Shown here: positions 1-64,000 of the stretch, piece after piece
Layout of the letters: each line of letters begins with the position of its first letter
How positions within the stretch are numbered: the stretch's first letter is position 1
NCBI GenBank assembly: GCA_020439745.1
Contig: JAGQSC010000036.1
Coordinates: 1-64,000 of the forward strand
Source: Acidobacteriota bacterium
Lineage (GTDB): Bacteria > Acidobacteriota > Holophagae > Acanthopleuribacterales > Acanthopleuribacteraceae
Direction: 5' to 3'
DNA length: 64,000 bases
Program-made: the position numbers and the translations under genes
Notes under the pieces: generated by a model
Database searches by the model: none
Seen by the model: the letters and a program-made list of their open reading frames with translations, nothing else
Told to the model about the DNA's origin: nothing

Positions 1-127
1 CGCCATCGCCAACTGGATCGACTACTACAACACCCAGCGCCCACACTCCGCGTTGGGCTACCGTTCACCGGTTGATTTCAATCAACCTTTAGCCGCATAA
101 CTGTCCAAAAACCAGGGGAGCACTACA
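1..127 (+). mobile_element. Right end of an IS3-family insertion sequence (partial)
   Basis: The window opens inside the last codons of an IS3-type transposase. The 25 or so bases after its stop codon (from about 101, starting ctgtccaaaaaccagggg) resemble the terminal inverted repeat that normally follows orfB in this family. The left end and most of the element lie outside the window. The exact boundary near 127 is inferred, because the other terminal repeat and any target duplication cannot be seen. Confidence 0.6.
2..100 (+). CDS. IS3-family transposase OrfB, C-terminal fragment
   Basis: The first 99 bases read in one open frame that enters from outside the window and stops at a TAA at 98-100. 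The peptide contains IDYYNTQRPHSALGYRSP, the signature at the very end of IS3/IS150-type DDE transposases (rve integrase core), just after the catalytic Glu region. Only 32 residues are visible, so intactness of the transposase cannot be judged. Nothing downstream depends on it; the next gene is on the opposite strand and ends about 100 bases away. Confidence 0.85.
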   Translation, partial: AIANWIDYYNTQRPHSALGYRSPVDFNQPLAA

Positions 128-200
128 TCTGCTCTTGATTGTCGTATTAGCATGAAAAATAGATCCTGAAACAAACCCTCAACGAGGAATGGAACCCAGC

Positions 201-830
201 TTAGATCTTGACCTTGAAACCCAGGCTCAGACCGGCGGCTGTAAAATCATGGATGGTGCCCGATGCACTACTATTGAGGTCGCGCACGATCCACTCAGTC
301 AAGTGATGAGCAATGTTAATGCTTGCTTCCCAAGACCACCTCTTGTTGATTTTCCCTGTGTAGGCAAGATTGCCGGCAAGAATAATGGCATCTTTGGATT
401 GCGTCCGAATGTGAAAGGTGCCCCCACCTTGTCGCGGCCCTGTGATTTCATCTGTTTCAGCAATACCGTACCCCACACCAAAACCACCTTGCCAAAATCC
501 TCGAGCATTCCTTTTGAATTGGTTTTCCAAACTGATGCTGGAAATCGCCATGGTTCCGTCGGAGTCCAACGGAGGAACGCTTGTGTCTTGTTGAATACCG
601 GCTATTTCCCAGGGGCGTTCAAACGTGAAATCGTAAATATAGTCCATGGCGCAACGAAGCGTCCAATTCCCCTTGAGCGGGGAATCGGTGTATAAGCCGA
701 TGGCCTGAAGTTCATCTGCAGCATCCCCAGAGACGGTTTGGTAGCTAAGACGGAGCCCAATAGCAATCTGCGATTGCTGTGCAAAAACAGAGCTTGCCAT
801 GATTGATAAAATGAGCCAGATTCTCTTCAT
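201..830 (-). CDS. Small secreted outer-membrane beta-barrel-like protein
   Basis: This is a 209-residue protein with a clear signal peptide (Met-Lys-Arg, a hydrophobic core, cleavage near VFA-QQ). The rest alternates aromatic and polar residues with glycine-rich turns and ends GFKVKI, the pattern of a small OmpW/OmpA-type outer-membrane barrel. No enzyme motif is visible. Two ATG codons are adjacent (833 and 830); the second is preferred because AGGAGG then sits at normal distance. The gene has its own AT-rich upstream region (834-944) and ends about 75 bases from the IS end. Family assignment rests on architecture only. Confidence 0.6.
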   Translation of the reverse strand: MKRIWLILSIMASSVFAQQSQIAIGLRLSYQTVSGDAADELQAIGLYTDSPLKGNWTLRCAMDYIYDFTFERPWEIAGIQQDTSVPPLDSDGTMAISSISLENQFKRNARGFWQGGFGVGYGIAETDEITGPRQGGGTFHIRTQSKDAIILAGNLAYTGKINKRWSWEASINIAHHLTEWIVRDLNSSASGTIHDFTAAGLSLGFKVKI

Positions 831-944
831 CATGCCCTCCTGGAAAAAAGTGTTCTTTTTTACTAATCGGCCTTATGCTCATAATAGTCAACAATATGAT
901 TAAGCTATTTTCAATTTAGCAAAAAAAACCGTTTTGCTGCTATT

Positions 945-2201
945 CTATGGAGCGAAGAAAGCCGCCATGATGAAGATCCATAGGAATCCAGATATCACGA
1001 TCTGGCGGAAGGTAAGTTTTCGAATATTTTTGAAGTTGCGAAGCCCAAGTGCAGCGCATAGGTAAATGAGGGGCAAGAACTGCACGAGGAATCTACTCTT
1101 TGTGTGAATAAGGCTAAAAATGAACACACAGGGCACTATTAGGGCGGCGAGAAAAGGGATGCTGTCTTTTTGCGGCCACATCCAAATGCCCACCACCACA
1201 GCACAGAGCGCGACTAGTAGATGTAGCTGTGTCCAAGTTTGAATGACTTGGTGGTACCATTTTCGAGGTCCTGCATATCGAGCGTAGTCACCTTCCGGCA
1301 ACTGGTTAATAAGAAATGAATGGCGATCGAACACGCGCGCTAGATGCCGCGGGACGCCTTTGATGGCTGGGATTGGGCGCCACGAGTGTTTGAGCTCATC
1401 CAGAATCCGTTTCTGGCGCGTGTCATAGTCCGTTCCATATGATTGATAGAATTTGCCAGCGATGTCTTCGCGATGGTCATGAAAGTGGTTTTCATGAAGA
1501 CCGACAAGAACATTGAATGCAGCGCTTTTGCCAAGATAGCTAATCACCTGACCACGAAATCCAAGAACGGCTAAGAAAGCAATTACGATTCCCAGAATCG
1601 GGATTGTTAATGCGGCGTACGACGGGCGCTGAACAAATCGATACAGAATCAACACAACGATCGAGACCAGTAACAGTGATTTGGTCAAAAGACACAACCC
1701 CAAGAGGGTCCAAGCGAAGAATCGCAACTTGCTTTGATCAGACAGGAGCAGCCAAATTGCAGCCGTAAATAGGAAGAGGTGAAGGGTCTCCGGCCAAAAG
1801 AAATGGCTGAATGCAACCAATTCTGTGCTTGTGAAATAGAGTCCGGTTGCGATCATGGTTGTGGTTGCATCTGCGCCCAAGCGTTTCGCCATAAGAAACA
1901 GCAACAGTCCGGTAACGGCCCACAGCCCAATTTGAGCTGCAATTACGGTTGCATTCAAGTGCCCAGTTTCACCGCAATAACCAAGAAACTCACCGTACAG
2001 TGGCGGCCAGAAGGGATCGTGCATGGCCGCTTCACCGCGAGCCAACCGATGGCCCAAATCGGTGTAGTACTGTTCATCGCCCATGGTCGCCTTTGCTTGA
2101 GGACAAGAGTAAATGAACAACAGGGCCGACTGAAGCGTGAATGCGGCCAGAATCACGCCCAGCCAGTACCGCCTCAACGTCGACCGCCTGAAACACGCCA
2201 C
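945..2201 (-). CDS. Polytopic membrane glycosyltransferase, GT39/ArnT-like
   Basis: The protein has 418 residues and about ten hydrophobic segments. An early extracytoplasmic loop carries GDEQYYTDLGHRLARGE, in the place where GT-C enzymes (PMT, ArnT, DUF2029-type) keep the acidic residues that bind the lipid-linked sugar. Such enzymes move a sugar from a polyprenyl phosphate onto lipid A, protein or another acceptor on the periplasmic side; the substrate cannot be read here. The start is GTG at 2201, and the first 28 bases overlap the end of the Kdo-kinase-like gene, so the two are probably translated together. An LPS or surface-glycan role fits that neighbour. Confidence 0.65.
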   Translation of the reverse strand: MACFRRSTLRRYWLGVILAAFTLQSALLFIYSCPQAKATMGDEQYYTDLGHRLARGEAAMHDPFWPPLYGEFLGYCGETGHLNATVIAAQIGLWAVTGLLLFLMAKRLGADATTTMIATGLYFTSTELVAFSHFFWPETLHLFLFTAAIWLLLSDQSKLRFFAWTLLGLCLLTKSLLLVSIVVLILYRFVQRPSYAALTIPILGIVIAFLAVLGFRGQVISYLGKSAAFNVLVGLHENHFHDHREDIAGKFYQSYGTDYDTRQKRILDELKHSWRPIPAIKGVPRHLARVFDRHSFLINQLPEGDYARYAGPRKWYHQVIQTWTQLHLLVALCAVVVGIWMWPQKDSIPFLAALIVPCVFIFSLIHTKSRFLVQFLPLIYLCAALGLRNFKNIRKLTFRQIVISGFLWIFIMAAFFAP

Positions 2202-2962
2202 CTGATTTCGCGGAACGAATTCTTAGGCAGTCTTTTGGCGACGCCGTCAAGGACCGAACGCGGCTCCAATTGCATCTTTTGGCAGACCACAACGAGGAGC
2301 CGATAAAAGCTGCGATGATGCTGTACCATGCCCAACTTAAGCCCAGACCGAGCCATTCGCGCAAGACATCTTATGGCGAATTCTCGAGGGACTTCGTCTT
2401 TTATCTGGGCACCATCAAAGTCAATGATTGCAACCTGATTGTCAATCAAAACCCAATTATTCAGATTCAAGTCTGGGTGATGGATATGACGATCAAACAA
2501 GGTCTTGAGAACGTCGGCACATTGGGCAACCCATTCACGATGGCAGGCACCGTTACGTAAAGCACAAGTGAGTGAGTCTAGGTTTGACTCGTAACGGGTC
2601 AGGAACCCAAGATGTGTCAGAAATGGCAGCACCTTTGATGTGGCGCACCAACCGACGGGTTCAAGTGTCGGGATGCCAGATTCCCAAACAGTCTTATGGA
2701 TTTCAAACTCGCGCCGAGCGCGGGTCTGACCGAGGAACAGTTTGGGTAAGATGAAGCGCCGGAGTCCGCCGTGGCGGTATGGGCGTAACACCAAGTCACC
2801 TTCGGGGTGACGCAATAGTTTGAGTGGAGCGCGACCTGAATCTGGCGTCAGATCGTCGCCTGGGATCAGGTGCTCCGAATTCCAGGGAGGTTTGAGCTGA
2901 AAAAGCCAATTCATCAATGCGCGATAACCAAGAGGCAAGGCCGGACCTTGATCCGGCCGCAA
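2174..2962 (-). CDS. Kdo kinase / lipopolysaccharide kinase-like protein
   Basis: The protein has 262 residues and a WaaP/KdkA-type small kinase fold. HHPDLNLNNWVL is the catalytic loop (Asp and Asn) and AIIDFDGAQI supplies the metal-binding Asp. The upstream RPYRHGG stretch is typical of 3-deoxy-D-manno-octulosonic acid kinases, which phosphorylate Kdo in the inner LPS core from the cytoplasmic side. The frame opens with TTG at 2962, two bases past the gcdH stop; an ATG at 2914 is an alternative, and neither has a strong ribosome site. It overlaps the downstream glycosyltransferase by 28 bases. Kinase family is fairly secure; the exact acceptor sugar is inferred. Confidence 0.72.
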   Translation of the reverse strand: MRPDQGPALPLGYRALMNWLFQLKPPWNSEHLIPGDDLTPDSGRAPLKLLRHPEGDLVLRPYRHGGLRRFILPKLFLGQTRARREFEIHKTVWESGIPTLEPVGWCATSKVLPFLTHLGFLTRYESNLDSLTCALRNGACHREWVAQCADVLKTLFDRHIHHPDLNLNNWVLIDNQVAIIDFDGAQIKDEVPREFAIRCLARMARSGLKLGMVQHHRSFYRLLVVVCQKMQLEPRSVLDGVAKRLPKNSFREIRWRVSGGRR

Positions 2963-2964
2963 GG

Positions 2965-4137
2965 TTAGCTAAAGGCCTGTACACCTGTGATGGAACTGGC
3001 GACGATCAAACGATGTATGTCATGTGTTCCTTCGTAGGTCTTGACAGATTCAAGGTTGAGCATGTGACGAATGACAGGGTATTCGTCCGCAATGCCGTTG
3101 GCGCCGTGAAGGTCGCGTGCATTGCGCGCGATCTCCAATGCTATGTTCACATTGTTCATTTTAGCCAGGGAGACTTGAGCAAAATTGTAGGTGTCACTGT
3201 CTTTCAGTCGACCGAGCTGTAAAGACAGAAGTTGCCCTTTGACAATTTCGCAAAGCATATCGGTCAGACGGGCCTGCACCAACTGAAAGGACGCAATGGG
3301 TTTATTAAATTGGATCCGGGTCTTGGCATAGTTTAGGGACGACTCATAACACGCCATAGCGGCACCCAATGCACCCCAGGAAATACCGTATCGCGCCTGA
3401 GTGAGGCAACCCAGTGGGCCTTTCAAGCCTTCGACATTGGGCAAGCGGTTACTGTCGGGAACAACCACGTCCTCAAGGACGAGCTCAGAGGTGATACTTG
3501 CGCGCAAGGAGAATTTACCTTTCATCTCTGGGGCTTGAAAACCCGGACGATCGGTTTCCACGATGAATCCGCGTACCACACCTTGCTCATCCTTGGCCCA
3601 GACAATGGCTACGTCGGCAACTGTTCCATTAGTGATCCACATTTTGGCGCCATTCAGCACCCAATCGTCGCCCTTTCGCCGGGCCCTTGTCTTCATGCTC
3701 CCAGGGTCCGAGCCGTGATCGGGTTCCGTAAGACCAAAACAGCCAATTTTCTCGCCTTTGGCAAGGGCCGGAAGCCACTTGTTTTTTTGCGCTTCCGTGC
3801 CGTAGGCCAGGATGGGGTACATGACAAGTGCGCCTTGAACGGACACGAATGAACGAAGCCCGGAGTCGCCGCGTTCCAATTCTTGCATGATCAGTCCATA
3901 GGCAACGTTGTTGAGACCGGCACATCCGTAACCGTGGATGTTGGCCCCAAATACCCCGAGATCAGCAAGTTCTGGCACGAGATCCATAGGAAACGTACCT
4001 TCACGGTGATGTTTGGTGATGACGGGCATGAAGCGCGCATCTACCCACTCGCGTACCGTATCGCGGGTAAGTCGTTCATCTTCGCTCAAGAGCGAATCGA
4101 TATCGTAGAAATCGGTCGCAGAAACCGTCTTTCTCAT
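2965..4137 (-). CDS. gcdH: Glutaryl-CoA dehydrogenase
   Basis: This 390-residue acyl-CoA dehydrogenase matches the glutaryl-CoA branch. It has CFGLTEPDHGSDPGSM in the FAD/substrate region and KTYEGTHDIHRLI near the C-terminus, where Glu369 is the catalytic base. The enzyme oxidises and decarboxylates glutaryl-CoA to crotonyl-CoA, the last specific step in lysine and tryptophan breakdown. Length is normal. It lies between bamD and the Kdo-kinase gene, which are unrelated in function. Its metabolic partners in this window are the kynurenine genes at 20659-25353 and 54356. No regulator is adjacent. Confidence 0.9.
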   Translation of the reverse strand: MRKTVSATDFYDIDSLLSEDERLTRDTVREWVDARFMPVITKHHREGTFPMDLVPELADLGVFGANIHGYGCAGLNNVAYGLIMQELERGDSGLRSFVSVQGALVMYPILAYGTEAQKNKWLPALAKGEKIGCFGLTEPDHGSDPGSMKTRARRKGDDWVLNGAKMWITNGTVADVAIVWAKDEQGVVRGFIVETDRPGFQAPEMKGKFSLRASITSELVLEDVVVPDSNRLPNVEGLKGPLGCLTQARYGISWGALGAAMACYESSLNYAKTRIQFNKPIASFQLVQARLTDMLCEIVKGQLLSLQLGRLKDSDTYNFAQVSLAKMNNVNIALEIARNARDLHGANGIADEYPVIRHMLNLESVKTYEGTHDIHRLIVASSITGVQAFS

Positions 4138-4164
4138 AAGTACCTCACAGTCTTCAGAAAAAAG

Positions 4165-5007
4165 TTATTTTGCGCTGTCTTCCTGGTCAAGTGGAATGAT
4201 GGAAGACGATTCTCCAGGGTCGTAGCCTTCATCCTGGATTCGTACAAAACGAGCCAACTTGTCCTCGACAAAAGCCTGGTATTCGCTTTCGGGGAAATTG
4301 CGCTCCAAATATTCAAAATACTTGGCGGCCTCGGCGTATTTTTCTAAGCGCCAAAGCGTCTCTGCCAGGTAGTAGTAGGTTCGCAAGGGTTCAAACTGGC
4401 CTTCATAATTGTTGATGATGTGTTTGAAACGCGATTCTGCCGAACGTTCAAAACCTCGTCCACGGCGGTAGTAGTAATAACCAACCGTAAATTCGTGATC
4501 GGCTAGACGCAGCAAACAGAGGTCAATTTTTTCTTTGGCTTTCTCCGAATAGGGAGATCCCGGGAATCGATCCATGAGGTTCTTAAACTCGGTGTATGCG
4601 GTCCATGTACTGGTCTGATCTCGATCGGCGCTTTCGATTTCGGTGAAAAAGCACATGGCGTACTGGTACTGAGCGTAATCAGCCTTTGGATGAGTTGGGA
4701 AATGGGTTAGGAAAGATTTGTATTCCACCGACGCTTCGATTTTCGTGGATGTTCGGTCAAAGAAATAAGAGTCGGCGACACCCAACTTGGCATGAGAAAA
4801 ATACGGCGAATTGGGTGCTTGCGTCTCAATCGCCCGGTACCACCGCCTTGCATCGAGGAAACTGCGCTTGCGCATCAGCTTGTTGGCTTCCTTGTAAAGC
4901 TCATCGACCGTGATGAGACCCTGAGCCACCTTTTGATCGAGGGTGACCTTATGTTTGCCGCAATGAACGAAAGCTGCGACGAGGATGACTGCAGTAACGA
5001 ATCTCAT
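4165..5007 (-). CDS. bamD: Outer membrane assembly lipoprotein BamD
   Basis: A 280-residue lipoprotein of the beta-barrel assembly machine, which helps BamA fold barrels into the outer membrane. A short signal sequence leads to Cys16 (AAFVHCG); the -1 His and -3 Phe make the lipobox imperfect. Five TPR-like repeats follow, with the family's typical phrases for a growing 'outer membrane assembly lipoprotein': YKEANKLMRKRSFLDAR, FLTHFPTHPKADYAQY, FKNLMDRFPGSPYSEKA and YLERNFPESEY. The start overlaps the rpe stop by four bases (ATGA), so the two genes are coupled. It is about 30 residues longer than the E. coli protein. Confidence 0.85.
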   Translation of the reverse strand: MRFVTAVILVAAFVHCGKHKVTLDQKVAQGLITVDELYKEANKLMRKRSFLDARRWYRAIETQAPNSPYFSHAKLGVADSYFFDRTSTKIEASVEYKSFLTHFPTHPKADYAQYQYAMCFFTEIESADRDQTSTWTAYTEFKNLMDRFPGSPYSEKAKEKIDLCLLRLADHEFTVGYYYYRRGRGFERSAESRFKHIINNYEGQFEPLRTYYYLAETLWRLEKYAEAAKYFEYLERNFPESEYQAFVEDKLARFVRIQDEGYDPGESSSIIPLDQEDSAK

Positions 5008-5666
5008 GAAGGGTCCTTTGAAGCTTGGATCAGTTGACGAACCGCAGCACCGGGATCGGGTTTGCCAAAGACGCTTGAGCCTGCAACGGCCACTTGCATG
5101 CCGCGCTTGCGTAATTCTCGGATATTTTCGGTGCCAATACCACCGTCCACTTCGATAAACGGCCGACTAGTCGCAGAATGGCACATTTCGGCTAGAAGTT
5201 CGATGCGCTGATAGGTGGTATCGATAAATGATTGGCCTCCGAAACCCGGGTTTACACTCATCAGCAGGACGAAGTCGACGTCGCCGATGATGCCTTCAAG
5301 GGTGCTTAGTGATGTGCCAGGATTAATCGCGATGCCAGCTTTACAGCCACGTTGTCGGATTTTGTGGCAGACACGGTGCGCGTGCGGCGTGGCTTCAATA
5401 TGGAAGGAAATCCAATCGGCACCGGCATCTGCAAAATCATCAATATTGGCGTCGGGGTCAGTGACCATCAAATGGACGTCCAAGGTGACATTCAATTTCT
5501 TTTTGATGGCTTTGACCACCATGGCACCCATACTCAGGTTGGGAACAAAATGGCCGTCCATCACATCCACATGGAACAGATCCGCGCCACCTTCAACAGC
5601 CGACAACATGTCAGTTGAAAGGCTCCAAAAGTCTGCGGCTAATAGTGAAGGTGCAATTTGAAACAC
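5004..5666 (-). CDS. rpe: Ribulose-phosphate 3-epimerase
   Basis: A 220-residue TIM-barrel enzyme that interconverts ribulose 5-phosphate and xylulose 5-phosphate in the pentose phosphate pathway. Diagnostic segments are PSLLAADF at the N-terminus, HVDVMDGHFVPN (metal-binding His and catalytic Asp), LDVHLMV, MSVNPGFGGQ and EVDGGI (second catalytic Asp) and AGSSVFG for phosphate binding. All expected active-site residues are present and the length is normal. It follows the PASTA-protein stop after only three bases and overlaps bamD by four, so it sits in the middle of a cotranscribed housekeeping group. Confidence 0.95.
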   Translation of the reverse strand: MFQIAPSLLAADFWSLSTDMLSAVEGGADLFHVDVMDGHFVPNLSMGAMVVKAIKKKLNVTLDVHLMVTDPDANIDDFADAGADWISFHIEATPHAHRVCHKIRQRGCKAGIAINPGTSLSTLEGIIGDVDFVLLMSVNPGFGGQSFIDTTYQRIELLAEMCHSATSRPFIEVDGGIGTENIRELRKRGMQVAVAGSSVFGKPDPGAAVRQLIQASKDPS

Positions 5667-5669
5667 GCC

Positions 5670-6434
5670 TCAGTCCTTATTCACTTCTAAGTTAATGGTC
5701 TGCTCTGCACGAATGGGGTATCCGGGTTGAGGTATTTGGCGAAGCACCACCGGACCCCAGCCTGGTTGGAAATCTTTGAACTTGGCCACGACTCGAAAGC
5801 CGTGCTCATCGAGGAACTTTTTCACTTCCCCAAAGCTCCTTCCCCGGAAATCGGGTGCAACATACCATTTAGGTTCATCGCCGTCGGAGATCAATACGGA
5901 CATGCCATGTCGGATGCCAATCTCCTCGCCCGGTTTGGGCGACTGTGCCATGATCCGGCCTTTGCGCACAGCCGACGGCGTTCGAGAGACCTTGGTGATT
6001 TCTGTATCAGCCTGGGCCGTCAGAATTTCGGCGAAATTGAGCGGCTCACCTACAAGTGAAGGGATCAATTTTAGTTCTGGACCCGCCGACAAAGTCACCA
6101 CTAATTGCCTACCCGACTTGATGTGTTTGCCGGGGTTCGGTCGTTGAAAGAGAATATTGTCCTTGGCCACCACGTTGTTATGGACAGGCGTTTGCGTGAT
6201 GCTCAAGGTGAGGCCCAGTGGTTCGATGGTGCGGGTGGCGTCCTCAATTGAAAGACCGCACAAGTCTGGCACCTGAATCACGTGACCGGAAATGGATTTT
6301 TTGATCGTAATCCATGTGGAAAGGGCTCCTGCAACTGACATGATCCCCAGGACGCCAAAGGCGATCACTGCGAACCGAAACACGCGAATCCAAATGGATT
6401 TCGCTGTTGGCGTTGAACTTTCATTCACATCCAC
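5670..6434 (-). CDS. Membrane-anchored PASTA-domain protein
   Basis: The protein has 254 residues. A short cytoplasmic tail and one membrane helix (about 17-45) are followed by three PASTA domains (about 52-117, 118-186 and 190-254). Their marks are VPDLCGLSIEDA, IPSLVGEPLNFAEI with QSPKPGEEI, and PDFRGRSFGEVKKFLDEHG with RQIPQPG. PASTA domains usually bind peptidoglycan fragments in Stk1/PknB kinases and some penicillin-binding proteins, but no kinase or transpeptidase domain is attached here. It lies between rpsT and rpe with a three-base gap to rpe. A wall-sensing or scaffold role is inference. Confidence 0.85.
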   Translation of the reverse strand: MDVNESSTPTAKSIWIRVFRFAVIAFGVLGIMSVAGALSTWITIKKSISGHVIQVPDLCGLSIEDATRTIEPLGLTLSITQTPVHNNVVAKDNILFQRPNPGKHIKSGRQLVVTLSAGPELKLIPSLVGEPLNFAEILTAQADTEITKVSRTPSAVRKGRIMAQSPKPGEEIGIRHGMSVLISDGDEPKWYVAPDFRGRSFGEVKKFLDEHGFRVVAKFKDFQPGWGPVVLRQIPQPGYPIRAEQTINLEVNKD

Positions 6435-6475
6435 TGTGCTTCAGGACCTCTCCATACCCCACAGGGTTTAGGGGA

Positions 6476-6727
6476 TTAAGCGCTGGTTTGCTTGGTGAGG
6501 CGCGACTTCAAACGATTTGCGGCGTTTGTATGAATCAAGCCGCGTTTTGCTGAGCGGTCGATGAGCGACTGAATGTCCTGCAAAGATTGGCTTGGCTGAC
6601 TACCATCTGCCAAGCTAGCGCGGTACTTTTTCAATGCGCTGCGCAGCGTGCTACGACCGGAACGATTGCTCGCGCGACGTGCAATGTCTTGTTTTGCCTT
6701 CTTTTGCGCCGATTTGTGGTTCGCCAT
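6476..6727 (-). CDS. rpsT: 30S ribosomal protein S20
   Basis: An 83-residue basic helical protein that begins MANHKSAQKKAKQDIARR, the standard S20 opening, and contains NAANRLKSRLTK at its end. S20 binds 16S rRNA early in small-subunit assembly. Length is within the family range (about 83-90). The gene is preceded by a 112-base spacer containing its promoter region and followed after about 40 bases by the PASTA protein gene on the same strand. S20 represses its own translation in E. coli, but nothing here shows whether that holds. Confidence 0.95.
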   Translation of the reverse strand: MANHKSAQKKAKQDIARRASNRSGRSTLRSALKKYRASLADGSQPSQSLQDIQSLIDRSAKRGLIHTNAANRLKSRLTKQTSA

Positions 6728-6839
6728 GGAAAAAAATGCTCCTTTGTTTCACTGTGTCCCGCCTCACAAACGCGGCGCCGTGGACACAAGCACCCTATTT
6801 TAGGGAAATGTAGGTGTGTGTGCAACTGGAAAAAGCAGT

Positions 6840-9044
6840 CTATAACACAATTTTCAAAGACACGGTCAGCCTGCGACCTGGTTCATAGATACCAGATCCA
6901 TGTGTTTTGTACAGTTTGTCGAACAGATTCTCGATGGCCGCTTTGACATGGATGCGAGGGGTAACGGCACGTCCGTAACGCAGATGGACCACACCATATC
7001 CGGGGGTCCCGCCATCGGGGATGCGCGAATCGCTGCGATCGTTTGGCGAAAGCCGGTCTTGCCTATCGGCCCACGAAAAGACCAACGAGCCGTGATGTTC
7101 GCGCCATTCACCCTTTAGGATGAGGTTGCCTCGCAATGGCTGAATCCTAGTCATGGGTTCGTCGCGATCTGTTTGGGTACCATGGGTCCAGGCCACATCT
7201 GACAACAGGTTGATTGCGGGTGACAGCTGAGATTGCCAGCTCGCGGAAAATCCGTAAACCCGAGCCTTGCCTACGTTATCAAGTATGAACACAGGTTCAC
7301 CTTCATAGGTATCAGAGCCCTCATAGGTGCCGGGTACTCGTTCAATCAAACCATCATAGTGGCTGGAATAGGCAGCCAATTGAGCTAGGTGACGGGCGCT
7401 GCGCCAGCGCATGCCGACTTCATAGTTCCATACGTATTCAGGCTCCAGTTCAGGATTGGGTGCATCAAAGCCAAGACTTGAGAACCCCACCGAAAACGCG
7501 TCCTCGAGATTGGGCGTTCTGAAGCCCTGTGCGATGCCGGCACTGAAAACAAACGGCTGTTGTTTCATACGCCAAATCACGCTAGGCGTGAACTGATTGG
7601 CTTCCTGTTCATTGGGGCCAAGGGTCGGTAGTGTGCCCTCCATAGAAGCCATGGTGTGTCGGGCACCTACTTGAAGGCTCTGCGTTTCGCTGTAGCCCCA
7701 GTCGCCGATGGCAAACAAGCCGAAGCTACCATATTGGGCATCGTCTGGAAATTTTCCACTTGTGACCGTTTGGTCGCCTGAACCGAGATCCGTCTCCATA
7801 CCCGAGCTGTCAACAAGGTCACGGTGCGCATCGAAACCGTAGTTCCAGGAGATTGAACCGGTGACCTTGGTCAAGGTGACGGCCACCTGGTTCGTTTCAA
7901 CCAAGGTTGACTCGCGTTCCTGCAAATCGGGTACGCGACTAGAGATTCTTGTGGTGCCTTCTTCTTGGCGAAACACGGCCAGTCCAATATCGAAATAGTC
8001 GAACCAACGGGTGAGCTTTTGGCCTTCAAAGCGAATAGAGTGAGTTTGGAGGATTTGTGGGTCATAGTTCCAAACCAAGTCTCTACCGGACTGCAGGCGA
8101 TCGGTCCGCGGCACCTCATCAGATCTTGAGTAAGTGTTGTTGATCCGGATTCTCCGATTGTTCCCCAAGTCCAGTGCCAGTCTCAACGATGCGTCCCAGG
8201 TTTCATAACCCGTAAATGCTTGGCTACCCACAGGCGAAGCGGCGTCAAGATCATTCAGGTTCGACGCTTTGAAATGTCCGGCAATTGCCCAATCGCTGCC
8301 GCGTGTTCCTGCCTCAAGCTGGTGGGTAGACGTTTGGTCTGCCGAACTCGCAAAACCCAAATAAGAAAGATGCGTTCCCTTCTGATCGAGTGGATCTGCG
8401 GTGCGCAGATGAACCGTTCCGCCTAATCCGTCGCTGCCATATTGGGTGCCGCTGGGACCTGAAAGTACCTCAATCTGCGACAGTTGGCCATCGGGTATGG
8501 TGTTCAAGTACTGGTTCAGACCAAGTCGAAAGATCGCGTTGTTGATGCGGAATCCGTCAATCATGAGCAGGATGCGGTTACCAGACATGCCTCGGATAAT
8601 GGGCGATCCGCCGCCCAGATTAGTCTTTTGCAATGCGACCTCAGCTTGTTCTTTGAGCCAATCAGACGACTGAACCGCATTGCGGGTCACCTGTTCAGCC
8701 GGCGCAATCACTTCGATTTCGGCTGCAGCATCAAATGCATCCTGTTGAGAGCGTTTGCCAGATACCACCTCATGAATACCGAGTGCCGTTCCTTGGACAT
8801 CAATGGTGAGATTCGATTCCTGCTGCCATGTACCGATGAATCGCAGCCGCCCACGTGGATCAACAATTTCAAAGGTACGACTGGCAGGGTCACGACGGAG
8901 TGTAAGATGACCTTTTTGATCGAATGGAACCTGTTGGCCGGATTCATCAACCAAATACCATCCATCGAAGGATTCGATGGAAGGATCGACCAACTGAATA
9001 TGGCAATCGTTGGCCACATATAGCCATAGCACAATAAGCATCAT
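6840..9044 (-). CDS. TonB-dependent outer membrane receptor
   Basis: A 734-residue receptor. A short hydrophobic N-terminus and an extra 90-residue N-terminal region precede a plug domain (about 110-230) with NLGGGSPIIRGMSGNRILLMIDGFRIN, here seen in parts such as IIRGMSGNR and LMIDGF, then VLSGPSGTQYGSDGLGGTVHL. A 22-strand-type barrel follows with GFRTPNLEDAF and a C-terminal GRRLTVSLKIVL, which ends on a hydrophobic residue as barrels do. It probably imports a siderophore, vitamin or other small ligand; the substrate cannot be told. The start is one of two adjacent ATGs behind a GGAGG ten bases upstream. The divergent helicase gene begins 77 bases away. Confidence 0.88.
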   Translation of the reverse strand: MMLIVLWLYVANDCHIQLVDPSIESFDGWYLVDESGQQVPFDQKGHLTLRRDPASRTFEIVDPRGRLRFIGTWQQESNLTIDVQGTALGIHEVVSGKRSQQDAFDAAAEIEVIAPAEQVTRNAVQSSDWLKEQAEVALQKTNLGGGSPIIRGMSGNRILLMIDGFRINNAIFRLGLNQYLNTIPDGQLSQIEVLSGPSGTQYGSDGLGGTVHLRTADPLDQKGTHLSYLGFASSADQTSTHQLEAGTRGSDWAIAGHFKASNLNDLDAASPVGSQAFTGYETWDASLRLALDLGNNRRIRINNTYSRSDEVPRTDRLQSGRDLVWNYDPQILQTHSIRFEGQKLTRWFDYFDIGLAVFRQEEGTTRISSRVPDLQERESTLVETNQVAVTLTKVTGSISWNYGFDAHRDLVDSSGMETDLGSGDQTVTSGKFPDDAQYGSFGLFAIGDWGYSETQSLQVGARHTMASMEGTLPTLGPNEQEANQFTPSVIWRMKQQPFVFSAGIAQGFRTPNLEDAFSVGFSSLGFDAPNPELEPEYVWNYEVGMRWRSARHLAQLAAYSSHYDGLIERVPGTYEGSDTYEGEPVFILDNVGKARVYGFSASWQSQLSPAINLLSDVAWTHGTQTDRDEPMTRIQPLRGNLILKGEWREHHGSLVFSWADRQDRLSPNDRSDSRIPDGGTPGYGVVHLRYGRAVTPRIHVKAAIENLFDKLYKTHGSGIYEPGRRLTVSLKIVL

Positions 9045-9121
9045 TGCGGATCATCCTCCGGCAAGGCGCAAAGCAAGTCCTGCACCAAGAACCGTGATAA
9101 GGTGGGCCGCCGGAGCATAGC

Positions 9122-11788
9122 ATGTCGGGTCAACCATCCAAGCGAATTTCCGTTCGTGAATTTGTTTTGCCTATTCCCCCCAAAGGCTCATTGAGTTTTG
9201 GAGTTGGTGGGTTTGGTGCGACGCGAGGCCAGGAAATTCATACCCGCATTCAAGCCAGAAAGAAACGAACCGAACCCGATTATCAAAGTGAGGTACCCAT
9301 CGTCGGCGATTTTGGATTTCTTCAAATTGGTGGGCGCATCGATGGTCTCTATCATCGGAAGCCGCCATGTGTTGAAGAGATCAAGACAACGACTTCGATC
9401 AAACGGTTGGTTGCAGCGCTTCAAGATCCACATCACATTTATCGACTTCAGGTGCTCATGTATGGGTATCTGTACGCTTTAGAGAACGGTGTGTGGCCAG
9501 AATGTCGTCTCTTGCTGGCTTCTTCTTATGACGAATCTCAATTGGAGATAGCGATTGAAATTGACACAGCGTTCTTCGAATCCTGGCTTGAAGGTCAGCT
9601 GAATTGTTGGCGCGATGTGATCGCTGGTCAGGCTATTGAGCAGGACCGTCGCCGCAGAGTGGGTGAGGGAATTCGGTTTCCTTTCAAGCAGTACCGCAAG
9701 GGCCAATTTGAACTGTGCCAAAAAGTGGCCGAAACAGCCTTGGCGCAGCGACAACTGATGGTTCAGGCGCCCACCGGCTTGGGTAAAACCATGGCAGCCC
9801 TTTTTCCCATGTTGCAACAGGCCTTGTTATCGCAGCGGCGTGTGATTTATGTGACGCCAAAGAACAGCCAACATCGAGTGGTCCTGGATGCCGTCCAGAT
9901 GTTGATCCATCAAGGGCACAACATCAGTGCAACCGTTGTGTCAGCTCGTCAGAAAGCGTGCCTTAAAGACGAAGTGATTTGCGAACCGGGATATTGTGAA
10001 CACGCCCGTGATTACTATGATCGTCTCTATGGTGGGGATGTGATATCGAACCTGATCAATCAGGGTGTTTTGGACCTCTCGTTGCTGCGCGATACAGGCA
10101 TCCAAAGCTCGCTTTGCCCTTATGAATTGGCCAAGGACACGACCCCCCACGTGGACATAGTCGTTTGCGATTACAACTACATTTTCACAGCTGGTTTGCT
10201 GTTTCACGACGAGGAGACCAAGGATCTGCTCATCGTGGATGAAGCCCATAATCTACCTGACCGTGCGCGTGATTACTTGTCACCTGTCCTGCGTTACGAG
10301 CAGGTCCGCGAAACGGAATCACGGATTCAGGGAAATTCCTTGGCAAGTGCCGTGGTAAAGCGCTTGACAACCTTGTTTCGTCACTTGCGTCAATCCGGTG
10401 ATACATTTCGAGTCATTGATCCGCCCATTGAACAGATTCGTCTTTGCGCCGAAGAGGCGGGCAAGATGGCAGCAGAACACTTAGCGCGTCACTCTGGTGT
10501 GGTGCACCATGAAGATCCGGTGATTGGGCTGTTTCAAATCGTACAGACCTTTTACGCACAATTGGATAAGATCGACGAACGGTTTCGAGTGGTCTATGAA
10601 GGAGGGAACCGCGAACGCATCCAAATAATCTGTTGTGATGCCTCTGAGTTCCTGAGACAGGTGTTGAAACGATTTCAATCTGTGGTCTGTATGTCTGCCA
10701 CGCTCAAGCCGTTCAAGTTCTTCGAACATCAATTGGGGCTTGAAGCGAACCGCACCGACAGCTTGGAATTTGGCAGTTCATTCCCTGTTGAGAATCGTCT
10801 CATCCTGATCGTACCCCAGGTGTCGAGCCACTACCGCGAACGCACCCGTCAAGCACCGCGCTACGCGGAACTCATCGAACGTGTGATTTCACTCCGCAAG
10901 GGCAACTATTTTGTGTTTTTCCCCAGCTATGCTTTTCTCAATCAAGTGGCGAAACCCTTGTCCCTACCGGGCTACAAGGTGCTCAAGCAAATTCCAGAAA
11001 TGACGGCATTTGACCTGAGGAAAATGGTGATGCAACTGAAAAGGAAACAAAAGAATCGGGTCATATTAGCGGTGCAAGGTGGCAGCTTGGCTGAAGGACT
11101 CGATTTTCCCGGCGAGGAGATTTGCGGTGCGATCATCGTGGGACCCGGGCTCCCTGCCTTCTCGCCTGAGCGGGAGCTCTTGCGCGGTTACTTCAACGGC
11201 CAAGGTCTAGACGGTTTTGCCTATGCATATGTGTTTCCGGGTATGGCGCGGGCCATACAGGCGGCAGGTCGAGTCATTCGAACCGAAACAGATAAGGGTT
11301 GTATCATTTGTGCGGATCGTCGATACCTCCAAGCACCCTACCAAGACGCGTTACCTGCCGATTGGTTTGTGAATAGCCCGAAGGAGCTTGTATCTTCAAC
11401 TATTCTTCAAGACCTTGAGGGATTCTGGAAAGGGGAGAAACAAATGTGGACAGTGTTAGGTATTCCTAACTGCGACAAGGTGAGAGCTGCCCGCAAGTGG
11501 TTCAAAGCAAACGGCATAGATTATGAATTTCGCGACCTACGAGTAAGTCCTCTCACTCGAGATCAGTGGATGGAGCTCGTGAACCAGGATCAAGGGAACC
11601 AGTTGATTAATCGAAAGGGCCCTGTCTTTCGAGGGTTGAAGGACACCGAAACCTGGTCGCCTGAACGATGGGCGGATCAACTCCGGGCCACACCAACTCT
11701 GATGAAGCGACCGGCTATTTTGGCTGAAAACAAGTTGGTCATCACGGGATTCGATGAACAGCAATATGAAAAGCTTGTCTTGGGCTAA
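9122..11788 (+). CDS. PD-(D/E)XK nuclease - XPD/DinG-like helicase fused to an ArsC/Spx-type domain
   Basis: This is an 888-residue protein in three parts. Residues about 40-200 look like a RecB/Cas4-type nuclease (GGRIDGLY, then VEEIKTT). Residues about 200-770 form an XPD/DinG-like superfamily 2 helicase: Walker A APTGLGKT (216-223), four spaced Cys of a probable 4Fe-4S domain (CLKDEVICEPGYC, then SSLCPYEL), DEAH at 373-376 and QAAGRVIRTE as motif VI. Residues 775-888 are a complete ArsC/Spx (YffB)-type thioredoxin-like domain starting MWTVLGIPNCDKVRAA. The junction carries an in-frame ATG at 11444 with GGGGAG six bases before it, so the last domain may also be made separately. DNA repair is the likely role of the first two parts. 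Confidence 0.85.
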   Translation: MSGQPSKRISVREFVLPIPPKGSLSFGVGGFGATRGQEIHTRIQARKKRTEPDYQSEVPIVGDFGFLQIGGRIDGLYHRKPPCVEEIKTTTSIKRLVAALQDPHHIYRLQVLMYGYLYALENGVWPECRLLLASSYDESQLEIAIEIDTAFFESWLEGQLNCWRDVIAGQAIEQDRRRRVGEGIRFPFKQYRKGQFELCQKVAETALAQRQLMVQAPTGLGKTMAALFPMLQQALLSQRRVIYVTPKNSQHRVVLDAVQMLIHQGHNISATVVSARQKACLKDEVICEPGYCEHARDYYDRLYGGDVISNLINQGVLDLSLLRDTGIQSSLCPYELAKDTTPHVDIVVCDYNYIFTAGLLFHDEETKDLLIVDEAHNLPDRARDYLSPVLRYEQVRETESRIQGNSLASAVVKRLTTLFRHLRQSGDTFRVIDPPIEQIRLCAEEAGKMAAEHLARHSGVVHHEDPVIGLFQIVQTFYAQLDKIDERFRVVYEGGNRERIQIICCDASEFLRQVLKRFQSVVCMSATLKPFKFFEHQLGLEANRTDSLEFGSSFPVENRLILIVPQVSSHYRERTRQAPRYAELIERVISLRKGNYFVFFPSYAFLNQVAKPLSLPGYKVLKQIPEMTAFDLRKMVMQLKRKQKNRVILAVQGGSLAEGLDFPGEEICGAIIVGPGLPAFSPERELLRGYFNGQGLDGFAYAYVFPGMARAIQAAGRVIRTETDKGCIICADRRYLQAPYQDALPADWFVNSPKELVSSTILQDLEGFWKGEKQMWTVLGIPNCDKVRAARKWFKANGIDYEFRDLRVSPLTRDQWMELVNQDQGNQLINRKGPVFRGLKDTETWSPERWADQLRATPTLMKRPAILAENKLVITGFDEQQYEKLVLG
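11432..11446 (+). promoter_or_regulatory. Internal ribosome binding site and ATG ahead of the Spx-type domain
   Basis: GGGGAG at 11432-11437 stands six bases before an ATG at 11444-11446, inside the helicase frame and exactly where the ArsC/Spx-type domain begins. The spacing is that of a normal start. Either the two genes fused by loss of the intervening stop, with the old start site still present, or both a long and a short product are made. Confidence 0.55.
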
Positions 11789-11945
11789 CATTTTGTTTTT
11801 TTCATGCTGATATCGATTGATTTGCCGGTTGATCCGGCGTATAGTGGATCTAGGTTCTGAACCGCGGTTCATTTTGTTTTTGTGTGCGGTTTGGCATCAA
11901 ATAGGGGGCTTTCCATTTTTTTCTGATAATCAAGGAGATTTATCC

Positions 11946-13268
11946 ATGAGGGTTTGTCTTATTGTTTTGTGTGGCATTTTTGTGACTGGGCTCAGTGTGA
12001 TGGCTGGTGGCTTCGCCGTTCAAGAGCAAAGCGCTAAAGGCTTAGGCATGGCGTTTTCAGGGACTGCCACGGGATTGGGTGATGCTTCAAGCGTCTATTT
12101 CAACCCGGCGGCCATGTCTAGACTCGGTAAAAAGACGGCAACGGTTGCCGGACATATGATTTCTCCCCAAGGTGAATTCAACAACAATGGCTCGATTCAT
12201 AACCCGGCACTGGGTTCAATCCCGGTGAGTGGCGGTAATGGTGGCGATTCAGGTTCCAGCGCCATGGTGCCCAATATCTATTTGGCACGTGGTTTTGGCG
12301 AATCATTTCACGTTGGGTTTGGTGTGAACGCGCCGTATGGACTTGAATCCAAGTATCCTGATGGTTGGGTGGGCCGTTATCACGGTCTCAAATCCGATTT
12401 ACAAGTGGTGAACCTGAATCTGGCAGGATCTTATAAGATCAATGATTTCATCGCGGTGGGTGCAGGCTTCAGCTACTATGAAGCGGACGCTGAACTGAGT
12501 AATGCCATCGATTTTGGCACTATCGGCGTGTCGATTTTGGGACCAGGTGCTGGATTCGTTCCGGGTCAAAACGATGGTTCATTTTTGGTGAAAGGCGACG
12601 ACACCACAACCGGCTTCAATGCCGGTGTGTTAATCACGCCCAATGACCGGTACTCCATAGGCATCGGTTACCGCAGCAGCATCGATATCAAGATCGAAGG
12701 CGATGCTACTTTTGTCGTGCCGGCAGAGTTTCAACCCATAGCTGCTCAAACGGGTTTGTTCCAAAACACGTCCGGTGTTGCAGAAGTGGAATTGCCAGCC
12801 CAATTGCATGTGGGCTACGACCGTCAACTGAATGACAAATGGCGTCTGGCTTTCGACTACCTGCGTTACGAATGGTCGAGTTTCGATGAACTCCGTATCC
12901 AATTCGATAATCCTCGTCAGGCTGACGCGGTGGTTGATGAGGCTTGGGACGACACCAATCGCTTCGCCTTGGGATTCGACCACGTCGTATCGGACACTTG
13001 GGGATATCGTTTTGGCGTCGCCTATGAAGAGACCCCCATTCCGGATGCGGAGCACCGTACGCCACGAATTCCAGACAACGATCGCACTTGGTTGTCGCTG
13101 GGTTTCAGTTATCAACCGGCCCATGCATGGACGGTTGATTTTGGTGCTTCGTACCTGATCATGAGCGATGGCGATGTAAATACCCAAGGCAGCACAGGTG
13201 ACATACTCAAAGGCAGCTACGATCTTTCAGTATTCATCACATCGCTCCAATTGACCTGGAAGCCGTAA
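11946..13268 (+). CDS. FadL/OMPP1/TodX-family outer membrane transport protein
   Basis: A 440-residue outer-membrane barrel related to FadL, which lets long-chain fatty acids or other hydrophobic compounds cross the outer membrane. A signal peptide (cleavage near VMA-GG) is followed by the FadL opening GGFAVQEQSAKGLGMAFSG and ASSVYFNPAAMSRL (the NPA box), then FGVNAPYGL and repeated barrel strands to a final QLTWKP. The start is the ATG at 11946 with AAGGAG nine bases upstream; the open frame extends 43 codons further but that part has no signal and no ribosome site. It follows the helicase gene by about 160 bases and is probably separate from it. Confidence 0.88.
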   Translation: MRVCLIVLCGIFVTGLSVMAGGFAVQEQSAKGLGMAFSGTATGLGDASSVYFNPAAMSRLGKKTATVAGHMISPQGEFNNNGSIHNPALGSIPVSGGNGGDSGSSAMVPNIYLARGFGESFHVGFGVNAPYGLESKYPDGWVGRYHGLKSDLQVVNLNLAGSYKINDFIAVGAGFSYYEADAELSNAIDFGTIGVSILGPGAGFVPGQNDGSFLVKGDDTTTGFNAGVLITPNDRYSIGIGYRSSIDIKIEGDATFVVPAEFQPIAAQTGLFQNTSGVAEVELPAQLHVGYDRQLNDKWRLAFDYLRYEWSSFDELRIQFDNPRQADAVVDEAWDDTNRFALGFDHVVSDTWGYRFGVAYEETPIPDAEHRTPRIPDNDRTWLSLGFSYQPAHAWTVDFGASYLIMSDGDVNTQGSTGDILKGSYDLSVFITSLQLTWKP

Positions 13269-13647
13269 GATTTTGGAGCCTCGTGCGTGTTGGATTGAAT
13301 CCAAAATCAATCCTGTCAGGGATTGGGCAAGATGAACCAGTGGTGGTCCCGCCGGACGCGGGGCCACCCCTGAAAATCGGCCCAACACTAAGAAGACCCT
13401 TCCGGATTCCGCATTTAACCGGGACATTGCCGATGATGCATGTACAGCGCATCTCGTGGCTTTAGGCGGAACCCCGATGGGGTTCTAGTTTCTTTTTTGT
13501 TGGTCAACCAGCGGTAGGCCCGCTGTGCGGACCAACTGCTGGCAATGTCGGGGCTACCCCTACGGGACATGAGTTAGTGATTCAGATGATTGATGTTGTT
13601 TTCTGTGCCTTTCTTTTCTTGGCATGTTGAGATTCTGGAGCTGATAA
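13269..13647. other. 379-base non-coding stretch rich in inverted and direct repeats
   Basis: No credible gene is visible here. It contains a GATTTTGGA / TCCAAAATC inverted pair (13269-13277 and 13300-13308) just after the FadL-like stop; a GGTGGTCCC / GGGGCCACC hairpin (13342-13350 and 13360-13368); GACATTGCC / GGCAATGTC (13423-13431 and 13541-13549); and a near-perfect direct repeat, CGGGGCCACCCCT at 13359-13371 and CGGGGCTACCCCT at 13549-13561. It may be a structured RNA or a decayed small mobile element. Confidence 0.5.
13469..13499 (+). terminator. Rho-independent terminator
   Basis: GAACCCC (13469-13475), a three-base loop, and GGGGTTC (13479-13485) form a perfect seven-pair stem, followed by a T-rich run ending in six T. 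It lies 200 bases past the FadL-like stop, so it may end that transcript or a transcript of the intergenic region itself. Confidence 0.7.
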
Positions 13648-14364
13648 GTGGCAGAAAAACAGCTGCTGATACAGAGGGCTATGGATGATGGTATCGAATT
13701 CATCTTGACCGATGAATTTGAATGGAAACTCGAATTGGAGGAAGACCATCATGTAGAAAAAGCCGCTGGCTGCAAGATTCTTATTTTTGCCAACAACGGT
13801 TTCGGTGACTACCTTTTTCTCCGGGTGGGTGCGGATGGACATGTTGAAGACAGCGTTTACATGTATCGTCATGAAGGTCCAGTCATCGAGGCACTGGAAG
13901 ATGATCTGGAGCTCCTTCTAGAGCTAAAGAAGAGAAAACCTTCGGAGGACGAATACCCGGCGGCTTGCTATGAGACCGGAGAATCAATTGAAATAGGCGA
14001 TCGCGTGATGTTCCGGACATGGATATCATTTTGGCGCCGCCAATTGGGGGTGGTTGTTTATGTGCCAGGAAAGTCGCGGAAAAATTACCAATACGAAAAT
14101 GGTGGGCTGAAATGGATCGCCGCTCGAAACGAGGAATTGGAAATTGGATTCCTGATCGATCCCGAAACCGGTGTAGTGCGCAAGATCAGATGTGTTGAAA
14201 GAACAACAGGAAAGATACCCAAGTTCAAACGCATTCGCGAGGACGATCGCTCGTCGTGTTTGGAATCATGGGTCGAAAGCGTTGTTGTCATTGGATTGCT
14301 TTTTGGTGCGATCTACCTAGGTTACGGAGTGATCAACTGGTTCAAGCATCTGCTTTTTGATTGA
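13648..14364 (+). CDS. SMI1/KNR4 (SUKH)-like protein with C-terminal membrane helix
   Basis: The protein has 238 residues. Its first 100 resemble the SUKH fold of SMI1/KNR4 proteins: an acidic pattern followed by KILIFANNGFGDYLFLRV, the glycine-aspartate turn typical of the family. The middle part (about 100-200) is not recognised and contains GDRVMFRTWISFWRRQLG, reminiscent of a small SH3-like barrel. A single hydrophobic helix sits at about 212-232. SUKH proteins are often immunity proteins for polymorphic toxins, but no toxin is adjacent. The start is GTG at 13648, ten bases after GGAG. Membrane anchoring of a SUKH-like domain is unusual. Function unknown. Confidence 0.6.
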   Translation: MAEKQLLIQRAMDDGIEFILTDEFEWKLELEEDHHVEKAAGCKILIFANNGFGDYLFLRVGADGHVEDSVYMYRHEGPVIEALEDDLELLLELKKRKPSEDEYPAACYETGESIEIGDRVMFRTWISFWRRQLGVVVYVPGKSRKNYQYENGGLKWIAARNEELEIGFLIDPETGVVRKIRCVERTTGKIPKFKRIREDDRSSCLESWVESVVVIGLLFGAIYLGYGVINWFKHLLFD

Positions 14365-14531
14365 GAGATCACCTTCGTTCGTTCGAGCGAAGAGCTGGGG
14401 AACGTCAAACCCCTACGGGATAATCACTTTGCCAGATGAGGTTTGTTGGCTTCTGCTGTTGACACATGCCCACGCTGCGACGTTGTTGGTCCTCAAGGTG
14501 ACAGGATCGCAACGGAAAACCTATATTCAAA

Positions 14532-15998
14532 GTGATGGTCCCCTATCAATCGAAATCTGTTGGTATTCATTGGATGCTCGCGGCCGTTTTGCCGATCCTA
14601 TCGCTGGTGACTGTGGCGCAAACGACGCATGCTGTGTTGGGCGGATGTGGTGGCACGGTACCTGAACGGGTTCTGTCTGCCACACCTTCTGATTACCTAA
14701 GTATTTTGCCTACGCTTCAGCCAGGAGATCTATTGGAATTGGGTCCCGGTACCTATCCCGATGGGCTCAATCTACAAGGCATTAACGGTGAGCCTGACCG
14801 TTGTGTGATCATCGCCGGCCCGTCTATGGGACCGCCCGCAGTGTTCACGGGCCGCAGTTGCTGCAACACGGTGAGCTTGGGCAACTCCAGCTACCTGGTC
14901 ATTCGCAACCTGACCATTGACGGAGGAGGTGAATTGGGTGATGCCGTGAAAGCCGAGAGCACGGCGGATTGGTGCCACCACATCACACTGGAAAATCTGA
15001 CCATCATCAACCAGGACGCCGATCAGCAGATCGTTGCCATTAATACCAAATGCCCGACCTGGAACTGGGTCATTCGAAAGAACCATATCAATGGCGCGGG
15101 CACGGGTCTTTACCTGGGCGATTCCAACGGTGAAGACGAATTTGCCAATGGTTTGATCGAGTTCAATGTCATCACCAACACGATCGGCTACAACATGCAA
15201 ATCAAGCATCAGAACGGACGTGCCGTTGGCAGTCCCGCTAACGGTCAGACGATCATTCGCCACAACGTCTTCAACAAGACTGACAGCAGCAGTACAGGCG
15301 GCAATGCGCGGCCCAATCTGCTGGTAGGTCATTGGCCAGATTCTGGTCCTGGCGCCAACGATATCTACCTGATTTATGGGAATCTGTTCTTTGGGAACCC
15401 CAGTGAGAACCTGTTTCAGGGCGAAGGCCACATCGCGTTCTACCAGAACCTGCTGGTCTCCAGTACGGGTGGTGCTGTGGCTATTCAACCCCACAACGGT
15501 GTGCCCAAAACCATCCATTTGTTTCAAAACACGATTGTCTCGGCGGGGACCGGTATTTTTGTGACGGGTGGTGACCCGGGCTTTAGCCAACTCATGGTGG
15601 GAAACGCCGTATTCTCAGACAATCCCTTGGTCGGTGGTACCCAGATGGACAATGTCACCGACGACTATGATCAAGCTGGGACGTACCTCAACAATCCTTT
15701 TGGCGATCCGGTTGTGGGTACGCTCGACCTCTTTCCGATGGCTGGCGTGAATAGCCTTCCGATGGATCTAAGCGCCATGGTGGGTTATGAGGATTGGGAT
15801 CTCGATTTCAATGCGTCGCCGCGACCGGGCACTTATCGCGGCGCCTATGCCGGAGATGGCGTTAATCCAGGGTGGAACCCGCAGATTGACACGAAGTGCC
15901 TCCTCGGTTCGGGCATACCGGACTGGGAGTTGTGGCCGATCCAGTCCATTTTGCAACTCCTCTTACAGATCGGCGGACAATGTCTCACACCGCCTTGA
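14532..15998 (+). CDS. Secreted right-handed beta-helix protein
   Basis: The protein has 488 residues. A signal peptide ends near TTHA, and the body consists of short repeats with the pectate-lyase-like beta-helix pattern (LVIRNLTIDGGG, HHITLENLTIINQD, NWVIRKNHINGAG, GLIEFNVITNT, IHLFQNTIVSAG). Such proteins are polysaccharide lyases, surface adhesins or binding proteins; no catalytic residues can be named. The start may be GTG 14532, ATG 14535 or ATG 14574, since none has a good ribosome site. The tail (WPIQSILQLLLQIGGQC) resembles the hydrophobic C-terminal segments of other secreted proteins in this window. It stands alone and converges on the tyrosine phenol-lyase gene. Confidence 0.7.
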   Translation: MMVPYQSKSVGIHWMLAAVLPILSLVTVAQTTHAVLGGCGGTVPERVLSATPSDYLSILPTLQPGDLLELGPGTYPDGLNLQGINGEPDRCVIIAGPSMGPPAVFTGRSCCNTVSLGNSSYLVIRNLTIDGGGELGDAVKAESTADWCHHITLENLTIINQDADQQIVAINTKCPTWNWVIRKNHINGAGTGLYLGDSNGEDEFANGLIEFNVITNTIGYNMQIKHQNGRAVGSPANGQTIIRHNVFNKTDSSSTGGNARPNLLVGHWPDSGPGANDIYLIYGNLFFGNPSENLFQGEGHIAFYQNLLVSSTGGAVAIQPHNGVPKTIHLFQNTIVSAGTGIFVTGGDPGFSQLMVGNAVFSDNPLVGGTQMDNVTDDYDQAGTYLNNPFGDPVVGTLDLFPMAGVNSLPMDLSAMVGYEDWDLDFNASPRPGTYRGAYAGDGVNPGWNPQIDTKCLLGSGIPDWELWPIQSILQLLLQIGGQCLTPP

Positions 15999-16025
15999 GG
16001 TCTGAATGTTTGGTGTCTTGTTTGC

Positions 16026-17438
16026 CTACGAGAGTGGTTTGAATCTGGCTTGGAAGAAACGCAGGTAACGCGGCTCATAGGTCATTTCCAGGCCCTTGGC
16101 CTCGTGCCGACGATCCCACACGCTGCGAACCGACTCTGCTACGACGTCGATATGCGATTGCGTATACACGCGGCGGGGCAAGGTGAGTCGAACCAGCTCC
16201 AATCTGGGATAGCGATGATGGCCCGTTTCAGGATCACGACCTGCGCTTACGATGCCTCGCTCCATAGAACGGACTCCGGAATCTAGGTATATATCGGATG
16301 CAAGCGTCTGCGCCGGGAATCGATCCTGAGACAGGTGGGGGTAGAATTTACGCGCATCCAAGAATACCGCGTGGCCACCTACCGGTTTCACGATGGGGAT
16401 GTCCCAGTTTTCAAGTAACTCGCCCAAATATCGAACCTGACCAATGCGACAGATGATGTGGTTGTCTTGAACAGACTCTTCGGTTCCAATGGCCAACGCT
16501 TCCATATCGCGTCCGGCCATACCGCCATAGGTATGAAGACCTTCGTAAACCACGACCAGATTGCGCAATTCCTCGAACACTTCACCATCGTTCACGGCGA
16601 GCCACCCACCGATATTCACCAGACTGTCCTTCTTGGCGCTCATCCAAGCGCCATCCGTAAAGGAGCAGAACTCTTTGAGAATCTCAGCGACTGTCTTGTC
16701 GCGGTATCCATGTTCACGTTCGCGGATAAAAAAACAGTTTTCGGCCATCCGAGTAGCGTCCAACATCAAACGAATGCCGTATCGATCGCAAAGAGCGCGT
16801 AGTGCTTTAACATTTGCCATGCTCACGGGTTGGCCACCTGCCATATTGACCGTTCCAGCCAAACTCACGTACGGGATGCGAGATGCACCCACTTCCTGAA
16901 TCAACCGTTCCAGTTTGGCCAGATCCACGTTGCCTTTGAATGGGTGCTCATTTGCCGGGTCATGGGCTTCTTCAATCACAACGTCGCGGAACGTGCCGCC
17001 AGCTAGTTCCTGATGCAGACGCGTGGTCGTGAAGTACATATTGCCAGGCACCACATCGCCTTGTTTGATCAGTGTTTGACTGATCAGGTTTTCCGCGCCT
17101 CGACCCTGGTGGGTGGGGACAAAATAGCGGTACCCATAAATGCGTTGAATGGTCTCTTCCAGACGATAGAAGTTGCGGCTTCCAGCATAGGCCTCATCGC
17201 CCAACATCATGCCAGCCCATTGACGATCACTCATGCTGCTGGTGCCGCTGTCGGTCAACAAATCGATATAGACGTCCTCACTGCGCAGTAAGAACGTGTT
17301 GTAGCCCGCATCTTCCAAACACTTGCGGCGTTCCTGAGGGGTCATCACCTTGATGGGTTCAACCATCTTTATTTTCCAAGGTTCTGCCCACGAACGACGC
17401 CCGTACTGTTCACCCATGGTTTTCAAAATTGTTTTCAT
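16026..17438 (-). CDS. tpl: Tyrosine phenol-lyase (beta-tyrosinase)
   Basis: A 470-residue PLP enzyme of the tryptophanase/tyrosine phenol-lyase family, which splits the amino acid into pyruvate, ammonia and an aromatic (phenol for tyrosine, indole for tryptophan). SAKKDSLVNIGG holds the PLP Lys270. GVRSMERG supplies Arg394 and RFFQARF supplies Phe461. By residue counting these match Arg381 and Phe448 of the Citrobacter tyrosine enzyme, whereas E. coli tryptophanase has VEIG at the first position. THQGRGAEN and NMYFTTTRLHQE are also present. The start at 17438 is chosen for TGGAGG five bases upstream; the frame runs 15 codons further. Tryptophanase activity is not excluded. Confidence 0.8.
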   Translation of the reverse strand: MKTILKTMGEQYGRRSWAEPWKIKMVEPIKVMTPQERRKCLEDAGYNTFLLRSEDVYIDLLTDSGTSSMSDRQWAGMMLGDEAYAGSRNFYRLEETIQRIYGYRYFVPTHQGRGAENLISQTLIKQGDVVPGNMYFTTTRLHQELAGGTFRDVVIEEAHDPANEHPFKGNVDLAKLERLIQEVGASRIPYVSLAGTVNMAGGQPVSMANVKALRALCDRYGIRLMLDATRMAENCFFIREREHGYRDKTVAEILKEFCSFTDGAWMSAKKDSLVNIGGWLAVNDGEVFEELRNLVVVYEGLHTYGGMAGRDMEALAIGTEESVQDNHIICRIGQVRYLGELLENWDIPIVKPVGGHAVFLDARKFYPHLSQDRFPAQTLASDIYLDSGVRSMERGIVSAGRDPETGHHRYPRLELVRLTLPRRVYTQSHIDVVAESVRSVWDRRHEAKGLEMTYEPRYLRFFQARFKPLS

Positions 17439-17590
17439 GGCAGCCTCCACAAAGCTAACGGCATTTTGCGAGACTTTTGACAAGAGAGGTTATGATCCAA
17501 GTCATAGTCATCAGCCTCACTCAAGAGGATGCGAACAGTTGCTTGTGACAGTTGGTACTTTGAGGTAGCGTACGTGGACAGGAGCCTTCC

Positions 17591-18583
17591 GTGAAGTACC
17601 ACCCGCAAATGGACACGTTGCGTGCCATCGCTGTGTTTGGTCCCATTTGTGCCCACTCCATACGCGTCTACGACTTTGAGTACATGTCATGGAACGTGAT
17701 GTTGCCATGGCTTGAAAAGTACAGTCATGGGGGCGTCATCCTCTTCTTTGTCATTTCCGGGTTTCTAATTACCGGCATCCTGATGGACACGCCCGATATC
17801 AAGCGTTTCTATATTCGTCGCTTCTTGCGGATTCTGCCAGCTTATTACCTGTTGGTCCTTCTGTATCGTCCGGATGCCCGTGAGTTTTGGTGGGTCATCA
17901 CCTATACCCTTAATTGGGTTCCTTTTGTACCCGATCAGGCCATTGGCCATTTTTGGTCCTTGTGCGTGGAGGAACAGTTCTATTTGATCTGGCCCTGGCT
18001 GGTTTGTTTTACACCCAACAAACACAGACCGTGGCTGTTTCTAGGTACCATCGCTTTTTCTTTGGCTTATAAATCTGTGATGGTGAGGTTGCATCAACCT
18101 GATCTCGCGCTTTTAGGGACATTGGGCTGTATGGACCAGTTGTCATTGGGCGCCCTGACGGCCTGGATGCTGCGTAACAAGCCTGATTCCTATAAAAAAT
18201 ACCTGTTTTCAGTGCTGGTCATCGCAGCATTACCGTTTGCGTTTGTGCAAGTCAAACACGTGATTTTTTGGAAATTCGTTATTGCTCTCGTGTGCGTGCC
18301 TATCGTGGGGTCGTCTGTGTTTCCATATCGCGGTTTGTTGAAGCGCGTATTTGCGTTCAGGCCATTGCAGTACATGGGTCGCATCAGCTATGGTTTGTAC
18401 CTCTATCATTTGCCCCTGTTTTTTGCAGTTGATTGGATGTCAGCGCGCGGTCGTTACGGCTATTGGACATGCTGGTTGGCTTATTTCATCTGTACCTTGG
18501 CCGTCGCGTCCTTGTCTTGGCATCTGTTTGAAAAGCCCCTCAACAATCTGAAACGTCGCTTTCCTTATCGCGCTCTGGTTTGA
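17591..18583 (+). CDS. Membrane acyltransferase, acyltransferase-3 family
   Basis: The protein has 330 residues and about nine or ten membrane helices. Family marks are MDTLRAIAVFGPICAHS at the start (the catalytic His region), FFVISGFLITGIL, RRFLRILPAYY and FWSLCVEEQFYLIWP. Members such as OafA and NodX transfer acetyl or other acyl groups onto surface sugars, peptidoglycan or antibiotics; the acceptor here is unknown. The start is GTG at 17591, six bases after GGAG. The gene is divergent from tyrosine phenol-lyase across about 150 bases and converges on yceH with a one-base gap. Confidence 0.82.
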   Translation: MKYHPQMDTLRAIAVFGPICAHSIRVYDFEYMSWNVMLPWLEKYSHGGVILFFVISGFLITGILMDTPDIKRFYIRRFLRILPAYYLLVLLYRPDAREFWWVITYTLNWVPFVPDQAIGHFWSLCVEEQFYLIWPWLVCFTPNKHRPWLFLGTIAFSLAYKSVMVRLHQPDLALLGTLGCMDQLSLGALTAWMLRNKPDSYKKYLFSVLVIAALPFAFVQVKHVIFWKFVIALVCVPIVGSSVFPYRGLLKRVFAFRPLQYMGRISYGLYLYHLPLFFAVDWMSARGRYGYWTCWLAYFICTLAVASLSWHLFEKPLNNLKRRFPYRALV

Positions 18584-18584
18584 A

Positions 18585-19199
18585 TCACTCGAATTGAGCG
18601 CGGAACCGTTCAAAGGCTGCCTCCAGCGCTTCAATACGGGCCTCGAGTTCGGCGATCTTGGTGGGTGACGATTTGATGGTAGGTAGTGGGTCATCGGTAA
18701 TCTCGGGCATACCACAAAATAGATGGGTGTAACGAGGTTCCTTTTGACCAGGCCTCTTCTCGAGTTGTGCGATCAGTGGTCCCTGGGCATGTTGCTGCAA
18801 GTTTTCTAGCGCGGTTTCCAATTGGATGTTGTGGCTGAAGGGGTACATCCGTGAACCGTGTCCCTTCAGCTCACCCATGGTTTGAGGACCACGCAGCATC
18901 AACTCGCACATAATCGCCGTTTGATGTCTGTCGAACGACAACTTCTCGGTGAGTCGTTGTTCGTATTTATCGACCCTGGTTCCCGGACCGCCCACGCGCC
19001 AGATGAGTCCCTTGTCCCTCAACTCCGTCAAGGTGAATTGAATCAAGGCATCGTCGAACTGAACCACGGGTTCTCTGTTCGATTTTTGGTTACATGCCGC
19101 GGTGAGCGCTTTCAGGGTTAAAGGATAATATTCAGGGGTTGTGATTTCCTTCTCAATGAGTGCAGCTAAAACACGAACCTGTTCAAAGGTCAGCTCCAT
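18585..19199 (-). CDS. yceH: YceH-family (DUF480) protein
   Basis: A 204-residue protein of the YceH/DUF480 family with two winged-helix units. It has ELTFEQVRVLAALIEKEITTPEYYPLTL, visible as VRVLAALIEKE and TPEYYPLTL, then ACNQKSNREPV, and in the second unit LRGPQTMGELKGH. A short C-terminal coiled coil (IAELEARIEALEAAFER) follows. The function is not settled; the fold suggests DNA binding. The start at 19199 is preceded by AAGGAG at the right distance; the frame continues upstream for seven codons, which is less likely. It is monocistronic. Confidence 0.88.
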   Translation of the reverse strand: MELTFEQVRVLAALIEKEITTPEYYPLTLKALTAACNQKSNREPVVQFDDALIQFTLTELRDKGLIWRVGGPGTRVDKYEQRLTEKLSFDRHQTAIMCELMLRGPQTMGELKGHGSRMYPFSHNIQLETALENLQQHAQGPLIAQLEKRPGQKEPRYTHLFCGMPEITDDPLPTIKSSPTKIAELEARIEALEAAFERFRAQFE

Positions 19200-19322
19200 A
19201 GTGAACTCCTTCAAAAACATCGCATTGTATCATCGCAAGTCGCATTGCAGCGCGATGTGCAATAGAGTAGGATTTTTTATGAATCGCGGTTCAGCCGCAT
19301 TTTTTTTGGAGGGAGAATACTC

Positions 19323-19868
19323 ATGAGATACCTGTTATGTCTTTTTGCAGCTGGTGTGGCCTTTTCGGGGGAGATCGGCGGTGTGACTCTGCCTGACAAG
19401 ATGACTGTGGGCGATGCCTCTCTGGTCTTGAATGGGGCCGGTCTTAGAAAGAAGCTTTTCATCAAAGTCTATGCCGGTGGATTATATCTGCAGGCGAAAA
19501 GCAGCGATCAGAACAAGGTGATCAAAGCCGATGAACCCATGGCAGTTCGATTACATTTCATTTATGACGGTGTTTCGTCAGAAAAACTGACCGAAGCCTG
19601 GAATGAAGGCTTCAAGAATGCTACCGGTGGGAAAACCGCTGCGATTCAGGCCAAGATCGACACGTTCAATGGCATGTTCAGTCAAACGGCCAACAAAGGT
19701 GATGTCTACGATGTGATCTACGAACCTGGAAAAGGGACATCGGTGCTGGTGAACGGCGTTTCCAAGGGAACTGTCGAGGGTCTTGAATTCAAACAAGCTG
19801 TCTTTGGTATCTGGTTATGCGACAAGCCGGCCGACTCTGGGTTGAAAGAAGGTATGTTGCATCAGTGA
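19323..19868 (+). CDS. Exported chalcone-isomerase-like protein
   Basis: The protein has 181 residues with a signal peptide (cleavage near AFSG) and the bacterial chalcone isomerase-like domain: GVTLPDKMTVGDASLVLNGAG in part (LVLNGAGLRKK), then FIKVYAGGLYL and FIYDGVSSEKLTEAWNEGF, ending FGIWLCDKPAD. In bacteria these periplasmic proteins have no proven isomerase activity, and some plant relatives only bind fatty acids. The start is ATG 19323 behind GGAGGGAG. Its stop overlaps the trxC GTG start by four bases. Confidence 0.8.
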   Translation: MRYLLCLFAAGVAFSGEIGGVTLPDKMTVGDASLVLNGAGLRKKLFIKVYAGGLYLQAKSSDQNKVIKADEPMAVRLHFIYDGVSSEKLTEAWNEGFKNATGGKTAAIQAKIDTFNGMFSQTANKGDVYDVIYEPGKGTSVLVNGVSKGTVEGLEFKQAVFGIWLCDKPADSGLKEGMLHQ

Positions 19869-20299
19869 CATCTGCCATTGTTCGCTGTCCCAACTGCGGG
19901 ACCCGTAACCGCGTGCCTGCACAGGTGCAGGCACGCTGTGGTCGGTGCCACTCGGATCTGGATTTGGGACAGGAATTCTCAGGGAAGCCATTCGAGACCA
20001 CCGATTTTCAGGCGGATGTAATTCGTTCAGATGTACCTGTCCTGGTTGACTTTTGGGCACCCTGGTGCCAGCCGTGTCTTGCGCTTGCGCCTGTACTGGA
20101 TGAACTTGCTGGCCGATGGGTATCGCGACTGCGAGTGGTCAAAGTGAATGTCGATCGCCATTCAGATTTGGCCGCCGAATATGGCATACGCGGCATTCCC
20201 ACGTTGTTTTTGTTCAGGGAGGGCAAAAAACGCGCGTCACTTGATGGTCTTCACCCCATTTCTGAGATTGAAGCATGGCTAGAGCAGAACCTGAAGTAA
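19865..20299 (+). CDS. trxC: Thioredoxin 2 (zinc-ribbon thioredoxin)
   Basis: The protein has 144 residues. An N-terminal zinc ribbon with two Cys pairs (CPNCG and CGRC) is followed by a thioredoxin domain with the redox motif APWCQPC and the cis-proline segment [10 protein letters not shown]. TrxC reduces disulfides in the cytoplasm and helps in oxidative stress. The GTG start at 19865 overlaps the previous stop and leaves the zinc ribbon at the N-terminus as in E. coli TrxC; a longer frame from 19817 would add 16 unrelated residues. It overlaps yidD by 25 bases. Confidence 0.9.
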
Positions 20300-20586
20300 G
20301 TCAGCCTTGGATTCATCGGGCCATCAATTTTGTTCCGTTGCTGATCATCAGATTTTATCGATGGGCTATTTCGCCGTTGTTGCCGCCGTCCTGTCGCTTT
20401 TATCCCAGTTGTTCGGCTTATGGTTTGCGCGCATTTCAGGTTTATCCCATCTGGCGTGCAACCTACCTGACGGTGTGGCGCATTCTGCGGTGTAATCCGT
20501 TCAATCCGGGCGGATTCGATCCCCTTCCAGGTTGTGAACATGAGTTTGACAATCCCGACGAGTCCAATTCACCCCACACGAATTGA
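20275..20586 (+). CDS. yidD: Membrane protein insertion efficiency factor YidD
   Basis: A 103-residue protein with the YidD core: [24 protein letters not shown] followed by NPGGFDP, seen as [18 protein letters not shown] and [13 protein letters not shown]. YidD sits at the inner membrane and supports YidC-dependent insertion. It usually lies in the rpmH-rnpA-yidD-yidC group; here it has moved next to trxC and its first 25 bases overlap that gene. An N-terminal extension of about 18 residues precedes the domain, so initiation at a later codon is possible. Confidence 0.9.
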
Positions 20587-20658
20587 CAGCACTGTTGCGG
20601 GCTGCCTATGATTCGGTCCACCTGCTTCGATCGGCGCAAGTGGGCCCTGGGGTGATCA

Positions 20659-21489
20659 TTGGTTGACTATAACGATTTGGAATTCAACGACCTGAATTAT
20701 CAGTCGTACCTGAAAATAGACGAACTTTTGGATCTACAACATGAGGTTTCCGACCCACCTCACCACGACGAAATGTTTTTTATTGTCATCCACCAAGCTG
20801 CAGAATTGTGGTTCAAGTCGCTGCTGCATGAAGCCGATTGGTTGGTGGGCGCATTTAGGTCGGGCTCGGTTTCTAGGGCACTCAAGGTGTTGCGACGAAT
20901 CACGGCTATTATGGATTTGCAGGCACAACAGATCGGGTTGCTGGCTACCTTGACACCCGTGGAGTTTGCGGGTTTTCGCGACTTGCTGCGTCCTGCCAGT
21001 GGTTTTCAGTCAGCCCAGTTCCGACAGATTGAATACGCTTTTGGTATCCGCGAACCATTTTTCCTGAAGTTCTTCGAGCATCTCCCCGAAGTCGTCAAAC
21101 GTCTGGAAACCACTAGGAGACAGCCATCTATCTACGACGAAGCCGTGCGGGCCATGCACCGATTCGGCTACGCCGTACCCGAACCGCTACTCAATCGCGA
21201 TGTCTCACAGAACTGGGCATTGAATGAGGACCTGGTGAACATCATTCGAGAAATCTATGATGATCCTGCTGAGAACTACCACTGGGTTCTGTTATTCGAG
21301 AGTATGCTTGATTTTGATGAGAAGGTGGCGAAATGGCGGAACCATCATATTCTGATGGTGTCGCGAACCATCGGCACTGTCGCTGGAACCGGTGGAAGCT
21401 CTGGCGTTTCGTTTCTACAGTCCCGAGCTGGTCTGCGTTTCTTTCCGGAACTTTGGGCTGTGCGCAACCTATTGGGAGGTTCCTATTAA
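20659..21489 (+). CDS. kynA: Tryptophan 2,3-dioxygenase
   Basis: A 276-residue haem enzyme that opens the indole ring of L-tryptophan to N-formylkynurenine, the first step of the kynurenine pathway. Marks are NYQSYLKIDELLDLQ, FFIVIHQAAELWFKSLLHE (His45, active site), LRPASGFQSAQFR for substrate contact and WRNHHILMVSRTIG with the haem-ligand His near 230, then GTGGSSGVSFL. The start is TTG at 20659. It opens a run of eight plus-strand genes with overlaps or tiny gaps; the formamidase that uses its product (kynB) is 33 kb away. Confidence 0.93.
   Translation: MVDYNDLEFNDLNYQSYLKIDELLDLQHEVSDPPHHDEMFFIVIHQAAELWFKSLLHEADWLVGAFRSGSVSRALKVLRRITAIMDLQAQQIGLLATLTPVEFAGFRDLLRPASGFQSAQFRQIEYAFGIREPFFLKFFEHLPEVVKRLETTRRQPSIYDEAVRAMHRFGYAVPEPLLNRDVSQNWALNEDLVNIIREIYDDPAENYHWVLLFESMLDFDEKVAKWRNHHILMVSRTIGTVAGTGGSSGVSFLQSRAGLRFFPELWAVRNLLGGSY
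21474..21487 (+). promoter_or_regulatory. Ribosome binding site with ATT start codon for the SDR gene
   Basis: GGGAGG (21474-21479) is followed after five bases by ATT (21485-21487), whose last base is the first base of the kynA stop codon TAA. No ATG, GTG or TTG in the SDR frame lies near. From this ATT the protein begins exactly at the usual SDR N-terminus, so ATT initiation coupled to kynA termination is the simplest reading. Confidence 0.55.
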
Positions 21490-22264
21490 GCTTCAGCTCC
21501 ATGGAAAAACTGCGCTGGTTTGCGCCGGATCCAAAGGCATTGGTGCGGCCGCGGCTCGACAGTTAGCAAGCTTGGGCTGCCGCGTCATGGTCATCGCCAG
21601 ATCGCAAACCAACCTGGACGAAGTGTGTGCGTCACTAGACGGCTCAGGTCACATAACACTGCAAGCTGACATGAACGATCACAAGAACGTGATCGAAAAG
21701 ATTTCGGACCGATTAGATGAAACCGGCCCGATAGAAATCGTCATTAACAATATGGCTGGTCCCAAAGGTGGCCCTTTGTTGGGCGCTGACGCAGAGGAGA
21801 TCGCTCATGGCATGCACGGACATGTCCTGCTGGCCCACAAATTGGCGCAGCTTCTCGTGCCAGGGATGCAGGCCCGAAGCTACGGCCGCATCGTGAATAT
21901 CATTTCCACATCCGTCAAAGTACCCATTGTAGGACTGGGCGTTTCCAACACAGTGCGTGGAGCTATGGCGAATTGGGCCAAAACCATGTCAATCGAACTA
22001 GCCCCCCACGGCATCACAGTCAATAATGTACTGCCTGGCTTCACCGAGACGGAACGGCTTGAATCCATTATCACGGCCCGAGCCGCCAAATCCGGACAAT
22101 CGGAAGAAGGCGTTCGTCGTGACTTAATGAACTCGGTACCCGCGGGAAGATTTGGAACAGCAGACGAGGTGGGCTCTGCCATTGCCTTTCTGGCCTCGCC
22201 CGCTGCGGGTTACATCAACGGTATCAACCTACCTGTGGATGGGGGACGGACAGGCTGCCTATGA
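21485..22264 (+). CDS. Short-chain dehydrogenase/reductase-like protein with altered active site
   Basis: A 259-residue SDR-fold protein: CAGSKGIG is the nucleotide-binding glycine motif, NNMAGP replaces NNAG, and DGGRTGCL ends the chain. Where a classical SDR has Tyr-x-x-x-Lys, this one has SNTVR (154-158), so both catalytic residues are changed; an abundant SDR subgroup shares this. The reaction is unknown. Placed second in the tryptophan operon, it may act on a kynurenine-pathway intermediate. The start is taken as ATT at 21485 behind a strong ribosome site; an ATG at 21392 would overlap kynA by 98 bases. The stop overlaps the next gene (ATGA). Confidence 0.8.
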   Translation: MKLQLHGKTALVCAGSKGIGAAAARQLASLGCRVMVIARSQTNLDEVCASLDGSGHITLQADMNDHKNVIEKISDRLDETGPIEIVINNMAGPKGGPLLGADAEEIAHGMHGHVLLAHKLAQLLVPGMQARSYGRIVNIISTSVKVPIVGLGVSNTVRGAMANWAKTMSIELAPHGITVNNVLPGFTETERLESIITARAAKSGQSEEGVRRDLMNSVPAGRFGTADEVGSAIAFLASPAAGYINGINLPVDGGRTGCL

Positions 22265-23472
22265 TCTTCGACGTCTTTTTTTCCATTTGCCAGACCGATG
22301 TCGACGGGGTCATGCCCGATGAGCACACCATGTTCACTCATTTCTTCGATCAGGTGAAATGGGCGGATGAGCTCGGATTCGGAACTGCGTGGGTGGCGGA
22401 AACCCACTTGTCTTGTCAAATCCAGAAACGCAACCCAGGCGCCGTGATTCCACACTTCCGGGGTGAGATCGGTTTAAACACCGATATCTTGCAGATGGCA
22501 CACTTGATCTTTCAGATGACGAAACACATCGCAGTAGGGTCTGCGATTCGGAATATCCAGTGTAACGGTGGCCCCATTGCTCATGCCGAAGCCATTCGCA
22601 CGTTTCTATCGTTACGAGCCGCGGCGGGTGTGGGTGATCGCATCTTAGAACTGGGTTTTGCCGCTGGACGTTTTCCGTTCTCGAACATTCCTTATGGCAT
22701 CCATCCTCGCAATGATTGGGAGCAAGCAGCTTGGCCGGCGTTGCGCGGAAAGGTCTTCAAGTCCTGTGTGGAAATTTTTCTACGCTTCCTGCGAGGCGAA
22801 GTCTTTTCTTCCGATCAGGTGACACCCATAACCCTCACGCGACCAGACTTTCGCAGTGATGGGGATTGGGAATCTGTTTGTTCGGCCTATGGAAATGCCG
22901 TTGACATGATTCCTGTCGATCCTTTCTGGCGGTTCCCTGACGTTGGCGTGATTCCGTTTGAAACGCCCATGGACGCTTTGAGGCTTACAATCGGAGCCCA
23001 CGATGCCCCGACCCAAATATTAGCCAATCAGTTTCTTCCAGTGGGTGTGTTTAATCTGTCGTTTACGCCTACTGAGCAGATAGAGTCCACTCATGAGTTG
23101 ATGAAGTTGCACTATCACCGAGACGGCGGCCCTTGGAAGCGCGATTACATGCCGCGAACGGCTCTTGTGTTTCTCGATGACAGCGCCGGACTTTCAACAA
23201 GTGGCAAAAACGAAAGGGCCCGCGAACGCGCAAAACATGCCATGGAAAACTACTGGCGGGCCCTGCAAGGTACCATTGATCCTCAGCGCATCCGCGAAGG
23301 TGTGGACAATGCGCTCGTGGGGAGTCCTGAGGCGGTGATCGAACAAATGCATGCTAGGTTCCATCAGGGGGACCGACTTATGCTTTGGTTCGATTTCCAT
23401 AACCACGACAACGAAGACGTCAAAAACTCAATGCGTTTGTTCATGGAGAAAGTAGCGCCGAGTTTTAGTTGA
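22261..23472 (+). CDS. Luciferase-like (LLM) flavin-dependent oxidoreductase
   Basis: The protein has 403 residues with the bacterial luciferase TIM-barrel fold: FFDQVKWADELGFGTAWVAETH early on, an IAVGSAIRNIQCNGGPIAHAEA segment seen as VGSAIRNIQ and GPIAHAEA, and FVGSPE-like VGSPEAVIEQM near the end. Such enzymes use reduced FMN or F420 to oxygenate or oxidise small substrates. It sits between the SDR and the semialdehyde dehydrogenase with a four-base overlap upstream, so it very likely serves tryptophan or aminomuconate breakdown. No kynurenine 3-monooxygenase is in the window; whether this enzyme fills that role is speculation. Confidence 0.82.
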   Translation: MIFDVFFSICQTDVDGVMPDEHTMFTHFFDQVKWADELGFGTAWVAETHLSCQIQKRNPGAVIPHFRGEIGLNTDILQMAHLIFQMTKHIAVGSAIRNIQCNGGPIAHAEAIRTFLSLRAAAGVGDRILELGFAAGRFPFSNIPYGIHPRNDWEQAAWPALRGKVFKSCVEIFLRFLRGEVFSSDQVTPITLTRPDFRSDGDWESVCSAYGNAVDMIPVDPFWRFPDVGVIPFETPMDALRLTIGAHDAPTQILANQFLPVGVFNLSFTPTEQIESTHELMKLHYHRDGGPWKRDYMPRTALVFLDDSAGLSTSGKNERARERAKHAMENYWRALQGTIDPQRIREGVDNALVGSPEAVIEQMHARFHQGDRLMLWFDFHNHDNEDVKNSMRLFMEKVAPSFS

Positions 23473-23479
23473 GGTGAGC

Positions 23480-24931
23480 ATGCAAGAACTAGCGAACTTC
23501 ATCAACGGTGAATATCGGACCCCTTTGGGCAATCGCTATTTGGATAACTTCAACCCTGCCACGGGTGCTGTTTACTCGCTTTGCCCTGCTTCAAATGCCC
23601 GAGATGTGCAGATGGCTGTGGAAGCAGCGCGAACGGCGTTTCCTGTTTGGTCGAAAATGCCGACAGACGAGCGCAGTCGAATTCTGATGCGCGTGGCAGA
23701 TTTAATCGAAGATCGTCTTGAGACGTTTGCAGATGCGGAGAGTAAAGATCAGGGCAAACCGGTCTGGTTGGCCAGATCGGTCGATATTCCTAGGGCTTGC
23801 AGCAATTTCAGGTTTTTTGCGGGCGCTGTGTTGCACCGTCAATCAGAATGCAGCGACATGGATGGTCGAGCCATGAACTATACCCATCGCCAGCCTGTTG
23901 GTGTGGCGGGACTGATCTCCCCATGGAACCTACCGTTGTACCTTTTGACCTGGAAAATTGCGCCCGCTCTTGCCACTGGAAACACAGCCGTGTGCAAACC
24001 ATCAGAGCTGACGCCCATGACCGCCTACCTTTTGGGCCAAGTCATGTCCGAGGCTGGCGTGCCTCCAGGCGTCTGTAACATGGTCTTCGGAACGGGAACA
24101 GAGGCCGGCGCCGCACTCACTGCGCATCCCCACGTACCCTTGATTTCGTTTACAGGCGGCACGGCGACCGCTCACCATATCAGCCAAGCAGCCATGCCTC
24201 ATTTTAAGAAACTCAGTTTGGAATTGGGTGGAAAGAATCCCAATATTATCTTTGCCGACGCCAATCTGGACAAAGCCATAGAGACCACCGTTCGTTCCAG
24301 TTTTCTCAATCAAGGTGAGATCTGTTTGTGTGGATCGCGAATCTTCGTGGCTGCCGAAATCTATGACCTCTTTCTGGATCGATTCTGCGAAGCGACGCGC
24401 GCATTGGTGGTTGGAGACCCATCTAACGAACACACTAATTTGGGCGCGCTGGTTAGTTCAGCTCACCGGGACAAAGTGATGGGCTACATTCGGCTGGCAG
24501 AAGAGTTGGGTGGTCGTGTTTTATGTGGCGGGAACGTGCCCGATCTGGATCCTCCCTTCGATCGTGGATATTTCATTCAGCCCACGGTAATTGATCGTCT
24601 TGACCCGAATTGCGCCGTCATGCAGGAAGAGATTTTTGGGCCCGTGGTCACCGTGACCCCATTCCACAGCGATGAAGAGGCGTTGGCATTGGCTAATGGC
24701 GTCAAATACGGGCTTTCAGCCAGTGTGTGGACACGCGATGTCACACGAGCTCACCGCTTTGCTCAGTTGTTAGAAGCCGGCGTCGTTTGGGTCAACTGTT
24801 GGTTGCGTCGCGACCTGAGGACGCCTTTTGGTGGTATGAAGCAATCGGGCATAGGTCGGGAAGGCGGCCACTACTCGCTTGACTTTTTTACCGAAGCCAA
24901 GAATGTTTGCATTGAATGGGAGGATGCGTGA
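23480..24931 (+). CDS. Aldehyde dehydrogenase, 2-aminomuconic semialdehyde dehydrogenase type
   Basis: A 483-residue NAD-dependent aldehyde dehydrogenase. ISPWNLPLYLLTWK is the substrate/NAD region with Asn, KLSLELGGKNPNI carries the general-base Glu and QGEICLCGSR the nucleophile Cys282. The CLCGSR context is typical of the 2-aminomuconic and 2-hydroxymuconic semialdehyde dehydrogenases (AmnC, NbaE, XylG), and the adjacent deaminase-like gene favours the amino form. It would oxidise 2-aminomuconic semialdehyde to 2-aminomuconate. ATG 23480 is chosen because GAGGTG lies just upstream; GTG 23474 is in frame. It overlaps the next start (GTGA). Confidence 0.87.
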   Translation: MQELANFINGEYRTPLGNRYLDNFNPATGAVYSLCPASNARDVQMAVEAARTAFPVWSKMPTDERSRILMRVADLIEDRLETFADAESKDQGKPVWLARSVDIPRACSNFRFFAGAVLHRQSECSDMDGRAMNYTHRQPVGVAGLISPWNLPLYLLTWKIAPALATGNTAVCKPSELTPMTAYLLGQVMSEAGVPPGVCNMVFGTGTEAGAALTAHPHVPLISFTGGTATAHHISQAAMPHFKKLSLELGGKNPNIIFADANLDKAIETTVRSSFLNQGEICLCGSRIFVAAEIYDLFLDRFCEATRALVVGDPSNEHTNLGALVSSAHRDKVMGYIRLAEELGGRVLCGGNVPDLDPPFDRGYFIQPTVIDRLDPNCAVMQEEIFGPVVTVTPFHSDEEALALANGVKYGLSASVWTRDVTRAHRFAQLLEAGVVWVNCWLRRDLRTPFGGMKQSGIGREGGHYSLDFFTEAKNVCIEWEDA

Positions 24932-25353
24932 ATCAGATCCACGCGGATAATGCGCCAAAACCCGTAGGCGCGTATCCCCATGCCCGCAGAGAGGGAGAAT
25001 GGCTCTTTCTGTCGGGAGTAGGCCCAAGGAAAGCGGGAACCACAAAAATTCCAGGCGTTACGTTGCATGCAGATGGCAGCATTGCGTCTTATGATATCGA
25101 GGTGCAGACTCGGTCTGTCATTGAGAACATATCCACCATACTTGAGTCGGCGGGCGCCACGTTGAACCACGTGGTCGATGTCACCGTTTTTCTCACCAAC
25201 ATGAAAGATGATTTCCCGGGTTATAACCGCATCTATGCTGAATACTTCGGCAAGATAGGCGCCACCAGAACGACCCTGGGAATTGTCGCGTTGCCCACGC
25301 CTATAGCCGTGGAATTCAAAGTGCTAGCGCGAATTCCAGATGGCCGCACATGA
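24928..25353 (+). CDS. RidA-family protein, probable 2-aminomuconate deaminase
   Basis: A 141-residue YjgF/YER057c/UK114 (RidA) protein. It shows GEWLFLSGVGPR, SYDIEVQTRSVIENI, DVTVFLTNMKDDFPGYNRIYAEYF in pieces such as VTVFLTNMKDDFPGYN, and LPTPIAVEFKVLA. The length and the long insertion before EVQTR match 2-aminomuconate deaminases (AmnD, NbaF), which turn 2-aminomuconate into 4-oxalocrotonate and ammonia. Its position straight after the semialdehyde dehydrogenase supports this. The GTG start at 24928 overlaps the previous stop and has GGGAGG four bases upstream. Confidence 0.85.
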   Translation: MNQIHADNAPKPVGAYPHARREGEWLFLSGVGPRKAGTTKIPGVTLHADGSIASYDIEVQTRSVIENISTILESAGATLNHVVDVTVFLTNMKDDFPGYNRIYAEYFGKIGATRTTLGIVALPTPIAVEFKVLARIPDGRT

Positions 25354-25820
25354 ACGTAAGCACGCCAGATGACACCTCCATATCGATGACTTGTGAGTTT
25401 CGCGCGCCACCTATTGAGGTGTTTGGTCGCTGGATTAACCCGAGCGCGCTCAAACAGTGGATGTTCGGGCCCGACGAGTGGCCGCTGGTAGCGTGCCGAA
25501 TCGATCCTGTAGTCGACGGGACCCTGCGTCTTGTTTGGCGCCACGCCCATCGAGGAGATATGGCGCTTAGTGGCAGGTATTTGGTGGTTGATCCACCACG
25601 GCGCCTAGTACACACGGAGCTCTTTGACGAGGATTGGACCCATGGTGAGACGTATGTGACGACGGATTTCAAAGACCTCGAAGATTCGACCCTCGTGGTG
25701 ATGAACGTGGCGTATGCGAACAAAGCAACCCGTGATCGGGTTCTTCAATCAGGTATGACGGATGGTGTGGCGAACTGCTTTAAGCGGCTTGCCCTTCTGT
25801 TGGCAGTTGAAAAGAATTAA
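25350..25820 (+). CDS. SRPBCC/AHSA1-domain protein
   Basis: A 156-residue START-like (Bet v1/AHSA1) protein: REFRAPPIEVFGRWINPSALKQWM is the usual opening, here seen as RAPPIEVFGRWINPSALKQW, followed by DPVVDGTLRL, RLVHTELF and a closing ANCFKRLALLL. The fold makes a hydrophobic pocket for ligands. It overlaps the deaminase-like gene by four bases, so it belongs to the tryptophan operon, perhaps binding an aromatic or muconate intermediate. No specific activity can be claimed. Confidence 0.8.
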   Translation: MNVSTPDDTSISMTCEFRAPPIEVFGRWINPSALKQWMFGPDEWPLVACRIDPVVDGTLRLVWRHAHRGDMALSGRYLVVDPPRRLVHTELFDEDWTHGETYVTTDFKDLEDSTLVVMNVAYANKATRDRVLQSGMTDGVANCFKRLALLLAVEKN

Positions 25821-25835
25821 TTCAAAGGACTATCT

Positions 25836-26438
25836 ATGACACACAAACTGACTTATTTTGATTTTGCTGGAAGCCGTGGGGAAGAATGTCGGCTTGCGTT
25901 TTGTTTGGCCGGTGAAGCGTTTGAAGATCATCGGATTGAGATGAAGCAATGGCCCGAAATCAAACCCAGCACACCCTTTGGCGCACTGCCCATGCTTGAA
26001 ATAGAAGGAGAGGGCCTGCTTGCCCAGTCCAACGCAATTCTCACCTGGATTGGGCGTCGTTATGGTGTTCTTCCCAAGGACGAATTTGAGGCCGCGCGTC
26101 ATTTGGCAGTGATGGAAGCTTGTGAAGAGCTTCGCGGCAAAGTGAACCCAACATCGTCGCTGAAAGACGAGTCGGAAAAAAAGGCAGCCAGAGAGGCACT
26201 TGCGTCGGGGTACCTCCAGGAATGGGGACGCCAGATGAATGCCCAGGTTAAGGGACCTTACCTCGGCGGCACAAATCCCAGCGTGGCGGATATCAAAATT
26301 TATATGATCTTGGGCTGGTTCAAGCGTGGGGGGCTAGACTATATATCACCCCAAATCTTCGACCAATTGGGCCAACTCAACGGTGTGTATGACGCCATGC
26401 ATGCGCATCCCGCTATTCAATCCTGGCAAAACCGTTAG
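25836..26438 (+). CDS. Glutathione S-transferase, sigma-like
   Basis: A 200-residue GST: KLTYFDFAGSRGEECRLAF is the thioredoxin-fold start with the activating Tyr, FGALPMLEIEG has the cis-proline and LAQSNAILTWIGRRY the Ser that binds the glutathione gamma-glutamyl group. The helical C-terminal domain contains NPSVADIKIY. The nearest eukaryotic likeness is the sigma class (prostaglandin D synthase type). It follows the SRPBCC gene by 15 bases with AAAGGA upstream. In the operon it may isomerise or detoxify an intermediate, as maleylacetoacetate-isomerase-type GSTs do, but this is inference. Confidence 0.85.
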   Translation: MTHKLTYFDFAGSRGEECRLAFCLAGEAFEDHRIEMKQWPEIKPSTPFGALPMLEIEGEGLLAQSNAILTWIGRRYGVLPKDEFEAARHLAVMEACEELRGKVNPTSSLKDESEKKAAREALASGYLQEWGRQMNAQVKGPYLGGTNPSVADIKIYMILGWFKRGGLDYISPQIFDQLGQLNGVYDAMHAHPAIQSWQNR

Positions 26439-26456
26439 GCCACCGCGGGTCAAGAA

Positions 26457-26744
26457 ATGACGTGTCACCATTTGATTGAAGTGGAACAAGCCATTCAGGC
26501 CGCGGGCATTCGAGAAACCTATCGCGGCAAAGCTTGGTCTAAGGTCCACGAATTTGTCTATTTTGACTGCGTCATGGATTTAGTTGAAGTTAGAAGAGCC
26601 TTTGCGCTTGAATCCTGTGTCGTGGACCATGTACATCGTGGGACTCACGACGGATGTGAGCAGGGGCTCTTCTGCGAAACCTGCAAAGATGGTGTGATGG
26701 GCCTGTTGCCCGACAGCCGTCCTGGCATGGTCGTTTTCCCCTAA
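26457..26744 (+). CDS. Small Cys/His-rich hypothetical protein
   Basis: A 95-residue protein with no family I can name. Its ordered features are CHHLIE at the start, KVHEFVYFDCVMDL in the middle, then VVDHVHRGTHDGCEQGLFCETCKDG with two closely spaced Cys and three His that could bind a metal. It begins 18 bases after the GST stop, on the same strand, and is the last gene of the tryptophan operon before a 230-base gap. The composition is protein-like and the motifs look conserved rather than random. Function unknown. Confidence 0.6.
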   Translation: MTCHHLIEVEQAIQAAGIRETYRGKAWSKVHEFVYFDCVMDLVEVRRAFALESCVVDHVHRGTHDGCEQGLFCETCKDGVMGLLPDSRPGMVVFP

Positions 26745-26974
26745 ACCACTGACAAACGCAGAGCAATCACGTCTCAATGTGCACGAACCAACCACCCGCC
26801 AATGATGCGTACGTTCCAGCTCCATCTTGACATGGGCGTTGCCAAGAGGAATGATAGGCTGACGATGTGATTTGAAATCACCCGCCATCGTTGAGAGGCG
26901 CTGCAGCGGCTTTTCTCCCGTCACGCTCGACATGGCTGGCTCAACAAGGGCGCACCTAAATAAGAGGTGTTTCC

Positions 26975-27703
26975 GTGCGTGATTTTTGTCGCTCCGTCGA
27001 AGTTGGTCGTCTCGTAGGTCTCTGGCGTTATCCAGTGAAGTCCATGGCCGCAGAACCATTAGATCAAGTGGATGTCTCCTGGTTCGGACTTGCTGGCGAC
27101 CGCCGTTGGGCCTTTCTTAGAGATCGGGTAATGGGGAGCGGATTCCCCTGGCTTACCATTCGTGAGGTTGGCCCCATGCAACATTACCGCCCAAAGCTTA
27201 AAGACCCTGGCAAACCTGATGGCTGCCAAATTGTGGTTCAAACTCCTGGTGGACGGGTTTTGGCTGTAGACGATCCTGAATTAGCCGCTGAATTGGGGCC
27301 GGGTGTTTGCGCGATCAAGCAGAACCGTGGTGTGTTTGACACGTTTCCTCTGTCTTTGATCACGACACAGACCATTTCCTCGCTCAGCACGCAGGTGGGT
27401 TTTGATTTGCATGTCCAGCGCTTTCGACCCAATTTCTTGGTTCAGGTTGACGGCAACGAAGCTTATCCCGAGGACGCATGGCTGGGTCGTGTGCTTCGGA
27501 TAGGTTCCATGCGCTTCCGCGTTGACAAGCGAGATGGGCGCTGCGTCGTAATTACCGTGGACCCCGAGACGTCGCAAAGGCAGAATACCATTTTGAGGAC
27601 TGTGGCTCAGGAACGGCAAGGTTGCTTGGGTGTTTATGGAACCCCGGTCGAGCCAGGTATGGTGTCGCTCTATGACCGTGTGTTCCTCGAAGTTTGGCGT
27701 TGA
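26975..27703 (+). CDS. MOSC-domain protein (YcbX-like)
   Basis: A 242-residue protein: an N-terminal MOSC_N barrel (LVGLWRYPVKSMAAEPLDQV in part, GLAGDRRWAF) and a C-terminal MOSC domain with FRPNFLVQVDG, DKRDGRCVVITVDPET and GCLGVYGTPV. The Cys in DGRCVVI is the molybdenum-ligand Cys of the family. Relatives such as YcbX and mARC reduce N-hydroxylated compounds with a molybdenum cofactor. The start is GTG at 26975, eight bases after AAGAGG. It has its own upstream space and is not clearly part of the preceding operon. Confidence 0.85.
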   Translation: MRDFCRSVEVGRLVGLWRYPVKSMAAEPLDQVDVSWFGLAGDRRWAFLRDRVMGSGFPWLTIREVGPMQHYRPKLKDPGKPDGCQIVVQTPGGRVLAVDDPELAAELGPGVCAIKQNRGVFDTFPLSLITTQTISSLSTQVGFDLHVQRFRPNFLVQVDGNEAYPEDAWLGRVLRIGSMRFRVDKRDGRCVVITVDPETSQRQNTILRTVAQERQGCLGVYGTPVEPGMVSLYDRVFLEVWR

Positions 27704-27734
27704 GATTGAGATTCTGAACGGTGAGCCATGAACC

Positions 27735-28082
27735 CTAGGTTTTGGTGACCCAACAAACGACAGTGATGCATACGCCAACCAGGTAAAGCGTGCCGAAAAT
27801 GGACTTGTTGTGGCGGGCCAACCACTCGGGTAGAAAGATGTCGAAATTGGCGCGACTGGCATCCGTGTATTGAGATGCCAGCGATGTAAGTGGGCATTTC
27901 CATCTGTTGATCAGCAATATCACCACTTCTCCAAAAACGACAGATATCCAAATTACGGCCCAAACGAACTTACCCTGAAACGCGCAGATGGGGATAGCGA
28001 CGATGCACCCGACAAAGAAGACCCAGACCAGGGTGTGGAGCCATTTGATGAGAAGCAGTATGTTCAAATCCGATGGTTTCAT
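27735..28082 (-). CDS. Small membrane protein, three to four helices
   Basis: A 115-residue protein with hydrophobic segments at about 8-30, 35-57 and 92-112. Between them is WKCPLTSLASQYTDASRANFDIFLPEWLARHN, whose parts CPLTSLA and FDIFLPEWLA look like a conserved loop shared by a group of uncharacterised bacterial membrane proteins. No function is known to me. ATG 28082 is preferred over TTG 28085. The gene converges with the MOSC gene, 31 bases apart. Confidence 0.6.
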   Translation of the reverse strand: MKPSDLNILLLIKWLHTLVWVFFVGCIVAIPICAFQGKFVWAVIWISVVFGEVVILLINRWKCPLTSLASQYTDASRANFDIFLPEWLARHNKSIFGTLYLVGVCITVVCWVTKT

Positions 28083-28228
28083 CAAGGCTATTGTATGTGA
28101 TCACATGTCCGCTGATCACCTTGACTTTGGTTGTGGTCCCACTTTATGGGTTTTCATTGGATTATGAGTGGCCTTCCGCCCATCGAGAGCCGATAATCAA
28201 TACATAGCCAATCCGAAGGAGGCAACTC

Positions 28229-28879
28229 GTGAGGTTGCTCTTTTGTTGTTTCGCATTAAGTGGCTGGGTCTTGTTTGGTCAATCGGGCATTAGTGGTGCT
28301 GCCCCAGTCACGCTTCAAAATGGAACACCAGAATGCGGCGGTGAATGTGTCACAGTGGACATATTCGTAGATGTGACCGGTCTATCCGGTACAGGTGGAG
28401 ACGCTGGTTTGAATGGATTTGTTCTGGCCTGGGATTTGGACCGTGGTGAGGTGTTTGCCTCAGCATTTCCTGGAATGACACCGATATCCAATTGGCAATT
28501 CGTGCACACAGATCGAAGTATGGTCGGGATCACTGATCGAGTGATTCTAGTAGGCGCGGTAGCTGATATGGCCGCACCGAACCAGAGCTACCATGTAGCC
28601 ACAGTCGTGTTGTGCGGCAGTGTGGGTAACGTGAACTTCACGTTTGTGCCCAGCGAATCGTCCTTGGGTTCCCGCGTTGTAGCTGGTGATGGACCCGGAC
28701 CTATTGCGATCAGTGGGCCCGGCTTGTTTACAACCACCATCACCACTCCATTCTCTCTGAATTTCGGCATCGGCATTTCCTCATGGCGACTAAACGCACC
28801 GGCCTATGATCTGGTACCTCCATCAGGTATCATCGATATGCGCGATTTAGTGAAGCTCACAATGTGCGGATTGCCATAA
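28229..28879 (+). CDS. Secreted hypothetical protein with dockerin-like tail
   Basis: A 216-residue exported protein: signal peptide to about residue 24, then a beta-rich domain whose pattern (VDIFVDVTGLSG, LNGFVLAWDLD, SYHVATVVLCG) recalls cohesin-like or PEP-CTERM-type domains. The last 25 residues hold AYDLVPPSGIIDMRDLVKL, a single half of a dockerin-like calcium motif, which recurs in other secreted proteins here. The GTG start at 28229 has AAGGAGG six bases before it, an excellent site. It stands alone. Function unknown. Confidence 0.65.
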   Translation: MRLLFCCFALSGWVLFGQSGISGAAPVTLQNGTPECGGECVTVDIFVDVTGLSGTGGDAGLNGFVLAWDLDRGEVFASAFPGMTPISNWQFVHTDRSMVGITDRVILVGAVADMAAPNQSYHVATVVLCGSVGNVNFTFVPSESSLGSRVVAGDGPGPIAISGPGLFTTTITTPFSLNFGIGISSWRLNAPAYDLVPPSGIIDMRDLVKLTMCGLP

Positions 28880-28924
28880 CACCCATGTGATGGTTTTGGT
28901 GCCATGACAAGACTGGAGTCGAAC

Positions 28925-29296
28925 ATGGATCTCGGCGCGTTTTCTATCAGCCTCGCCGTCAAAGACATAGCTAACTCTAAGGTTTTCTATGAAAAACTCG
29001 GCTTTAGTGTTGTTCACGGAGATATCGACCAAAAATGGTTGATCATGAAACATGGCGACCACGTAATTGGCTTGTTTCAGGGCATGTTTGAAAACAACAT
29101 CCTCACTTTCAATCCGGGATGGGACCAGAACGGCCAATCAAAGGAACCTCACACCGACGTGCGTGAATGGCAGCGTCACTTGAAAAAGGAAGGCCTGACT
29201 TTGCTGACTGAGGCGGATGAGTCCACAGAAGGACCCGCTAGTTTCATGGTGGCAGACCCAGATGGCAACGTGATTCTTGTGGATCAGCACATTTGA
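28925..29296 (+). CDS. VOC-family (glyoxalase-like) protein
   Basis: A 123-residue single-unit vicinal oxygen chelate protein: FSISLAVKDIANSKVFYEKLGF opens the first babb module, seen as SLAVKDIANSKVFYEKLGF, and MVADPDGNVILVDQH closes the second. Such proteins act as glyoxalases, dioxygenases or binding proteins for antibiotics, using a metal held by His and Glu residues. The substrate cannot be told. ATG 28925 is chosen for GGAG six bases upstream; an in-frame ATG lies at 28904. It converges with the broken GNAT gene, one base apart. Confidence 0.8.
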   Translation: MDLGAFSISLAVKDIANSKVFYEKLGFSVVHGDIDQKWLIMKHGDHVIGLFQGMFENNILTFNPGWDQNGQSKEPHTDVREWQRHLKKEGLTLLTEADESTEGPASFMVADPDGNVILVDQHI

Positions 29297-29297
29297 A

Positions 29298-30098
29298 CTA
29301 CCGTTTGGGCGCGTAATTAAGCCGAAGAATGGATGCCTGAAAGCCCGCCTTTTCGATATTGCGGTAGGAGTGCTGAAGATCGCCCGGCACCGCTTCGCCT
29401 GTCTCTGTAAATAGGTGTCTGCATCCCAGTTCCCGAGCCAAGTTGATTCGGGCGGCCATGATGGCACCCTGACTGCCTTGACGTCTGAATTTCGGAGACG
29501 TGGCGCCCCATTCCAACCATCCATTTTCACCGGAAACAAACAACGCGCCTGCTCCGGCGGGTTCATCCCCGCTGTAGCTCACAAACAAATGCCAACGGTC
29601 GTCTGTGGCCAGACCCGCCAGTAGGGGCACAGAGGCATCAATCATCCCAAACGCTTCGCAGACAATGGCCCCAAAATCTCGCCCTCGTGATGGGCCCACT
29701 TTCTCCAACCGCAACGGCGTCTTCTTAGACCTGGGACTAAGATCAGATGTATGAAACTTCATCCACCCCCTGCGCTACACGAATTTTCTTAGTTCCGTTT
29801 GGGCCGAAGCAGATAGCGATTCCTGGTAGACATGAAGAAAGTACGAATCAATGGACCGCTTTTCGTAGGTAATATGTACCTGCCGCACGGCCTGATCCGT
29901 TACGGGAGAAGTCATGCCCAAACCCAGCGTCCGATTCAACAAGATACTGGGGTCTTTAGTTGAACATGCTGCGATGCCATCTGCTACTTCCACCAGTTCG
30001 AGACCTAGAGCCTGTTTTGTGTCGGAGGGGCAGCAAGCGTGAAGGCTAACAAGAGCCTCGCGTTCAATTTGCTCGGAAACCAGATGCAGATGATCCAC
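29298..30098 (-). pseudogene. GNAT acetyltransferase interrupted by one in-frame TAG
   Basis: Two open frames in the same reading frame are separated by a single stop. The first (30098 to 29775) gives a GNAT N-terminal half (LEVVEVADGIAA-like segment, LNRTLGLGMTSPVT). It ends ELRKFV, then TAG at 29775-29777, then RRGWMKFHTSD continues into the second half (to 29298) with FVSYSGDEPAGAGALF and the acetyl-CoA loop FRRQGSQGAIMAARI. The joined product would have about 265 residues, normal for this GNAT group, in which a W-x-K-F-like junction sits mid-protein. A TGG or CAG codon mutated to TAG is the simplest cause; suppression or readthrough is possible. Confidence 0.75.
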
Positions 30099-30140
30099 GT
30101 TACCCTCCCCGTAGTCTGTGGCTAGGGTAACACGTAGGGT

Positions 30141-30164
30141 TGGGCGGGCGGGTTTGCCCGCCCA
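30141..30164 (-). terminator. GC-rich hairpin after the secreted-protein gene
   Basis: TGGGCGGGC (30141-30149) pairs perfectly with GCCCGCCCA (30156-30164) across a six-base loop. It lies ten bases past the stop of the 30174-30977 gene, on the minus strand, so it is a plausible transcript end. There is no clear T run on either side, so it may need Rho or act as a stability element. Confidence 0.5.
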
Positions 30165-30173
30165 AATACAGTC

Positions 30174-30977
30174 CTACATATCTGCGATCTGGTAGTGTTC
30201 CATCTTGGTCAGAAATTCACGGACCGAACCTTCCTCGTAAAAGGTCTGGATGGATGCGCGTCGCGCGCGCCGATCTTCCTTCTCGATTTTGCCCCAATCC
30301 TCATCAAATGCCGCGTCTGCCTTGTCTAGTCCTGCGGCGTCTGGCGTGATGTACCAGATCGTGACGCCATTGGGTTCTTCGGTCACAATCGCTTCGCCTG
30401 TCACCCCGTACGCGATGATGGTACCCTGCGTCATTAGTGCCTCATAGACGGGCTTGACTCGTGCGGAGTAATAGCTTTCAAAGTCTTGCCATTCGCCGCT
30501 CTTGATTCGGAAATAGGCTGCCTTCCAGTAGCCGTTCTTGGTGAGTGCAGTTGCTTTGGCACGCATGCCTTCCGTTTTCAGCATGTAATCACGATGTTTG
30601 GTGACCATGCTGGCGAATTTTGCATCTGCCGCTTTGGATTCCTTGTCGCCTAGTTTTTTCATGTAGGCGTCATAGGCATCCCATACGCTTTCCAATTTCT
30701 CCATGCTGGTGGCGGAAAACCAGGTTGAGTGGGTATAGCCATCCGCGGTGTGGATGGTGTTGGAATCAATGCCCCACTCGGTGATCACGCCGTCCTTGAA
30801 CAACTGGTCCATCACAGGTTTGTCGTATTTGGCGAAATAATCGACAAAATCGGTCCATTTTGTCCGTGGCACTTGCCACAAAGCAACGCGGGTATAGGTG
30901 TTAACGGGTTTTTCTTCCTGAGCATACACACTGAGTCCGGCCATACCGGTCATCAGCAAACAAGCAACTATTCTCAT
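30174..30977 (-). CDS. Exported protein with an internal duplication
   Basis: A 267-residue protein with a signal peptide (cleavage near VYAQ). The mature part appears to hold two copies of a roughly 100-residue unit: VALWQVPRTKWTDFVDYFAKY matches AAYFRIKSGEWQDFESYYSARV in pattern, and in each a MDQLFKDGVITEWGI or YEALMTQGTIIAYGV segment follows, then a HSTWF or VTIWY strand. This looks like two ferredoxin-like dimeric alpha-beta barrel domains. ATG 30977 is preferred over the adjacent ATG 30980 because GAGGAG is then at normal distance. Function unknown. Confidence 0.7.
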   Translation of the reverse strand: MRIVACLLMTGMAGLSVYAQEEKPVNTYTRVALWQVPRTKWTDFVDYFAKYDKPVMDQLFKDGVITEWGIDSNTIHTADGYTHSTWFSATSMEKLESVWDAYDAYMKKLGDKESKAADAKFASMVTKHRDYMLKTEGMRAKATALTKNGYWKAAYFRIKSGEWQDFESYYSARVKPVYEALMTQGTIIAYGVTGEAIVTEEPNGVTIWYITPDAAGLDKADAAFDEDWGKIEKEDRRARRASIQTFYEEGSVREFLTKMEHYQIADM

Positions 30978-31185
30978 CATGACTCCTCGATGAATGGTGT
31001 TGGTTAATGACGTTTTGACGCACCTTGTGTGTACAAGTCTGCGTCGTGGATAATGAATTGAAAATTGTTGACGTATTTTGGTTATCGGAAAAAAACGGGA
31101 ATCTCTAAATGGAAAGACGTGAGCCAGAAGCAAACATTTCGAACGGATCGATATAGAATGATCGTCAAAAGGATTCGAGGGAACT

Positions 31186-32895
31186 ATGTGGCCACTGATC
31201 ATTGTTTTGTTGAGCCCGCAAGTCGCATCACAAGGCGGTGATCTGCACCAATTACTGGACTCGCATTGGCAACAATCTCTAAAGGAGCAGGTCTTCTTTC
31301 GCATGGATTCAGATGCTTGGCGACCAGATGGTCGACTGGCAGAGTGGACACCGGCGGCACGGGCGCGCCGTAGGGCTTTCAATCAATCCATCCTCGAACA
31401 ATTAGCCAAGATCGATGTATCCACCCTGAGCGCCGAGGACCAAATCAATTATCGGATCTTCAAATACGAGCGCGAGACCGAAGCTGAGAGCAACCGTTTT
31501 TTTGATCATATGTTTCCCATCAACAGCTTGTTTGGCTACCACACCTACTTTGCTGAGGCTCCTGCAAACATGTCGCTTCGAACCGTCACCGATCTGGAGA
31601 AACTGTTAATCAGCTACGCAGATTTCCCGCGCTTCAATCGAGAACATATCGCCGCAATGCGCGAAGGCATTGCCGCAGGGATGACGCAGTACGGTCCCTC
31701 TATGAGGGGTGTTGCTGCCACGATACAGGCTCACATCGTAGATCAGGCGGAGCAAAGCCTGTTCTATCAGCCGTTTGCGCAAATGCCATCTTCGATTGAC
31801 GAGAACAAACGCGTGAACTTGCAGCAGCGAGCGCGCGACCTGATCCAGGTTCAGGTCATTCCTGCGTATCGAGAGCTTCTTTCTTTTATCAATGACGAGT
31901 ACCTGCCGAAGGGTCGCGAGAAAGCGGGCATTTCATCTGTAGCTGGAGGCAATGACTATTATCAGTATCTAATCCGTTACTACACAACCACCGATCTCAC
32001 ACCGGAATCCATTCACCAAACAGGCCTTGGTGAAGTGAAGAGAATACGTGGTGAGATGGAACAGATCATTCAGGTCGTGCATTTCAAAGGCGACTTCAAA
32101 GCGTTTCTCCATCATTTGAGAACCCGACCTGAATCATTTGCGGCGGACGCAGAAGATCTCTTAGAGAAGGCTGCACTAATTACTCGCAGAATGGATGCGG
32201 CGCTGCCAACCCTATTCAGCTATTTGCCACGCAGTCCCTATGCGATCAAACCCTCCAGTGGGCGTGGCGCCTATTACGTAGCATCTACGGGCGATGGCAC
32301 CACACCAGGCACCTACTTCATCAGTACAGATGTTCGATCACAACCGCTCTACAATCTGGAAGCGCTCAGTTTCCATGAAGCGGTGCCCGGACATCACCTA
32401 CAGAGTGCCATCGCTCTGGAACAAGACATGCCAGCCTTTAGAAAGCCGCTATACCATGCCGCCTTTGGCGAAGGCTGGGGCCTTTATTCCGAACGATTGG
32501 GCAAAGAAGCCGGATTCTACAAAGATGCCTATAGCGATTTCGGAAGGCTCACCTATGAGATGTGGCGTGCCTGTCGTCTGGTGGTAGATACGGGTATCCA
32601 TGCTAACGGCTGGACACGTCAGCAAGCCATCGATTTCATTATGGAAAATACAGCCTTGACGGAAGCCGAAGTTACATCTGAGGTGGATCGGTACATCACA
32701 TGGCCAGCTCAGGCACTGGCCTATAAGATCGGTGAGCTGCGCATTCGAGCACTTCGCACTGAAGCAGAGCAGGCCCTGGGTGATCGTTTTGATTTGCGGA
32801 CCTTTCACGACCAGGTCATCGGACACGGTTCATTGCCCATTGCCGTGCTCGAAGACCTGATACGTGAATGGATCAAAATACGTCGCAAGTTGTAG
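31186..32895 (+). CDS. DUF885-family exported zinc peptidase-like protein
   Basis: A 569-residue protein of the DUF885 family, relatives of M2/M32-type metallopeptidases. HEAVPGHHLQ (His397-His404) gives the HExxH-like zinc site, and GEGWGLYSERLGKE about 30 residues on carries the third ligand Glu. GRGAYYV and TWPAQALAYKIGELRI are further family blocks. A short signal peptide (MWPLIIVLLSPQVASQ) suggests export to the periplasm or beyond. The length fits the family (about 560-600). It is divergent from the 30174 gene across about 200 bases and appears monocistronic. Confidence 0.85.
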   Translation: MWPLIIVLLSPQVASQGGDLHQLLDSHWQQSLKEQVFFRMDSDAWRPDGRLAEWTPAARARRRAFNQSILEQLAKIDVSTLSAEDQINYRIFKYERETEAESNRFFDHMFPINSLFGYHTYFAEAPANMSLRTVTDLEKLLISYADFPRFNREHIAAMREGIAAGMTQYGPSMRGVAATIQAHIVDQAEQSLFYQPFAQMPSSIDENKRVNLQQRARDLIQVQVIPAYRELLSFINDEYLPKGREKAGISSVAGGNDYYQYLIRYYTTTDLTPESIHQTGLGEVKRIRGEMEQIIQVVHFKGDFKAFLHHLRTRPESFAADAEDLLEKAALITRRMDAALPTLFSYLPRSPYAIKPSSGRGAYYVASTGDGTTPGTYFISTDVRSQPLYNLEALSFHEAVPGHHLQSAIALEQDMPAFRKPLYHAAFGEGWGLYSERLGKEAGFYKDAYSDFGRLTYEMWRACRLVVDTGIHANGWTRQQAIDFIMENTALTEAEVTSEVDRYITWPAQALAYKIGELRIRALRTEAEQALGDRFDLRTFHDQVIGHGSLPIAVLEDLIREWIKIRRKL

Positions 32896-32911
32896 TGGTC
32901 GCTTGGCTCTA

Positions 32912-33589
32912 CTATTCAGATTCAAACGGCAGGCTCAGGTCGTTCGAAAGGATCGAAAAGACCTTGTGCACGCCGAGCATGGGACCCGTTCCGCTGGTGG
33001 AAACCTGTAGGTAGGCGGTAACCACGTCGTAGTTAAATGATGACGCATGATTCAGTCGACCATGAGGCACCCATACCCGCAACTGCCCTGCTTTCATGCC
33101 AACCTGGAACCCCGGGGAATCCATATACATCGGCATGCCGGGATTGGTGGGTGGCAGCACGGCATTCAGGTCTTTTGAAGCTGTGGCTTGCACTGAAAAG
33201 CCGCCCGGTACGCGGTCGTCCTTTTGCAGCACAACCCAATGCGTGTGGTATATCACACCGTCGTTTCCATGATCTCCATCTTGGTTCTCGTCCCAAAGTG
33301 GCGTGTCGTCGAAATCGGGATGCGATGTGATCGCCAAGGCAAGAAGTCCCTCGGCCTTGTCAAAACCAACCGTCATGGGCGAGAGATTGGTGATGAACAC
33401 ATAAGCAAGCACGGGGGCCTGGTCCAGAGTGCCCCTGGGTGTTGGTGTCGTGCCTCCGGCTACACCCTCGACTTCAAGTGTGAAGACCCAATGGAGCGAG
33501 TCCACTTGATTGATGACGCGTGCGGACTTTAGGGCAAAGTCTGCGTCGTTTGTGGGTATTTGTAACAAAATGATGAACCAAGCGGTCAT
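32912..33589 (-). CDS. Exported hypothetical protein
   Basis: A 225-residue protein with a short hydrophobic start (TAWFIILLQIP). The rest is beta-rich without recognisable motifs; notable parts are VFTLEVEGVAGG, DENQDGDHGNDG (an acidic, possibly calcium-binding loop), YHTHWVVLQKD and QLRVWVPHGRL. The His-containing YHTHWV stretch might bind metal, but this is a guess. It overlaps the TlpA-like gene upstream by four bases, so the two are cotranscribed. Function unknown. Confidence 0.6.
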   Translation of the reverse strand: MTAWFIILLQIPTNDADFALKSARVINQVDSLHWVFTLEVEGVAGGTTPTPRGTLDQAPVLAYVFITNLSPMTVGFDKAEGLLALAITSHPDFDDTPLWDENQDGDHGNDGVIYHTHWVVLQKDDRVPGGFSVQATASKDLNAVLPPTNPGMPMYMDSPGFQVGMKAGQLRVWVPHGRLNHASSFNYDVVTAYLQVSTSGTGPMLGVHKVFSILSNDLSLPFESE

Positions 33590-34095
33590 GACCTATCTCC
33601 CATCACTGGGCACAGCGGTCCACCGCCCATCACGGGTGCTCGGCCATTGGACCGGATGACGTCTTCATATGTACCCAGGTCAAGTCGTCCAAAATGACGC
33701 CAGACTTCCATTCCGTCAGCATCCAACAATACCGAACTCGGTGTTCCTTGAATGGACCATTGGCGCATGGTGCCAGGCACGGGATCGGAGCCGTTGTGAA
33801 CATCTATGGCAATAGGGAAGGTGTAGCGGAACTCCTGAATGAAAACGCTTAACGCGTCGGGTGCCATCTGAGCATGGTGTTCAAAAACAGAATGAATCGC
33901 GATCACTTGTAAATCCAACTTGTCCCGTTCATTCCATAGGTGCTGTAGTGTGGGAAGACTGTGCAGGACACATGAAGGGCAAAACATTTGAAAGAAATGA
34001 ACCAAGGTGGGTTTCCCTTGGAGCGAGCTTATTTCGAGCGGTTGACTGTTGATCCAGTAAGACAAATTCCACTGGGGAATGTGGTTGTGATTCAT
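33586..34095 (-). CDS. TlpA/ResA-like thioredoxin-fold protein
   Basis: A 169-residue redoxin: GKPTLVHFFQMFCPSCVLHSLP holds the CPSC redox pair (seen in HFFQMFCPSCVLHSLP), followed by LQVIAIHSVFEHH, a FPIAIDVHNGSDPVPGTMR insertion and the cis-proline strand QGTPSSVLLD. Members are thiol reductants or peroxiredoxin-like proteins. It has no signal peptide, so it is probably cytoplasmic. AAGGAG precedes the start. It is divergent from an HxlR regulator, whose family often responds to redox or reactive electrophiles, and it may be controlled by it. Confidence 0.8.
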   Translation of the reverse strand: MNHNHIPQWNLSYWINSQPLEISSLQGKPTLVHFFQMFCPSCVLHSLPTLQHLWNERDKLDLQVIAIHSVFEHHAQMAPDALSVFIQEFRYTFPIAIDVHNGSDPVPGTMRQWSIQGTPSSVLLDADGMEVWRHFGRLDLGTYEDVIRSNGRAPVMGGGPLCPVMGDRS

Positions 34096-34198
34096 GGCAA
34101 ACTCCTTTTGTGATACCCACCGCGCGGTTGGGTTCGTCTATGATGGCCATACACAGTCGCTGTGGAAACCCGGCACTTTTAGGTGTCTACCCCACAAA

Positions 34199-34537
34199 AT
34201 GGTTGGCATTGACATGAATGCAGGCGAAAAAAAAAGGGACTTGAAACACGTGGTCAGCGATATCGTCGGGTGCAAATGGAGTTTGGCGGTTTTGGCGGCT
34301 ATCCGTGATGGTGTCACCAGACCCGGCGCACTTGAAAGACATATTGACGGCATTTCAGCCAAGGTGCTCTCTCAGCGATTGAAAAAACTGACGCGTTATT
34401 CGATACTCACGCGAACTGAATACGCTGAGATACCGCCACGCGTTGAATACGAGATCACAGAGCAAGGAGCATCGTTGATAGAGATCATCGACGCCATAGA
34501 GGAACTCAACGGTCACTGGGTTTCCGAGCAGACATAG
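34199..34537 (+). CDS. HxlR-family transcriptional regulator
   Basis: A 112-residue winged-helix protein: GCKWSLAVLAAIRDGVTRPGALERH is the typical HxlR helix region, followed by GISAKVLSQRLKKLTRYSILTR (recognition helix) and YEITEQGASL. The Cys in VGCKW is at the place where redox-sensing HxlR proteins carry their reactive Cys. The start is uncertain: ATG 34199 and 34214 are both possible, and the frame opens at 34094. It is divergent from the TlpA-like gene and probably regulates it. Confidence 0.82.
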   Translation: MVGIDMNAGEKKRDLKHVVSDIVGCKWSLAVLAAIRDGVTRPGALERHIDGISAKVLSQRLKKLTRYSILTRTEYAEIPPRVEYEITEQGASLIEIIDAIEELNGHWVSEQT

Positions 34538-34567
34538 ACCCTTCAATCAGCGCGCGTAGCCGACCTA

Positions 34568-36763
34568 TCAACGCACTTGTGCAGTCACTAGGTCTCGGTA
34601 AGTCCCAGCCTTGGCCATGAGTTCTGAGTGGGTGCCTTGTTCTGTGATTTGGCCGTCTTTCAAAACAGCAATTATGTCGGCATTTTCAATGGTGCTCAAA
34701 CGTTGGGCAATGACCACCTTGGTGCATCGCAAGCTCTTCAGATTCTGTTGAATACGGCGCTCTGTGACCGTGTCCAATGCGCTGGTGGCTTCGTCTAACA
34801 GCAGGAGGAACGGGTCATGAACCAAGGCACGTGCCAAGGCCAATCTTTGTCGTTGACCGCCGGACAGGGTGGTCCCTTCATCCACCAAGATCGTGTCATA
34901 ACCCAAAGGCATGTCGAGAATCGTCGTGTGGATTTCAGCGATCTTGCAGGCCTTTACGACGCGTTCGAAGGGAGCGTCTGGCCTAGCCAGTACCAGGTTC
35001 TCGCGAATAGTGCCCGGAAATAGATATGGATGCTGCAAGACGACACCCATTTGCCTGCGTAACATGCGAAGATCCCATTCGTGAATGTTCGTGTCGTCCA
35101 GTGTGATTCTTCCATCGGTGGGTTTGAATAAGCCCGCAAGCAGGCTCCCAAGCGTGGACTTACCTGAACCAGATTGACCCACTAGAGCAAGCGTTAGGCC
35201 CGGTTCCAGTTCGAGGTTGATATGTCTCAAGACATCATTGGCTTGGGCATCGTAGCGAAATCTCAACGATTCTATCCTTAGCCTGCCCTGCAGTTGTGGT
35301 GGAGGCACCACGACATCAGCACCTTGCTCAGTAGGTGTGTGTACGACGTCGTCGATCCGGTCGAGAAGTGCCCCTAGGTCTTGAAGTCTGAGGCCCATGT
35401 CCACCAGTGAGGAAAGCGGTCCCAGGAAGCCTTCTGCAAGTGCGTTCAGGGCCAGCATCGTGCCTAAGGTCATTTGGCCACTGAGTACCAAATGTCCGCC
35501 GAAAATCAGTAAGATTAAAGGTGAACCCATCCTGGTGGCATCCATCAGGCTGTCGGTCCATGCCATCAGTCGACCCTTCCTGATATTCACATTCATCACA
35601 TTCACAAAGAGGTTGGACCATCGATCCACGGCATGGAATTCGGCACCGCAGGTTTTGAGGGTCTGCATGCCCCCTAACATCTGAACCTGATAGCTCTGTG
35701 ATTCAGCTTCTGCTTTGAGGTTCTCGGCCACAAGGTCTCGAACCCGTTTGCGAGCGAACACGAAAATCAAAAGCCGCACAGAGCCCAGCAACAACACCAA
35801 CGCACCGATTGCGGTACTGACCAAGAACAACGCGACTAAATAAAACATGACCAACACACCGTCCATCAGTGTGGACAAGGCTGATGAAGTTAAGAGATCG
35901 CGGATACTGGCATTGGAGTTGAGTCTCATCAAGAGGTCACCGGCGCCTCGCCTCTGGAAGAACGAGAAAGGCAGACGGACCATATGATCGACAAAGTCAA
36001 AGGTGAATTGCAGATCGAGTTTGCTTTGAAGGAACAACAATAGGTGGGCTCGAATAACAGAAGCCATCAGTCGGAAACCCACAATGGCGGTAAAGCCCAT
36101 TCCCATCAAGGTGAGAAGGGAGTAATCCCGATGGGGGACGACACGGTCGACCAGAGCACCTGTAAGCACTGGCAGGGCTAGAGCCAATAGCTGAATCACC
36201 AGAGCTAACGTGACGATTCGCAGGATCCACCCACGCGATGTGAGAATCTTGGCAAGATAGTGGCGAATGCGCGTGAAGGGGTTTTCTGCTTCAGACCCCT
36301 CAAACGACTCACTTTTCTCAAAGATCAGGGCCACGCCGGTAAAGCTCTTGTTCAATGCAGCCGCCGCCATTTTTCGCCGGCCAAAGGCTGGATCGATCAC
36401 CATGAATGCATCGTTGTTCACCCGTTCCAATACGACAAAGTGGTTGAACTCCCAGTGGAGGATAGCGGGTACCGACAACTGGCTGATTTGGTCGCAACTC
36501 ACTTTGACGGCGCGTCCGCGTAACCCGAAGTGCCTTGCTGTTTGCAACAGCGCGGCTGCGGATGTCCCGTCGCGTCCTAGTCCAACGGCCTCTCGTACTT
36601 CGCTCAATTTTGTGGATTTGCCGAAATAGGACAAAATCATGGCCAGACATGCTGCACCACATTCAGCGGCCTCCATTTGTTGGATGACGGGTATGCGAGG
36701 TTTTGGTTTCTTCCATTGAAGGCGCTTCAGCGCAGAGAATTGCCGCCAGGACTCAACGCTCAT
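34568..36763 (-). CDS. C39 peptidase / ABC exporter of the lanthipeptide operon (LanT)
   Basis: A 731-residue bifunctional exporter. The N-terminal C39 peptidase has MEAAECGAACLAMIL (Cys35 nucleophile), HWEFNHFVVLE (His) and VIDPAFG (Asp). Six membrane helices follow from about 170 to 440, then an ABC ATPase with GQSGSGKSTLG, LSGGQRQRLALARAL and LLLLDEATSALD. It would cut the lanthipeptide leader after the double glycine and export the core. It belongs to the NHLM/lantibiotic exporter type that works with HlyD-like adaptors. The gene is last in the operon and overlaps the GAF-adaptor gene by 11 bases. Confidence 0.93.
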   Translation of the reverse strand: MSVESWRQFSALKRLQWKKPKPRIPVIQQMEAAECGAACLAMILSYFGKSTKLSEVREAVGLGRDGTSAAALLQTARHFGLRGRAVKVSCDQISQLSVPAILHWEFNHFVVLERVNNDAFMVIDPAFGRRKMAAAALNKSFTGVALIFEKSESFEGSEAENPFTRIRHYLAKILTSRGWILRIVTLALVIQLLALALPVLTGALVDRVVPHRDYSLLTLMGMGFTAIVGFRLMASVIRAHLLLFLQSKLDLQFTFDFVDHMVRLPFSFFQRRGAGDLLMRLNSNASIRDLLTSSALSTLMDGVLVMFYLVALFLVSTAIGALVLLLGSVRLLIFVFARKRVRDLVAENLKAEAESQSYQVQMLGGMQTLKTCGAEFHAVDRWSNLFVNVMNVNIRKGRLMAWTDSLMDATRMGSPLILLIFGGHLVLSGQMTLGTMLALNALAEGFLGPLSSLVDMGLRLQDLGALLDRIDDVVHTPTEQGADVVVPPPQLQGRLRIESLRFRYDAQANDVLRHINLELEPGLTLALVGQSGSGKSTLGSLLAGLFKPTDGRITLDDTNIHEWDLRMLRRQMGVVLQHPYLFPGTIRENLVLARPDAPFERVVKACKIAEIHTTILDMPLGYDTILVDEGTTLSGGQRQRLALARALVHDPFLLLLDEATSALDTVTERRIQQNLKSLRCTKVVIAQRLSTIENADIIAVLKDGQITEQGTHSELMAKAGTYRDLVTAQVR

Positions 36764-38924
36764 GGGACCCCCCGACCACGGATTTCAGTGCTGGAATCAA
36801 GCTCATCAGGATGGATTCAGATCTCAACTTGATCTGGACCTCGCCTGTCATGCCATTGACCAGTGAGAAACTTTGGTTGTCCAGTTCAATTCTCGGGTTT
36901 TCCACTTGGGCATAGACCAGGGTAACCGGAGCGTTCATGCCCAGCATGTCCTGGGCTTGCGGACCCATGATACGGGTCGCCTCAGCCGGGCTGATGACTC
37001 CTTGACTGGTGCGATCGACCTTCAACTGGAGATCGTGCTCATAGCCATTCACGCGAAAACGGACCGTCATGCCTTCACTCAGTTGTGGTGCGAAATGGCC
37101 CGGCACACATCCAATTAAGGAAAAGGTTGGGTTTGGCTTGGTTAGGGTGAGCGCTATTTCACCAGACTGAAACCACTGGCCGTCGTGAATGCGCAGGTCA
37201 CTAGTGACGCCATCGTGGGGCGCACGAATCGCATTGCGCTCGATCGCTTGAAATAAGGCGTCGCGTTCGATGCGCAGTTGTCGAAGGGCCTGTTCAGAGG
37301 TGGGGTCGGATGGGTCCAGTAGTCGCTGAACCAAGTGGGTATTCCATCCTGCATCTAGTGCCTGCTTCCGGTCCTCTTGGTCCTGGGTCGTGATGGTGAA
37401 AAGGATTTGTCCAGCTTGAACTTCGGCGCCGGAAGGTACCTGAATCCCTTTGACGATTCCTGATCTCAATGCGGTGACCCGGGTTTCCTGGTTGGCTTGG
37501 ATCAAGGCTGGGCCCGTTGCATATTGGCTGACGCGGCCAATGGCTGCAAAGAGCAGCGCTATCGTAAAGATCACTGCCACACTTGCAAAGGCCCAACGTT
37601 CCCAAAATGGTGAAAACGGCAAAATGTCACCTTCGGAAAGTGGGTTGAGATGTCGTGTTGCCAAGGCCTCCTCATTGAACAGATGGGCGTTTTTGTTTCG
37701 CTGCTGTTGGCACATCATTTCAAATGACGTCTTGAGATTTTGAGCGATCAAGGGTGCGGCGAACAGGTCGCAAATCAGTGAACAAATCTGTTCTTCCTGA
37801 GATCCAAAGGGTGGGTCTTTGCGCGAGCGGGACACAGCAAGGATGCCGGCATTGCCTTGTATGTCCCTAAACGGTGCCAGTAGCACGCGGTCATCGGCAT
37901 CGCCCAACACATGGTCTGAAGTCGGGTCAAATGCACGGTGTGTGGCCAGCCGATCGAGATTGGTGAGTGTTCCTGTAGCGAGCACACAACCAAGGACACC
38001 TCGTCCGGTGGGAACAGTGACCCCCGATCCAACCAGCGAACCGTCGTAAGGATTGTTCATGAGACATATCGCTGCTTTTCCTTTGTTCAAATCAATCATG
38101 GATTTTGCCGCGAAATCCAAGGTGTCGCGAAATTCTCGCTGAATCGATAGTCGGCTGGCAGCTGCTTGCACTCTGGAAAGGTATTCCGATCGCAGCATCA
38201 GGCTGAGTCCACCGTCCAAACGCGCTGTCATATGACGTGCATAGTCCTGAAGAGATGCTTGAATCAATTGTTCGAGCATGTTGGGTTCGAGCCGTTGCGG
38301 ACCGATAAAATAAGCGTCGTCATCACCATTCGTTGGCGAAAAGACAATGAGATTCGTGAATCGAGCTGGATAGGTCCATTTCAAAGTACGCCACTGTGTT
38401 GCGGTCAATTGTTGATTGCCATCTGCCAACACAAGTAATGTGGCTACCTCCTCTTGCCGCAGAATCTCCATTGCTGTTTGAAAATGACTTACTTCTTTGC
38501 CTTCAAAGTTGAGTGGCTTTGCGGAACCAAGCCTGAGCGTCAACAGTTGAGCATGTGCACGTAAGTTGGCTCTGAGTCGAAATGTCATGGGATCAGAAGG
38601 CAGGAATGTCAATCCCGCTACCCCGATATCTGTTCCGTCGTCCAGACGCCGGATGGGGTCGACTAAACGGACCTGACACCAAACCTGTACCGTGGTCGAT
38701 TGAGGGGATAGCTTTGCCGCCAATAACCCATGATCGCCCGGTTTGAGATGGGCGTTCAGAGGATCATCGTAGAATACGAGTACGCCATGATCGTCCATGT
38801 ACCGCAGCTGCATCGTCTGCCATGTACCGTTCGACAAGAACTGAGCAGCTGCCGGTAGCCGGTAAACGGACGGATCGTCCTTTTCGGAGTACTTGCCTCC
38901 CCGTATTGCTTCAAAAGTGGTCAT
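36753..38924 (-). CDS. GAF-containing HlyD-type membrane fusion protein
   Basis: A 723-residue fusion. Residues 1-250 form an unrecognised region with a beta-rich, PilZ-like start (GTDIGVAGLTFLPS). Residues about 262-400 look like a GAF domain (LDFAAKSMIDLNKGKAAICLMN in part, VTVPTGRGVLGCVLATG, LLAPFRDIQGNAGILAVSR). One membrane helix lies at about 444-463, and residues 464-723 form a HlyD/lipoyl adaptor (ALRSGIVKGIQVPSGAEVQAGQ in part, IRAPHDGVTSDLRIHDGQW). The adaptor half should be periplasmic and dock the exporter, with the GAF half in the cytoplasm. Overlaps link it to both neighbours (14 and 11 bases). A ligand-gated exporter is inferred. Confidence 0.85.
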   Translation of the reverse strand: MTTFEAIRGGKYSEKDDPSVYRLPAAAQFLSNGTWQTMQLRYMDDHGVLVFYDDPLNAHLKPGDHGLLAAKLSPQSTTVQVWCQVRLVDPIRRLDDGTDIGVAGLTFLPSDPMTFRLRANLRAHAQLLTLRLGSAKPLNFEGKEVSHFQTAMEILRQEEVATLLVLADGNQQLTATQWRTLKWTYPARFTNLIVFSPTNGDDDAYFIGPQRLEPNMLEQLIQASLQDYARHMTARLDGGLSLMLRSEYLSRVQAAASRLSIQREFRDTLDFAAKSMIDLNKGKAAICLMNNPYDGSLVGSGVTVPTGRGVLGCVLATGTLTNLDRLATHRAFDPTSDHVLGDADDRVLLAPFRDIQGNAGILAVSRSRKDPPFGSQEEQICSLICDLFAAPLIAQNLKTSFEMMCQQQRNKNAHLFNEEALATRHLNPLSEGDILPFSPFWERWAFASVAVIFTIALLFAAIGRVSQYATGPALIQANQETRVTALRSGIVKGIQVPSGAEVQAGQILFTITTQDQEDRKQALDAGWNTHLVQRLLDPSDPTSEQALRQLRIERDALFQAIERNAIRAPHDGVTSDLRIHDGQWFQSGEIALTLTKPNPTFSLIGCVPGHFAPQLSEGMTVRFRVNGYEHDLQLKVDRTSQGVISPAEATRIMGPQAQDMLGMNAPVTLVYAQVENPRIELDNQSFSLVNGMTGEVQIKLRSESILMSLIPALKSVVGGSHER

Positions 38925-39798
38925 GGTCTTTCGGTTCCAGGAATACTTGGCAACTTGCGCCGGCGGGGGGATAAGAGTCGGCTTGAATCTGGCCCAGACA
39001 AAAGACTAATTGTGTGGGCTCATCGCGCTCAGGAGCTATGGACGTGACAACCCCTTGGTAGCGCATTTCAAATCCCATGAGTTTGAACGAGTCACCGGTA
39101 CGAATTTGACGGGTCAGATCGGGAGGGACCGCGAATCGAACGACGCCACGTGAAGGCGCTGTGACACTTAACATGGTTTGGCCTTGGCTGATGGTTTGGC
39201 CTAGTTTCAGTTGGATATGTTGAACCGTGCCTGAGATGGGTGAAACGATGTCAGTTTGGCTAGATTGTCGTATCAAAGCGTCCAGACGAATCTGTGCTTG
39301 CTGCTGCTCGGATTTGGCGGCGGATACGCGATGATCAGTACGCGCCAACTGCAACTCGGCTTCGCGTATCTCCGCGGCTGGATAGATAGACTGCGAAGCC
39401 CTCATCCGTTCAAGGTTCTCTTGCGCCTGGATTTGGTTGAGTTTGGCTTCTTCCAGAGCCGTGCGCGAGGCACGGAGGCTTGCTTCTGCGAGTTTCATGT
39501 CATCTGCCAGGTGATGGGCTTCCAACTGGACCAAGACTTCTCCTGCATCCACATTCGCGCCCTCGCGAACCTGCATCTGTTTGACAAACGCGTCCATGGG
39601 GCACGACAAACGAACCACTTCGTCCGACAACACCACACCCAAGAATGAAGGACTTTCAAGATGGTGTGTTTGACTTCGTCTTTGATCAGGTTCATCAACT
39701 TTGGATGCTTCAAGATCGACGCGAGGCGGATGGCGAAAGGCTAGCCATAATGCCGATGCACCCATCAGTCCTGCAAAAACGAGCAACGTCTTCAACAT
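38911..39798 (-). CDS. HlyD-family membrane fusion protein
   Basis: A 295-residue adaptor: one N-terminal membrane helix (LKTLLVFAGLMGASALWLAF), a lipoyl half (VKQMQVREGANVDAGEVLVQLEAHH in parts), a coiled-coil hairpin of about 75 residues rich in Ala, Glu and Arg, the second lipoyl half (ISGTVQHIQLKLGQTISQGQTM in parts) and a beta-barrel end. It would bridge the inner-membrane exporter and an outer-membrane channel. No outer-membrane channel gene lies nearby. The start is set at ATG 39798, overlapping the LanM stop by seven bases; the frame extends 11 codons further. Confidence 0.87.
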   Translation of the reverse strand: MLKTLLVFAGLMGASALWLAFRHPPRVDLEASKVDEPDQRRSQTHHLESPSFLGVVLSDEVVRLSCPMDAFVKQMQVREGANVDAGEVLVQLEAHHLADDMKLAEASLRASRTALEEAKLNQIQAQENLERMRASQSIYPAAEIREAELQLARTDHRVSAAKSEQQQAQIRLDALIRQSSQTDIVSPISGTVQHIQLKLGQTISQGQTMLSVTAPSRGVVRFAVPPDLTRQIRTGDSFKLMGFEMRYQGVVTSIAPERDEPTQLVFCLGQIQADSYPPAGASCQVFLEPKDHDHF

Positions 39799-42700
39799 GA
39801 TTCTGGGTAAGCCAATGCCAATGGATTGCAAATGGGTTGGCTGTAGCTAAGGTGTTCGAGCGCTAAACCAATCCCTGCCAGGCCACACATGAGACCGGGT
39901 ATCATGATCGGCACATCGATACCACAACGTGGACCGGATTGCTCAATCTGTTGACGTGCCATGAGTTCCCATCGGTACAAAGTGTCTTGAACGCCTTGAT
40001 TGACCAAATCAGAGGGATCCAAACTCTTCATGAGCAGTTCGGCCACCCACAGATTGCCGAGAATGCCGTGGCACAGACTGTGGTTGCCAATTGCGCCCCG
40101 GGCAAGGGTATTGTTCAGAGCCACGCGTATCTCTTGCCGCGTTGGATCGTCTCGGTAGCGATTGGGCATTAACGCGCGGCCTAATCCCACGCCCGGTGCG
40201 CCATGGCACCATTGACTCTCGTAATGTGGACCGGAACCCAACTCTCGCAGATCGGGCCAGTTCCCCAGTTTGGCATTGAAATGAGATCGCTCGTAGGTCA
40301 ATGCCCGAACCACGGTTTCCTCAATAAGGCCCACCAAGTATGAATGTCCGCCAATACGGTCCAAGGTGTCCGCTGCGCGGGCAAGAGCGCAGGCTATGCC
40401 TGCATTTCCGTGAGAGAACCCCAAAAGACCGGCGGGACTCTTTGAAAAGGGCCAAAAGCAGCCATCGTCATGCTTCACGGCCGAGCTGACCAGATGTCGA
40501 CTGCAGGCAATAATCAAGTGGACAGCACTGTCCGAGGGACACCGCGCGTGGATGGCACAAGCGTGCATCAGGGTGCCTGCTGCGCCTGCAATGATGTCGA
40601 AGAATCCGTCTTCTGAAACATTGTCGGCAAGGTATTTCATGTTTTCAGTGAAAGCGGGTAGGTCACCGAGACTGGGATCATGAGCGGCCATCTGGACCAT
40701 GGCGTAATACATGGAGCAAGTTCCGCTATAGCCGCCGTGCACCGCAAATTCATGGACGTCGATGTTCTGTCTCAATTCACGGAATATGCGATGAGTTACG
40801 TCCCGTATCTTTGGGTCATTGTTTTTGTGTTGAATCACGCTGAGAAACCAACCAATGCCACCATTGCCCCCATACAAATCGCTGCCGGTGGGATTAAACG
40901 TCCATGCACCGTCAGGTAGGATATCCATGCTTAACCAGGCTGCATCTTCTTGTCCCAAAAAGACTGAACGCATGAGTTGTTGGGTGATGTCGTCTCTTTG
41001 CTTGTTGGTATTCGAGACATTCCCAGATTGGTGTTGGGTCATGATGGAACCCACGGTCCCTTGAATGACAAAACACTGGTCCTGCATGTCCGAATCGCTC
41101 ATGGCGTTCAATCGGTGCATCATGTGATCAAAAGCCGAGATATGATCCAAGTCGCAGACATGGTTACCGCGACTGTCGCGTAATGAAATTTCGTCGGTCC
41201 TGGTCCAAAAGAAGGGAACATCTCCCGATCGCAGGTCTGACTTCTCATGGGGGACAATGCTTTGGTGAATTAATGAGGGTCCGTTTGATTTCCAAAGGTG
41301 ATCAAAAAGGTTGTCGCGGTCAAATCCGTGACGCATGTGGTCGGGATGGAGACCATCGTACAGAAGGTTTGAGTAGATCTTGGTGCCGCGCAATACAACA
41401 CGCGTCTTGACCCCTTTGAAACCCCGTAGGAGTTGTCCTAATTCGTTCTTTTGGGTTGAGATGAATCGGTACATCCATGTGAAACCTTGAATCAAGTCGC
41501 CAACGTGGTCGGTTACGGAAATGGCTTCACCGTCTTTGCTGGGTAGGTTGTCCGAGCGTTGGAGTTCCTTTTCGACGCGAATCTGGCGCATCTCGTCTGT
41601 ACCTGAACCTGCCCAATCGGGTACGGCACTTGGTAGGGTTTGCGCTTCTGCAGAGCCGAGTCCTCCCAAGTGGACGCCAGCTTGTTTGGCGCCACCCCAA
41701 ACCCGCCTAGGCAACATGCCCGTCTGCAGCACCGACTGCGACAGCCAGGAATAGGCATGGTCCCTTGCTGTCTTGCTGGGCGCGTATTCAGGGGATGGAT
41801 GTAGCAGTGTCTCCAAATCCACAAGTACGGGGTAAGACCCATGAGCAATGAGGTTCTCATGATGGAAATCAGTCGCACCTAACAGGTATAGGAGTGCCAA
41901 ATACGCGCCCTGGCGCCAGTAGAATTGGGTGATGCCACGGTTTGTGGTTTCTTGGCGAGACACGAAACTGCACCAGCCGTACTCGCCCCGATCAATGACG
42001 TCCGGGTAAACAAAAAGCGGACGATCCACGTCTTTGGATGTGGCGCTGTCGTTTATCCATTGCAGCAGCTTGTGAAACTGATGGTCTATGGCAAGCGACT
42101 TTGGTTTGTATACCAGTTGTGTTCGTGCGCCTTGGGCATTCTCAAAACCCAACATCCACACTGACTGGCCGCCACAGTGAAGATCAGATGCTCCACCCCG
42201 TGCATGAGTCCATTGTGCACCGGGGCATTCGGCCAACAGGCCGGCATCCAGTTGGTGCAAATCTGTCTTGACTCGATCGATCAGTAGTTGTGCGTTTGTG
42301 ACCCATCGGATGAGCGTCTCGGACACCAGTCGTGCAAGCACTTGGTACTCAGAAAATAGTCGCTGCCAGCCCTCGATGGTGCCAAGGATGCGGTTGCGGA
42401 AGTCGAGGAATCTCTGGTGCGGGGTGTCGCCCTTTAGTTTCTCTTCGAGTCTCGCTACGTTCAATTCCAAAACCAGCACACGGTGGCAGAGTCTGGTGAG
42501 TTGCTGGCAGAGGTCGTCCAATAGCTGAGGTTTCAGACGAATAAGATCCACGCGTTTGCAATCGTCGCTCGTGTTCAACTGCCGCCAGGCATAGTTGAGG
42601 AACGGGATCAGCGCGGGCGCGAAACTAGCGTCCTTATCAAATGAAGGGTGATGGGGTGCGGCTTCCCAACAATCGAAAACATCACACAGTTGACGGAGCC

Positions 42701-42968
42701 ACAGCTCCTTGTGATTTCCCATGCACCAATCGATGGTTGCCTGTGGTGCATCGTAGTGCCACTGTGTGTGCTGCCAGTGGGCAGCAAGAACACCCTGGTG
42801 CAGACCCTCCTGGATGACCTTGTTTCGATAATGAGATTCATCCAAACGAGCTCGTTTTGAGTAGTGGGCCTTGAATTGGTCGATCAGGTCCGGTTTGGGG
42901 TCGCAGCTTTCCCCGCTCAGTTCGTTGGGATAAGTAGCTCGCAAAAGGGTGTCAATTTGCGTAGACAT
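39792..42968 (-). CDS. lanM: Type 2 lanthipeptide synthetase LanM
   Basis: A 1058-residue bifunctional enzyme. The N-terminal DUF4135 dehydratase uses ATP to phosphorylate and eliminate Ser/Thr; its kinase-like motif TDFHHENLIAHGSYPVLVDLE (in parts FHHENLIAHG and VLVDLETLLHP) lies near residues 366-390. The C-terminal LanC-like cyclase carries the zinc ligands Cys921 (QWCHGAPG), Cys966 and His967 (SLCHGILGN). All key residues are present, so the enzyme should install (methyl)lanthionine rings in the product of the gene just upstream. Length is typical. It follows the precursor by about 120 bases, across a strong hairpin, and begins with ATG preceded by AAGGAGC-like spacing. Confidence 0.95.
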   Translation of the reverse strand: MSTQIDTLLRATYPNELSGESCDPKPDLIDQFKAHYSKRARLDESHYRNKVIQEGLHQGVLAAHWQHTQWHYDAPQATIDWCMGNHKELWLRQLCDVFDCWEAAPHHPSFDKDASFAPALIPFLNYAWRQLNTSDDCKRVDLIRLKPQLLDDLCQQLTRLCHRVLVLELNVARLEEKLKGDTPHQRFLDFRNRILGTIEGWQRLFSEYQVLARLVSETLIRWVTNAQLLIDRVKTDLHQLDAGLLAECPGAQWTHARGGASDLHCGGQSVWMLGFENAQGARTQLVYKPKSLAIDHQFHKLLQWINDSATSKDVDRPLFVYPDVIDRGEYGWCSFVSRQETTNRGITQFYWRQGAYLALLYLLGATDFHHENLIAHGSYPVLVDLETLLHPSPEYAPSKTARDHAYSWLSQSVLQTGMLPRRVWGGAKQAGVHLGGLGSAEAQTLPSAVPDWAGSGTDEMRQIRVEKELQRSDNLPSKDGEAISVTDHVGDLIQGFTWMYRFISTQKNELGQLLRGFKGVKTRVVLRGTKIYSNLLYDGLHPDHMRHGFDRDNLFDHLWKSNGPSLIHQSIVPHEKSDLRSGDVPFFWTRTDEISLRDSRGNHVCDLDHISAFDHMMHRLNAMSDSDMQDQCFVIQGTVGSIMTQHQSGNVSNTNKQRDDITQQLMRSVFLGQEDAAWLSMDILPDGAWTFNPTGSDLYGGNGGIGWFLSVIQHKNNDPKIRDVTHRIFRELRQNIDVHEFAVHGGYSGTCSMYYAMVQMAAHDPSLGDLPAFTENMKYLADNVSEDGFFDIIAGAAGTLMHACAIHARCPSDSAVHLIIACSRHLVSSAVKHDDGCFWPFSKSPAGLLGFSHGNAGIACALARAADTLDRIGGHSYLVGLIEETVVRALTYERSHFNAKLGNWPDLRELGSGPHYESQWCHGAPGVGLGRALMPNRYRDDPTRQEIRVALNNTLARGAIGNHSLCHGILGNLWVAELLMKSLDPSDLVNQGVQDTLYRWELMARQQIEQSGPRCGIDVPIMIPGLMCGLAGIGLALEHLSYSQPICNPLALAYPESC

Positions 42969-43052
42969 GTCTGCTCCTTGGGGTAATCAAGTTGTATGGC
43001 GTTAAAATACGGGTGTTTCACCGACTGCCTAAGCGGGTTTTGTTGGAGGAAC

Positions 43053-43080
43053 GGGACGAGAGGCGGCTACCTCTCGTCCC
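43053..43080 (-). promoter_or_regulatory. Perfect 11-pair hairpin between precursor and lanM
   Basis: GGGACGAGAGG (43053-43063) and CCTCTCGTCCC (43070-43080) are perfectly complementary around a six-base loop. The hairpin starts ten bases past the precursor stop and lacks a T run on the minus strand. Such an element usually works as a partial terminator or as a 3' stabiliser, giving much more precursor message than enzyme message. Confidence 0.75.
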
Positions 43081-43090
43081 ACCGACTTAC

Positions 43091-43363
43091 TTAGCAGGCC
43101 ACCGCAGAGTAGATGCAGTCACATACCGTGTGGTTGGACGACCAGCAGTCGAACGTGGGGCAGACGGCAGGCGCCGTACAGTTGCTGGTACAGATCCAAG
43201 GCTTGGTATTACATCCCGAACGGCTCAGCCAACCGCCAGCGGCATGAACTTGTTCAGCCTCTTCAGCGGTCAATTCCTGCATGCCTGCAGGGTGGTCAGG
43301 AACGTTCGTAGCCGTTTCCCGGAATGCTTCATCTTTCCATGCGCGCAGTATGTCTTTTTTCAT
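43091..43363 (-). CDS. lanA: Mersacidin/lichenicidin-type lanthipeptide precursor (LanA)
   Basis: A 90-residue precursor. The leader (1-44) opens MKKDILRAWKDEAFRETA, the pattern of the mersacidin/lichenicidin family, and ends ELTAEEAEQVHAAGG with a double glycine for C39 cleavage. The predicted core is 46 residues (45-90), starts WLSRSGCNTKPWICTS and ends CIYSAVAC. It holds eight Cys and eleven Ser/Thr, so up to eight thioether rings are possible; the final residue is Cys. AAGGAG sits seven bases before ATG. Only one precursor is visible and no LanFEG immunity genes are seen. Core length and Cys number exceed most mersacidin relatives. Confidence 0.93.
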   Translation of the reverse strand: MKKDILRAWKDEAFRETATNVPDHPAGMQELTAEEAEQVHAAGGWLSRSGCNTKPWICTSNCTAPAVCPTFDCWSSNHTVCDCIYSAVAC

Positions 43364-43653
43364 AACTTTCTCCTTAGATTGTTGGTTTGAGGTCCCATCA
43401 AAACCATGAAGAGCCGAGCTGCTGGCGAAAGGGCCCAGCGTCAGGTTTCACGACACACCACGGGTTGCTGGTCAACTCCCCCGACCCTGCGACAAGGCGA
43501 TTAGGTTGTGAATTGGGGTCTCGTAAAGGTTCAACGCAAAAGGTGTGAAAACCCCGCCACATTTTTTTGTGGTGGTCGTGATCTGTGTAGCGTTGGTTTG
43601 CATCGGTAATCGTCCATGAGTTATAGTGACCTTATTCACGACAAAAACACATC
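43364..43653. promoter_or_regulatory. Divergent control region of the lanthipeptide operon and ECF sigma gene
   Basis: These 290 bases separate the precursor (leftward) from the ECF sigma gene (rightward) and hold no credible gene, so both promoters should lie here. CCACA / TGTGG arms (43557-43561 and 43568-43572) flank a run of T. I cannot assign reliable -35/-10 boxes for either direction. Confidence 0.55.
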
Positions 43654-43665
43654 ATGGGACCCGTT

Positions 43666-44175
43666 ATGAGTGCGATCCAATCTGCACCAGGTCCGGTTTC
43701 TGACCTGACCTGGGACGAGATCTACCAGGAGTTGAAACGCTTGGCACATAGAAATCTCTACGCTTCCAGGCCGGGCCACACGTTGTCCACCACTGCCTTG
43801 GTGAACGAGGTGTACATCAAGCTCGTCAAGAGCCAGGAACTCAACCTCGCTGACCGCCAGCACCTGATGGCGCTATCGTGTAAAGCGATGCGCCAAGTGT
43901 TGGTTGACTACGCGCGGCGGAAAGCAGCGCAGAAGCGGCAGACGGATATTGTGGTTGATGCGCCACCACGATTAGCTCAATCCGATTTGTTGGCAGTTGA
44001 AGAGGCCCTCAACGCCCTGGCCAAGGTGGATCCGAGACTGGTTCAGTTGGTGGAATGCCGTTTCTATGGGGGACTGTCCAATGCAGAGACGGCGGAGCTC
44101 ATGGGCATGTCGCAACGAACCGTGGAACGCGACTGGTCTCGAGCCAGATCCTACCTACACGCTCTCTTAACCTGA
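43666..44175 (+). CDS. ECF sigma factor (TIGR02999-like, short N-terminus)
   Basis: A 169-residue sigma factor of the ECF group found beside serine/threonine kinases in Planctomycetes and Acidobacteria. Region 2 is visible as YQELKRLAHRNLYASRPGHTLSTTALVNEVYIKL in parts, with the HxLMALSCKAMRQVLVDYARR pattern. Region 4 has LAKVDPRLVQLVECRFYGGLSNAETAELMGMSQRTVERDW in parts. About 25 residues that normally precede region 2 in this group are missing. No anti-sigma gene is present; the kinase gene 23 bases downstream is the likely partner. An ATG at 43654 is an alternative start. Confidence 0.85.
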   Translation: MSAIQSAPGPVSDLTWDEIYQELKRLAHRNLYASRPGHTLSTTALVNEVYIKLVKSQELNLADRQHLMALSCKAMRQVLVDYARRKAAQKRQTDIVVDAPPRLAQSDLLAVEEALNALAKVDPRLVQLVECRFYGGLSNAETAELMGMSQRTVERDWSRARSYLHALLT

Positions 44176-44198
44176 TTTCAGTTTTTCGAGGAACTGTG

Positions 44199-47144
44199 AT
44201 GGACATCGATCAACTCAGGTCAATTGACCAAGCCTTTCAAGATGTGCTGGGTGAGGACGAGCCGCACCGTTCACACCTTCTACGGCGGTTGCGCCGGAAT
44301 TCTCCTGCCATCGCCGACGCTGTATTGGAACTTCTGAAAAACATGGATGCAGCGAACGAATACTTGGACCAAGTCCATCGCAAAGCGATTGACGAATGGA
44401 CGGGTGGCTGTCCGCAACCCGCTTCTCCGGTGGGGGAAGGGTGTCAGTTAGGTGCCTACAAGTTGCTTGCCCCTTTAGGACAGGGTGGCATGGGTAGTGT
44501 CTTTCTTGCCGAACGGTCCGATGGTGCCTTTGAGAAACAGGTGGCTATTAAGGTGATGCGTTATGCGCTGCCTCGGCCTACCGATCTGGATCGATTCCGT
44601 AAGGAGTGTCAACTGCAAGCGCAATTGGAGCATCCCAATATTGCACGCGTCCTTGATTCCGGAATCGAAGGCAGTACGTCATTCTTGGTGATGGAGTATG
44701 TTCAAGGCGAACCCATTGACCAGTACTGCTCGGCGCGATCGCTATCTGTCCGTGAACGTTTGCAACTGTTCGTGCAAGTATCGGACGCCGTACAGTACGC
44801 TCACCGCAAGCTGATCCTGCACCGAGACATCAAGCCATCCAATGTACTTGTTGACGAAGAGGGCCGTGTCAAATTGCTGGACTTTGGAATCGCGAAGATA
44901 CTCAGCGACCAAGATGATACGACGGCAACAGGTTTGCGGATGTTCTCGCCCGGTTACGCCAGTCCAGAGCAGTTGCTAGGTCTGGAGTTGACGACGGCCT
45001 CAGATGTTTATAGCCTTGGCGTTCTTTTGTTCGAGCTCTTAACGGGGGAAAAACCATTTTCGGAATCGCCCGTTGGACGCGTGTTCAGCGATTGGAAACA
45101 GTTGCCGCAGCTTCCCAGCAGTTGCCTGAGTGATGCCGAGTCCGGACCGGGTTCGAAGCATTTTTGCGCCCAATTAAAAGGCGATTTGGATAGCTTGATT
45201 TGCAAGGCACTTGAACCTGAAGATAGTCGGCGATACCACACCGTTGATGCCTTACGTCATGAAGTTGTTCGTTATCTGAACGGATTGCCCATTGAAGCTC
45301 GAGGCGACGCCTGGTCGTATCGAATTAGGAAGTTCGTGGGCCGTCACCGAACGGCCGTTGGTGTTGGTTTTCTTTTTGTCAGTGTGCTTATGGGTTTCTC
45401 CGTGGTGACCGCTATCCAGTCACGACAAATAAGCGCCGAACGTGACAAATACCAGCAAATGACGGATCACCTGACCGAACTGATCCACTCCTCCGATCCC
45501 GATCAATTTGGTGGTGAAGTTCTTTTTGCCGATGTGTTGAAGTCGTTTTCTGAAAAGCTGGAGAACTCGAAAGACTCAGCCAATAAGGCAAAAGTGCTTT
45601 CGATTATGGGCGAGGCCTATGAGAACCTGGGTCATTATCAAGAGTCAGAAGCATTGTTACGTCGGGCGCTGGCTATTCAATCCAGCGAACTGGGCGATCT
45701 TCATACAGATACCCTGTTTTCCCAACAGGTATTGGGGATCGTGCTTTTGCATTTGGGTATGCGCAGCGAGGCCGAAACGCTTGTTCGTGACCTGATCGAA
45801 AAACGCGTACAGAAGGACGGCGCTTTGCATCACGAAACCTTGATGGCCCGTCAATTGTTGGCCGTCGTGATTGGCGAACAGGGTCGTTATGAAGAGGCTA
45901 GGGAGGCCTTGCTTCAGGTGGTCGCACATCTCGAATCTTTTGGAGAGGGCGATGAAGGCTATTTGGGTGCCTTGGAGAATTTGGCGCGTTATGAATGCAA
46001 ATCCGGCCACCAGGACGAGGGTCTTGCTCGAATGCGCAGCACACTGGCTTTGAAGCAAAGAGTTTTTGGTCGTAATCACCCGAATACTTTGTCTGCTTGG
46101 GTCAACTTGGGTGCCGAGTTGGTGAACCGAAATGACAAACAGGAGGCGACTCGTGTGTTGGAGGAGTCTCTGGCCGCGCATCGAGAGGTGTATGGCCCGA
46201 ACCATCCGAAGACGTTTGCTGCCGAGCAAAATGTGGCCCGTCTGTTCAACCTCATCGATCGCAGCGAGGAAGCACTTGTGTTGGCAGAGTCCTGTCTCAA
46301 TGGGAAACGGGAAGTATTGGGCGAGATGCATCCATCCACGTTGGCTTGCCAGAGCGTACGCATCAGCATCTTACGGCAATTGGGCAGGCATGAAGAAGCA
46401 CTCACGGCAGCGTGGGAAAACGAACGTGCGCAAATCCAGGTGACTGGAGCAGAACATCCACATACTATTTTTGCGATGGACATGGTGACCACATTACTTT
46501 TGGATCTCCACAGATTTGATGAGGCCAGGACCCAAATTGAGAAAACCCTGATCGTCAAGACTCAGACTTTCGGCCCCAACAGTCAACAAGTCATTGCCTC
46601 TATGGCCAACTTAGCAACTGTGCTGCAAAGTGATGGACGCCTCCGTGAGGCAGTGGCCTTGAAGGAGGATGTGCTCGATCGCCTAACCTGTGACGTCGAT
46701 GCAGTGTCCTCTTCGCAACTGGTCTATATGAACAATCTAGCCATGGGCTACAAGGCCAATGGCCAATTCGATCGATCCGAGGAAGTATTTCTCGAGTGTC
46801 TTCGTCAGTATCAAACCATTGAGGGTCCGACCCATTTCTATACGGTATGTACTGAAATCAATGTGACCGATGTATTGCGACTTGGCGGGAAGTTGAATGA
46901 AGCTCACACCATGGCTGAGTTAGCTATGAACCATGCGGATCTCTACCTTCCGTCGGGACACCCTCGGGTGGCATTGGCGTTGAACAACTTGGCAATGGTC
47001 TGGTTTGAATTGGGTCATCAGGCCGATGCCCATGAAGCTTTGATGATGGCTTTGGCCATGGTTCCACCTGAGCATCCCTTCGCAACACGGTTCGAAGAGA
47101 ATCTCCGTTTGTTAGAGCCCGACCTGAAGTTGGCACTCCATTGA
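44199..47144 (+). CDS. Serine/threonine protein kinase with transmembrane helix and TPR array
   Basis: A 981-residue receptor-like kinase. The kinase domain (about 85-355) has LGQGGMGSVFLA, AIKVM, LHRDIKPSNVLV (208-210 HRD) and LLDFGIAK (228-230 DFG), so it should be active. A membrane helix lies at about 386-406. Residues about 430-975 hold roughly twelve TPR units with the kinesin-light-chain-like phrase HPNTLSAW / HPKTFAAE / HPSTLACQ every 42 residues. The TPR part would be periplasmic and may bind a partner. ATG 44199 with GAGGAAC upstream is the start; the frame runs back into the sigma gene in another frame. Likely cotranscribed with it. Confidence 0.9.
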   Translation: MDIDQLRSIDQAFQDVLGEDEPHRSHLLRRLRRNSPAIADAVLELLKNMDAANEYLDQVHRKAIDEWTGGCPQPASPVGEGCQLGAYKLLAPLGQGGMGSVFLAERSDGAFEKQVAIKVMRYALPRPTDLDRFRKECQLQAQLEHPNIARVLDSGIEGSTSFLVMEYVQGEPIDQYCSARSLSVRERLQLFVQVSDAVQYAHRKLILHRDIKPSNVLVDEEGRVKLLDFGIAKILSDQDDTTATGLRMFSPGYASPEQLLGLELTTASDVYSLGVLLFELLTGEKPFSESPVGRVFSDWKQLPQLPSSCLSDAESGPGSKHFCAQLKGDLDSLICKALEPEDSRRYHTVDALRHEVVRYLNGLPIEARGDAWSYRIRKFVGRHRTAVGVGFLFVSVLMGFSVVTAIQSRQISAERDKYQQMTDHLTELIHSSDPDQFGGEVLFADVLKSFSEKLENSKDSANKAKVLSIMGEAYENLGHYQESEALLRRALAIQSSELGDLHTDTLFSQQVLGIVLLHLGMRSEAETLVRDLIEKRVQKDGALHHETLMARQLLAVVIGEQGRYEEAREALLQVVAHLESFGEGDEGYLGALENLARYECKSGHQDEGLARMRSTLALKQRVFGRNHPNTLSAWVNLGAELVNRNDKQEATRVLEESLAAHREVYGPNHPKTFAAEQNVARLFNLIDRSEEALVLAESCLNGKREVLGEMHPSTLACQSVRISILRQLGRHEEALTAAWENERAQIQVTGAEHPHTIFAMDMVTTLLLDLHRFDEARTQIEKTLIVKTQTFGPNSQQVIASMANLATVLQSDGRLREAVALKEDVLDRLTCDVDAVSSSQLVYMNNLAMGYKANGQFDRSEEVFLECLRQYQTIEGPTHFYTVCTEINVTDVLRLGGKLNEAHTMAELAMNHADLYLPSGHPRVALALNNLAMVWFELGHQADAHEALMMALAMVPPEHPFATRFEENLRLLEPDLKLALH

Positions 47145-47183
47145 TTTGAGTTTGAAACGCGCGTGTCAAATCGGCTATTCCTG

Positions 47184-47201
47184 CTGACACAACCGTGTCA
47201 G
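47184..47201. repeat. Inverted repeat CTGACAC-N4-GTGTCAG
   Basis: CTGACAC (47184-47190) and GTGTCAG (47195-47201) form a perfect seven-base dyad with a four-base spacer, 40 bases after the kinase stop and 80 bases before the SnoaL-like start. It is not followed by T, so an operator for the downstream gene is as likely as a hairpin at the end of the kinase transcript. Confidence 0.5.
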
Positions 47202-47281
47202 TAGTGCGCCCGCAGCCTCGAAAAATTTCGGTTATTGTCGCGTATGCTTTCCTTGCAACGCAAAACAATAAGGAGGCCGAA

Positions 47282-47656
47282 ATGGCATTAAAAGATGTGG
47301 CGAATAGTTTGGTGGATCTCTGTAAGCAGGGCAAATTTGAAGAGGCTATGAATACGCATTATGCGGATCATATTGTCAGTGTTGAGGCGACCGGTAACGA
47401 GGCTATGCCTGCTGTCATGGAAGGCATTGAAGCAGTTCGCGGGAAGACCCAATGGTGGGTTGAGAATCACGAGGTGCATAGCACCGACATTAGCGGCCCG
47501 TTCTTCAATTCAAACCAACCCAACCAATTTTGCATGTACCTGAAGTCAGATGTCACTTTTAAGCCCACAGGTGAACGTTCCACGTTGAGCGAAGTGTGTC
47601 TCTATGACGTAGAACAAGGCAAAGTGGTACGGGAGCACTTCTACTACGCCGTATGA
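47282..47656 (+). CDS. SnoaL/NTF2-like protein
   Basis: A 124-residue protein with the cone-shaped NTF2 fold: ANSLVDLCKQGKFEEAMNTHYADHIVSVEA opens it, seen as KQGKFEEAMNTHYADH, then EGIEAVRGKTQWW and the closing strands VCLYDVEQGKVVREHFYY. These proteins are small isomerases, hydratases or binding proteins; no catalytic residue can be named. ATG 47282 follows AGGAGG closely and is chosen over upstream codons in frame. A strong terminator ends the gene. Confidence 0.8.
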   Translation: MALKDVANSLVDLCKQGKFEEAMNTHYADHIVSVEATGNEAMPAVMEGIEAVRGKTQWWVENHEVHSTDISGPFFNSNQPNQFCMYLKSDVTFKPTGERSTLSEVCLYDVEQGKVVREHFYYAV

Positions 47657-47665
47657 TCATGGATT

Positions 47666-47695
47666 GGGGGCCCCGGCCCCCTTGTTTCGTTTTAG
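47666..47695. terminator. Bidirectional-type terminator between converging genes
   Basis: GGGGGCC (47666-47672) and GGCCCCC (47675-47681) form a self-complementary GC block followed by a T-rich stretch. It ends the SnoaL-like gene and overlaps the end of the converging secreted-protein gene (stop at 47692). Confidence 0.65.
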
Positions 47696-48477
47696 TCGTT
47701 GGTGCAATCACATTCGTTGAAGGCTGGTTCGTAACGTATTTCTTCAAATTCGGCTTGAAGGTCTGGAGAGGCGGTCGGGCCGTACGCAATGGGACCCGCC
47801 ATCAAGGTCCAAGGTAGATCTGGACGATCGAAGTAAGGGACGGCTGGGGTGCCAAATTGCCAAGTGCCGCCGCCCAAAGGTCGGGCATACATGAAAAAGC
47901 GTTGGCCGATTCGGCATAAGCGAAGCTCCGCGTCGCCTGTACCCCAGAACGATGCTTGAAAACTGCTGCCACTGTTTTGGGTGGTCTTGGTTTCAATAGC
48001 CAGATCACCACCGCTGAGACCGACGGCAACAAACACGTAGTTTTCCTGTGCACTGTTGGGATTGCGCAACATGAGACCGCCCAATTGGAAAGGGCCACCC
48101 GTGACGGGTTGACTGGGATTGTTGACGCTCCGTGCCCGAATGCGAGCTGTAATCTTGACATTACCTTCAACAAGTTTTGACAGCAGGCCACCGGAATTCT
48201 CAGCCTGGTACCACTGTGTGTACCCCAATGGCGTCAGGATTAATCGTCCGGATACGAATTCCCGAGTGTAGTTGGCAGGATTGGCCACCTGCCATGAGGG
48301 ATCCAAGATACCGGATTCAAAATCATCATCCAGTTCGGAAAACGGTCCGAGGAGCTGGATGAGGTCCAAGACCGTCATGTCCTGGGCCAGGCAGGGCGGA
48401 TTGGGACTTCCCCACAAAGGAAGATGGGCATGCAGTTCAGGCGTAATGGAAGCCAGGACAAAAAGACCTAGAATCAT
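47692..48477 (-). CDS. Secreted laminin-G/DUF1349-like protein
   Basis: A 261-residue exported protein (signal peptide to about LHA). After an odd N-terminal segment MTVLDLIQLLGPFSELDDDF comes a concanavalin-like jelly roll: DDDFESGILDPSWQVANP in parts, ENSGGLLSKLVEGNVKITARI, QLGGLMLRNP, AELRLCRIGQRFFMYARPLGGG. This pattern is shared with glycoside hydrolase C-terminal and DUF1349 domains that bind sugars. AAGGAGG lies before the start. The DLIQLL segment resembles the dockerin-like tails of other secreted proteins here. Function unknown, probably carbohydrate-related. Confidence 0.65.
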   Translation of the reverse strand: MILGLFVLASITPELHAHLPLWGSPNPPCLAQDMTVLDLIQLLGPFSELDDDFESGILDPSWQVANPANYTREFVSGRLILTPLGYTQWYQAENSGGLLSKLVEGNVKITARIRARSVNNPSQPVTGGPFQLGGLMLRNPNSAQENYVFVAVGLSGGDLAIETKTTQNSGSSFQASFWGTGDAELRLCRIGQRFFMYARPLGGGTWQFGTPAVPYFDRPDLPWTLMAGPIAYGPTASPDLQAEFEEIRYEPAFNECDCTND

Positions 48478-48569
48478 GCGTCCTCCTTTTGTGAGTAATA
48501 TACGTGAAGGGTGGGTTTCGTTCGGTGATCTGTATTACAACAGAATCAACGAGACCCCTTTTTTGCCAG

Positions 48570-49040
48570 CTAGGGGGATTCCGGTACCTCTTGGCGGGTC
48601 AGTTCGAAGGTCACATCGTGATCTTTGCCTTCCTCTCGCCATACCCACGTTTGCGTGACGTGTTGGGGATTGTGGATCTGGAACCGCAGGCCGACCATAT
48701 GACCGCCGTCGGCACCAGTCTTATCGAGGAACTGAAACGCGATATCGGTTTCAGTGCTCGTATCGGTCATCACCATCCGCGGCTGATTGCCCGCCGAGCA
48801 GTAATGAGTCAGCAACACCTGGTCACCGTCGCGGTGAAAAACCGTGACCATATCTGGCTCGCCTGTGGGCTTACGAATTTCGACAAAGCTATGTCCACCC
48901 GACCACAGGGCGTAATTCACCGCGACGTGAAGATTGTCCGGGCCAACACCGTGCCACGAGCCTTCCAATTGAACCAGAGCGCGGTAGGGATCTTGGGACA
49001 AGCCACACACGCTCAATACTAGCCATAAGATATTTCTCAC
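48570..49040 (-). CDS. Exported hypothetical protein
   Basis: A 156-residue protein with a signal peptide (VRNILWLVLSVCGLSQ). The body (LEGSWHGVGPDNLHVAVNYALWSGGHSFVEI in parts, GDQVLLTHYCSAGNQPRMVM) looks like a small lipocalin-like barrel that starts with a GSWxG strand. GTG 49040 has AGGAGG six bases upstream and is preferred over the ATG at 49094, which would overlap the HxlR gene. It follows that gene after 20 bases on the same strand, so the HxlR protein may control it. Function unknown. Confidence 0.65.
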   Translation of the reverse strand: MRNILWLVLSVCGLSQDPYRALVQLEGSWHGVGPDNLHVAVNYALWSGGHSFVEIRKPTGEPDMVTVFHRDGDQVLLTHYCSAGNQPRMVMTDTSTETDIAFQFLDKTGADGGHMVGLRFQIHNPQHVTQTWVWREEGKDHDVTFELTRQEVPESP

Positions 49041-49059
49041 AATTAGCCTCCTGTTATGG

Positions 49060-49761
49060 TCACTGAGCGCCCATCTGATTGGCAATGGCACCAAACACCC
49101 CTACGCCCAACCAGCTACTCACGCTTCGCCTCAACTCCGTGCGTCCCTCAAGTTCAAACTTTTGACTTCCAACGAACTGTGCGTAGGAGCTCTTGCCCGT
49201 CCAAATCTCGGTCATGGTGCGAAGATCCGTTTTGATTTTCACATCACATTCCTTTCCTGGATCTTTGAGACACAGATCCACGTCTCCGGCCGACACCACG
49301 ATCCACCAGTACTTCTTGCGGGGCTTCACATCCCGAAAAGAAAACTGAATGACCACATTGGCACCGAACTCACGCACTTCTTCCAGGCGTATGTTCCGAC
49401 GGATATCCCACATCAACAGGACCGGATCCAATTCGTCGTTTCGCAAATCATCGGTGATATAGCGCAAACCCCAATGGCCCAGCTCCATCACCAGTGGCTC
49501 TAGTGCGCGGCCTGCTTCTGTCAAAAAATATCCTGATGAGGTTTTCGCCAATATACCTGCCTGCTGAAGCTCTGTCAGTCGCTTGGAGAGCGTGGTTGGA
49601 GAGATCAGGGGTATACCTTGTCTGAGGTCAGAAAACGTCGTCGATCCAAACAACATTTCTCTCAAAATCAAGGGTGTCCAGCGTTCTGCTACAACCTCCG
49701 CTGCCCGTGCGATGGGGCAAAATTGGCCGTAACTCTTCTTCTTGTCTAATTTGATGGACAT
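49060..49761 (-). CDS. HxlR-family regulator with C-terminal SCP2-like domain
   Basis: The protein has 233 residues. The N-terminal HxlR winged helix shows QFCPIARAAEVVAERWTPLILREML in parts, FSDLRQGIPLISPTTLSKRLTEL and GYFLTEAGRALEPLV. Residues about 130-230 form an SCP2/ sterol-carrier-like domain (YWWIVVSAGDVDLCLKDPG, TDLRTMTEIWTGK), which in this group may bind a hydrophobic effector. Cys15 is at the usual sensing position. It is divergent from an acyl-CoA dehydrogenase-like gene across 108 AT-rich bases and is a likely regulator of it and of the downstream exported protein. Confidence 0.82.
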   Translation of the reverse strand: MSIKLDKKKSYGQFCPIARAAEVVAERWTPLILREMLFGSTTFSDLRQGIPLISPTTLSKRLTELQQAGILAKTSSGYFLTEAGRALEPLVMELGHWGLRYITDDLRNDELDPVLLMWDIRRNIRLEEVREFGANVVIQFSFRDVKPRKKYWWIVVSAGDVDLCLKDPGKECDVKIKTDLRTMTEIWTGKSSYAQFVGSQKFELEGRTELRRSVSSWLGVGVFGAIANQMGAQ

Positions 49762-49869
49762 GCAAGCTCCTGATTTTAAACAAGTTAACGAACTACAGTT
49801 TTTGTATCGAAAACTCTAGAAAAAGGCGATTAGATTGTTTTTAGCAAATATCTGAAGGAGATGCACCCC

Positions 49870-51000
49870 ATGACTGTACTGTTAGATACCCACGAAATTC
49901 TGGATCGACTGGCCGAGACCATTCGCGTTCAGGGACAAGATTGTGACCGCGACGACACGTTTGTGGCCAAAAACCTGCTCTTATTGAAAGAGGCTGGGCT
50001 ATATCGGGCCATGATCCCAGAAGAACTGGGTGGGGGCGGCATATCGCACAGCGCCATGTGCCAATTCCTACGAGAGCTCGCCCGTTTTTGCGGGGCGACG
50101 GCACTTACGCTTTCCATGCATCAACACCTGGTGGCTGTTCAGGTGTTCAACTATAGGAACGGTAAACCCGCCGAAGCGATGCTGCGCAGGATCGCCGCCG
50201 AAGATCTGATCCTGGTGAGCACAGGCGGTGGTGATTGGCTGTCTTCCAATGGTGAAGCAGAACGTGTGGAGGGTGGTTACCGGGTTTCCTGCGTGAAACA
50301 CTTCGCCAGCGGAGCACCCATCGCCGACATCGCCGTCATGAGTTGTGCGTATACAGATGAACAGGGCGACGAATTCGTGATTCATTGTGGCATTCCTTTT
50401 TCGGATCCCGGTGTGACGATTTTAGACAACTGGGAAGCCATGGGTATGCGCGGTTCTGGCTCCCATTCGGTCCGGATTGACCGGGTTTTTGTTCCCGATG
50501 AAAAGATTCCCTTAATTCGTCCGCGAGGCGCCTGGCATCCTGTTTGGGAAGTGGTATGCACATTTGCGTTCCCCCTCTTTATGGCACCTTATGTGGGTGT
50601 CGCCGAGGCCATGAAACAAAGAGTGCTTGAGCTGTTGGATGGAACTCGCGCGGGGGCGGCAGTAGCAGCGAGCCTGGGGGAAATGGACAACCAATTGCGA
50701 ATCGCACAATTGGCATTAGAGGATATGATTCGTCAGGTGGATGATGGACGCGTAAAGCCCAGTCTGGAAACAGCCAACCGAGCCATGACAGGTAAGGCAC
50801 TGATTTCCATTGCGGCTCGTGAAGCCGCCGCAAAGGCCATGGAAGCTGCTGGCGGTCGAGCGTTTATGCGCCGGTCCGGTCTTGAGAAGTTGTTTCGAGA
50901 CGTGTGGGCAGCCGAATTCCATCCCATCCAAGCCTCTCGTCAACGGGAACTAGCGGGTCGTATCATGTTGGGTGGAACACCTGCGGACCTTGCCGACTGA
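49870..51000 (+). CDS. Acyl-CoA dehydrogenase-family flavoprotein
   Basis: A 376-residue flavoprotein: MIPEELGGGGISHSAMCQFLRELAR is the acyl-CoA dehydrogenase N-terminal helix region (in parts), then STGGGDWLSSNGEAERVEGGYRV, MGMRGSGSHSVRIDRVFVPDE and a helical C-terminus with AGGRAFMRRSGLEKLFRD. The SH-rich MRGSGSH strand and missing catalytic Glu make it more like the flavin-dependent monooxygenases DszC/HpaH/HsaA than true dehydrogenases. The substrate is unknown. ATG 49870 lies nine bases past GAAGGAG. It is divergent from the HxlR-SCP2 gene and ends at a clear terminator. Confidence 0.8.
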   Translation: MTVLLDTHEILDRLAETIRVQGQDCDRDDTFVAKNLLLLKEAGLYRAMIPEELGGGGISHSAMCQFLRELARFCGATALTLSMHQHLVAVQVFNYRNGKPAEAMLRRIAAEDLILVSTGGGDWLSSNGEAERVEGGYRVSCVKHFASGAPIADIAVMSCAYTDEQGDEFVIHCGIPFSDPGVTILDNWEAMGMRGSGSHSVRIDRVFVPDEKIPLIRPRGAWHPVWEVVCTFAFPLFMAPYVGVAEAMKQRVLELLDGTRAGAAVAASLGEMDNQLRIAQLALEDMIRQVDDGRVKPSLETANRAMTGKALISIAAREAAAKAMEAAGGRAFMRRSGLEKLFRDVWAAEFHPIQASRQRELAGRIMLGGTPADLAD

Positions 51001-51010
51001 TCACGCAGCA

Positions 51011-51042
51011 GGTGCCTGTGAAAATAGACAGGCGCCTTTTTT
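51011..51042 (+). terminator. Rho-independent terminator
   Basis: GGTGCCTGT (51011-51019) pairs with ACAGGCGCC (51028-51036; one G-T pair) and is followed by six T (51037-51042). It begins ten bases past the acyl-CoA dehydrogenase-like stop. Confidence 0.85.
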
Positions 51043-51087
51043 GAAACTTTAGGCGATTCGCGGTGTCTCCACATCTGGAGGTGAACG

Positions 51088-51510
51088 ATGATCGTATGGA
51101 TGTGTGTGTTTAGCAGCATCATGCTCGGCACATTGCAAGAAGCGCAACATGACTATGTGATGATTGGGTACATTCCTTCCCGAGGTGCCGCGTTCAAAGG
51201 AGAGCCCTACAAGAAGCTCCAAGCCGAAGTACTGGCTTTCCATAAGCGTGATGAAGTCAAAGAACTGTTCGACGCCCTTCAAGAAGTGGCCAAATCTGGT
51301 GTAACTGACAATGCAACTCGGTTCCATGAACCGGTGATCTATTTGGAAGTGATGTGGCAAGGTGACCGCGTCCGACTTTCTTATTCGGGCCCTTCACAAG
51401 TGGATCGCTATCGATCCTATGAACAAAAATGGCTGATTCTGCATCAACGATTCTTCGAATACCTCAGTGCCGAACTGGTGCCCAAGGGCTTACACCTCAA
51501 AGGCGATTAA
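51088..51510 (+). CDS. Hypothetical protein
   Basis: A 140-residue protein with a short hydrophobic start (IVWMCVFSSIMLGTL) that may be a signal peptide. The remainder (GYIPSRGAAFKGEPYKKLQAEVL in parts, DEVKELFDALQEVAKSG, PVIYLEVMWQGDRVRLSYSGP) is a mixed alpha-beta protein without motifs I recognise. TGGAGGTGA lies just before ATG, a strong ribosome site, which supports it as a real gene. It stands alone after a terminator. Function unknown. Confidence 0.65.
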   Translation: MIVWMCVFSSIMLGTLQEAQHDYVMIGYIPSRGAAFKGEPYKKLQAEVLAFHKRDEVKELFDALQEVAKSGVTDNATRFHEPVIYLEVMWQGDRVRLSYSGPSQVDRYRSYEQKWLILHQRFFEYLSAELVPKGLHLKGD

Positions 51511-51720
51511 CTCGCCATCCAGGCTGGGGTCAATCACAGGGGGTCCAACGGTTGCGCCCATGGTCCAGTCTGTAGTGTCTTTTGGCTGCGCCAAATCCAA
51601 CAATTCCAACTGGACTGTTTGTTGGCCCGCGCCATTTGCGGCAAGGTGCTGGTGCTGAACACGGCGTCCTAATCCAAAACCCTTGAAGTGAGTCGCTTGA
51701 TCATACCCATGTGCAGCCAA
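51490..51720 (-). pseudogene. Possible gene remnant (76 codons)
   Basis: This frame starts at TTG 51720, two codons after a stop, and has no ribosome site. Yet its sequence looks like real protein, with THFKGFGLGRR, QQTVQLELLDLAQ and VIDPSLDGELIAFEV, the last resembling the closing strand of a globular domain. It overlaps the converging gene by 21 bases. It may be the C-terminal remnant of a lost gene; I cannot name the family. Nothing else coding is seen between 51511 and 51837. Confidence 0.3.
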
Positions 51721-51837
51721 TTGGAATCACGGGTGTTTTTTGAAATGATTTAGACGGTCTTGAGACTGATTTCACATCTTGTTTGCCGCCTAGGGTTCTC
51801 CTATGATCCATGGCACGAGTTCTGACGGTGATTCATC

Positions 51838-52323
51838 ATGCATTCGGTCCTCAGTCGTCTTGAATCAAAGTGGTTAACCCTACTAACCGAACGGGTATCG
51901 ATCCATGCTGCCACCCGCGACGATACCCATCAACCCCTGTTGACACGAGTCCTTGGATGTCGTGTGGATGACCAGGGGTTGAAGATCTTTTTGCAGCCGG
52001 ATCAGTGTCCCGGATTCCTGGAAGCGTTAACGAGTTGTAGCCGCCTGGCGGTCGCATTTTGCCGACCCAGTACCTGTGAAACCATCCAACTAAAAGCAGA
52101 CGACGCGCGGATCGTGCCCCTGGTCGAGGGTGACTGGTCCCCCATACGTAACTACATCCATTCATTTGTTCAAGAGCTTGGTGAAATGGGATACAGCGAC
52201 GAATTTGCGCACGCCATTCTCGGTGAAGCGGGAGAAGATTTGGTGGCAGTCTGTTTCACACCTATCAGCGCATTTGACCAAACGCCCGGTCCCAAAGCGG
52301 GTACATCGGTCTTTCGCTCATGA
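51838..52323 (+). CDS. PPOX-like flavin-binding protein
   Basis: A 161-residue protein with a split-barrel pattern like pyridoxamine-phosphate-oxidase-type flavin proteins: LTERVSIHAATRDDTHQPLLTRVLGCRVDD in parts, LKIFLQPDQCPGFLEAL, SRLAVAFCRPSTCETIQLKADD. The C-terminal GEDLVAVCFTPISAFDQTPGPKAG is a typical closing strand. It lacks clear FMN-phosphate ligands, so cofactor binding is uncertain. It overlaps the next gene (also PPOX-containing) by four bases, so the two are coupled and may form a mixed complex. Confidence 0.65.
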   Translation: MHSVLSRLESKWLTLLTERVSIHAATRDDTHQPLLTRVLGCRVDDQGLKIFLQPDQCPGFLEALTSCSRLAVAFCRPSTCETIQLKADDARIVPLVEGDWSPIRNYIHSFVQELGEMGYSDEFAHAILGEAGEDLVAVCFTPISAFDQTPGPKAGTSVFRS

Positions 52324-53636
52324 ATACGGTCAGTCTGTTGGAGATTCGAGACTGCCTTGATGGCTCGGTTCCTGCCACAATCGCTACCTGCTCCGAAGAT
52401 GGGACGCCCAATGTGGCTCAGCTTTCCCAGGGCTTTTATGTCGATGCCAAACATGTAGCGCTCTCGTTTCAATTCTTCAACCGAACGCGGAAGAACATTC
52501 TCGAAAATCCACGGGCAGTCATCAAAGTCAGCCACCCTTCAACGGGCGCCCATTTCGTGTTGACCCTGCTTTTTGTGCGAACCGAATCAGAAGGACCACT
52601 TTTTGAAGCCATGCGCGCACAGTTGGCTGGCATTGCGGCTCATTCTGGTATGGCGGGTGTTTTTGAATTGAAGGGGTCTGACATCTATCGAGTTCTGCAC
52701 GTGCGCAAGCTTCCGGGTCGCACCATGCAGGTGCCTGTATTACAACGCCTTAGCTCGCTTCGCGAGTTATTGGCGCACGTTTGTCAGGTCACTGATTTGG
52801 CATCAGTCGTCGATCGAACAGTGGAGGGACTTGCCGCGTACTTGGGTTTCAAGCATGTGGCCTTTTTTCTCAGGGACACCTCTGGTGACATATTGACGCT
52901 CCTGGCCAGCCACGGTTATGAGGCATCAGGCATTGGTGCAGAGATACGCTTTGGTCAGGGTGTCATCGGCTGTGCGGCAAAACATGGTGTGCCCATTCGC
53001 ATAAACCATGTGACTCGTGAACAAGCTTATGTCCATGCCGTGAAAGCCTCGCTAAGCCAACAAGCAGAACCGACCCTAATTCCCTTTCCGGGATTAGAAC
53101 AGCCGGGAAGTCAGATGGCGGTTCCGGTGATGGCTGACGACGGCTGCACAGGTGTTCTGTTTGTGGAAGATCAGGCCGCGGAATCATTTGACTACCAACA
53201 CGAAGAAGCGCTTAGGTCCCTTGCAGAGGCGTTGGTTTGGGGTCTGAAAGCGGGCATGGCCATCACGCCCACAGGTCCGAAGCGGGCGATTGATCCACCT
53301 GCCGTCACATGTGCCGCGATTCGAATTTACCTGAGTGATCACAGTGTATTCATAGACGATGAGTATCTGATCAAAGGTGTTGCCGGTGCCATTTTTTTGA
53401 AGCTCGTCCGCTCTTATTTGGAATCGGGTCGCTGCCAAACGACCAATCGCGCGCTGCGTTTAGATCCCGCCATCGGGTTGCCCGATTGGAGCGCCAACCT
53501 AGAAACACGGTTGTTGTTGTTGCAGCGTCGGCTACAGGAAAAATGTGGGTTTATTCGCTTGGGCCGCCCCGCAAGGGGGCGGATCCAATTGTTGGTCGAA
53601 CGCCAGATCACCTTGACCTGTGTAGCGGAAACCTAA
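52320..53636 (+). CDS. PPOX - GAF - winged-helix fusion protein
   Basis: The protein has 438 residues in three parts. Residues 1-150 form a PPOX split barrel (VPATIATCSEDGTPNVAQLSQGFYV in parts, LSFQFFNRTRKNILENPRAV in parts). Residues about 155-325 form a GAF domain (LASVVDRTVEGLAAYLGFKHVAFFL in parts, RFGQGVIGCAAKHG, QMAVPVMADDGCTGVLFVED). Residues about 335-438 look like a winged helix (FIDDEYLIKGVAGAIFLKLV, NLETRLLLLQRRLQEK). The layout suggests a flavin- or ligand-sensing regulator. Its start overlaps the previous gene by four bases. Confidence 0.78.
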   Translation: MNTVSLLEIRDCLDGSVPATIATCSEDGTPNVAQLSQGFYVDAKHVALSFQFFNRTRKNILENPRAVIKVSHPSTGAHFVLTLLFVRTESEGPLFEAMRAQLAGIAAHSGMAGVFELKGSDIYRVLHVRKLPGRTMQVPVLQRLSSLRELLAHVCQVTDLASVVDRTVEGLAAYLGFKHVAFFLRDTSGDILTLLASHGYEASGIGAEIRFGQGVIGCAAKHGVPIRINHVTREQAYVHAVKASLSQQAEPTLIPFPGLEQPGSQMAVPVMADDGCTGVLFVEDQAAESFDYQHEEALRSLAEALVWGLKAGMAITPTGPKRAIDPPAVTCAAIRIYLSDHSVFIDDEYLIKGVAGAIFLKLVRSYLESGRCQTTNRALRLDPAIGLPDWSANLETRLLLLQRRLQEKCGFIRLGRPARGRIQLLVERQITLTCVAET

Positions 53637-54112
53637 TGTGCGGGTAGGTTCTTGGGCACGAAGTCAAAATAAGGTGTGGTGACTTCGCCACTGGGAGGCA
53701 CATAGCTGGGTTCTTTGGCGCCCGCGGGTCCGAGGCTGGTTATGTAGGCGTAAATGGCCTGCAGATCGGCGTCTGTCATGGCATGCAACGAGATGGAGGG
53801 CATCGGGGGTCGGGCAGACTGCCGCGCTCGAACAAGCCATTCAGCCTCGCTGAGCTCTGACAACATCAGCCTGAGATTGGTGGGATATGTCGTGCCCCAG
53901 GGACCGGAAAAGCCTACAACACTGCCTGTTAGCAGTTGTTCCTGTGGCACCTTTCCTCCCGTTTGAGCATAGCCGTCTGTGTGACAATCGTTACAACCTG
54001 CAATGGCAATCACATACCGACCACGCTCGATGTTTGATGAGGGTTTCGTTGAATCTGCGGCCGGGGCCATTAGGCCGGCGGTAATGAATCCCAAAAGAAC
54101 AAATCTAATCAT
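53633..54112 (-). CDS. Exported c-type cytochrome
   Basis: A 159-residue monohaem cytochrome: signal peptide to about ADS, RGRYVIAIAGCNDCHTDGYAQTGGKVP with the CNDCH haem site (in parts), PTNLRLMLSELSE, and RPPMPSISLHAMTDADLQAIYAYITSL (in parts), where a Met in PPMP is the probable axial ligand. The layout matches the small cytochrome subunits of alcohol/aldehyde dehydrogenases and similar periplasmic electron carriers. No partner dehydrogenase is adjacent. It converges with the PPOX-GAF gene, overlapping by four bases. Confidence 0.85.
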   Translation of the reverse strand: MIRFVLLGFITAGLMAPAADSTKPSSNIERGRYVIAIAGCNDCHTDGYAQTGGKVPQEQLLTGSVVGFSGPWGTTYPTNLRLMLSELSEAEWLVRARQSARPPMPSISLHAMTDADLQAIYAYITSLGPAGAKEPSYVPPSGEVTTPYFDFVPKNLPAH

Positions 54113-54355
54113 TATGTGCTCCTAATTCGCCCCATAGGCGATCGATTGCCAATAACATACGCTTTTGATTGTGCCGCCATTCTTAAATTCCGCTTAAGGG
54201 CCCGATAAATGATCACTAATTGAGTCTGAAAGACTGTTGATCGTGCTTTCGACGAATAACAAGCCGCCAGAAGGGAGTGGTCCCAGCTGTCCAATGAAGC
54301 AGTTCCATACTTGACGTAGCTACGCCGAAACGGTTAGAAGAATGCAAGGAATCTG

Positions 54356-55009
54356 ATGCTCATCTACGACATTACGCCACCTGTCACATCGGACCTCGGT
54401 GTCTTTCCGGGCGATGTACCTTATCGCCGTCAGATTAGTTTGGACTTCAACAAAGGGGACCACTTACTGCTCTCGAGCATTGAATCCACGTTGCACTTAG
54501 GTGCACATGCCGACGGTCCCAACCACTATGATCCAAAAGGAACCGGCATAGGAGAACGCCAGTTGGATCCTTATCTTGGGTCATGCCAAGTGATCCGCGT
54601 TCATATTGCTCAAGGCACTCGAGTCATGCCTGAGGATGTGAAGACCCCCATAACGGAAAAAAGGGTCTTGATTGATACGGGCTCATTCCCTAACCCCGAT
54701 CGGTGGAATTCAGACTTTTGTGCATTGTCGCCAGAATGGGTCGACCAGTTAGGTGCCAAGGGGGTTTTGCTCGTAGGTATCGACACACCGAGCATTGATC
54801 CCGAATCAGCCAAGGTGTTGTTGTCCCATCACGCCGTAGCCAAACATCGAATGGCCATTCTGGAAGGCCTAGTGTTGAAGCGAGTACCCGAAGGCGTGTA
54901 TACCTTATGTGCACCACCGTTGAAGTTAATGGAAGCCGACGCATCACCCGTAAGGGCCCTGTTGTTACCGGCTGGACTCCTACCGGAGGAACCGCTTGAA
55001 TGTATCTAA
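54356..55009 (+). CDS. kynB: Kynurenine formamidase
   Basis: A 217-residue cyclase-family hydrolase that turns N-formylkynurenine into kynurenine and formate, the step after KynA. The metal site is HLGAHADGPNH (His47, His51, Asp53, His57), preceded by PPVTSDLGVFPGDVPYRR (the bacterial KynB opening) and followed by LIDTGSFPNPDRW and GVYTLCAPPLKLMEADASPVRALLLP in parts. It lies 33 kb from kynA, in front of ybaK, with which it overlaps by 14 bases. The 243 bases upstream hold no gene and should contain its promoter. Confidence 0.92.
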   Translation: MLIYDITPPVTSDLGVFPGDVPYRRQISLDFNKGDHLLLSSIESTLHLGAHADGPNHYDPKGTGIGERQLDPYLGSCQVIRVHIAQGTRVMPEDVKTPITEKRVLIDTGSFPNPDRWNSDFCALSPEWVDQLGAKGVLLVGIDTPSIDPESAKVLLSHHAVAKHRMAILEGLVLKRVPEGVYTLCAPPLKLMEADASPVRALLLPAGLLPEEPLECI

Positions 55010-55481
55010 GTTAAGTGCGAGTGCCACGCGCGTATTCCGAGCTCTGGCCGAAAAGGGATTGCCTTGCGATGTACGCGAGTTGAGCGATTCCACGCGTAGC
55101 GCAGCAGAGGCAGCTGAAGCCGTGGGTTGCCATGTCTCGCAAATTGCCAAGTCACTTGTGTTCAAAGGTGAACATACCGATCAAGGTGTGCTTGTAATTG
55201 CCAGTGGCAGCAATCGGGTGGATTTAAGAAAAATAGGTTGCCTATTGGGTGAGGACCTCATCCGAATGGAGGGTGCAGAGGTGAATCGTCGTACCGGATT
55301 CGCCATTGGCGGCATTCCCCCGGTTGGGCACGATGAAAAGATGTCTTGTTTTTTCGATCATGACCTCTTGGCGTTCGACGAAATTTGGGCTGCCGCAGGT
55401 ACGCCCTTTGCCGTTTTTCCCTGCAAACCAACCGATCTGCTTAGAATTACGGCTGCGACTGTGGTTGACCTCGCCGAATGA
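54996..55481 (+). CDS. YbaK/EbsC-family Cys-tRNA(Pro) deacylase-like protein
   Basis: A 161-residue YbaK-type editing protein: LSDSTRSAAEAAEAVGCHVSQIAKSLVFK in parts, VLVIASGSNRVDLRKI, VNRRTGFAIGGIPPVGH (the GIPP motif near the catalytic pocket) and LLAFDEIWAAAGTPFAVF. Such proteins hydrolyse mischarged tRNAs in trans. The start is TTG at 54996, five bases after GGAGGA; it overlaps kynB by 14 bases and the methyltransferase by four, making a three-gene coupled run. Confidence 0.85.
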   Translation: MNVSKLSASATRVFRALAEKGLPCDVRELSDSTRSAAEAAEAVGCHVSQIAKSLVFKGEHTDQGVLVIASGSNRVDLRKIGCLLGEDLIRMEGAEVNRRTGFAIGGIPPVGHDEKMSCFFDHDLLAFDEIWAAAGTPFAVFPCKPTDLLRITAATVVDLAE

Positions 55482-56257
55482 AAGAGGTTTATGTCTACAA
55501 TCAGGCGGCATGGGACGCTCAAGTGGCACGTGGCAACACATGGACACAACCGGTTAGCCAAGAGGCGATTAACAAGGCGCGCCGTGGCGACTGGGGCATT
55601 GTGCTTACGAATCGAAGAAAGGTGCCAGTGACTTGGTTTCCCAACCTCCATGAGTGTCGGATTCTATGTCTGGCAGCAGGAGGAGGTCAACAAGCGCCGA
55701 TCCTTGCAGCCGCAGGCGCCAAGGTCACACTGTTGGATGCTTCACGGGCGCAGTTGGATCAGGATCGTATGGTAGCCGAGCGCGATGGGCTGGACCTGAC
55801 GCTGGTACAAGGCGATATGGCCCAATTGCCGTCCCTATTCGATCGCGCCAGTTTTGATGTGATTTTCAATCCAGTATCGAATTGCTTCGTTCCTGAGTTG
55901 GAACCCGTATGGCAGGGATGCGCAAAAGTATTAAGCGAGGGTGGACGACTTCTCAGTGGTTTCTTCAATCCGTGGTATTTCGTGTTTGATGAACGGGCCC
56001 ACCAAGATGGTCGTCTTGAGGTGCGACATGCCATTCCGTATCATGACGGAATGCTAACAGACGAAGAGATTCAAGCCTTGCGTGACCAGGATGAGCCGTT
56101 TGTGTTTGGACATACCCTGGACGACCAGATCGGTGGCCAGATGAGGGCGGGATTTGCATTGATACAGATGTATGAGGACGTCACCGGAGACAAAGTCATT
56201 GACCAGTTTGGCCCTTCATTCCTTGCGACCCTTTCCGTTAAGTGGGATGTGTCTTGA
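55478..56257 (+). CDS. SAM-dependent methyltransferase
   Basis: A 259-residue class I methyltransferase. The N-terminal part NQAAWDAQVARGNTWTQPV is a feature of one group of small-molecule methyltransferases. The SAM-binding glycine loop is ILCLAAGGGQQAPILAAAGAKVTLLDAS (in parts), followed by LVQGDMAQLP and FDVIFNPVSNCFVPEL. The substrate is unknown. Its start overlaps the ybaK stop (ATGA), and the FHA-lytic transglycosylase start overlaps its stop (TGATG). Confidence 0.85.
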   Translation: MKEVYVYNQAAWDAQVARGNTWTQPVSQEAINKARRGDWGIVLTNRRKVPVTWFPNLHECRILCLAAGGGQQAPILAAAGAKVTLLDASRAQLDQDRMVAERDGLDLTLVQGDMAQLPSLFDRASFDVIFNPVSNCFVPELEPVWQGCAKVLSEGGRLLSGFFNPWYFVFDERAHQDGRLEVRHAIPYHDGMLTDEEIQALRDQDEPFVFGHTLDDQIGGQMRAGFALIQMYEDVTGDKVIDQFGPSFLATLSVKWDVS

Positions 56258-57651
56258 TGGCTGAAGGCATGCGATTGTGGCTGATTGGCGCCAATGGACC
56301 ATTGGAAGGACGGCGTTTTGAGGTGATTGGCCCTGTATTCAGATTGGGCACCGATTCAAATTGTGACCTCAAACTGGAAGATGAATCGGTGCGCCCCATC
56401 CACATGGAGATAAGGTGTGATGGCGATTCGTACACATTAGTCGCAGTTGGGGGGCTTGTCAGACACAATGGCTCTGAATCCCGAAAAGCCGTGCTGCAGC
56501 AAGGGGATCGCATTCGGTTGGGTGAATCAGGGCCCCAGTTCGAAGTGCGTTGCGAGGCTCGAGCGTTGTTCGGTGTGGCCGAGGCCGTCGTGATAAGTGA
56601 GGTACCCAAGGCAAAACCCAAGAATCACGAGTCTCTAATCGCTGAGGCCGTTTCCATGGCTCGCGAAGCCAGAGGGGCAGGCCATTCCGGTCAGACTACG
56701 AGCATCATGCGTGATTTGGTGTTGACGGCTGTGCAACAATCTCGTCGTAAACACAGAGTGGCACTTCTGTTTGTGGTCGTCCTCTTGCTGGGTGTGGTAG
56801 CGGCCAGCACTGTGGGCATTGCCATGGTCAAGCGCGAATCGCGACAAATCCACGACCACATCACCCAGCTAGAAATGGAGCTCCAGGCCGTCGAAGATCC
56901 GCAACGCATCGATCAGCTGTTGGCCGAACTGGATGCCTATGAACTCAAGGCGCGCAAAATCCAAAAGAGCATGCTTTACGAGTTGGGTACCCGCGACGAG
57001 TCTCGTGACTTTGTTGAGGCTGAAATCAGATTGTTACTACAGAAATTCGGTGCTGATTCGGCTGTCGTTCCCACTGAGTTTGTCGATCAAGTGAACATCT
57101 ATCTGGCTCAATACATGAACGAGAATCGTGCCACGGTTCATCGGGTGTTGTCCGAACATGCACAAGAAATGACCGAGATCCGGCAAATACTAGAGTCGTA
57201 TCATTTGCCTCCTGACCTTTCTTATATGGTGTTGGTAGAAAGCTCCTTTAAGCCAGGCAGTAAGAGCGGTGCTGGTGCGGTTGGCATCTGGCAGTTCATG
57301 CCACCGACCGCGCGCAGTTACGGCCTTACCGTCAACAAGGAAGTCGACGAACGATACGACATCCCCAAATCCACCCACGCTGCCGCGAAATATTTGCGTG
57401 ACCTGATCCTGGAATTCGGCTCAGGCCACTCGGTCATGCTCGCTTTGGCCGCGTACAACACAGGTCCCACGCGTGTACGTAAGGCCGTACGCAAAGTGGA
57501 CGATCCCATTCGCCAACGCAATTTCTGGTACCTGTACCGCACGCGCGCGCTGCCTCGCGAGACACGGGAATATGTACCCAAAATTATCGCCGCAATTATC
57601 GTGGGCAGGAATCCGGAACGTTTTGGATTCTCGCTGGGTATTCCCAGCTAA
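56257..57651 (+). CDS. FHA domain - transmembrane - lytic transglycosylase fusion
   Basis: The protein has 464 residues. The N-terminal FHA domain (about 5-90) has GRRFEVIGPVFRLGTDSNCDLKLEDESV in parts, with HMEI and HNGSESRKAVLQQGDRIRL. A helix follows at about 163-185 (VALLFVVVLLLGVVAASTVGI), then a helical linker to about 310. The C-terminal SLT domain shows LVESSFKPGSKSGAGAVGIWQFMP in parts, including the catalytic Glu, and ALAAYNTGPTRVRKA. FHA would read phospho-Thr inside the cell while the transglycosylase cuts peptidoglycan outside. The start is ATG 56257, overlapping the methyltransferase stop. Confidence 0.85.
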   Translation: MAEGMRLWLIGANGPLEGRRFEVIGPVFRLGTDSNCDLKLEDESVRPIHMEIRCDGDSYTLVAVGGLVRHNGSESRKAVLQQGDRIRLGESGPQFEVRCEARALFGVAEAVVISEVPKAKPKNHESLIAEAVSMAREARGAGHSGQTTSIMRDLVLTAVQQSRRKHRVALLFVVVLLLGVVAASTVGIAMVKRESRQIHDHITQLEMELQAVEDPQRIDQLLAELDAYELKARKIQKSMLYELGTRDESRDFVEAEIRLLLQKFGADSAVVPTEFVDQVNIYLAQYMNENRATVHRVLSEHAQEMTEIRQILESYHLPPDLSYMVLVESSFKPGSKSGAGAVGIWQFMPPTARSYGLTVNKEVDERYDIPKSTHAAAKYLRDLILEFGSGHSVMLALAAYNTGPTRVRKAVRKVDDPIRQRNFWYLYRTRALPRETREYVPKIIAAIIVGRNPERFGFSLGIPS

Positions 57652-58205
57652 TTAGTGGGTGGCGCAGTTTCGCGAAAGAGGTCCCAAGTATTGGCCTCAA
57701 TGAGGAAACCTTGCAAATGGGGATAGTTGTTTAACCCAAAGCGATTGCGAAACCTACCCCAATCGAGAAGACACGCAATGCGAATAGCCGCATCGTCTCG
57801 ATCATTAGCAAATGATCCGGCACGTTCATTGAGGTATTGAAGACCTGATTGGACACGACTGGACTGTCGAGCAAGGTAAGGTACCTCAGTTCCCAGTCCG
57901 TCCTTCTCCAAAAGGAACAAGTTTATGGCTGCATCCAGAACCGTGTTCGCTGAGGCATAGCGCTCCCAATCTTCGGCATCCGCTAAGAAGGTTAGACCTT
58001 GTTTCGCCCGGACATAGGCCAGGATTGACGATGAATCTGTGAAAGTTTTGTCGCCATCTGAAAGAAAGGGGACCTTCTTGGTCGGTGATTTTGCGGCACT
58101 TGCGGCATAGTCAGTGGGCACAAAAGTCCATGGAATGCTTCCCTGCATCAAGGCGATGCGACAGTGGCGTACGAATGGTGAAGTCAGACTACCGAATAAT
58201 TCCAT
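57648..58205 (-). CDS. Glutathione S-transferase family protein
   Basis: A 185-residue GST: MELFGSLTSPFVRHCRIALMQG opens it (in parts), KSPTKKVPFLSDG holds the cis-proline and FTDSSSILAYVRAKQG the Ser that binds glutathione. The C-terminal helices are short (NTVLDAAINLFLLEKDGLG), so it is smaller than the sigma-like GST at 25836. The substrate is unknown. It converges with the FHA-transglycosylase gene, overlapping by four bases. Confidence 0.85.
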   Translation of the reverse strand: MELFGSLTSPFVRHCRIALMQGSIPWTFVPTDYAASAAKSPTKKVPFLSDGDKTFTDSSSILAYVRAKQGLTFLADAEDWERYASANTVLDAAINLFLLEKDGLGTEVPYLARQSSRVQSGLQYLNERAGSFANDRDDAAIRIACLLDWGRFRNRFGLNNYPHLQGFLIEANTWDLFRETAPPTN

Positions 58206-58321
58206 GTCAACCTCCGGTCGCCTATCTTACGCCAATTCTAGGGTCGGTGATTGGGCGAATTGTTGCTGGCACATGAATCTTAGGCGTTTATAATGATCGG
58301 GCTATTAGAGGAGCGCGGAAA

Positions 58322-59812
58322 TTGCAGTTGATGGTTTTGTTGATTTCGGTCTCGATCATGGCGGCCGACCCACCTTATGTACGTGTGGAGTGGCCACTGG
58401 ACTTGGCTCTAGAACTGTCCCGCAGTTACAAGTTCAGTGCTGTGGAAGTGGATGAAACGGGGAGTCTAATCGTTGCCGGTGACGAATCGCTTTTGGCGTT
58501 GTTCGACGATCTGGGTGTCCCTTATTCGGTCGATATGGACCGATATTGGCGCGAACGCGCCGAACGCGAACGCATGAAAGCGGTCCCTTCGAGTTATTTC
58601 GATCCCAGCACGTTGACGAGTTGGCTACAAAACCTCGTAGCCAGTCATCCAACCATAACAGAATTGATTCAGATTGGGACATCTGTGCAGGGCCGCGCTA
58701 TTTGGGCCGTTAAGGTGACAGATAACCCCGGACTGGAAGAAAACGAGCCAGAGCTGCGCTTGATTGGCAATATTCATGGAGACGAAAAGTCTTCATTAAT
58801 GGTTTGTACGGATGCCTTGGAGTGGATTGTCACGCAATATGGCATGGCGCCAGAGGCCACAACTCTGGTGGAACAGACCGAAATGTGGTTCGTTCCCATG
58901 GTCAATCCAGATGGCAACAATAGTTCCACTCGTCGCAATGCGCATAACTACGATCTCAATCGCAATTTTCGCGGACCTGAAGGCCATGACCCTTTTTCAG
59001 GAGGACCTTCGCCATTCAGTGAGCCGGAGACTCAAGCCATAAGGGATTTGACTGAAGTCATGGGGAATCGATTCGCGCTGGGCTTGTCTTTTCATTCCGG
59101 CGCGGCGTGCTTCAACTCTGTTTGGAACTACAGTGTTACGGCGCCTGCAGATTTGGCTAATTTCTTCTCCAGTCGCACGGGCGGAACGCCCTGCGGCAAT
59201 TTTGGTGGGGACTGTGCGATTCCGTCAGCCAACGGCTTGGCCGAAGCCTATGGTCAAGGCTGTAGTTATCCGGGGTTCTGGCACGTGGTGGGTGCAGATT
59301 GGTATGTCACTTATGGAGATACCAACGATTGGGCCTATGACGAATGGGGTACTTTAGATACTACATTGGAATGTACCGACTCCAAAACGCCCAGTGCTGC
59401 TCAAATACCAACCTACACCGTGCAGCATCGAATGGGGGTAATCAACTACCTGTTGAAGGCACGACAGGTGATTGAAGGCATCGTCACAGACGCTGGCACG
59501 GGAAACCCTCTCGATGCAGAGATCGTGGTCACTCAATTTCCGCAGGTGATCTACACAGATCCCTTGTTGGGAGACTACCATCGTTTTGTGGTGCCAGGAA
59601 CCTATAGCATCACCGCATCTGCTGTGGGCTACCTTTCTGAAACCGTTACGGACGTGGTGGTGGTTGCAGATTCACCGACTGTCGTTGATTTTCAATTGTT
59701 GCCCGACAGCATCACCTTCGAATCGCTGAGATCCTATTGGCCGAATTCGGGACCCATCGACATCAATGCGAACAATCGAATCGATGTGATCGAGTTGGTC
59801 CAGTTTCTGTGA
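58322..59812 (+). CDS. Secreted M14 zinc carboxypeptidase with dockerin-like tail
   Basis: A 496-residue exported metallocarboxypeptidase. Zinc ligands are His152 and Glu155 (NIHGDEK) and His258 (SFHSG); NYDLNRNF provides the substrate-binding Asn-Arg, and Glu350 (TLECTDSK) is the catalytic base. A carboxypeptidase-regulatory-like beta domain follows at about 385-465 (IVTDAGTGNPLDAEIVV). The last 30 residues (YWPNSGPIDINANNRIDVIELVQFL in parts) resemble half a dockerin repeat. It would trim C-terminal residues from extracellular peptides. The TTG start at 58322 has GAGGAG eight bases before it. Confidence 0.88.
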   Translation: MQLMVLLISVSIMAADPPYVRVEWPLDLALELSRSYKFSAVEVDETGSLIVAGDESLLALFDDLGVPYSVDMDRYWRERAERERMKAVPSSYFDPSTLTSWLQNLVASHPTITELIQIGTSVQGRAIWAVKVTDNPGLEENEPELRLIGNIHGDEKSSLMVCTDALEWIVTQYGMAPEATTLVEQTEMWFVPMVNPDGNNSSTRRNAHNYDLNRNFRGPEGHDPFSGGPSPFSEPETQAIRDLTEVMGNRFALGLSFHSGAACFNSVWNYSVTAPADLANFFSSRTGGTPCGNFGGDCAIPSANGLAEAYGQGCSYPGFWHVVGADWYVTYGDTNDWAYDEWGTLDTTLECTDSKTPSAAQIPTYTVQHRMGVINYLLKARQVIEGIVTDAGTGNPLDAEIVVTQFPQVIYTDPLLGDYHRFVVPGTYSITASAVGYLSETVTDVVVVADSPTVVDFQLLPDSITFESLRSYWPNSGPIDINANNRIDVIELVQFL

Positions 59813-59880
59813 AGGTGGGCCCGACTTGAAGCGAGCTTGCTCGGCTGATATGTTGGGGCAACCAAACGAACGAGGGATTT

Positions 59881-61518
59881 GTGGCTAGGCGATTTACGCG
59901 GCACCGAACGTTGCTGTTACTGTTGTTGTGTACCATTCTCGCCATTATGCTGGTGTCAGCGCTGCTGTACCAGATTGGCATGAACTATCTCGAAGGTAAG
60001 CCCAGAACCTTTCTTGAAGCCCTCGAGTTCGCTTCGGAAACCCTGACCACGACGGGTTATGGCCGGGACGCGAATTGGACTCATCCTTTGATGGTCACCT
60101 TTGTGGTGGTCCTTCAATATGTAGGTGTTTTCATTGTGTTCTTGGTTGTGCCGATCTATTTGATTCCCTATCTTGAAGCGCGTTTTGAAATGCGACTACC
60201 CAAAGAAGCCAAGGATATGAAAGACCACGTCGTGATTTACCATTATGCGCCGTCGGTGACCACGTTGTTGGAGGAATTGAAGGCAGACAAGGTGCCGTGT
60301 GTGGTCTTGGAGGAAGACGAGACCTTGGCACGGCAAGTGATTCGAGACGGACACAACGTGGTGCATGGCGGGTTGGGTGATAAGTCACTGCGATCTGTGA
60401 ACATTTTGAGGGCCCGCGCGCTCATCGCAAACGGGACCGATGATCGCAATGCCGCATTTTGTTTGGTTGCGCGACAACTGGGATTTGAGCGTGAAATCTA
60501 CGCTATGGTGGAAGACCCTTATCACCGTAAACCCTTAGCCTTGGCAGGTGCCAGCGCCGTGTTCACGCCACGTCACATGTTGGGTGCTGCCTTGGCTGCC
60601 CATGCCAGTTCCCGGATCAGCCCCAGGATCTCTGGATTTCAGCAAATTGGACAGCAGTTGGAATTGGCCGAAATGCGCGTGTATCCCGATTCCGAACTGG
60701 TGGGGAAGAGCCTGGTCGAATCGGCAATAGGCTCACGAACAAGGGTCCATGTGATGGCTCGTTGGGTTTCTGGAATCCTGGACGCAGACATGAAAGGGTC
60801 TAAGATTATCGAGGCCAACGATATTTTGGTGGTGGTGGGTGCGGAAACAGGGATCGCCGAATTGGCATGTCTGTTGGGTGGCGATGCATTGCGTCGCAAG
60901 GGTCAGTTCTTGGTGGCTGGTTTTGGGGAGGTGGGTCGTAAGGTCCACGAGCTGTTGATGGCCGTGGGTGAAGATGTGGCAGTGATTGACCGGGTCGCAT
61001 CCGAAGATGTGACCTTTGTGGGGGATGTCCTGGATCACAACTTGCTCAAATCGGTTGATTTGAAGTCAGCTCAAGCAGTGATCCTGGCACTTGACTCGGA
61101 TTCTGCCACGCTTTTCGCCACGGTCGTGATCAAAGACCTGGCACCTGACATTCGCATCATTGCGCGTGTGAATCACCCCGATAATTTGGAACGACTGTAC
61201 CGGGCAGGCGCCGAATTCGCGCTTTCTATCAGCCAGGTTGCAGGTCAGATCCTCGCGCGTAGGTTACTGGGTGAAGATTCGATCAGCCTGAACCCAGAGC
61301 TGAAGTTACAGAATTTCTCTGCGGCACGACTGGCGGGTTTCGGTCTGGCTGAGCTACGGATCCGCGAGCAATTCGGCTGTTCTGTAGTCGCCGTCGAAAG
61401 GGACGACGACGTGATTGTGTCACTGGACGCCGATTTTAAGTTTCTAGCCGGTGATCGTGTATATGTTTGTGGGTCTCCTGCACGTATCCAACAATTTGAG
61501 GATCATTTCGACAGCTGA
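59881..61518 (+). CDS. Potassium channel with two TrkA (RCK) units
   Basis: The protein has 545 residues. Two membrane helices (about 9-30 and 64-98) flank a pore loop with the filter TTTGYG; a TVGYG-type sequence is the rule, so the middle Thr-Thr-Gly is a mild variant. Two RCK units follow: VVIYHYAPSVTTLLEEL and later KGQFLVAGFGEVGRKVHELL, each with TrkA-N Rossmann folds and a TrkA-C part (LAEMRVYPDSELVGKSLVE; LAELRIREQFGCSVVAVER). It would conduct K+ under nucleotide control. The start is GTG at 59881 behind GAGGG. Confidence 0.88.
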   Translation: MARRFTRHRTLLLLLLCTILAIMLVSALLYQIGMNYLEGKPRTFLEALEFASETLTTTGYGRDANWTHPLMVTFVVVLQYVGVFIVFLVVPIYLIPYLEARFEMRLPKEAKDMKDHVVIYHYAPSVTTLLEELKADKVPCVVLEEDETLARQVIRDGHNVVHGGLGDKSLRSVNILRARALIANGTDDRNAAFCLVARQLGFEREIYAMVEDPYHRKPLALAGASAVFTPRHMLGAALAAHASSRISPRISGFQQIGQQLELAEMRVYPDSELVGKSLVESAIGSRTRVHVMARWVSGILDADMKGSKIIEANDILVVVGAETGIAELACLLGGDALRRKGQFLVAGFGEVGRKVHELLMAVGEDVAVIDRVASEDVTFVGDVLDHNLLKSVDLKSAQAVILALDSDSATLFATVVIKDLAPDIRIIARVNHPDNLERLYRAGAEFALSISQVAGQILARRLLGEDSISLNPELKLQNFSAARLAGFGLAELRIREQFGCSVVAVERDDDVIVSLDADFKFLAGDRVYVCGSPARIQQFEDHFDS

Positions 61519-62462
61519 TCTTGGTTTTGCGAGATTCGAGTCACGACTATCTCAATGAGCTGTCGGATGACGGCTTCTTTTTTCTCCTGCACGTGTCCTG
61601 TCTCGGTCCAGATGATTTCTTTGGGGAAGTTGGCGGATTGATAGAGTTTGTCGATACATGGTTTGGGGATTAGCGCATCCCTCGTACCGTTGATCATCAC
61701 GAAAGGACGTGGCGATACTCGACCCACGTGATTGGCCGGCTCCAAATGGCGGAGCAGATGCTTGAGACCCTTGGAGAGGCTTTCTCGCAACCACTCTGGC
61801 TTGACGCGGTGACCTGCCTGATTGAGCATGGCTTCAATGTCTGCGCCACCATGGACAGACCATAAACGACTGAATCGCTGATCCTGGGCTGCGGCGGCAC
61901 AGGCGATTGGTGCACCTAGACTGACTCCAACCAGCTCGGTTTGTTGGGGTAATTGGGCGTTCGAATCCAAATAATCCAAAACAAGCAATAGAGCTGGGAC
62001 CGTATCGTACAGTGACCGAATGAGGGTGCGCATTTGAAACGGGTAATCCGCACCATCCAGGCGAATGTCTCCATAGCTTGGGTAGTCTACAGCTACAAAA
62101 ACCAGGTCGGTTGGATGGCCCACGAGCTCCACAGCAGATCGTCCACGAGTCAAACCGCCGAGAAGGACCACCAAAGGCATTGAATCGCCGTCCCTGTTAC
62201 GTGGAGACCTAATCGCAATCCGAACCACCAAGCCACTTGTTGACTGGATCTTTAGATAACGAGTTTCCGAAGTTTCCGCCCGCAAAGGTGGCCGATCCTC
62301 ATAAACCTCTTTGATCACACCCCGACGCGTTTGCACGTACGACGAGAAATTGCCGCCCCACAAGCCGAATGGTGTTAGGAGTAAGTACAGAGCGATTGGG
62401 GTAAACAGCAGGACACATGCTAGAACCACCCAAAACCGGCGGCGTTTGAAGACACCCATCAT
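61503..62462 (-). CDS. Membrane-anchored alpha/beta hydrolase
   Basis: A 319-residue hydrolase: one N-terminal membrane helix (VVLACVLLFTPIALYLLL), LVVLLGGLTRGRS as the oxyanion strand, ELVGVSLGAPIACAAA with the nucleophile Ser (GxSxG), MINGTRDALIPK with Asp and TETGHVQEKK with the catalytic His. The layout fits a small esterase or thioesterase facing the periplasm. The substrate is unknown. It converges with the potassium channel gene, overlapping by 16 bases. Confidence 0.82.
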   Translation of the reverse strand: MMGVFKRRRFWVVLACVLLFTPIALYLLLTPFGLWGGNFSSYVQTRRGVIKEVYEDRPPLRAETSETRYLKIQSTSGLVVRIAIRSPRNRDGDSMPLVVLLGGLTRGRSAVELVGHPTDLVFVAVDYPSYGDIRLDGADYPFQMRTLIRSLYDTVPALLLVLDYLDSNAQLPQQTELVGVSLGAPIACAAAAQDQRFSRLWSVHGGADIEAMLNQAGHRVKPEWLRESLSKGLKHLLRHLEPANHVGRVSPRPFVMINGTRDALIPKPCIDKLYQSANFPKEIIWTETGHVQEKKEAVIRQLIEIVVTRISQNQDQLSK

Positions 62463-62511
62463 AGATACAACCTTGGATTCGATTGTCGCACAGGGCGCGA
62501 GCCGATAAGGG

Positions 62512-63828
62512 TTAGATCATGACTGTGACAAGCTCTGGGAACAAGATAATAACCCACAAACCAATTGCTTGGATGGCAATAAATGGGACCGCACCTTTAT
62601 AGATATCGGTTGTTTTAACTTCTGCAGGGGCAACGCCTCGCAAGTAAAACAACGCAAACCCAAAGGGCGGCGTGAGAAACGAGGTTTGTAGGTTCATACC
62701 GATCATCACCCCAAACCACACCATGTCGATACCTAGCGCTCTGGCTGCAGGCGCTAACAGAGGGAGGATGATGAAGGCAATCTCAAAAAAGTCGATAAAG
62801 AACCCGAGTAGAAAGATCACCAGGTTTGCCACGACTAGGAGCCCAATCTTGCCACCTGGCAGATTGGTAAGGATATCTTGAATCCATATGTCTCCAAAAA
62901 GGCCGCGAAAAACCAATGCAAAGGCAGTAGATCCGATCAGCAAGAACATCACCATCGACGTGAGCCGTGTGGTTTGATCCAATGAGTTCGTTAGCGTCTT
63001 TTTGTTTAGGCGTCGATTCAATAGCGCCAAGACCATGGCCCCAACCGCGCCCAAGGCACCTGCCTCAGTAGGCGTGGCAACACCGGCAAAAATACTGCCC
63101 AGCACCAATAAGATGAGCAGGAAGGGCGGCATCAGGACAAACAAGACGCGCTTGAACAATTGAAATCCTCTCGTTTTTCTTGCTTCAGGGGGTAGCGCAG
63201 GCATGGCGTCCGGTTTCAACCAAGCCACCAATATGGCAAACACAGCATACATACCGGCCAGCATCAGGCCTGGAACCAGGGCTCCACGAAAGAGATCGCC
63301 CACCGATATGCCCATCTGATCGGCCAACACCACCAAAACGACGCTGGGGGGAATGATTTGGCCTAAGGTTCCCGAAGCCGTGATCAGACCAGCGGAAAGT
63401 GTCTTTGAATAACCGTACTTCAACATCACAGGAAGTGAGATCATACCCATGGCAACCACACTGGCTCCCACCACGCCCGTGGCAGCGGCCAGCATGGCAC
63501 CCACCACGACCACGGCCAATCCCAAGCCGCCGCGCAGGCTACCAAACAACTCACCGACCGTTTTCAACAGGTCTTCGGCCAGTCGTGACTTTTCAAGCAC
63601 CGTACCCATGAATATGAAAAAGGGCACGGCTAAGAGTACGGTATTTGACATGATTCCCAACGTTCGGTCGGACATGGCGAACATCAAGTGCCAATCAAAG
63701 TAACCCAAAGCTATGCCGATTGCTGCGAAGATGAGTGCGGTGCCTCCAAGCGCAAAAGCGACCGGAAAACCACTGAATATGAGGATGAACGCCACGACAA
63801 ACATGAGTGGCCCCAGTGGATTATGCAT
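62512..63828 (-). CDS. TRAP transporter large permease (DctM family)
   Basis: A 438-residue membrane protein with about twelve helices and the DctM pattern: FPVAFALGGTALIFAAIG near the start, VPFFIFMGTVLEKSRLAEDLLKT in parts, AAATGVVGASVVAMGMISLP, GLITASGTLGQIIPPSVVLVV and a C-terminal QTSFLTPPFGFALFYLRGVAP. With a small permease and a binding protein it imports a carboxylic acid or other organic anion using sodium. It starts eight bases inside the end of the small permease gene. The binding protein must lie outside the window. Confidence 0.92.
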   Translation of the reverse strand: MHNPLGPLMFVVAFILIFSGFPVAFALGGTALIFAAIGIALGYFDWHLMFAMSDRTLGIMSNTVLLAVPFFIFMGTVLEKSRLAEDLLKTVGELFGSLRGGLGLAVVVVGAMLAAATGVVGASVVAMGMISLPVMLKYGYSKTLSAGLITASGTLGQIIPPSVVLVVLADQMGISVGDLFRGALVPGLMLAGMYAVFAILVAWLKPDAMPALPPEARKTRGFQLFKRVLFVLMPPFLLILLVLGSIFAGVATPTEAGALGAVGAMVLALLNRRLNKKTLTNSLDQTTRLTSMVMFLLIGSTAFALVFRGLFGDIWIQDILTNLPGGKIGLLVVANLVIFLLGFFIDFFEIAFIILPLLAPAARALGIDMVWFGVMIGMNLQTSFLTPPFGFALFYLRGVAPAEVKTTDIYKGAVPFIAIQAIGLWVIILFPELVTVMI

Positions 63829-64000
63829 CCTTGTCCCTCAGTTTTCGGATGAGTTTGAGGACATTCGAAAACCCTTGAAGAATGAGCAACACAAAGGCCA
63901 GTGGCACCAGTGTCTTGATGGGATAACGAGGGAGTCCGCCCGGGTCGTTGGACTGTTCCCATTCTGCCCACGACGCATATGCAGCTGGAACCGTCACCCA
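63821..64000 (-). CDS. TRAP transporter small permease (DctQ family), C-terminal part
   Basis: The last 60 codons enter from beyond the window and stop at TAA 63821-63823. The visible end includes AAYASWAEWEQSNDPGGLPRY, in parts, then YPIKTLVPLAFVLLILQGFSNVL, a loop and final helix typical of DctQ proteins. It overlaps the DctM start by eight bases, the usual arrangement. The upstream part and the start cannot be seen. Confidence 0.88.
   Translation of the reverse strand, partial: WVTVPAAYASWAEWEQSNDPGGLPRYPIKTLVPLAFVLLILQGFSNVLKLIRKLRDKDA

What the first reader, a model, noticed from the sequence alone, without database searches (positions are those of the whole stretch)
34568..43363. Five-gene type 2 lanthipeptide operon with two adaptors and a C39 exporter
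Seen: precursor, LanM, two HlyD-type proteins and a C39-ABC exporter lie in order on one strand, the last four overlapping by 7 to 14 bases. Known: LanM plus C39 exporter plus double-glycine leader makes a type 2 lanthipeptide. Inference: Gram-negative export through two different adaptors, with no LanFEG immunity genes visible, is unusual and may yield a new compound.
Basis: partly seen in the sequence, partly recalled or inferred. Interest (0 to 1): 0.85.

Follow-up and report, generated by a model that had tools for sequence, protein, structure and literature searches.

The report
Lanthipeptide operon with sensor-fused exporter
This acidobacterium carries a five-gene operon that very probably makes and exports an undescribed ring-stapled peptide (a class II lanthipeptide), and one of its two export adaptors carries a large signal-sensing region inside the cell, which hints that cell signals may control peptide release.

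Summary
LanA, LanM, HlyD1, HlyD2 and a C39-ABC exporter lie in order on the minus strand; the last four genes overlap by 7, 14 and 11 bases. A second species of the genus has the same operon with the same divergent ECF sigma factor and Ser/Thr-kinase genes, inside otherwise different flanks, so the conserved unit is seven genes. The core peptide (46 aa, 8 Cys) was found only in these two species.

HlyD2 directly before a C39-ABC gene, often with HlyD1, recurs in class I and class II lanthipeptide loci of Acidobacteriota, Myxococcota/Deltaproteobacteria and one gammaproteobacterium.

Its first ~440 residues are predicted cytoplasmic PilZ-like, receiver-like and GAF domains, followed by one membrane helix and the HlyD adaptor. 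GAF-fused relatives occur in about a dozen other loci; one carries FHA instead of PilZ. Alg44 (PilZ-TM-HlyD) is the nearest known design. Canonical c-di-GMP motifs are missing, so the signal is unknown. I found no published description. Biosynthesis is near certain by homology; the sensor architecture is well supported; gating of export is inferred.

The parts
43232..43363 (-). lanA leader (aa 1-44), mersacidin/lichenicidin-type leader ending in Gly-Gly
   Evidence: TIGR03898 38.8 bits > 23.5, aa 4-39; 82% identical to the G004 leader
43094..43231 (-). lanA core (aa 45-90): WLSRSGCNTKPWICTSNCTAPAVCPTFDCWSSNHTVCDCIYSAVAC, 8 Cys and 11 Ser/Thr
   Evidence: 75% identical to G004 with all 8 Cys kept; no other similar core among the fetched loci
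43053..43080 (-). Perfect-stem hairpin just after lanA, conserved in G004; likely limits read-through or stabilises lanA mRNA (inferred)
39792..42968 (-). lanM, bifunctional class II lanthionine synthetase (dehydratase + LanC-like cyclase)
   Evidence: TIGR03897 757 bits, PF13575 358 bits, PF05147 154 bits; conserved zinc-site Cys921, Cys966, His967 and dehydratase motifs
38911..39798 (-). hlyD1, periplasmic adaptor with N-terminal membrane anchor (start at ATG 39798; the ORF list begins at TTG 39831)
   Evidence: HlyD_3 59 bits, HlyD_D23 39 bits; hydrophobic N-terminus
36753..38924 (-). hlyD2, sensor-fused adaptor: PilZ-like / receiver-like / GAF / TM / HlyD
38556..38864 (-). PilZ-like domain of HlyD2 (aa 21-123), canonical c-di-GMP motifs absent
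   Evidence: Foldseek best hits PilZ domains incl. Alg44; VIA Z 9.6-11.8; relative L127 passes Pfam PilZ 24.1 > 22.5; motif check
38223..38555 (-). Receiver-like (probably pseudo-receiver) domain of HlyD2 (aa 124-234)
   Evidence: VIA Z up to 11.4 to response-regulator receivers; low-to-middling pLDDT
37695..38195 (-). GAF domain of HlyD2 (aa 244-410)
   Evidence: VIA Z 19.0 over 150 residues, rmsd 2.7; Pfam GAF over cut-off in the G004 orthologue and many relatives, below it in the window copy
37536..37595 (-). Single transmembrane helix of HlyD2 (aa about 444-463)
   Evidence: hydropathy maximum at aa 445; helix 439-462 in the model
36774..37535 (-). Periplasmic HlyD adaptor part of HlyD2 (aa 464-717)
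   Evidence: HlyD_3 35 bits; Foldseek MacA E 3e-12
34568..36763 (-). C39 peptidase-ABC exporter (PCAT/AMS type) with intact C39 Cys/His/Asp motifs, Walker A and LSGGQ
   Evidence: PF03412 128 bits, PF00664 114 bits, PF00005 116 bits; motifs; 72% identical to G004
43654..44175 (+). Divergent ECF sigma factor, part of the conserved unit
   Evidence: TIGR02999 164 bits; 74% identical and in the same place in G004
44199..47144 (+). Ser/Thr protein kinase with TPR repeats, part of the conserved unit (start at ATG 44199)
   Evidence: Pkinase 166 bits; about 54% identical in G004; start

Best explanation
The operon makes and secretes a class II lanthipeptide. LanM dehydrates Ser/Thr in the 46-residue core of LanA and closes thioether rings with its Cys residues. 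The C39 domain of the ABC exporter then cuts behind Gly43-Gly44, and the peptide leaves through a tripartite channel of the ABC exporter, HlyD1 plus HlyD2 as adaptors, and an unlinked TolC-type outer-membrane protein. HlyD2 carries a cytoplasmic PilZ-like/receiver-like/GAF input region tied by one membrane helix to its adaptor domain, so it most likely couples an intracellular signal, or docking of a cytoplasmic partner, to assembly or opening of the exporter. Transcription is probably controlled by the divergent ECF sigma factor with its kinase partner, and a conserved hairpin after lanA probably keeps precursor above enzyme. Shown: gene content, domain architecture, conservation and the seven-gene unit. 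Inferred from homology: chemistry and export. Inferred without a direct test: signal gating by HlyD2, control by the ECF/kinase pair, and the role of the hairpin.
For: Family hits over curated cut-offs for LanA, LanM and the exporter domains. The same five-gene operon plus ECF and kinase in Holophagae OFTM365, and no other window gene found within 20-75 kb of that contig apart from one weaker ABC match. Purifying selection on every part, the sensory domains included (41-48% identity there against pS about 0.8). HlyD2 domains: GAF Z 19 and MacA-type adaptor, PilZ and receiver folds, Pfam PilZ and GAF over cut-off in relatives. HlyD2 lies directly before C39-ABC in class I and class II lanthipeptide loci, GAF-fused in about a dozen other loci, one with FHA. 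Six outer-membrane-factor proteins elsewhere in the genome. ECF and kinase genes also sit beside HlyD2-C39 in L177 and near it in L117.
Against: No product, expression or transport data. The window's PilZ-like domain lacks RxxxR and [DN]xSxxG, so classical c-di-GMP control is not supported. The GAF of the window copy is below the Pfam cut-off, and the N-terminal models are of middling confidence (mean pLDDT 67 and 61). Short HlyD2 proteins without the sensor region serve the same cassette in Archangium and in a gammaproteobacterium, so the sensor is not needed for export as such. The genome has ten ECF factors of this subfamily over the cut-off, so adjacency alone does not prove regulation.
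Confidence: 0.62

Rival explanations
1. The cytoplasmic region of HlyD2 is not a signal sensor but a docking platform: degenerate PilZ, receiver and GAF folds used as protein-binding modules that hold LanM, the leader peptide or the ABC ATPase next to the exporter, so that modification and export are coupled.
For: PilZ motifs are missing; the receiver-like domain lacks an obvious acidic pocket (sequence, my reading); the region is less conserved than the adaptor part (41-48% against 52%); it sits in the operon with the enzyme and exporter.
Against: The GAF fold is kept in nearly all long relatives while the N-terminal module changes between PilZ-like, receiver-only and FHA, a pattern more usual for sensors; the cassette works with several unrelated synthetases (LanM, LanB/LanC).
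Confidence: 0.3
2. An ordinary class II lanthipeptide operon whose second adaptor merely carries a neutral fusion; the only news is a new precursor core.
For: All five genes belong to known families; short HlyD2 homologues exist without the fusion.
Against: The fused region is under purifying selection between species and recurs in several bacterial classes with the same GAF-TM-HlyD order.
Confidence: 0.12
3. The product is a signalling peptide rather than an antimicrobial, which would explain the absence of LanFEG immunity genes.
For: No LanFEG-like ABC transporter found nearby; the core has no Glu and no CTxTxEC lipid II-type motif of mersacidin or lichenicidin alpha peptides (core; motif from my own knowledge).
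Against: Gram-negative producers may not need LanFEG, because the outer membrane and the exporter give protection (general knowledge).
Confidence: 0.25

Closest known systems
Class II (LanM) lanthipeptide systems with mersacidin/lichenicidin-type leaders (TIGR03897, TIGR03898)
   Same: LanM with dehydratase and cyclase domains, TIGR03898 leader, double-glycine cleavage by a C39-ABC exporter
   Different: Core peptide found only in this genus; no LanFEG; two periplasmic adaptors; no second precursor
Type 1 secretion with PCAT/AMS exporters, as in microcin export (reviewed in PMC8277102)
   Same: C39-ABC exporter plus HlyD-type adaptors, outer-membrane factor supplied in trans
   Different: Two distinct adaptors, one with a ~440-residue cytoplasmic input region
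Alg44 of alginate secretion (PilZ-TM-HlyD; domain architecture in PMC4594306)
   Same: Cytoplasmic PilZ fold joined by a TM helix to a periplasmic HlyD-type domain; the Alg44 PilZ structure 4rt0 is among the best fold hits
   Different: Adds receiver-like and GAF domains, serves a peptide ABC exporter, lacks the c-di-GMP motifs
TriABC-OpmH (two adaptor genes triA and triB in one pump operon; PMC8277102)
   Same: One transporter with two adaptor genes
   Different: RND drug pump without a cytoplasmic sensor region
NHLM/NHLP export system (TIGR03794/03796/03797; PMC2887384)
   Same: Peptidase-ABC gene and HlyD-like gene beside a RiPP precursor; TIGR03796 is the best exporter model
   Different: All three models score below cut-off and there is no ABC2 gene
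cNMP-binding-domain C39-ABC exporter of Scytonema tolypothrichoides (L051)
   Same: A cytoplasmic ligand-sensing fold fused to a peptide export component near LanM
   Different: There the sensor is fused to the ABC exporter (PF00027, 37.3 > 27.5), here to the adaptor

Membership tests
Class II lanthipeptide biosynthesis | LanM with DUF4135 dehydratase and LanC-like cyclase domains | tested here: met
   TIGR03897 757 > 304 bits; PF13575 and PF05147 over cut-off
Class II lanthipeptide biosynthesis | Zinc-binding Cys/Cys/His of the cyclase domain | tested here: met
   C921, C966, H967 invariant in four LanMs
Class II lanthipeptide biosynthesis | Precursor with leader, double-Gly site and Ser/Thr/Cys-rich core | tested here: met
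Class II lanthipeptide biosynthesis | (Methyl)lanthionine rings in the product | not testable with these tools
   needs expression and mass spectrometry
Mersacidin/lichenicidin precursor family (TIGR03898) | Leader model over cut-off | tested here: met
   38.8 > 23.5 bits
Mersacidin/lichenicidin alpha-type lipid II binders | CTxTxEC-type motif with Glu in the core (my own knowledge) | tested here: not met
   Core contains no Glu (sequence)
PCAT/AMS exporter | Active C39 domain (Cys, His, Asp) fused to ABC exporter | tested here: met
   ECGAACL at 34, NHFVVL at 107, IDPA at 123, Walker A at 529, LSGGQ at 633
NHLM/NHLP export system | TIGR03796, TIGR03794 and TIGR03797 members over cut-off | tested here: not met
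   614 < 853; HlyD1 29.1 and HlyD2 17.2 < 156; no ABC2 gene
Alg44-like c-di-GMP-controlled adaptor | PilZ fold, TM helix, HlyD domain in that order | tested here: met
   (predicted structures)
Alg44-like c-di-GMP-controlled adaptor | RxxxR and [DN]xSxxG c-di-GMP motifs | tested here: not met
   Neither motif is at the PilZ site of the window protein; relative L127 has NISRAG but no RxxxR
GAF-TM-HlyD adaptor group described here | GAF domain before the TM helix of an adaptor encoded directly before C39-ABC | tested here: met
Lantibiotic LanFEG immunity | ABC transporter genes next to the operon | tested here: inconclusive
   None among the flanking genes tested; the rest of the genome was not searched for LanFEG

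The most novel reading that the evidence does not exclude
Lanthipeptide exporters of Acidobacteriota and some Deltaproteobacteria form a family of signal-gated type 1 secretion systems: a GAF-centred cytoplasmic sensor, with PilZ-like, receiver-like or FHA modules in front, is built into the periplasmic adaptor and switches peptide export after translation.
Probability: 0.4. Interest if true: 0.82.

Novelty: new variant of a known kind. Interest (0 to 1): 0.6.

Why it matters
Control of peptide antibiotic production is usually sought in transcription. An adaptor that carries its own cytoplasmic sensor would place a control point at the export step and would show how an envelope-spanning channel can be wired to intracellular signals in one polypeptide. 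The pattern recurs in class I and class II lanthipeptide loci of several bacterial classes, so it also gives a genome-mining handle (GAF-TM-HlyD next to C39-ABC) for lanthipeptides in poorly explored phyla. The core peptide itself is undescribed as far as I could search.

Tried and rejected
The first genome-contig scan with LanM alone found no relative; the second, with an alignment, worked. NHLM system membership was rejected on cut-offs. c-di-GMP binding in the canonical way was rejected for the window protein. A promoter-like element upstream of lanA is partly alike in the two species (TTTGCGTTGA and TGGCGG), but spacing differs and my fixed-spacing pattern did not recover the window site itself, so the genome scan with it is uninformative. 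The thioredoxin-like, HxlR and 225-aa genes at 32912-34537 were considered as cluster members and rejected, because no relative was found in the 55 kb around the G004 operon. Long and short HlyD2 adaptors do not form two clean clades, and the tree is poorly resolved. Literature searches for PilZ/GAF/FHA-HlyD adaptors in lanthipeptide or bacteriocin export gave nothing relevant; only open-licence papers are held.

Full report
Observation. The five ORFs lie as described. LanA matches the mersacidin/lichenicidin leader model TIGR03898 (38.8 > 23.5 bits), LanM matches TIGR03897 (757 > 304), both adaptors match HlyD_3, and the last gene is a C39 peptidase-ABC exporter. HlyD1 is best started at ATG 39798; the overlaps are then 7, 14 and 11 bases. 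The only LanC-like match in the 5.1-Mb genome is this LanM.

Organism. Class-wide search and a named contig place the genome in Acidobacteriota, class Holophagae. The one same-genus genome held (G004) has a contig of 486,746 bases that also appears under the title "Holophagae bacterium isolate OFTM365".

Conserved unit. OFTM365 has LanA (78% identical over 88 residues), LanM (54-56%), HlyD1 (42-44%), HlyD2 (46%) and C39-ABC (72%) in the same order, with the same divergent ECF sigma factor (74%) and TPR Ser/Thr kinase (54%). Within 20-75 kb of that contig no other window gene was found; the only extra match is a partial 36% ABC-transporter hit to the exporter. So the seven genes form the conserved unit. 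Synonymous sites are saturated (pS 0.75-0.84), while pN is 0.14-0.41 for all genes and 0.37-0.44 for the sensory domains of HlyD2, so all parts are under purifying selection. A perfect-stem hairpin at 43053-43080, directly after lanA, is conserved in both species.

Peptide. The core is WLSRSGCNTKPWICTSNCTAPAVCPTFDCWSSNHTVCDCIYSAVAC; the sister core keeps all eight cysteines and the whole TVCDC-YSAVAC end. No similar core was found beside the 80 nearest LanM loci. It contains no Glu, so the CTxTxEC lipid II-type motif known from mersacidin-like peptides (own knowledge) is absent.

The second adaptor. HlyD2 has 723 residues where the plain adaptor needs about 315-340. Its strongest hydrophobic segment is at 444-463, which puts residues 1-440 in the cytoplasm. 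Structure prediction with seven relatives gave GAF (residues 244-410; Z 19.0 over 150 residues, rmsd 2.7) and a MacA-like adaptor. Prediction of residues 1-243 gave a PilZ-like barrel (21-123; Foldseek best hits are PilZ domains, among them Alg44 and YcgR; VIA Z 9.6-11.8) and a receiver-like fold (124-234; Z up to 11.4). The models are of middling confidence (mean pLDDT 67 and 61), but relatives support them by sequence: L127 passes Pfam PilZ (24.1 > 22.5) and GAF (52.9 > 22.4), and the sister protein passes GAF (30.6 > 22.4). The window's PilZ-like domain lacks RxxxR and [DN]xSxxG, so classical c-di-GMP binding is not expected.

How widespread. HlyD2 stands directly before the C39-ABC gene in the loci where both could be seen, often with HlyD1 beside them. 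This is seen in class II loci (window, OFTM365, a Thermoanaerobaculia bacterium L128, gammaproteobacterium L117) and class I LanB/LanC loci (L127, L150, L155, L157, L177, L179). GAF-fused forms pass Pfam in L126, L127, L136, L150, L151, L157, L173-L176 and L178; L151 has an FHA domain in front (31.6 > 20.7). L158 and L180 encode a GAF protein without the adaptor part before C39-ABC. Archangium and L117 have short HlyD2 without a sensor. In Holophagae only the two sister species have the full fusion; in Thermoanaerobaculia 13 of 149 genomes have a relative, nine with open frames above 600 residues. The tree is too weakly resolved to count gains and losses.

Mechanism. Chemistry and export follow from the families (LanM; PCAT exporters cutting at Gly-Gly, PMC8277102). 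The outer-membrane partner must come from elsewhere; the genome has six candidate proteins. The working idea is that HlyD2 passes an intracellular state to the exporter. The constant GAF and the exchangeable front modules (PilZ-like, receiver-like, FHA) fit a sensor; the missing motifs leave a docking role open. The ECF/kinase pair is conserved with the operon and also lies next to HlyD2-C39 in L177 and near it in L117, but the genome holds ten such ECF factors over the cut-off, so the regulatory link is an inference.

Comparison. Alg44 (PilZ and HlyD_3; PMC4594306) is the nearest design and TriABC the nearest two-adaptor pump (PMC8277102). The NHLM export system (PMC2887384) was tested and not met. 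A fused sensor on the exporter itself exists in Scytonema L051 (cNMP-binding domain on C39-ABC). No paper in the searched library describes sensor-fused adaptors in lanthipeptide export; the library holds only open-licence papers, so this is not proof of novelty.

Verdict. The operon is a new member of class II lanthipeptide systems. The adaptor makes it a new variant of peptide type 1 secretion.

Noticed in passing
L051:15363-18092: C39-ABC exporter with an N-terminal cyclic-nucleotide-binding domain (PF00027) near a LanM in Scytonema tolypothrichoides, another sensor-fused peptide exporter.
   Followed up: partly
L151:8531-11305: FHA-GAF-TM-HlyD adaptor of 924 aa before C39-ABC in Deltaproteobacteria bacterium Ga0077550, which has four such cassettes in one genome.
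   Followed up: partly
L158:9689-10687 and L180:9349-10323: Proteins of 332 and 324 aa with a GAF domain but no HlyD domain, encoded directly before C39-ABC, LanC and LanB; possibly split or truncated relatives of HlyD2.
   Followed up: no
L035:12932-13482 and L039:9097-11689: Other members of the same family have unrelated LanA/LanM loci with several precursors; in L039 the LanM match is split over two frames.
   Followed up: no
window 33586-34537: TlpA-like thioredoxin with a CPSC site, divergent from an HxlR regulator, right behind the operon; no relative found around the sister species' operon.
   Followed up: partly
window genome, ten loci: Ten ECF sigma factors of subfamily TIGR02999 over the cut-off in one 5.1-Mb genome.
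   Followed up: no

Follow-up and report, generated by a model that had tools for sequence, protein, structure and literature searches.

An HlyD-type adaptor with a GAF-containing cytoplasmic part, encoded beside a C39-peptidase exporter in a lanthipeptide locus of an Acidobacteriota bacterium

Adaptors of the CvaA/HlyD type have a short cytoplasmic tail. The 64,000-nucleotide stretch of Acidobacteriota DNA that we analyzed (the window; positions 1 to 64,000 of contig JAGQSC010000036.1) encodes an adaptor whose HlyD-type half is preceded by several hundred cytoplasmic residues. What is this cytoplasmic part, and what might it do in peptide export? A first-pass annotation of the DNA had described it as a GAF module joined to an HlyD-type adaptor within a lanthipeptide operon, and had suggested that a small molecule, perhaps a cyclic nucleotide, gates export through it. 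The fused gene belongs to a minus-strand series consisting of a precursor gene, LanM, a second adaptor, the fused gene and an exporter. The genes of the locus are:

34568..36763, minus strand: C39-peptidase ABC exporter, 731 aa, 11-base overlap with the fused gene
36753..38924, minus strand: fused adaptor, 723 aa (PilZ-like barrel, middle region, GAF, membrane helix, HlyD half)
38911..39831, minus strand: second HlyD-type adaptor, up to 306 aa, with an ordinary short cytoplasmic tail and a longer hairpin
39792..42968, minus strand: LanM lanthipeptide synthetase, 1058 aa
43091..43363, minus strand: precursor peptide, 90 aa, mersacidin/lichenicidin type, GG leader
43654..44175, plus strand: divergent ECF sigma factor
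44055..47144, plus strand: Ser/Thr protein kinase with TPR repeats, adjoining the sigma factor

Both LanM and the precursor exceed their NCBIfam cut-offs (TIGR03897, 756.7 bits versus 304; TIGR03898, 38.8 bits versus 23.5), and with a LanM and a matching precursor the locus is a class II lanthipeptide cluster. From LanM onward, neighboring frames share 11 to 40 bases, and this gene order suggests that the series from LanM to the exporter forms one operon. The placement of the fusion among lanthipeptide genes was therefore correct. The true start of the second adaptor may lie near the ATG at 39798. Apart from that of the exporter, whose sequence keeps the catalytic Cys-His-Asp pattern of the family, no C39 domain was found in the genome. 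We found no gene for an outer-membrane channel in the operon, and several are present elsewhere in the genome; given the second adaptor as well, this suggests a two-adaptor export path.

The ECF sigma factor and the Ser/Thr kinase are possibly regulators of the cluster. The ECF and kinase-TPR pair also flanks the fusion in the same-genus genome G001 (L032:2617-6184), and an ECF factor together with a kinase lacking TPR repeats lies near the fusion in G615 (L061:6158-7911). The core of the same-genus precursor (L032:6538-6804) is closely similar to that of the window precursor, suggesting a conserved product in the two genomes. Directly after the exporter, at 33586-34537, are a redoxin/TlpA-like gene (minus strand) and an HxlR regulator gene (plus strand), both of which fall outside the overlapping series.

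The fused frame opens with an ATG at 38924 on the minus strand, and its stop codon ends at 36753. Its 723-residue product has the following parts, all on the minus strand:

38595..38855: PilZ-like beta barrel, residues 24-110, six strands, pLDDT about 64-77
38235..38594: middle region, residues 111-230, pLDDT below 50, no Pfam hit
37740..38132: predicted GAF domain, residues about 265-395, from homologues, AlphaFold, Foldseek and VIA
37593..37691: juxtamembrane motif, residues 412-444, consensus LFREEAL...EG..L..SP.W
37536..37592: membrane helix, residues 445-463, from hydropathy
36780..37526: HlyD-type periplasmic half, residues 467-715, including a short helical hairpin at 514-563

Hydropathy places the sole transmembrane helix at residues 445-463, with about 444 residues on the cytoplasmic side, and the unusual length reported for this part was thus upheld. 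A signal peptide or a periplasmic GAF domain was rejected on account of this single span. C-terminal to the helix, HlyD_3 and Biotin_lipoyl both score over their Pfam cut-offs, and the HlyD/lipoyl matches cover residues 481-645. The protein is a member of the HlyD/membrane fusion protein family, with a membrane helix and, after it, lipoyl halves, a hairpin and a barrel. The HlyD half of the full-length model resembles the solved adaptors MacA, ZneB and MexA, in a model whose overall confidence is low (pLDDT 61, pTM 0.32).

The GAF assignment depends on how many sequences are considered. PF01590 matches the window protein with E=0.14 and 13.1 bits, below the cut-off of 22.4. A scan of ten other fusions (G618 was left out) gave eight that pass a GAF cut-off, for example at 7e-14 in G140 and 6e-16 in G616, whereas the G615 match fell under it (1e-4) and G418 yielded no GAF hit. 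This confirmed that the GAF identity, weak from the window sequence alone, is solid once homologues are added. We also modeled the cytoplasmic part (residues 1-432) by AlphaFold with ten relatives, and obtained a pLDDT of about 80-95 across most of residues 250-400. The predicted GAF region matched solved GAF domains in Foldseek, with E down to 4e-8, and in VIA, with Z about 16 over 125-158 residues; both match lists for this model are taken up by GAF domains and do not bear on the N-terminal 230 residues. Thus, the model predicts a GAF fold in the fused protein, as the first-pass annotation had proposed, and together with the homologues and the HlyD families it bears out the fusion itself. 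Long helices at 214-260 and 375-426 flank the predicted domain, the last of which runs towards the membrane. Outside the genus the GAF part shows 18-23% identity, compared with 29-35% for the HlyD half. This faster divergence fits a fast-changing sensor, but it fits relaxed constraint as well.

GAF is, however, only one portion of the cytoplasmic part, residues 24-110 being a PilZ-like barrel and residues 111-230 a third region; in this respect the earlier description was incomplete. The window segment 24-110 gave no Pfam hit, and the PilZ-like region matched no PDB sequence. In G140 the corresponding region scores 28.3 bits with PF07238, over the cut-off of 22.5. Direct comparison by hhalign of a small profile of residues 24-110 with PilZ domains of the same genome, which has 14 PilZ matches, was weak (probability 44%), and for this reason we name the region only "PilZ-like". 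Neither half of the c-di-GMP pattern, RxxxR or (D/N)xSxxG, is present in the window protein, and the joint pattern occurs in none of the fusions, G140 having only NxSxxG. For the middle region, homologues gave an hhalign probability of 34% against receivers of the same genome and 0.1% against the PilZ control, and the canonical phosphoacceptor Asp of receivers is not evident in most aligned rows. Residues 111-230 are possibly a degenerate receiver-like domain. The domains N-terminal to GAF vary among homologues, and PilZ is seen or inferred in only 3 of the 12 fusions.

The juxtamembrane motif recurs, with variations, in all 12 fusions and in the adaptor of G369, which has no GAF domain. Because it persists in that GAF-less protein, the motif would serve the adaptor core, perhaps in docking to the exporter.

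How widely does this architecture occur, and what accompanies it? We searched 150 relatives, a sample of 396 genomes from across the phylum, and two classes. The search returned twelve GAF-bearing fusions, the window included, from five families of the phylum (f1, f32, f73, f90 and f91): besides the window, these are the same-genus G001, at 46-47% identity, and ten further genomes. A chance joining of two genes is excluded by this recurrence. The adaptor is nonetheless rare, being present in 6 of the 396 phylum genomes, one of them with a short form without GAF, and a search of plasmids found no fusion.

In all 12 cases the gene after the fusion encodes a C39-ABC exporter. Among the nine fusions with enough flanking sequence, seven have class I or II lanthipeptide genes no more than about 10 kb away; G312, G616 and G618, on contigs of 3.4 to 7.6 kb, were left out of this count. 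Near the fusion we found LanM in G000 and G001, LanB with LanC in G140 and G615, split LanB with LanC in G574, split LanB in G617, and LanM with a mersacidin-type peptide on the other strand in G418. No lanthipeptide genes were found around the G619 and G571 fusions. The constant partner of the fusions is thus the exporter rather than any one modification enzyme, and the question whether the architecture always sits with LanM and C39 genes is answered, for these twelve, yes for C39 and no for LanM. At L060:8693-15960 we observed a class I-like cluster in which separate genes for the N- and C-terminal parts of LanB stand on either side of LanC, with a candidate precursor at 14637-14858 (minus strand).

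In the class of G418, LANC-type genes are found in 10/10 genomes with the adaptor compared to 41/138 others (Fisher P about 1e-5, with genome size and kinship not controlled, and with G613 among the ten having the short adaptor). In G613 and G369 the HlyD half adjoins a C39 exporter without GAF, so the GAF module is dispensable for linkage to the exporter. A second adaptor also lies near the fusion in G001, G418, G574, G571, G617 and G615, directly adjacent to it in G418, G574 and G571.

Fusion of GAF to HlyD is itself already known. GAF-HlyD proteins such as MexAM1_META1p2402 were reported in 2015 in SecA_DEAD / Peptidase_M50 / HlyD loci, where the authors found no ABC transporter and proposed a regulatory and sensory role (PMC4452313). 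Those proteins share with ours a GAF domain joined to an HlyD/biotinyl-lipoyl half. Their neighbors are a SecA-like ATPase and M50-HlyD proteins, whereas the window type is accompanied by the C39-ABC exporter, an adaptor and Lan genes, has one GAF domain with a PilZ-like or other N-terminal part, carries a distinct juxtamembrane motif and always adjoins a C39 exporter. The earlier type is present in this phylum as well: in G143 (L035:458-5070) a protein with at least two GAF domains and HlyD adjoins an M50-HlyD protein, and its similarity to the window protein is weak (29%, in the HlyD part). The expected tie between the fusion and RiPP loci therefore holds largely for the present subfamily but not for GAF-HlyD proteins at large. 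Simple transfer from the M50 type was rejected, given the weak similarity, the different GAF count and the lack of a common juxtamembrane motif.

Three other systems are comparable. Like the NHLP/NHLM system (PMC2887384), the locus pairs a C39-ABC protein with an HlyD adaptor for export of a modified RiPP; unlike it, the locus has a mersacidin-type precursor, no second ABC subunit and a sensor-type cytoplasmic part in the adaptor. The best NCBIfam match of the exporter is TIGR03796, at 613.9 bits under a cut-off of 853.3, and the NHLP/NHLM adaptor family TIGR03794 matches at 17.2 bits under a cut-off of 156.2. Judged by these scores, the export system would not be assigned to NHLP/NHLM. Similar to colicin V and haemolysin type I systems (CvaA, HlyD), there is a C39-type ABC protein, a single-span adaptor and an outer-membrane channel encoded elsewhere, while the GAF-containing cytoplasmic part and the two different adaptors in one operon set the window apart. 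The LanM, GG-leader precursor and C39 exporter are those of mersacidin/lichenicidin class II clusters. Here they are combined with a Gram-negative export layout, with two HlyD-type adaptors of which one is sensor-fused, and with the divergent ECF sigma factor and Ser/Thr kinase, in which the locus differs from those clusters.

From this evidence we consider it very probable that the fused protein serves the adjacent C39-peptidase ABC exporter as its inner-membrane adaptor. The exporter would cut the leader off the LanM-modified peptide and pump the peptide out, with the juxtamembrane motif docking the adaptor to it. GAF and the preceding domains would constitute a cytoplasmic module, probably dimeric, that is joined by the long helices to the membrane helix. 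Upon binding a small molecule or a partner protein this module would change state, and the change would tune how the export complex assembles or how active it is. Contact with an outer-membrane channel encoded elsewhere in the genome is probably made by the second adaptor, whose hairpin is longer. The best explanation as a whole, to which we assign a probability of roughly 50%, is a C39-exporter adaptor whose cytoplasmic module tunes export or assembly on a signal. Regulation of export by the fused adaptor is plausible, although for the specific step, that the module tunes export in response to a signal, we would put the odds slightly below even.

GAF domains often act as dimerization modules. 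The main rival to a signal-tuned adaptor, and one almost as likely, is accordingly a constitutive scaffold: the module would dimerize the adaptor and hold the exporter, or LanM and the modified peptide, at the membrane without sensing anything, and would thereby couple modification to export. This would suit a module encoded in an overlapping gene series with LanM and lacking the known nucleotide-ligand motifs. Cytoplasmic parts of ABC-linked adaptors are, moreover, essential for substrate recognition and complex assembly (review, PMC8277102). On the other hand, GAF would be an unusual choice for pure docking, and the module occurs with LanM, with LanB/LanC and without any nearby lanthipeptide enzyme. 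Since it also occurs with LanB/LanC or with neither, a specific contact with LanM cannot be general, while a contact with the C39 exporter could be. The scaffold is a tentative reading, close behind the signal-tuned adaptor in likelihood.

If a signal is indeed sensed, a conserved cysteine offers one candidate. C287, in a beta strand of the GAF domain, is kept in 11 of the 12 otherwise divergent GAF domains, and the redoxin and HxlR genes adjoin the exporter in the window genome; redox sensing through C287 could adjust export of a thiol-rich peptide. We regard this as unlikely: a lone cysteine conserved within a strand could have a structural role, and the redoxin and HxlR genes lie outside the overlapping series, their place beside the exporter being an observation on the window genome.

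Least likely is gating of export by a cyclic nucleotide or c-di-GMP bound to the GAF or PilZ-like domain, for although the top GAF fold matches include the cyclic-nucleotide-binding GAFs of phosphodiesterases and Lcd1, and although G140 has a Pfam-significant PilZ and the genome many PilZ matches, GAF domains with heme or without nucleotide match equally well, none of the 12 GAF domains has the N-K pair of NKFDE (F is kept and the acidic positions are variable), and PilZ with its ligand motifs is as sparse as described above. The cyclic-nucleotide part of the original suggestion is therefore unsupported; gating by some other signal is possible.

The signal-tuned adaptor, if correct, would have consequences for how these peptides are controlled. 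The usual view is that lanthipeptide production is controlled at transcription. With a sensor in the export adaptor, control would lie at leader removal and secretion, post-translationally, and there would be a handle for switching type I peptide export. A bolder and more tentative version is that this is a distinct subfamily of C39-exporter adaptors in which a sensory module, responding to a metabolite or redox cue, switches lanthipeptide maturation and export on or off. A module that does no more than scaffold would still inform on the cytoplasmic parts of ABC-linked adaptors, about which little is known. Additionally, the pairing of this adaptor subfamily with a C39 exporter across class I and II clusters is a genome-mining marker for RiPP export loci in this phylum. 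We found no paper on GAF with HlyD plus lanthipeptide or C39 in a search of a literature with few subscription papers. As far as this literature shows, what is new is the subfamily itself, with PilZ-like or other N-terminal parts, invariably next to a C39 exporter and frequently near lanthipeptide genes. Lastly, the window encodes a protein with PNPOx-like and GAF domains at 52320-53636, which is unlinked to the operon.

What the first reader, a model, noticed from the sequence alone, without database searches (positions are those of the whole stretch)
43091..43363. Mersacidin-like leader on a long core with eight cysteines
The 44-residue leader matches the mersacidin/lichenicidin type and ends in AAGG. 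The predicted 46-residue core has eight Cys and eleven Ser/Thr and ends in Cys. Mersacidin itself is about 20 residues with few rings, so ring number and length here point to a different topology.
Basis: partly seen in the sequence, partly recalled or inferred. Interest (0 to 1): 0.8.

Follow-up and report, generated by a model that had tools for sequence, protein, structure and literature searches.

The report
Eight-cysteine lanthipeptide in uncultured Holophagae
This gene encodes the precursor of a secreted, thioether-ringed peptide with a well-known type of leader but an unusually long, cysteine-rich body that could carry eight rings, kept almost unchanged in one related species; the kind of system is known, this product is new.

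Summary
The ORF at 43091-43363 (-) is real. It encodes a class II lanthipeptide precursor, followed on the same strand by lanM, two HlyD genes and a C39-peptidase ABC exporter (lanT). Its leader passes NCBI's mersacidin/lichenicidin model (38.8 bits, cut-off 23.5), and LanM keeps the twelve catalytic and zinc residues checked. A second species of the genus (MAG OFTM365) has the same cluster: precursor 78% identical, LanM 56%, all eight Cys kept. No other genome searched has the core. Among 23 other acidobacterial family cores, Cys counts are 3-6 and lengths 18-44. In both orthologues every Cys can be paired with its own upstream Ser/Thr 2-6 residues away (about 1% of shuffles do as well). Eight rings would exceed the seven published as the known maximum; higher counts exist as predictions. 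One correction: the GG doublet sits two residues off the family register; C39 recognition positions favour AA|GG (48-residue product) over AAGG| (46). A hairpin with identical stem lies between lanA and lanM in both genomes and nowhere else in them. Ring number, topology and activity are inferred, not shown.

The parts
43091..43363 (-). lanA, precursor peptide of 90 residues
   Evidence: TIGR03898 38.8 bits; orthologue in G001
43094..43237 (-). core if cut at AA|GG (48 residues, favoured); 43094-43231 if cut at AAGG| (46 residues)
   Evidence: register and C39 positions
43370..43375 (-). ribosome-binding site AAGGAG
   Evidence: read from sequence
43053..43080 (-). hairpin between lanA and lanM
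39792..42968 (-). lanM, class II lanthipeptide synthetase
   Evidence: TIGR03897 756.7 bits, cut-off 304; catalytic residues
38911..39831 (-). HlyD-type adaptor (true start may be the ATG at 39798)
   Evidence: PF13437
36753..38924 (-). long HlyD-type adaptor with large N-terminal region
   Evidence: PF13437; GAF sub-threshold
34568..36763 (-). lanT, C39-peptidase ABC exporter
   Evidence: PF03412, PF00664, PF00005
43654..44175 (+). ECF sigma factor, divergent; one of several paralogues
   Evidence: TIGR02999 163.6 bits; 10 in the genome
44200..47144 (+). Ser/Thr kinase with TPR repeats (ORF listed from 44055; start at 44200 is my reading)
   Evidence: PF00069, PF13424

Best explanation
The locus makes and exports one polycyclic class II lanthipeptide. 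LanM binds the mersacidin-type leader, phosphorylates Ser/Thr in the core and eliminates the phosphate, and its zinc cyclase domain adds the Cys thiols to form up to eight thioether rings. Proposed layout (46-residue numbering): a string of small rings, S3 or S5 to C7, T9-C14, T15 or S16 to C18, T19-C24, T26-C29, an interlocked pair S31 or S32 to C37 with T35-C39, then S42-C46. LanT cuts the leader off and pumps the peptide out, helped by the two HlyD adaptors, more likely at AA|GG, giving a 48-residue product. Shown here: the genes, family assignments, intact catalytic residues, conservation in a second species, and availability of an upstream donor for each Cys. Inferred: number and pairing of rings, cleavage site, export route, and the role, most likely an antibacterial peptide, less likely a signal or structural peptide of the producer.
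For: Leader over the TIGR03898 cut-off and LanM over the TIGR03897 cut-off. LanM D262, H264, K288, D367, H369, N372, D384, R523, T529 and C921, C966, H967 match CylM's dehydration and zinc residues (alignments, roles from PMC4550811 passages, letters). Same gene order plus divergent sigma/kinase in OFTM365. Precursor 69/88 identical against LanM 591/1054 (p 2e-5); core alone 33/44 against LanM (p 0.009). All eight Cys pair one-to-one with upstream Ser/Thr at spacing 2-6 in both orthologues; 1.2% and 0.6% of 5000 shuffles do as well.
Against: No product was observed. Only two genomes carry the core, so conservation rests on one pair. At spacing 2-5 the orthologue reaches 7 of 8 pairings, and at 2-8 the shuffle fractions rise to 4.6% and 2.3%. 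Roseocin alpha keeps two Cys in a disulfide, so eight Cys need not mean eight rings. lanT (72%) and sigma (74%) are not significantly less conserved than the precursor. No immunity gene was recognised among the conserved cluster genes.
Confidence: 0.7

Rival explanations
1. Still a class II lanthipeptide, but with fewer thioethers: some Cys form one or more disulfides, or some donors stay undehydrated, as in roseocin alpha.
For: Roseocin alpha has four thioethers and an indispensable disulfide (PMC10027976). Eleven donors but only eight Cys; published bridge numbers in the mersacidin-containing group are 3-5 (PMC11251773).
Against: Each of the eight Cys has its own upstream Ser/Thr in both orthologues, more than in nearly all shuffles.
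Confidence: 0.35
2. The product is cut at AAGG| and is the 46-mer.
For: GG is the standard C39 doublet (PMC10885120) and AAGG is kept in both orthologues.
Against: The doublet is two residues out of the family register and leaves Q38 at -7.
Confidence: 0.4
3. The peptide serves the producer itself (signal, morphogen or envelope peptide) rather than attacking others.
For: Precursor better conserved than LanM; no immunity gene recognised; regulatory sigma/kinase pair stays with the cluster.
Against: The sigma family has 10 members in this genome, so its presence is weak evidence; one species pair only.
Confidence: 0.25
4. The ORF is a chance or decayed reading frame.
For: None found.
Against: Family match, position and orthologue.
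Confidence: 0.01

Closest known systems
Mersacidin / lichenicidin family (class II, TIGR03898)
   Same: Leader over the model's cut-off; LanM; C39-type LanT.
   Different: Core of 46-48 residues with 8 Cys; the mersacidin-containing group is given 3-5 bridges in PMC11251773 (passage). No CTxxxEC lipid II motif (motif recalled; the core has no Glu). Doublet out of register.
Acidobacterial mersacidin-type precursors found here
   Same: Same leader family, some in the same taxonomic family.
   Different: 23 others have 3-6 Cys and 18-44 residues; no similarity seen in the core.
Roseocin family (RosM, Actinobacteria)
   Same: Class II with heavily ringed cores; [quoted passage not shown]
   Different: Two-peptide system of another phylum with conserved GCC motifs that this core lacks.
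Geobacillin I and elgicin
   Same: Seven thioethers, the highest number among known lanthipeptides according to PMC11251773 (passage).
   Different: Class I (LanB and LanC; class from recall for elgicin), not LanM; one bridge fewer than possible here.
tha cluster of coral Acidobacteriota (ThaA, ThaM, ThaO)
   Same: Class II synthetase and Cys-rich core from the same phylum, tested experimentally (PMC13083261 passages).
   Different: Two dehydrations plus a thiazole made by a GMC oxidoreductase; no such enzyme is among the genes of this cluster.

Membership tests
Class II lanthipeptide | Bifunctional LanM next to the precursor, with dehydratase and LanC-like domains | tested here: met
Class II lanthipeptide | LanM catalytic and zinc residues intact | tested here: met
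   12 of 12 residues equivalent to those of CylM; the zinc residues were placed through the LicM2 alignment
Class II lanthipeptide | Lanthionine or methyllanthionine in the product | not testable with these tools
   needs mass spectrometry
Mersacidin/lichenicidin leader family (TIGR03898) | Leader over the curated cut-off | tested here: met
   38.8 bits against 23.5
Mersacidin/lichenicidin leader family (TIGR03898) | GG, GA or GS doublet in register at the end of the leader (typical, not required by the model) | tested here: inconclusive
   AA in register and GG two residues later in both orthologues; of 23 others 12 have GG in register, 9 have G then V or L, 1 has GS, 1 could not be placed
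Mersacidin/lichenicidin leader family (TIGR03898) | C39-peptidase exporter in the cluster | tested here: met
   PF03412 in lanT
Mersacidin-type lipid II-binding antibiotics | CTxxxEC-like ring motif (recalled) | tested here: not met
   the core has no Glu; the nearest stretch CPTFDC is CASSQC in the orthologue
Roseocin family | S/TxxxxTxGCC or GS/TxxxxS/TxGCC motif | tested here: not met
   no adjacent Cys pair in the core

The most novel reading that the evidence does not exclude
A genus-specific class II lanthipeptide with eight thioethers, one more than the published maximum of seven: a string of small rings with one interlocked pair, cut by its exporter at an unusual Ala-Ala|Gly-Gly site, and under stronger constraint than its own synthetase, which would point to a fixed target or an own-cell role rather than a fast arms race.
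Probability: 0.3. Interest if true: 0.6.

Novelty: new variant of a known kind. Interest (0 to 1): 0.45.

Why it matters
It extends mersacidin-leader lanthipeptides to a core about twice the usual length, in a phylum whose products are only beginning to be tested. The two natural orthologues give a ready-made test of whether one LanM can install eight rings in order, and the out-of-register leader end tests what C39 exporters really read: the helix positions or the Gly-Gly.

Tried and rejected
Viral contigs: no match to six peptide patterns of the precursor. Plasmids, tblastn: ten weak hits, four of them lantibiotic precursors and six Xanthomonas plasmids (five annotated TraM-type, one without annotation). 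PDB: no hit for the precursor. PADLOC: only kinase matches, to the TPR kinase. Small-ORF filters around those LanMs found no comparable Cys-rich core; such filters can miss precursors. Promoter and terminator scans were empty. Structure prediction of the long HlyD protein was unusable (mean pLDDT 37.6) and was not searched; a PilZ-like N-terminus, suspected by eye, is unproved, and GAF is sub-threshold. dN/dS could not be used: synonymous divergence is saturated or undefined in most genes. Literature: 'Holophagae' with 'lanthipeptide' gave 0 papers, in one open-access library only. The 'eight cysteine' paper hit was irrelevant.

Full report
What is there. The ORF at 43091-43363 (-) encodes a 90-residue peptide with a good ribosome-binding site (AAGGAG, 43370-43375). 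Its first half matches TIGR03898, mersacidin/lichenicidin family type 2 lantibiotic, at 38.8 bits against a cut-off of 23.5; Pfam has no match. The next genes on the same strand are a type 2 LanM (756.7 bits), an HlyD adaptor, a second and unusually long HlyD-type adaptor, and a C39-peptidase ABC exporter. Facing them is an ECF sigma factor followed by a Ser/Thr kinase with TPR repeats.

Where it comes from. The window lies in G000 (5.1 Mb, 65 contigs). Its only congener in the sets searched, G001, has a contig of the same length as Holophagae bacterium OFTM365 (JAJCXM010000004.1, 486,746 bases), so this is an uncultured member of that class. OFTM numbers are used for MAGs from a marine subsea tunnel (passages and abstract of PMC10732223; that OFTM365 belongs to the same set is inferred).

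Conservation. Of 61 genomes (own plus 60 relatives), only own and G001 match along the full length. The core alone was found in 2 of 93 genomes of the class, own included. A two-row profile over 396 genomes of the phylum gave matches in 14, full-length only in these two; of the 12 others, eight match in the leader and four weakly (E 0.003-0.009) in the core part, in frames that showed no leader. The shared unit is sigma, kinase, lanA, lanM, two HlyD and lanT; the genes beyond lanT in the stretch read from G001 have no orthologue in the window. Identities: precursor 69/88 (78%; leader 36/44, core 33/44), LanM 591/1054 (56%), adaptors 41.5% and 46.0%, lanT 71.7% over the 480 residues compared, sigma 74.4%, kinase 55.3%. 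The precursor is better kept than LanM (p 2e-5) and both adaptors; it is not significantly better kept than lanT or sigma. A published survey calls the mersacidin-containing group 'rapid' in precursor change relative to the cyclase (PMC11251773 passage), so this is a departure, but it rests on one pair of species.

The core. Eight Cys and eleven Ser/Thr (ten in G001); all eight Cys are kept although the stretch between the third and fourth is two residues shorter in G001. Taking only Ser/Thr on the N-terminal side at distance 2-6, all eight Cys can be paired one-to-one in both orthologues, in 8 and 4 ways that share one layout; 1.2% and 0.6% of 5000 shuffles of each core do as well. Other distance limits: 2-5 gives 8 and 7 of 8; 2-8 gives 8 and 8 with shuffle fractions of 4.6% and 2.3%; 3-6 gives 8 and 8 with 0.3% each (all). 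Rings in the opposite direction or wider than this were not considered. Among 23 other TIGR03898 cores from this phylum (those over the cut-off; some are near-identical pairs), Cys counts are 3-6 and lengths 18-44.

The enzyme. phmmer aligns LanM to LicM2 (6st5) and CylM (5dzt). The CylM residues named in PMC4550811 for phosphorylation (K274, D347, H349, N352, D364), elimination (D252, H254, R506, T512) and zinc (C875, C911, H912) (passages) correspond to K288, D367, H369, N372, D384, D262, H264, R523, T529, C921, C966 and H967 here. The zinc residues were placed through the LicM2 alignment, since the CylM alignment stops before the cyclase.

Cleavage. A review states that C39 exporters cut after GG, GA or GS and read hydrophobic residues at -4, -7 and -12 (and -15 in ComA) (passages of PMC10885120). 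For AAGG| these positions are A41, Q38, A33 (-15 is E30); for AA|GG they are V39, A36, L31 and M28 (L28 in G001). In 10 of 13 other family leaders with a GG, 13 residues lie between PAG and the doublet (12 in two, 11 in one); in both genus members it is 15. In the TIGR03898 register the doublet position is AA. I favour AA|GG slightly. A two-step trimming, as known for mersacidin (PMC8581636 passages), is also possible.

Hairpin. Between lanA and lanM is an inverted repeat GGACGAGAGG...CCTCTCGTCC. It occurs at one place in each of the two genomes, the same place, and not when read backwards as control. The stem letters are identical while the loop differs. The stretch folds better than all 200 shuffles in the window (z -3.65) and less clearly so in G001 (z -1.75; 7 of 200 shuffles as good). 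It has no T-run and was not called a terminator. It probably sets the precursor-to-enzyme ratio by stabilising or partly ending the lanA message; that is inference.

Role. No immunity gene was recognised among the cluster genes, and the sigma factor belongs to a family with 10 members in this genome, so regulation and target are open. I put an antibacterial role first because most characterised relatives of the leader family are antibiotics (established knowledge), and an own-cell role second because of the conservation.

Novelty. Known lanthipeptides reach seven bridges and one with eight is predicted in Tannerella (PMC11251773 passage); a nine-Cys roseocin-alpha homologue is in print as a prediction (PMC10027976 passage). 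Class II chemistry from this phylum has been shown for the tha cluster (PMC13083261 passages). So the kind is known; the core, its possible ring number and the shifted leader end are the new elements.

Noticed in passing
window 36753-38924 (-): HlyD-type adaptor with a region of about 440 residues ahead of the membrane segment; sub-threshold GAF match (E 0.14), 46% identical in G001. It might couple export to a cytoplasmic signal; the fold was not predicted with confidence.
   Followed up: partly
window 43053-43080: Perfect hairpin between lanA and lanM whose stem letters are identical in a related genome and found nowhere else in either genome.
   Followed up: yes
L053 4884-5126 and 5048-5434 (G005): Two adjacent mersacidin-type precursors with 28- and 31-residue cores (6 and 5 Cys, repeated CT pairs) beside one LanM; may be a two-peptide lanthipeptide.
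   Followed up: no
L091, L093, L094, L095, L100, L102, L103, L104, L106: Nine acidobacterial mersacidin-type precursors whose leader ends in SGV or SGL in the model register rather than GG, with cores ending in or near a Cys-Cys pair.
   Followed up: no
G000 and G001, whole genomes: 10 and 25 matches to the Sig-70_X6 ECF sigma family (two of the 25 below the cut-off), so the sigma factor beside lanA is one of many paralogues.
   Followed up: partly
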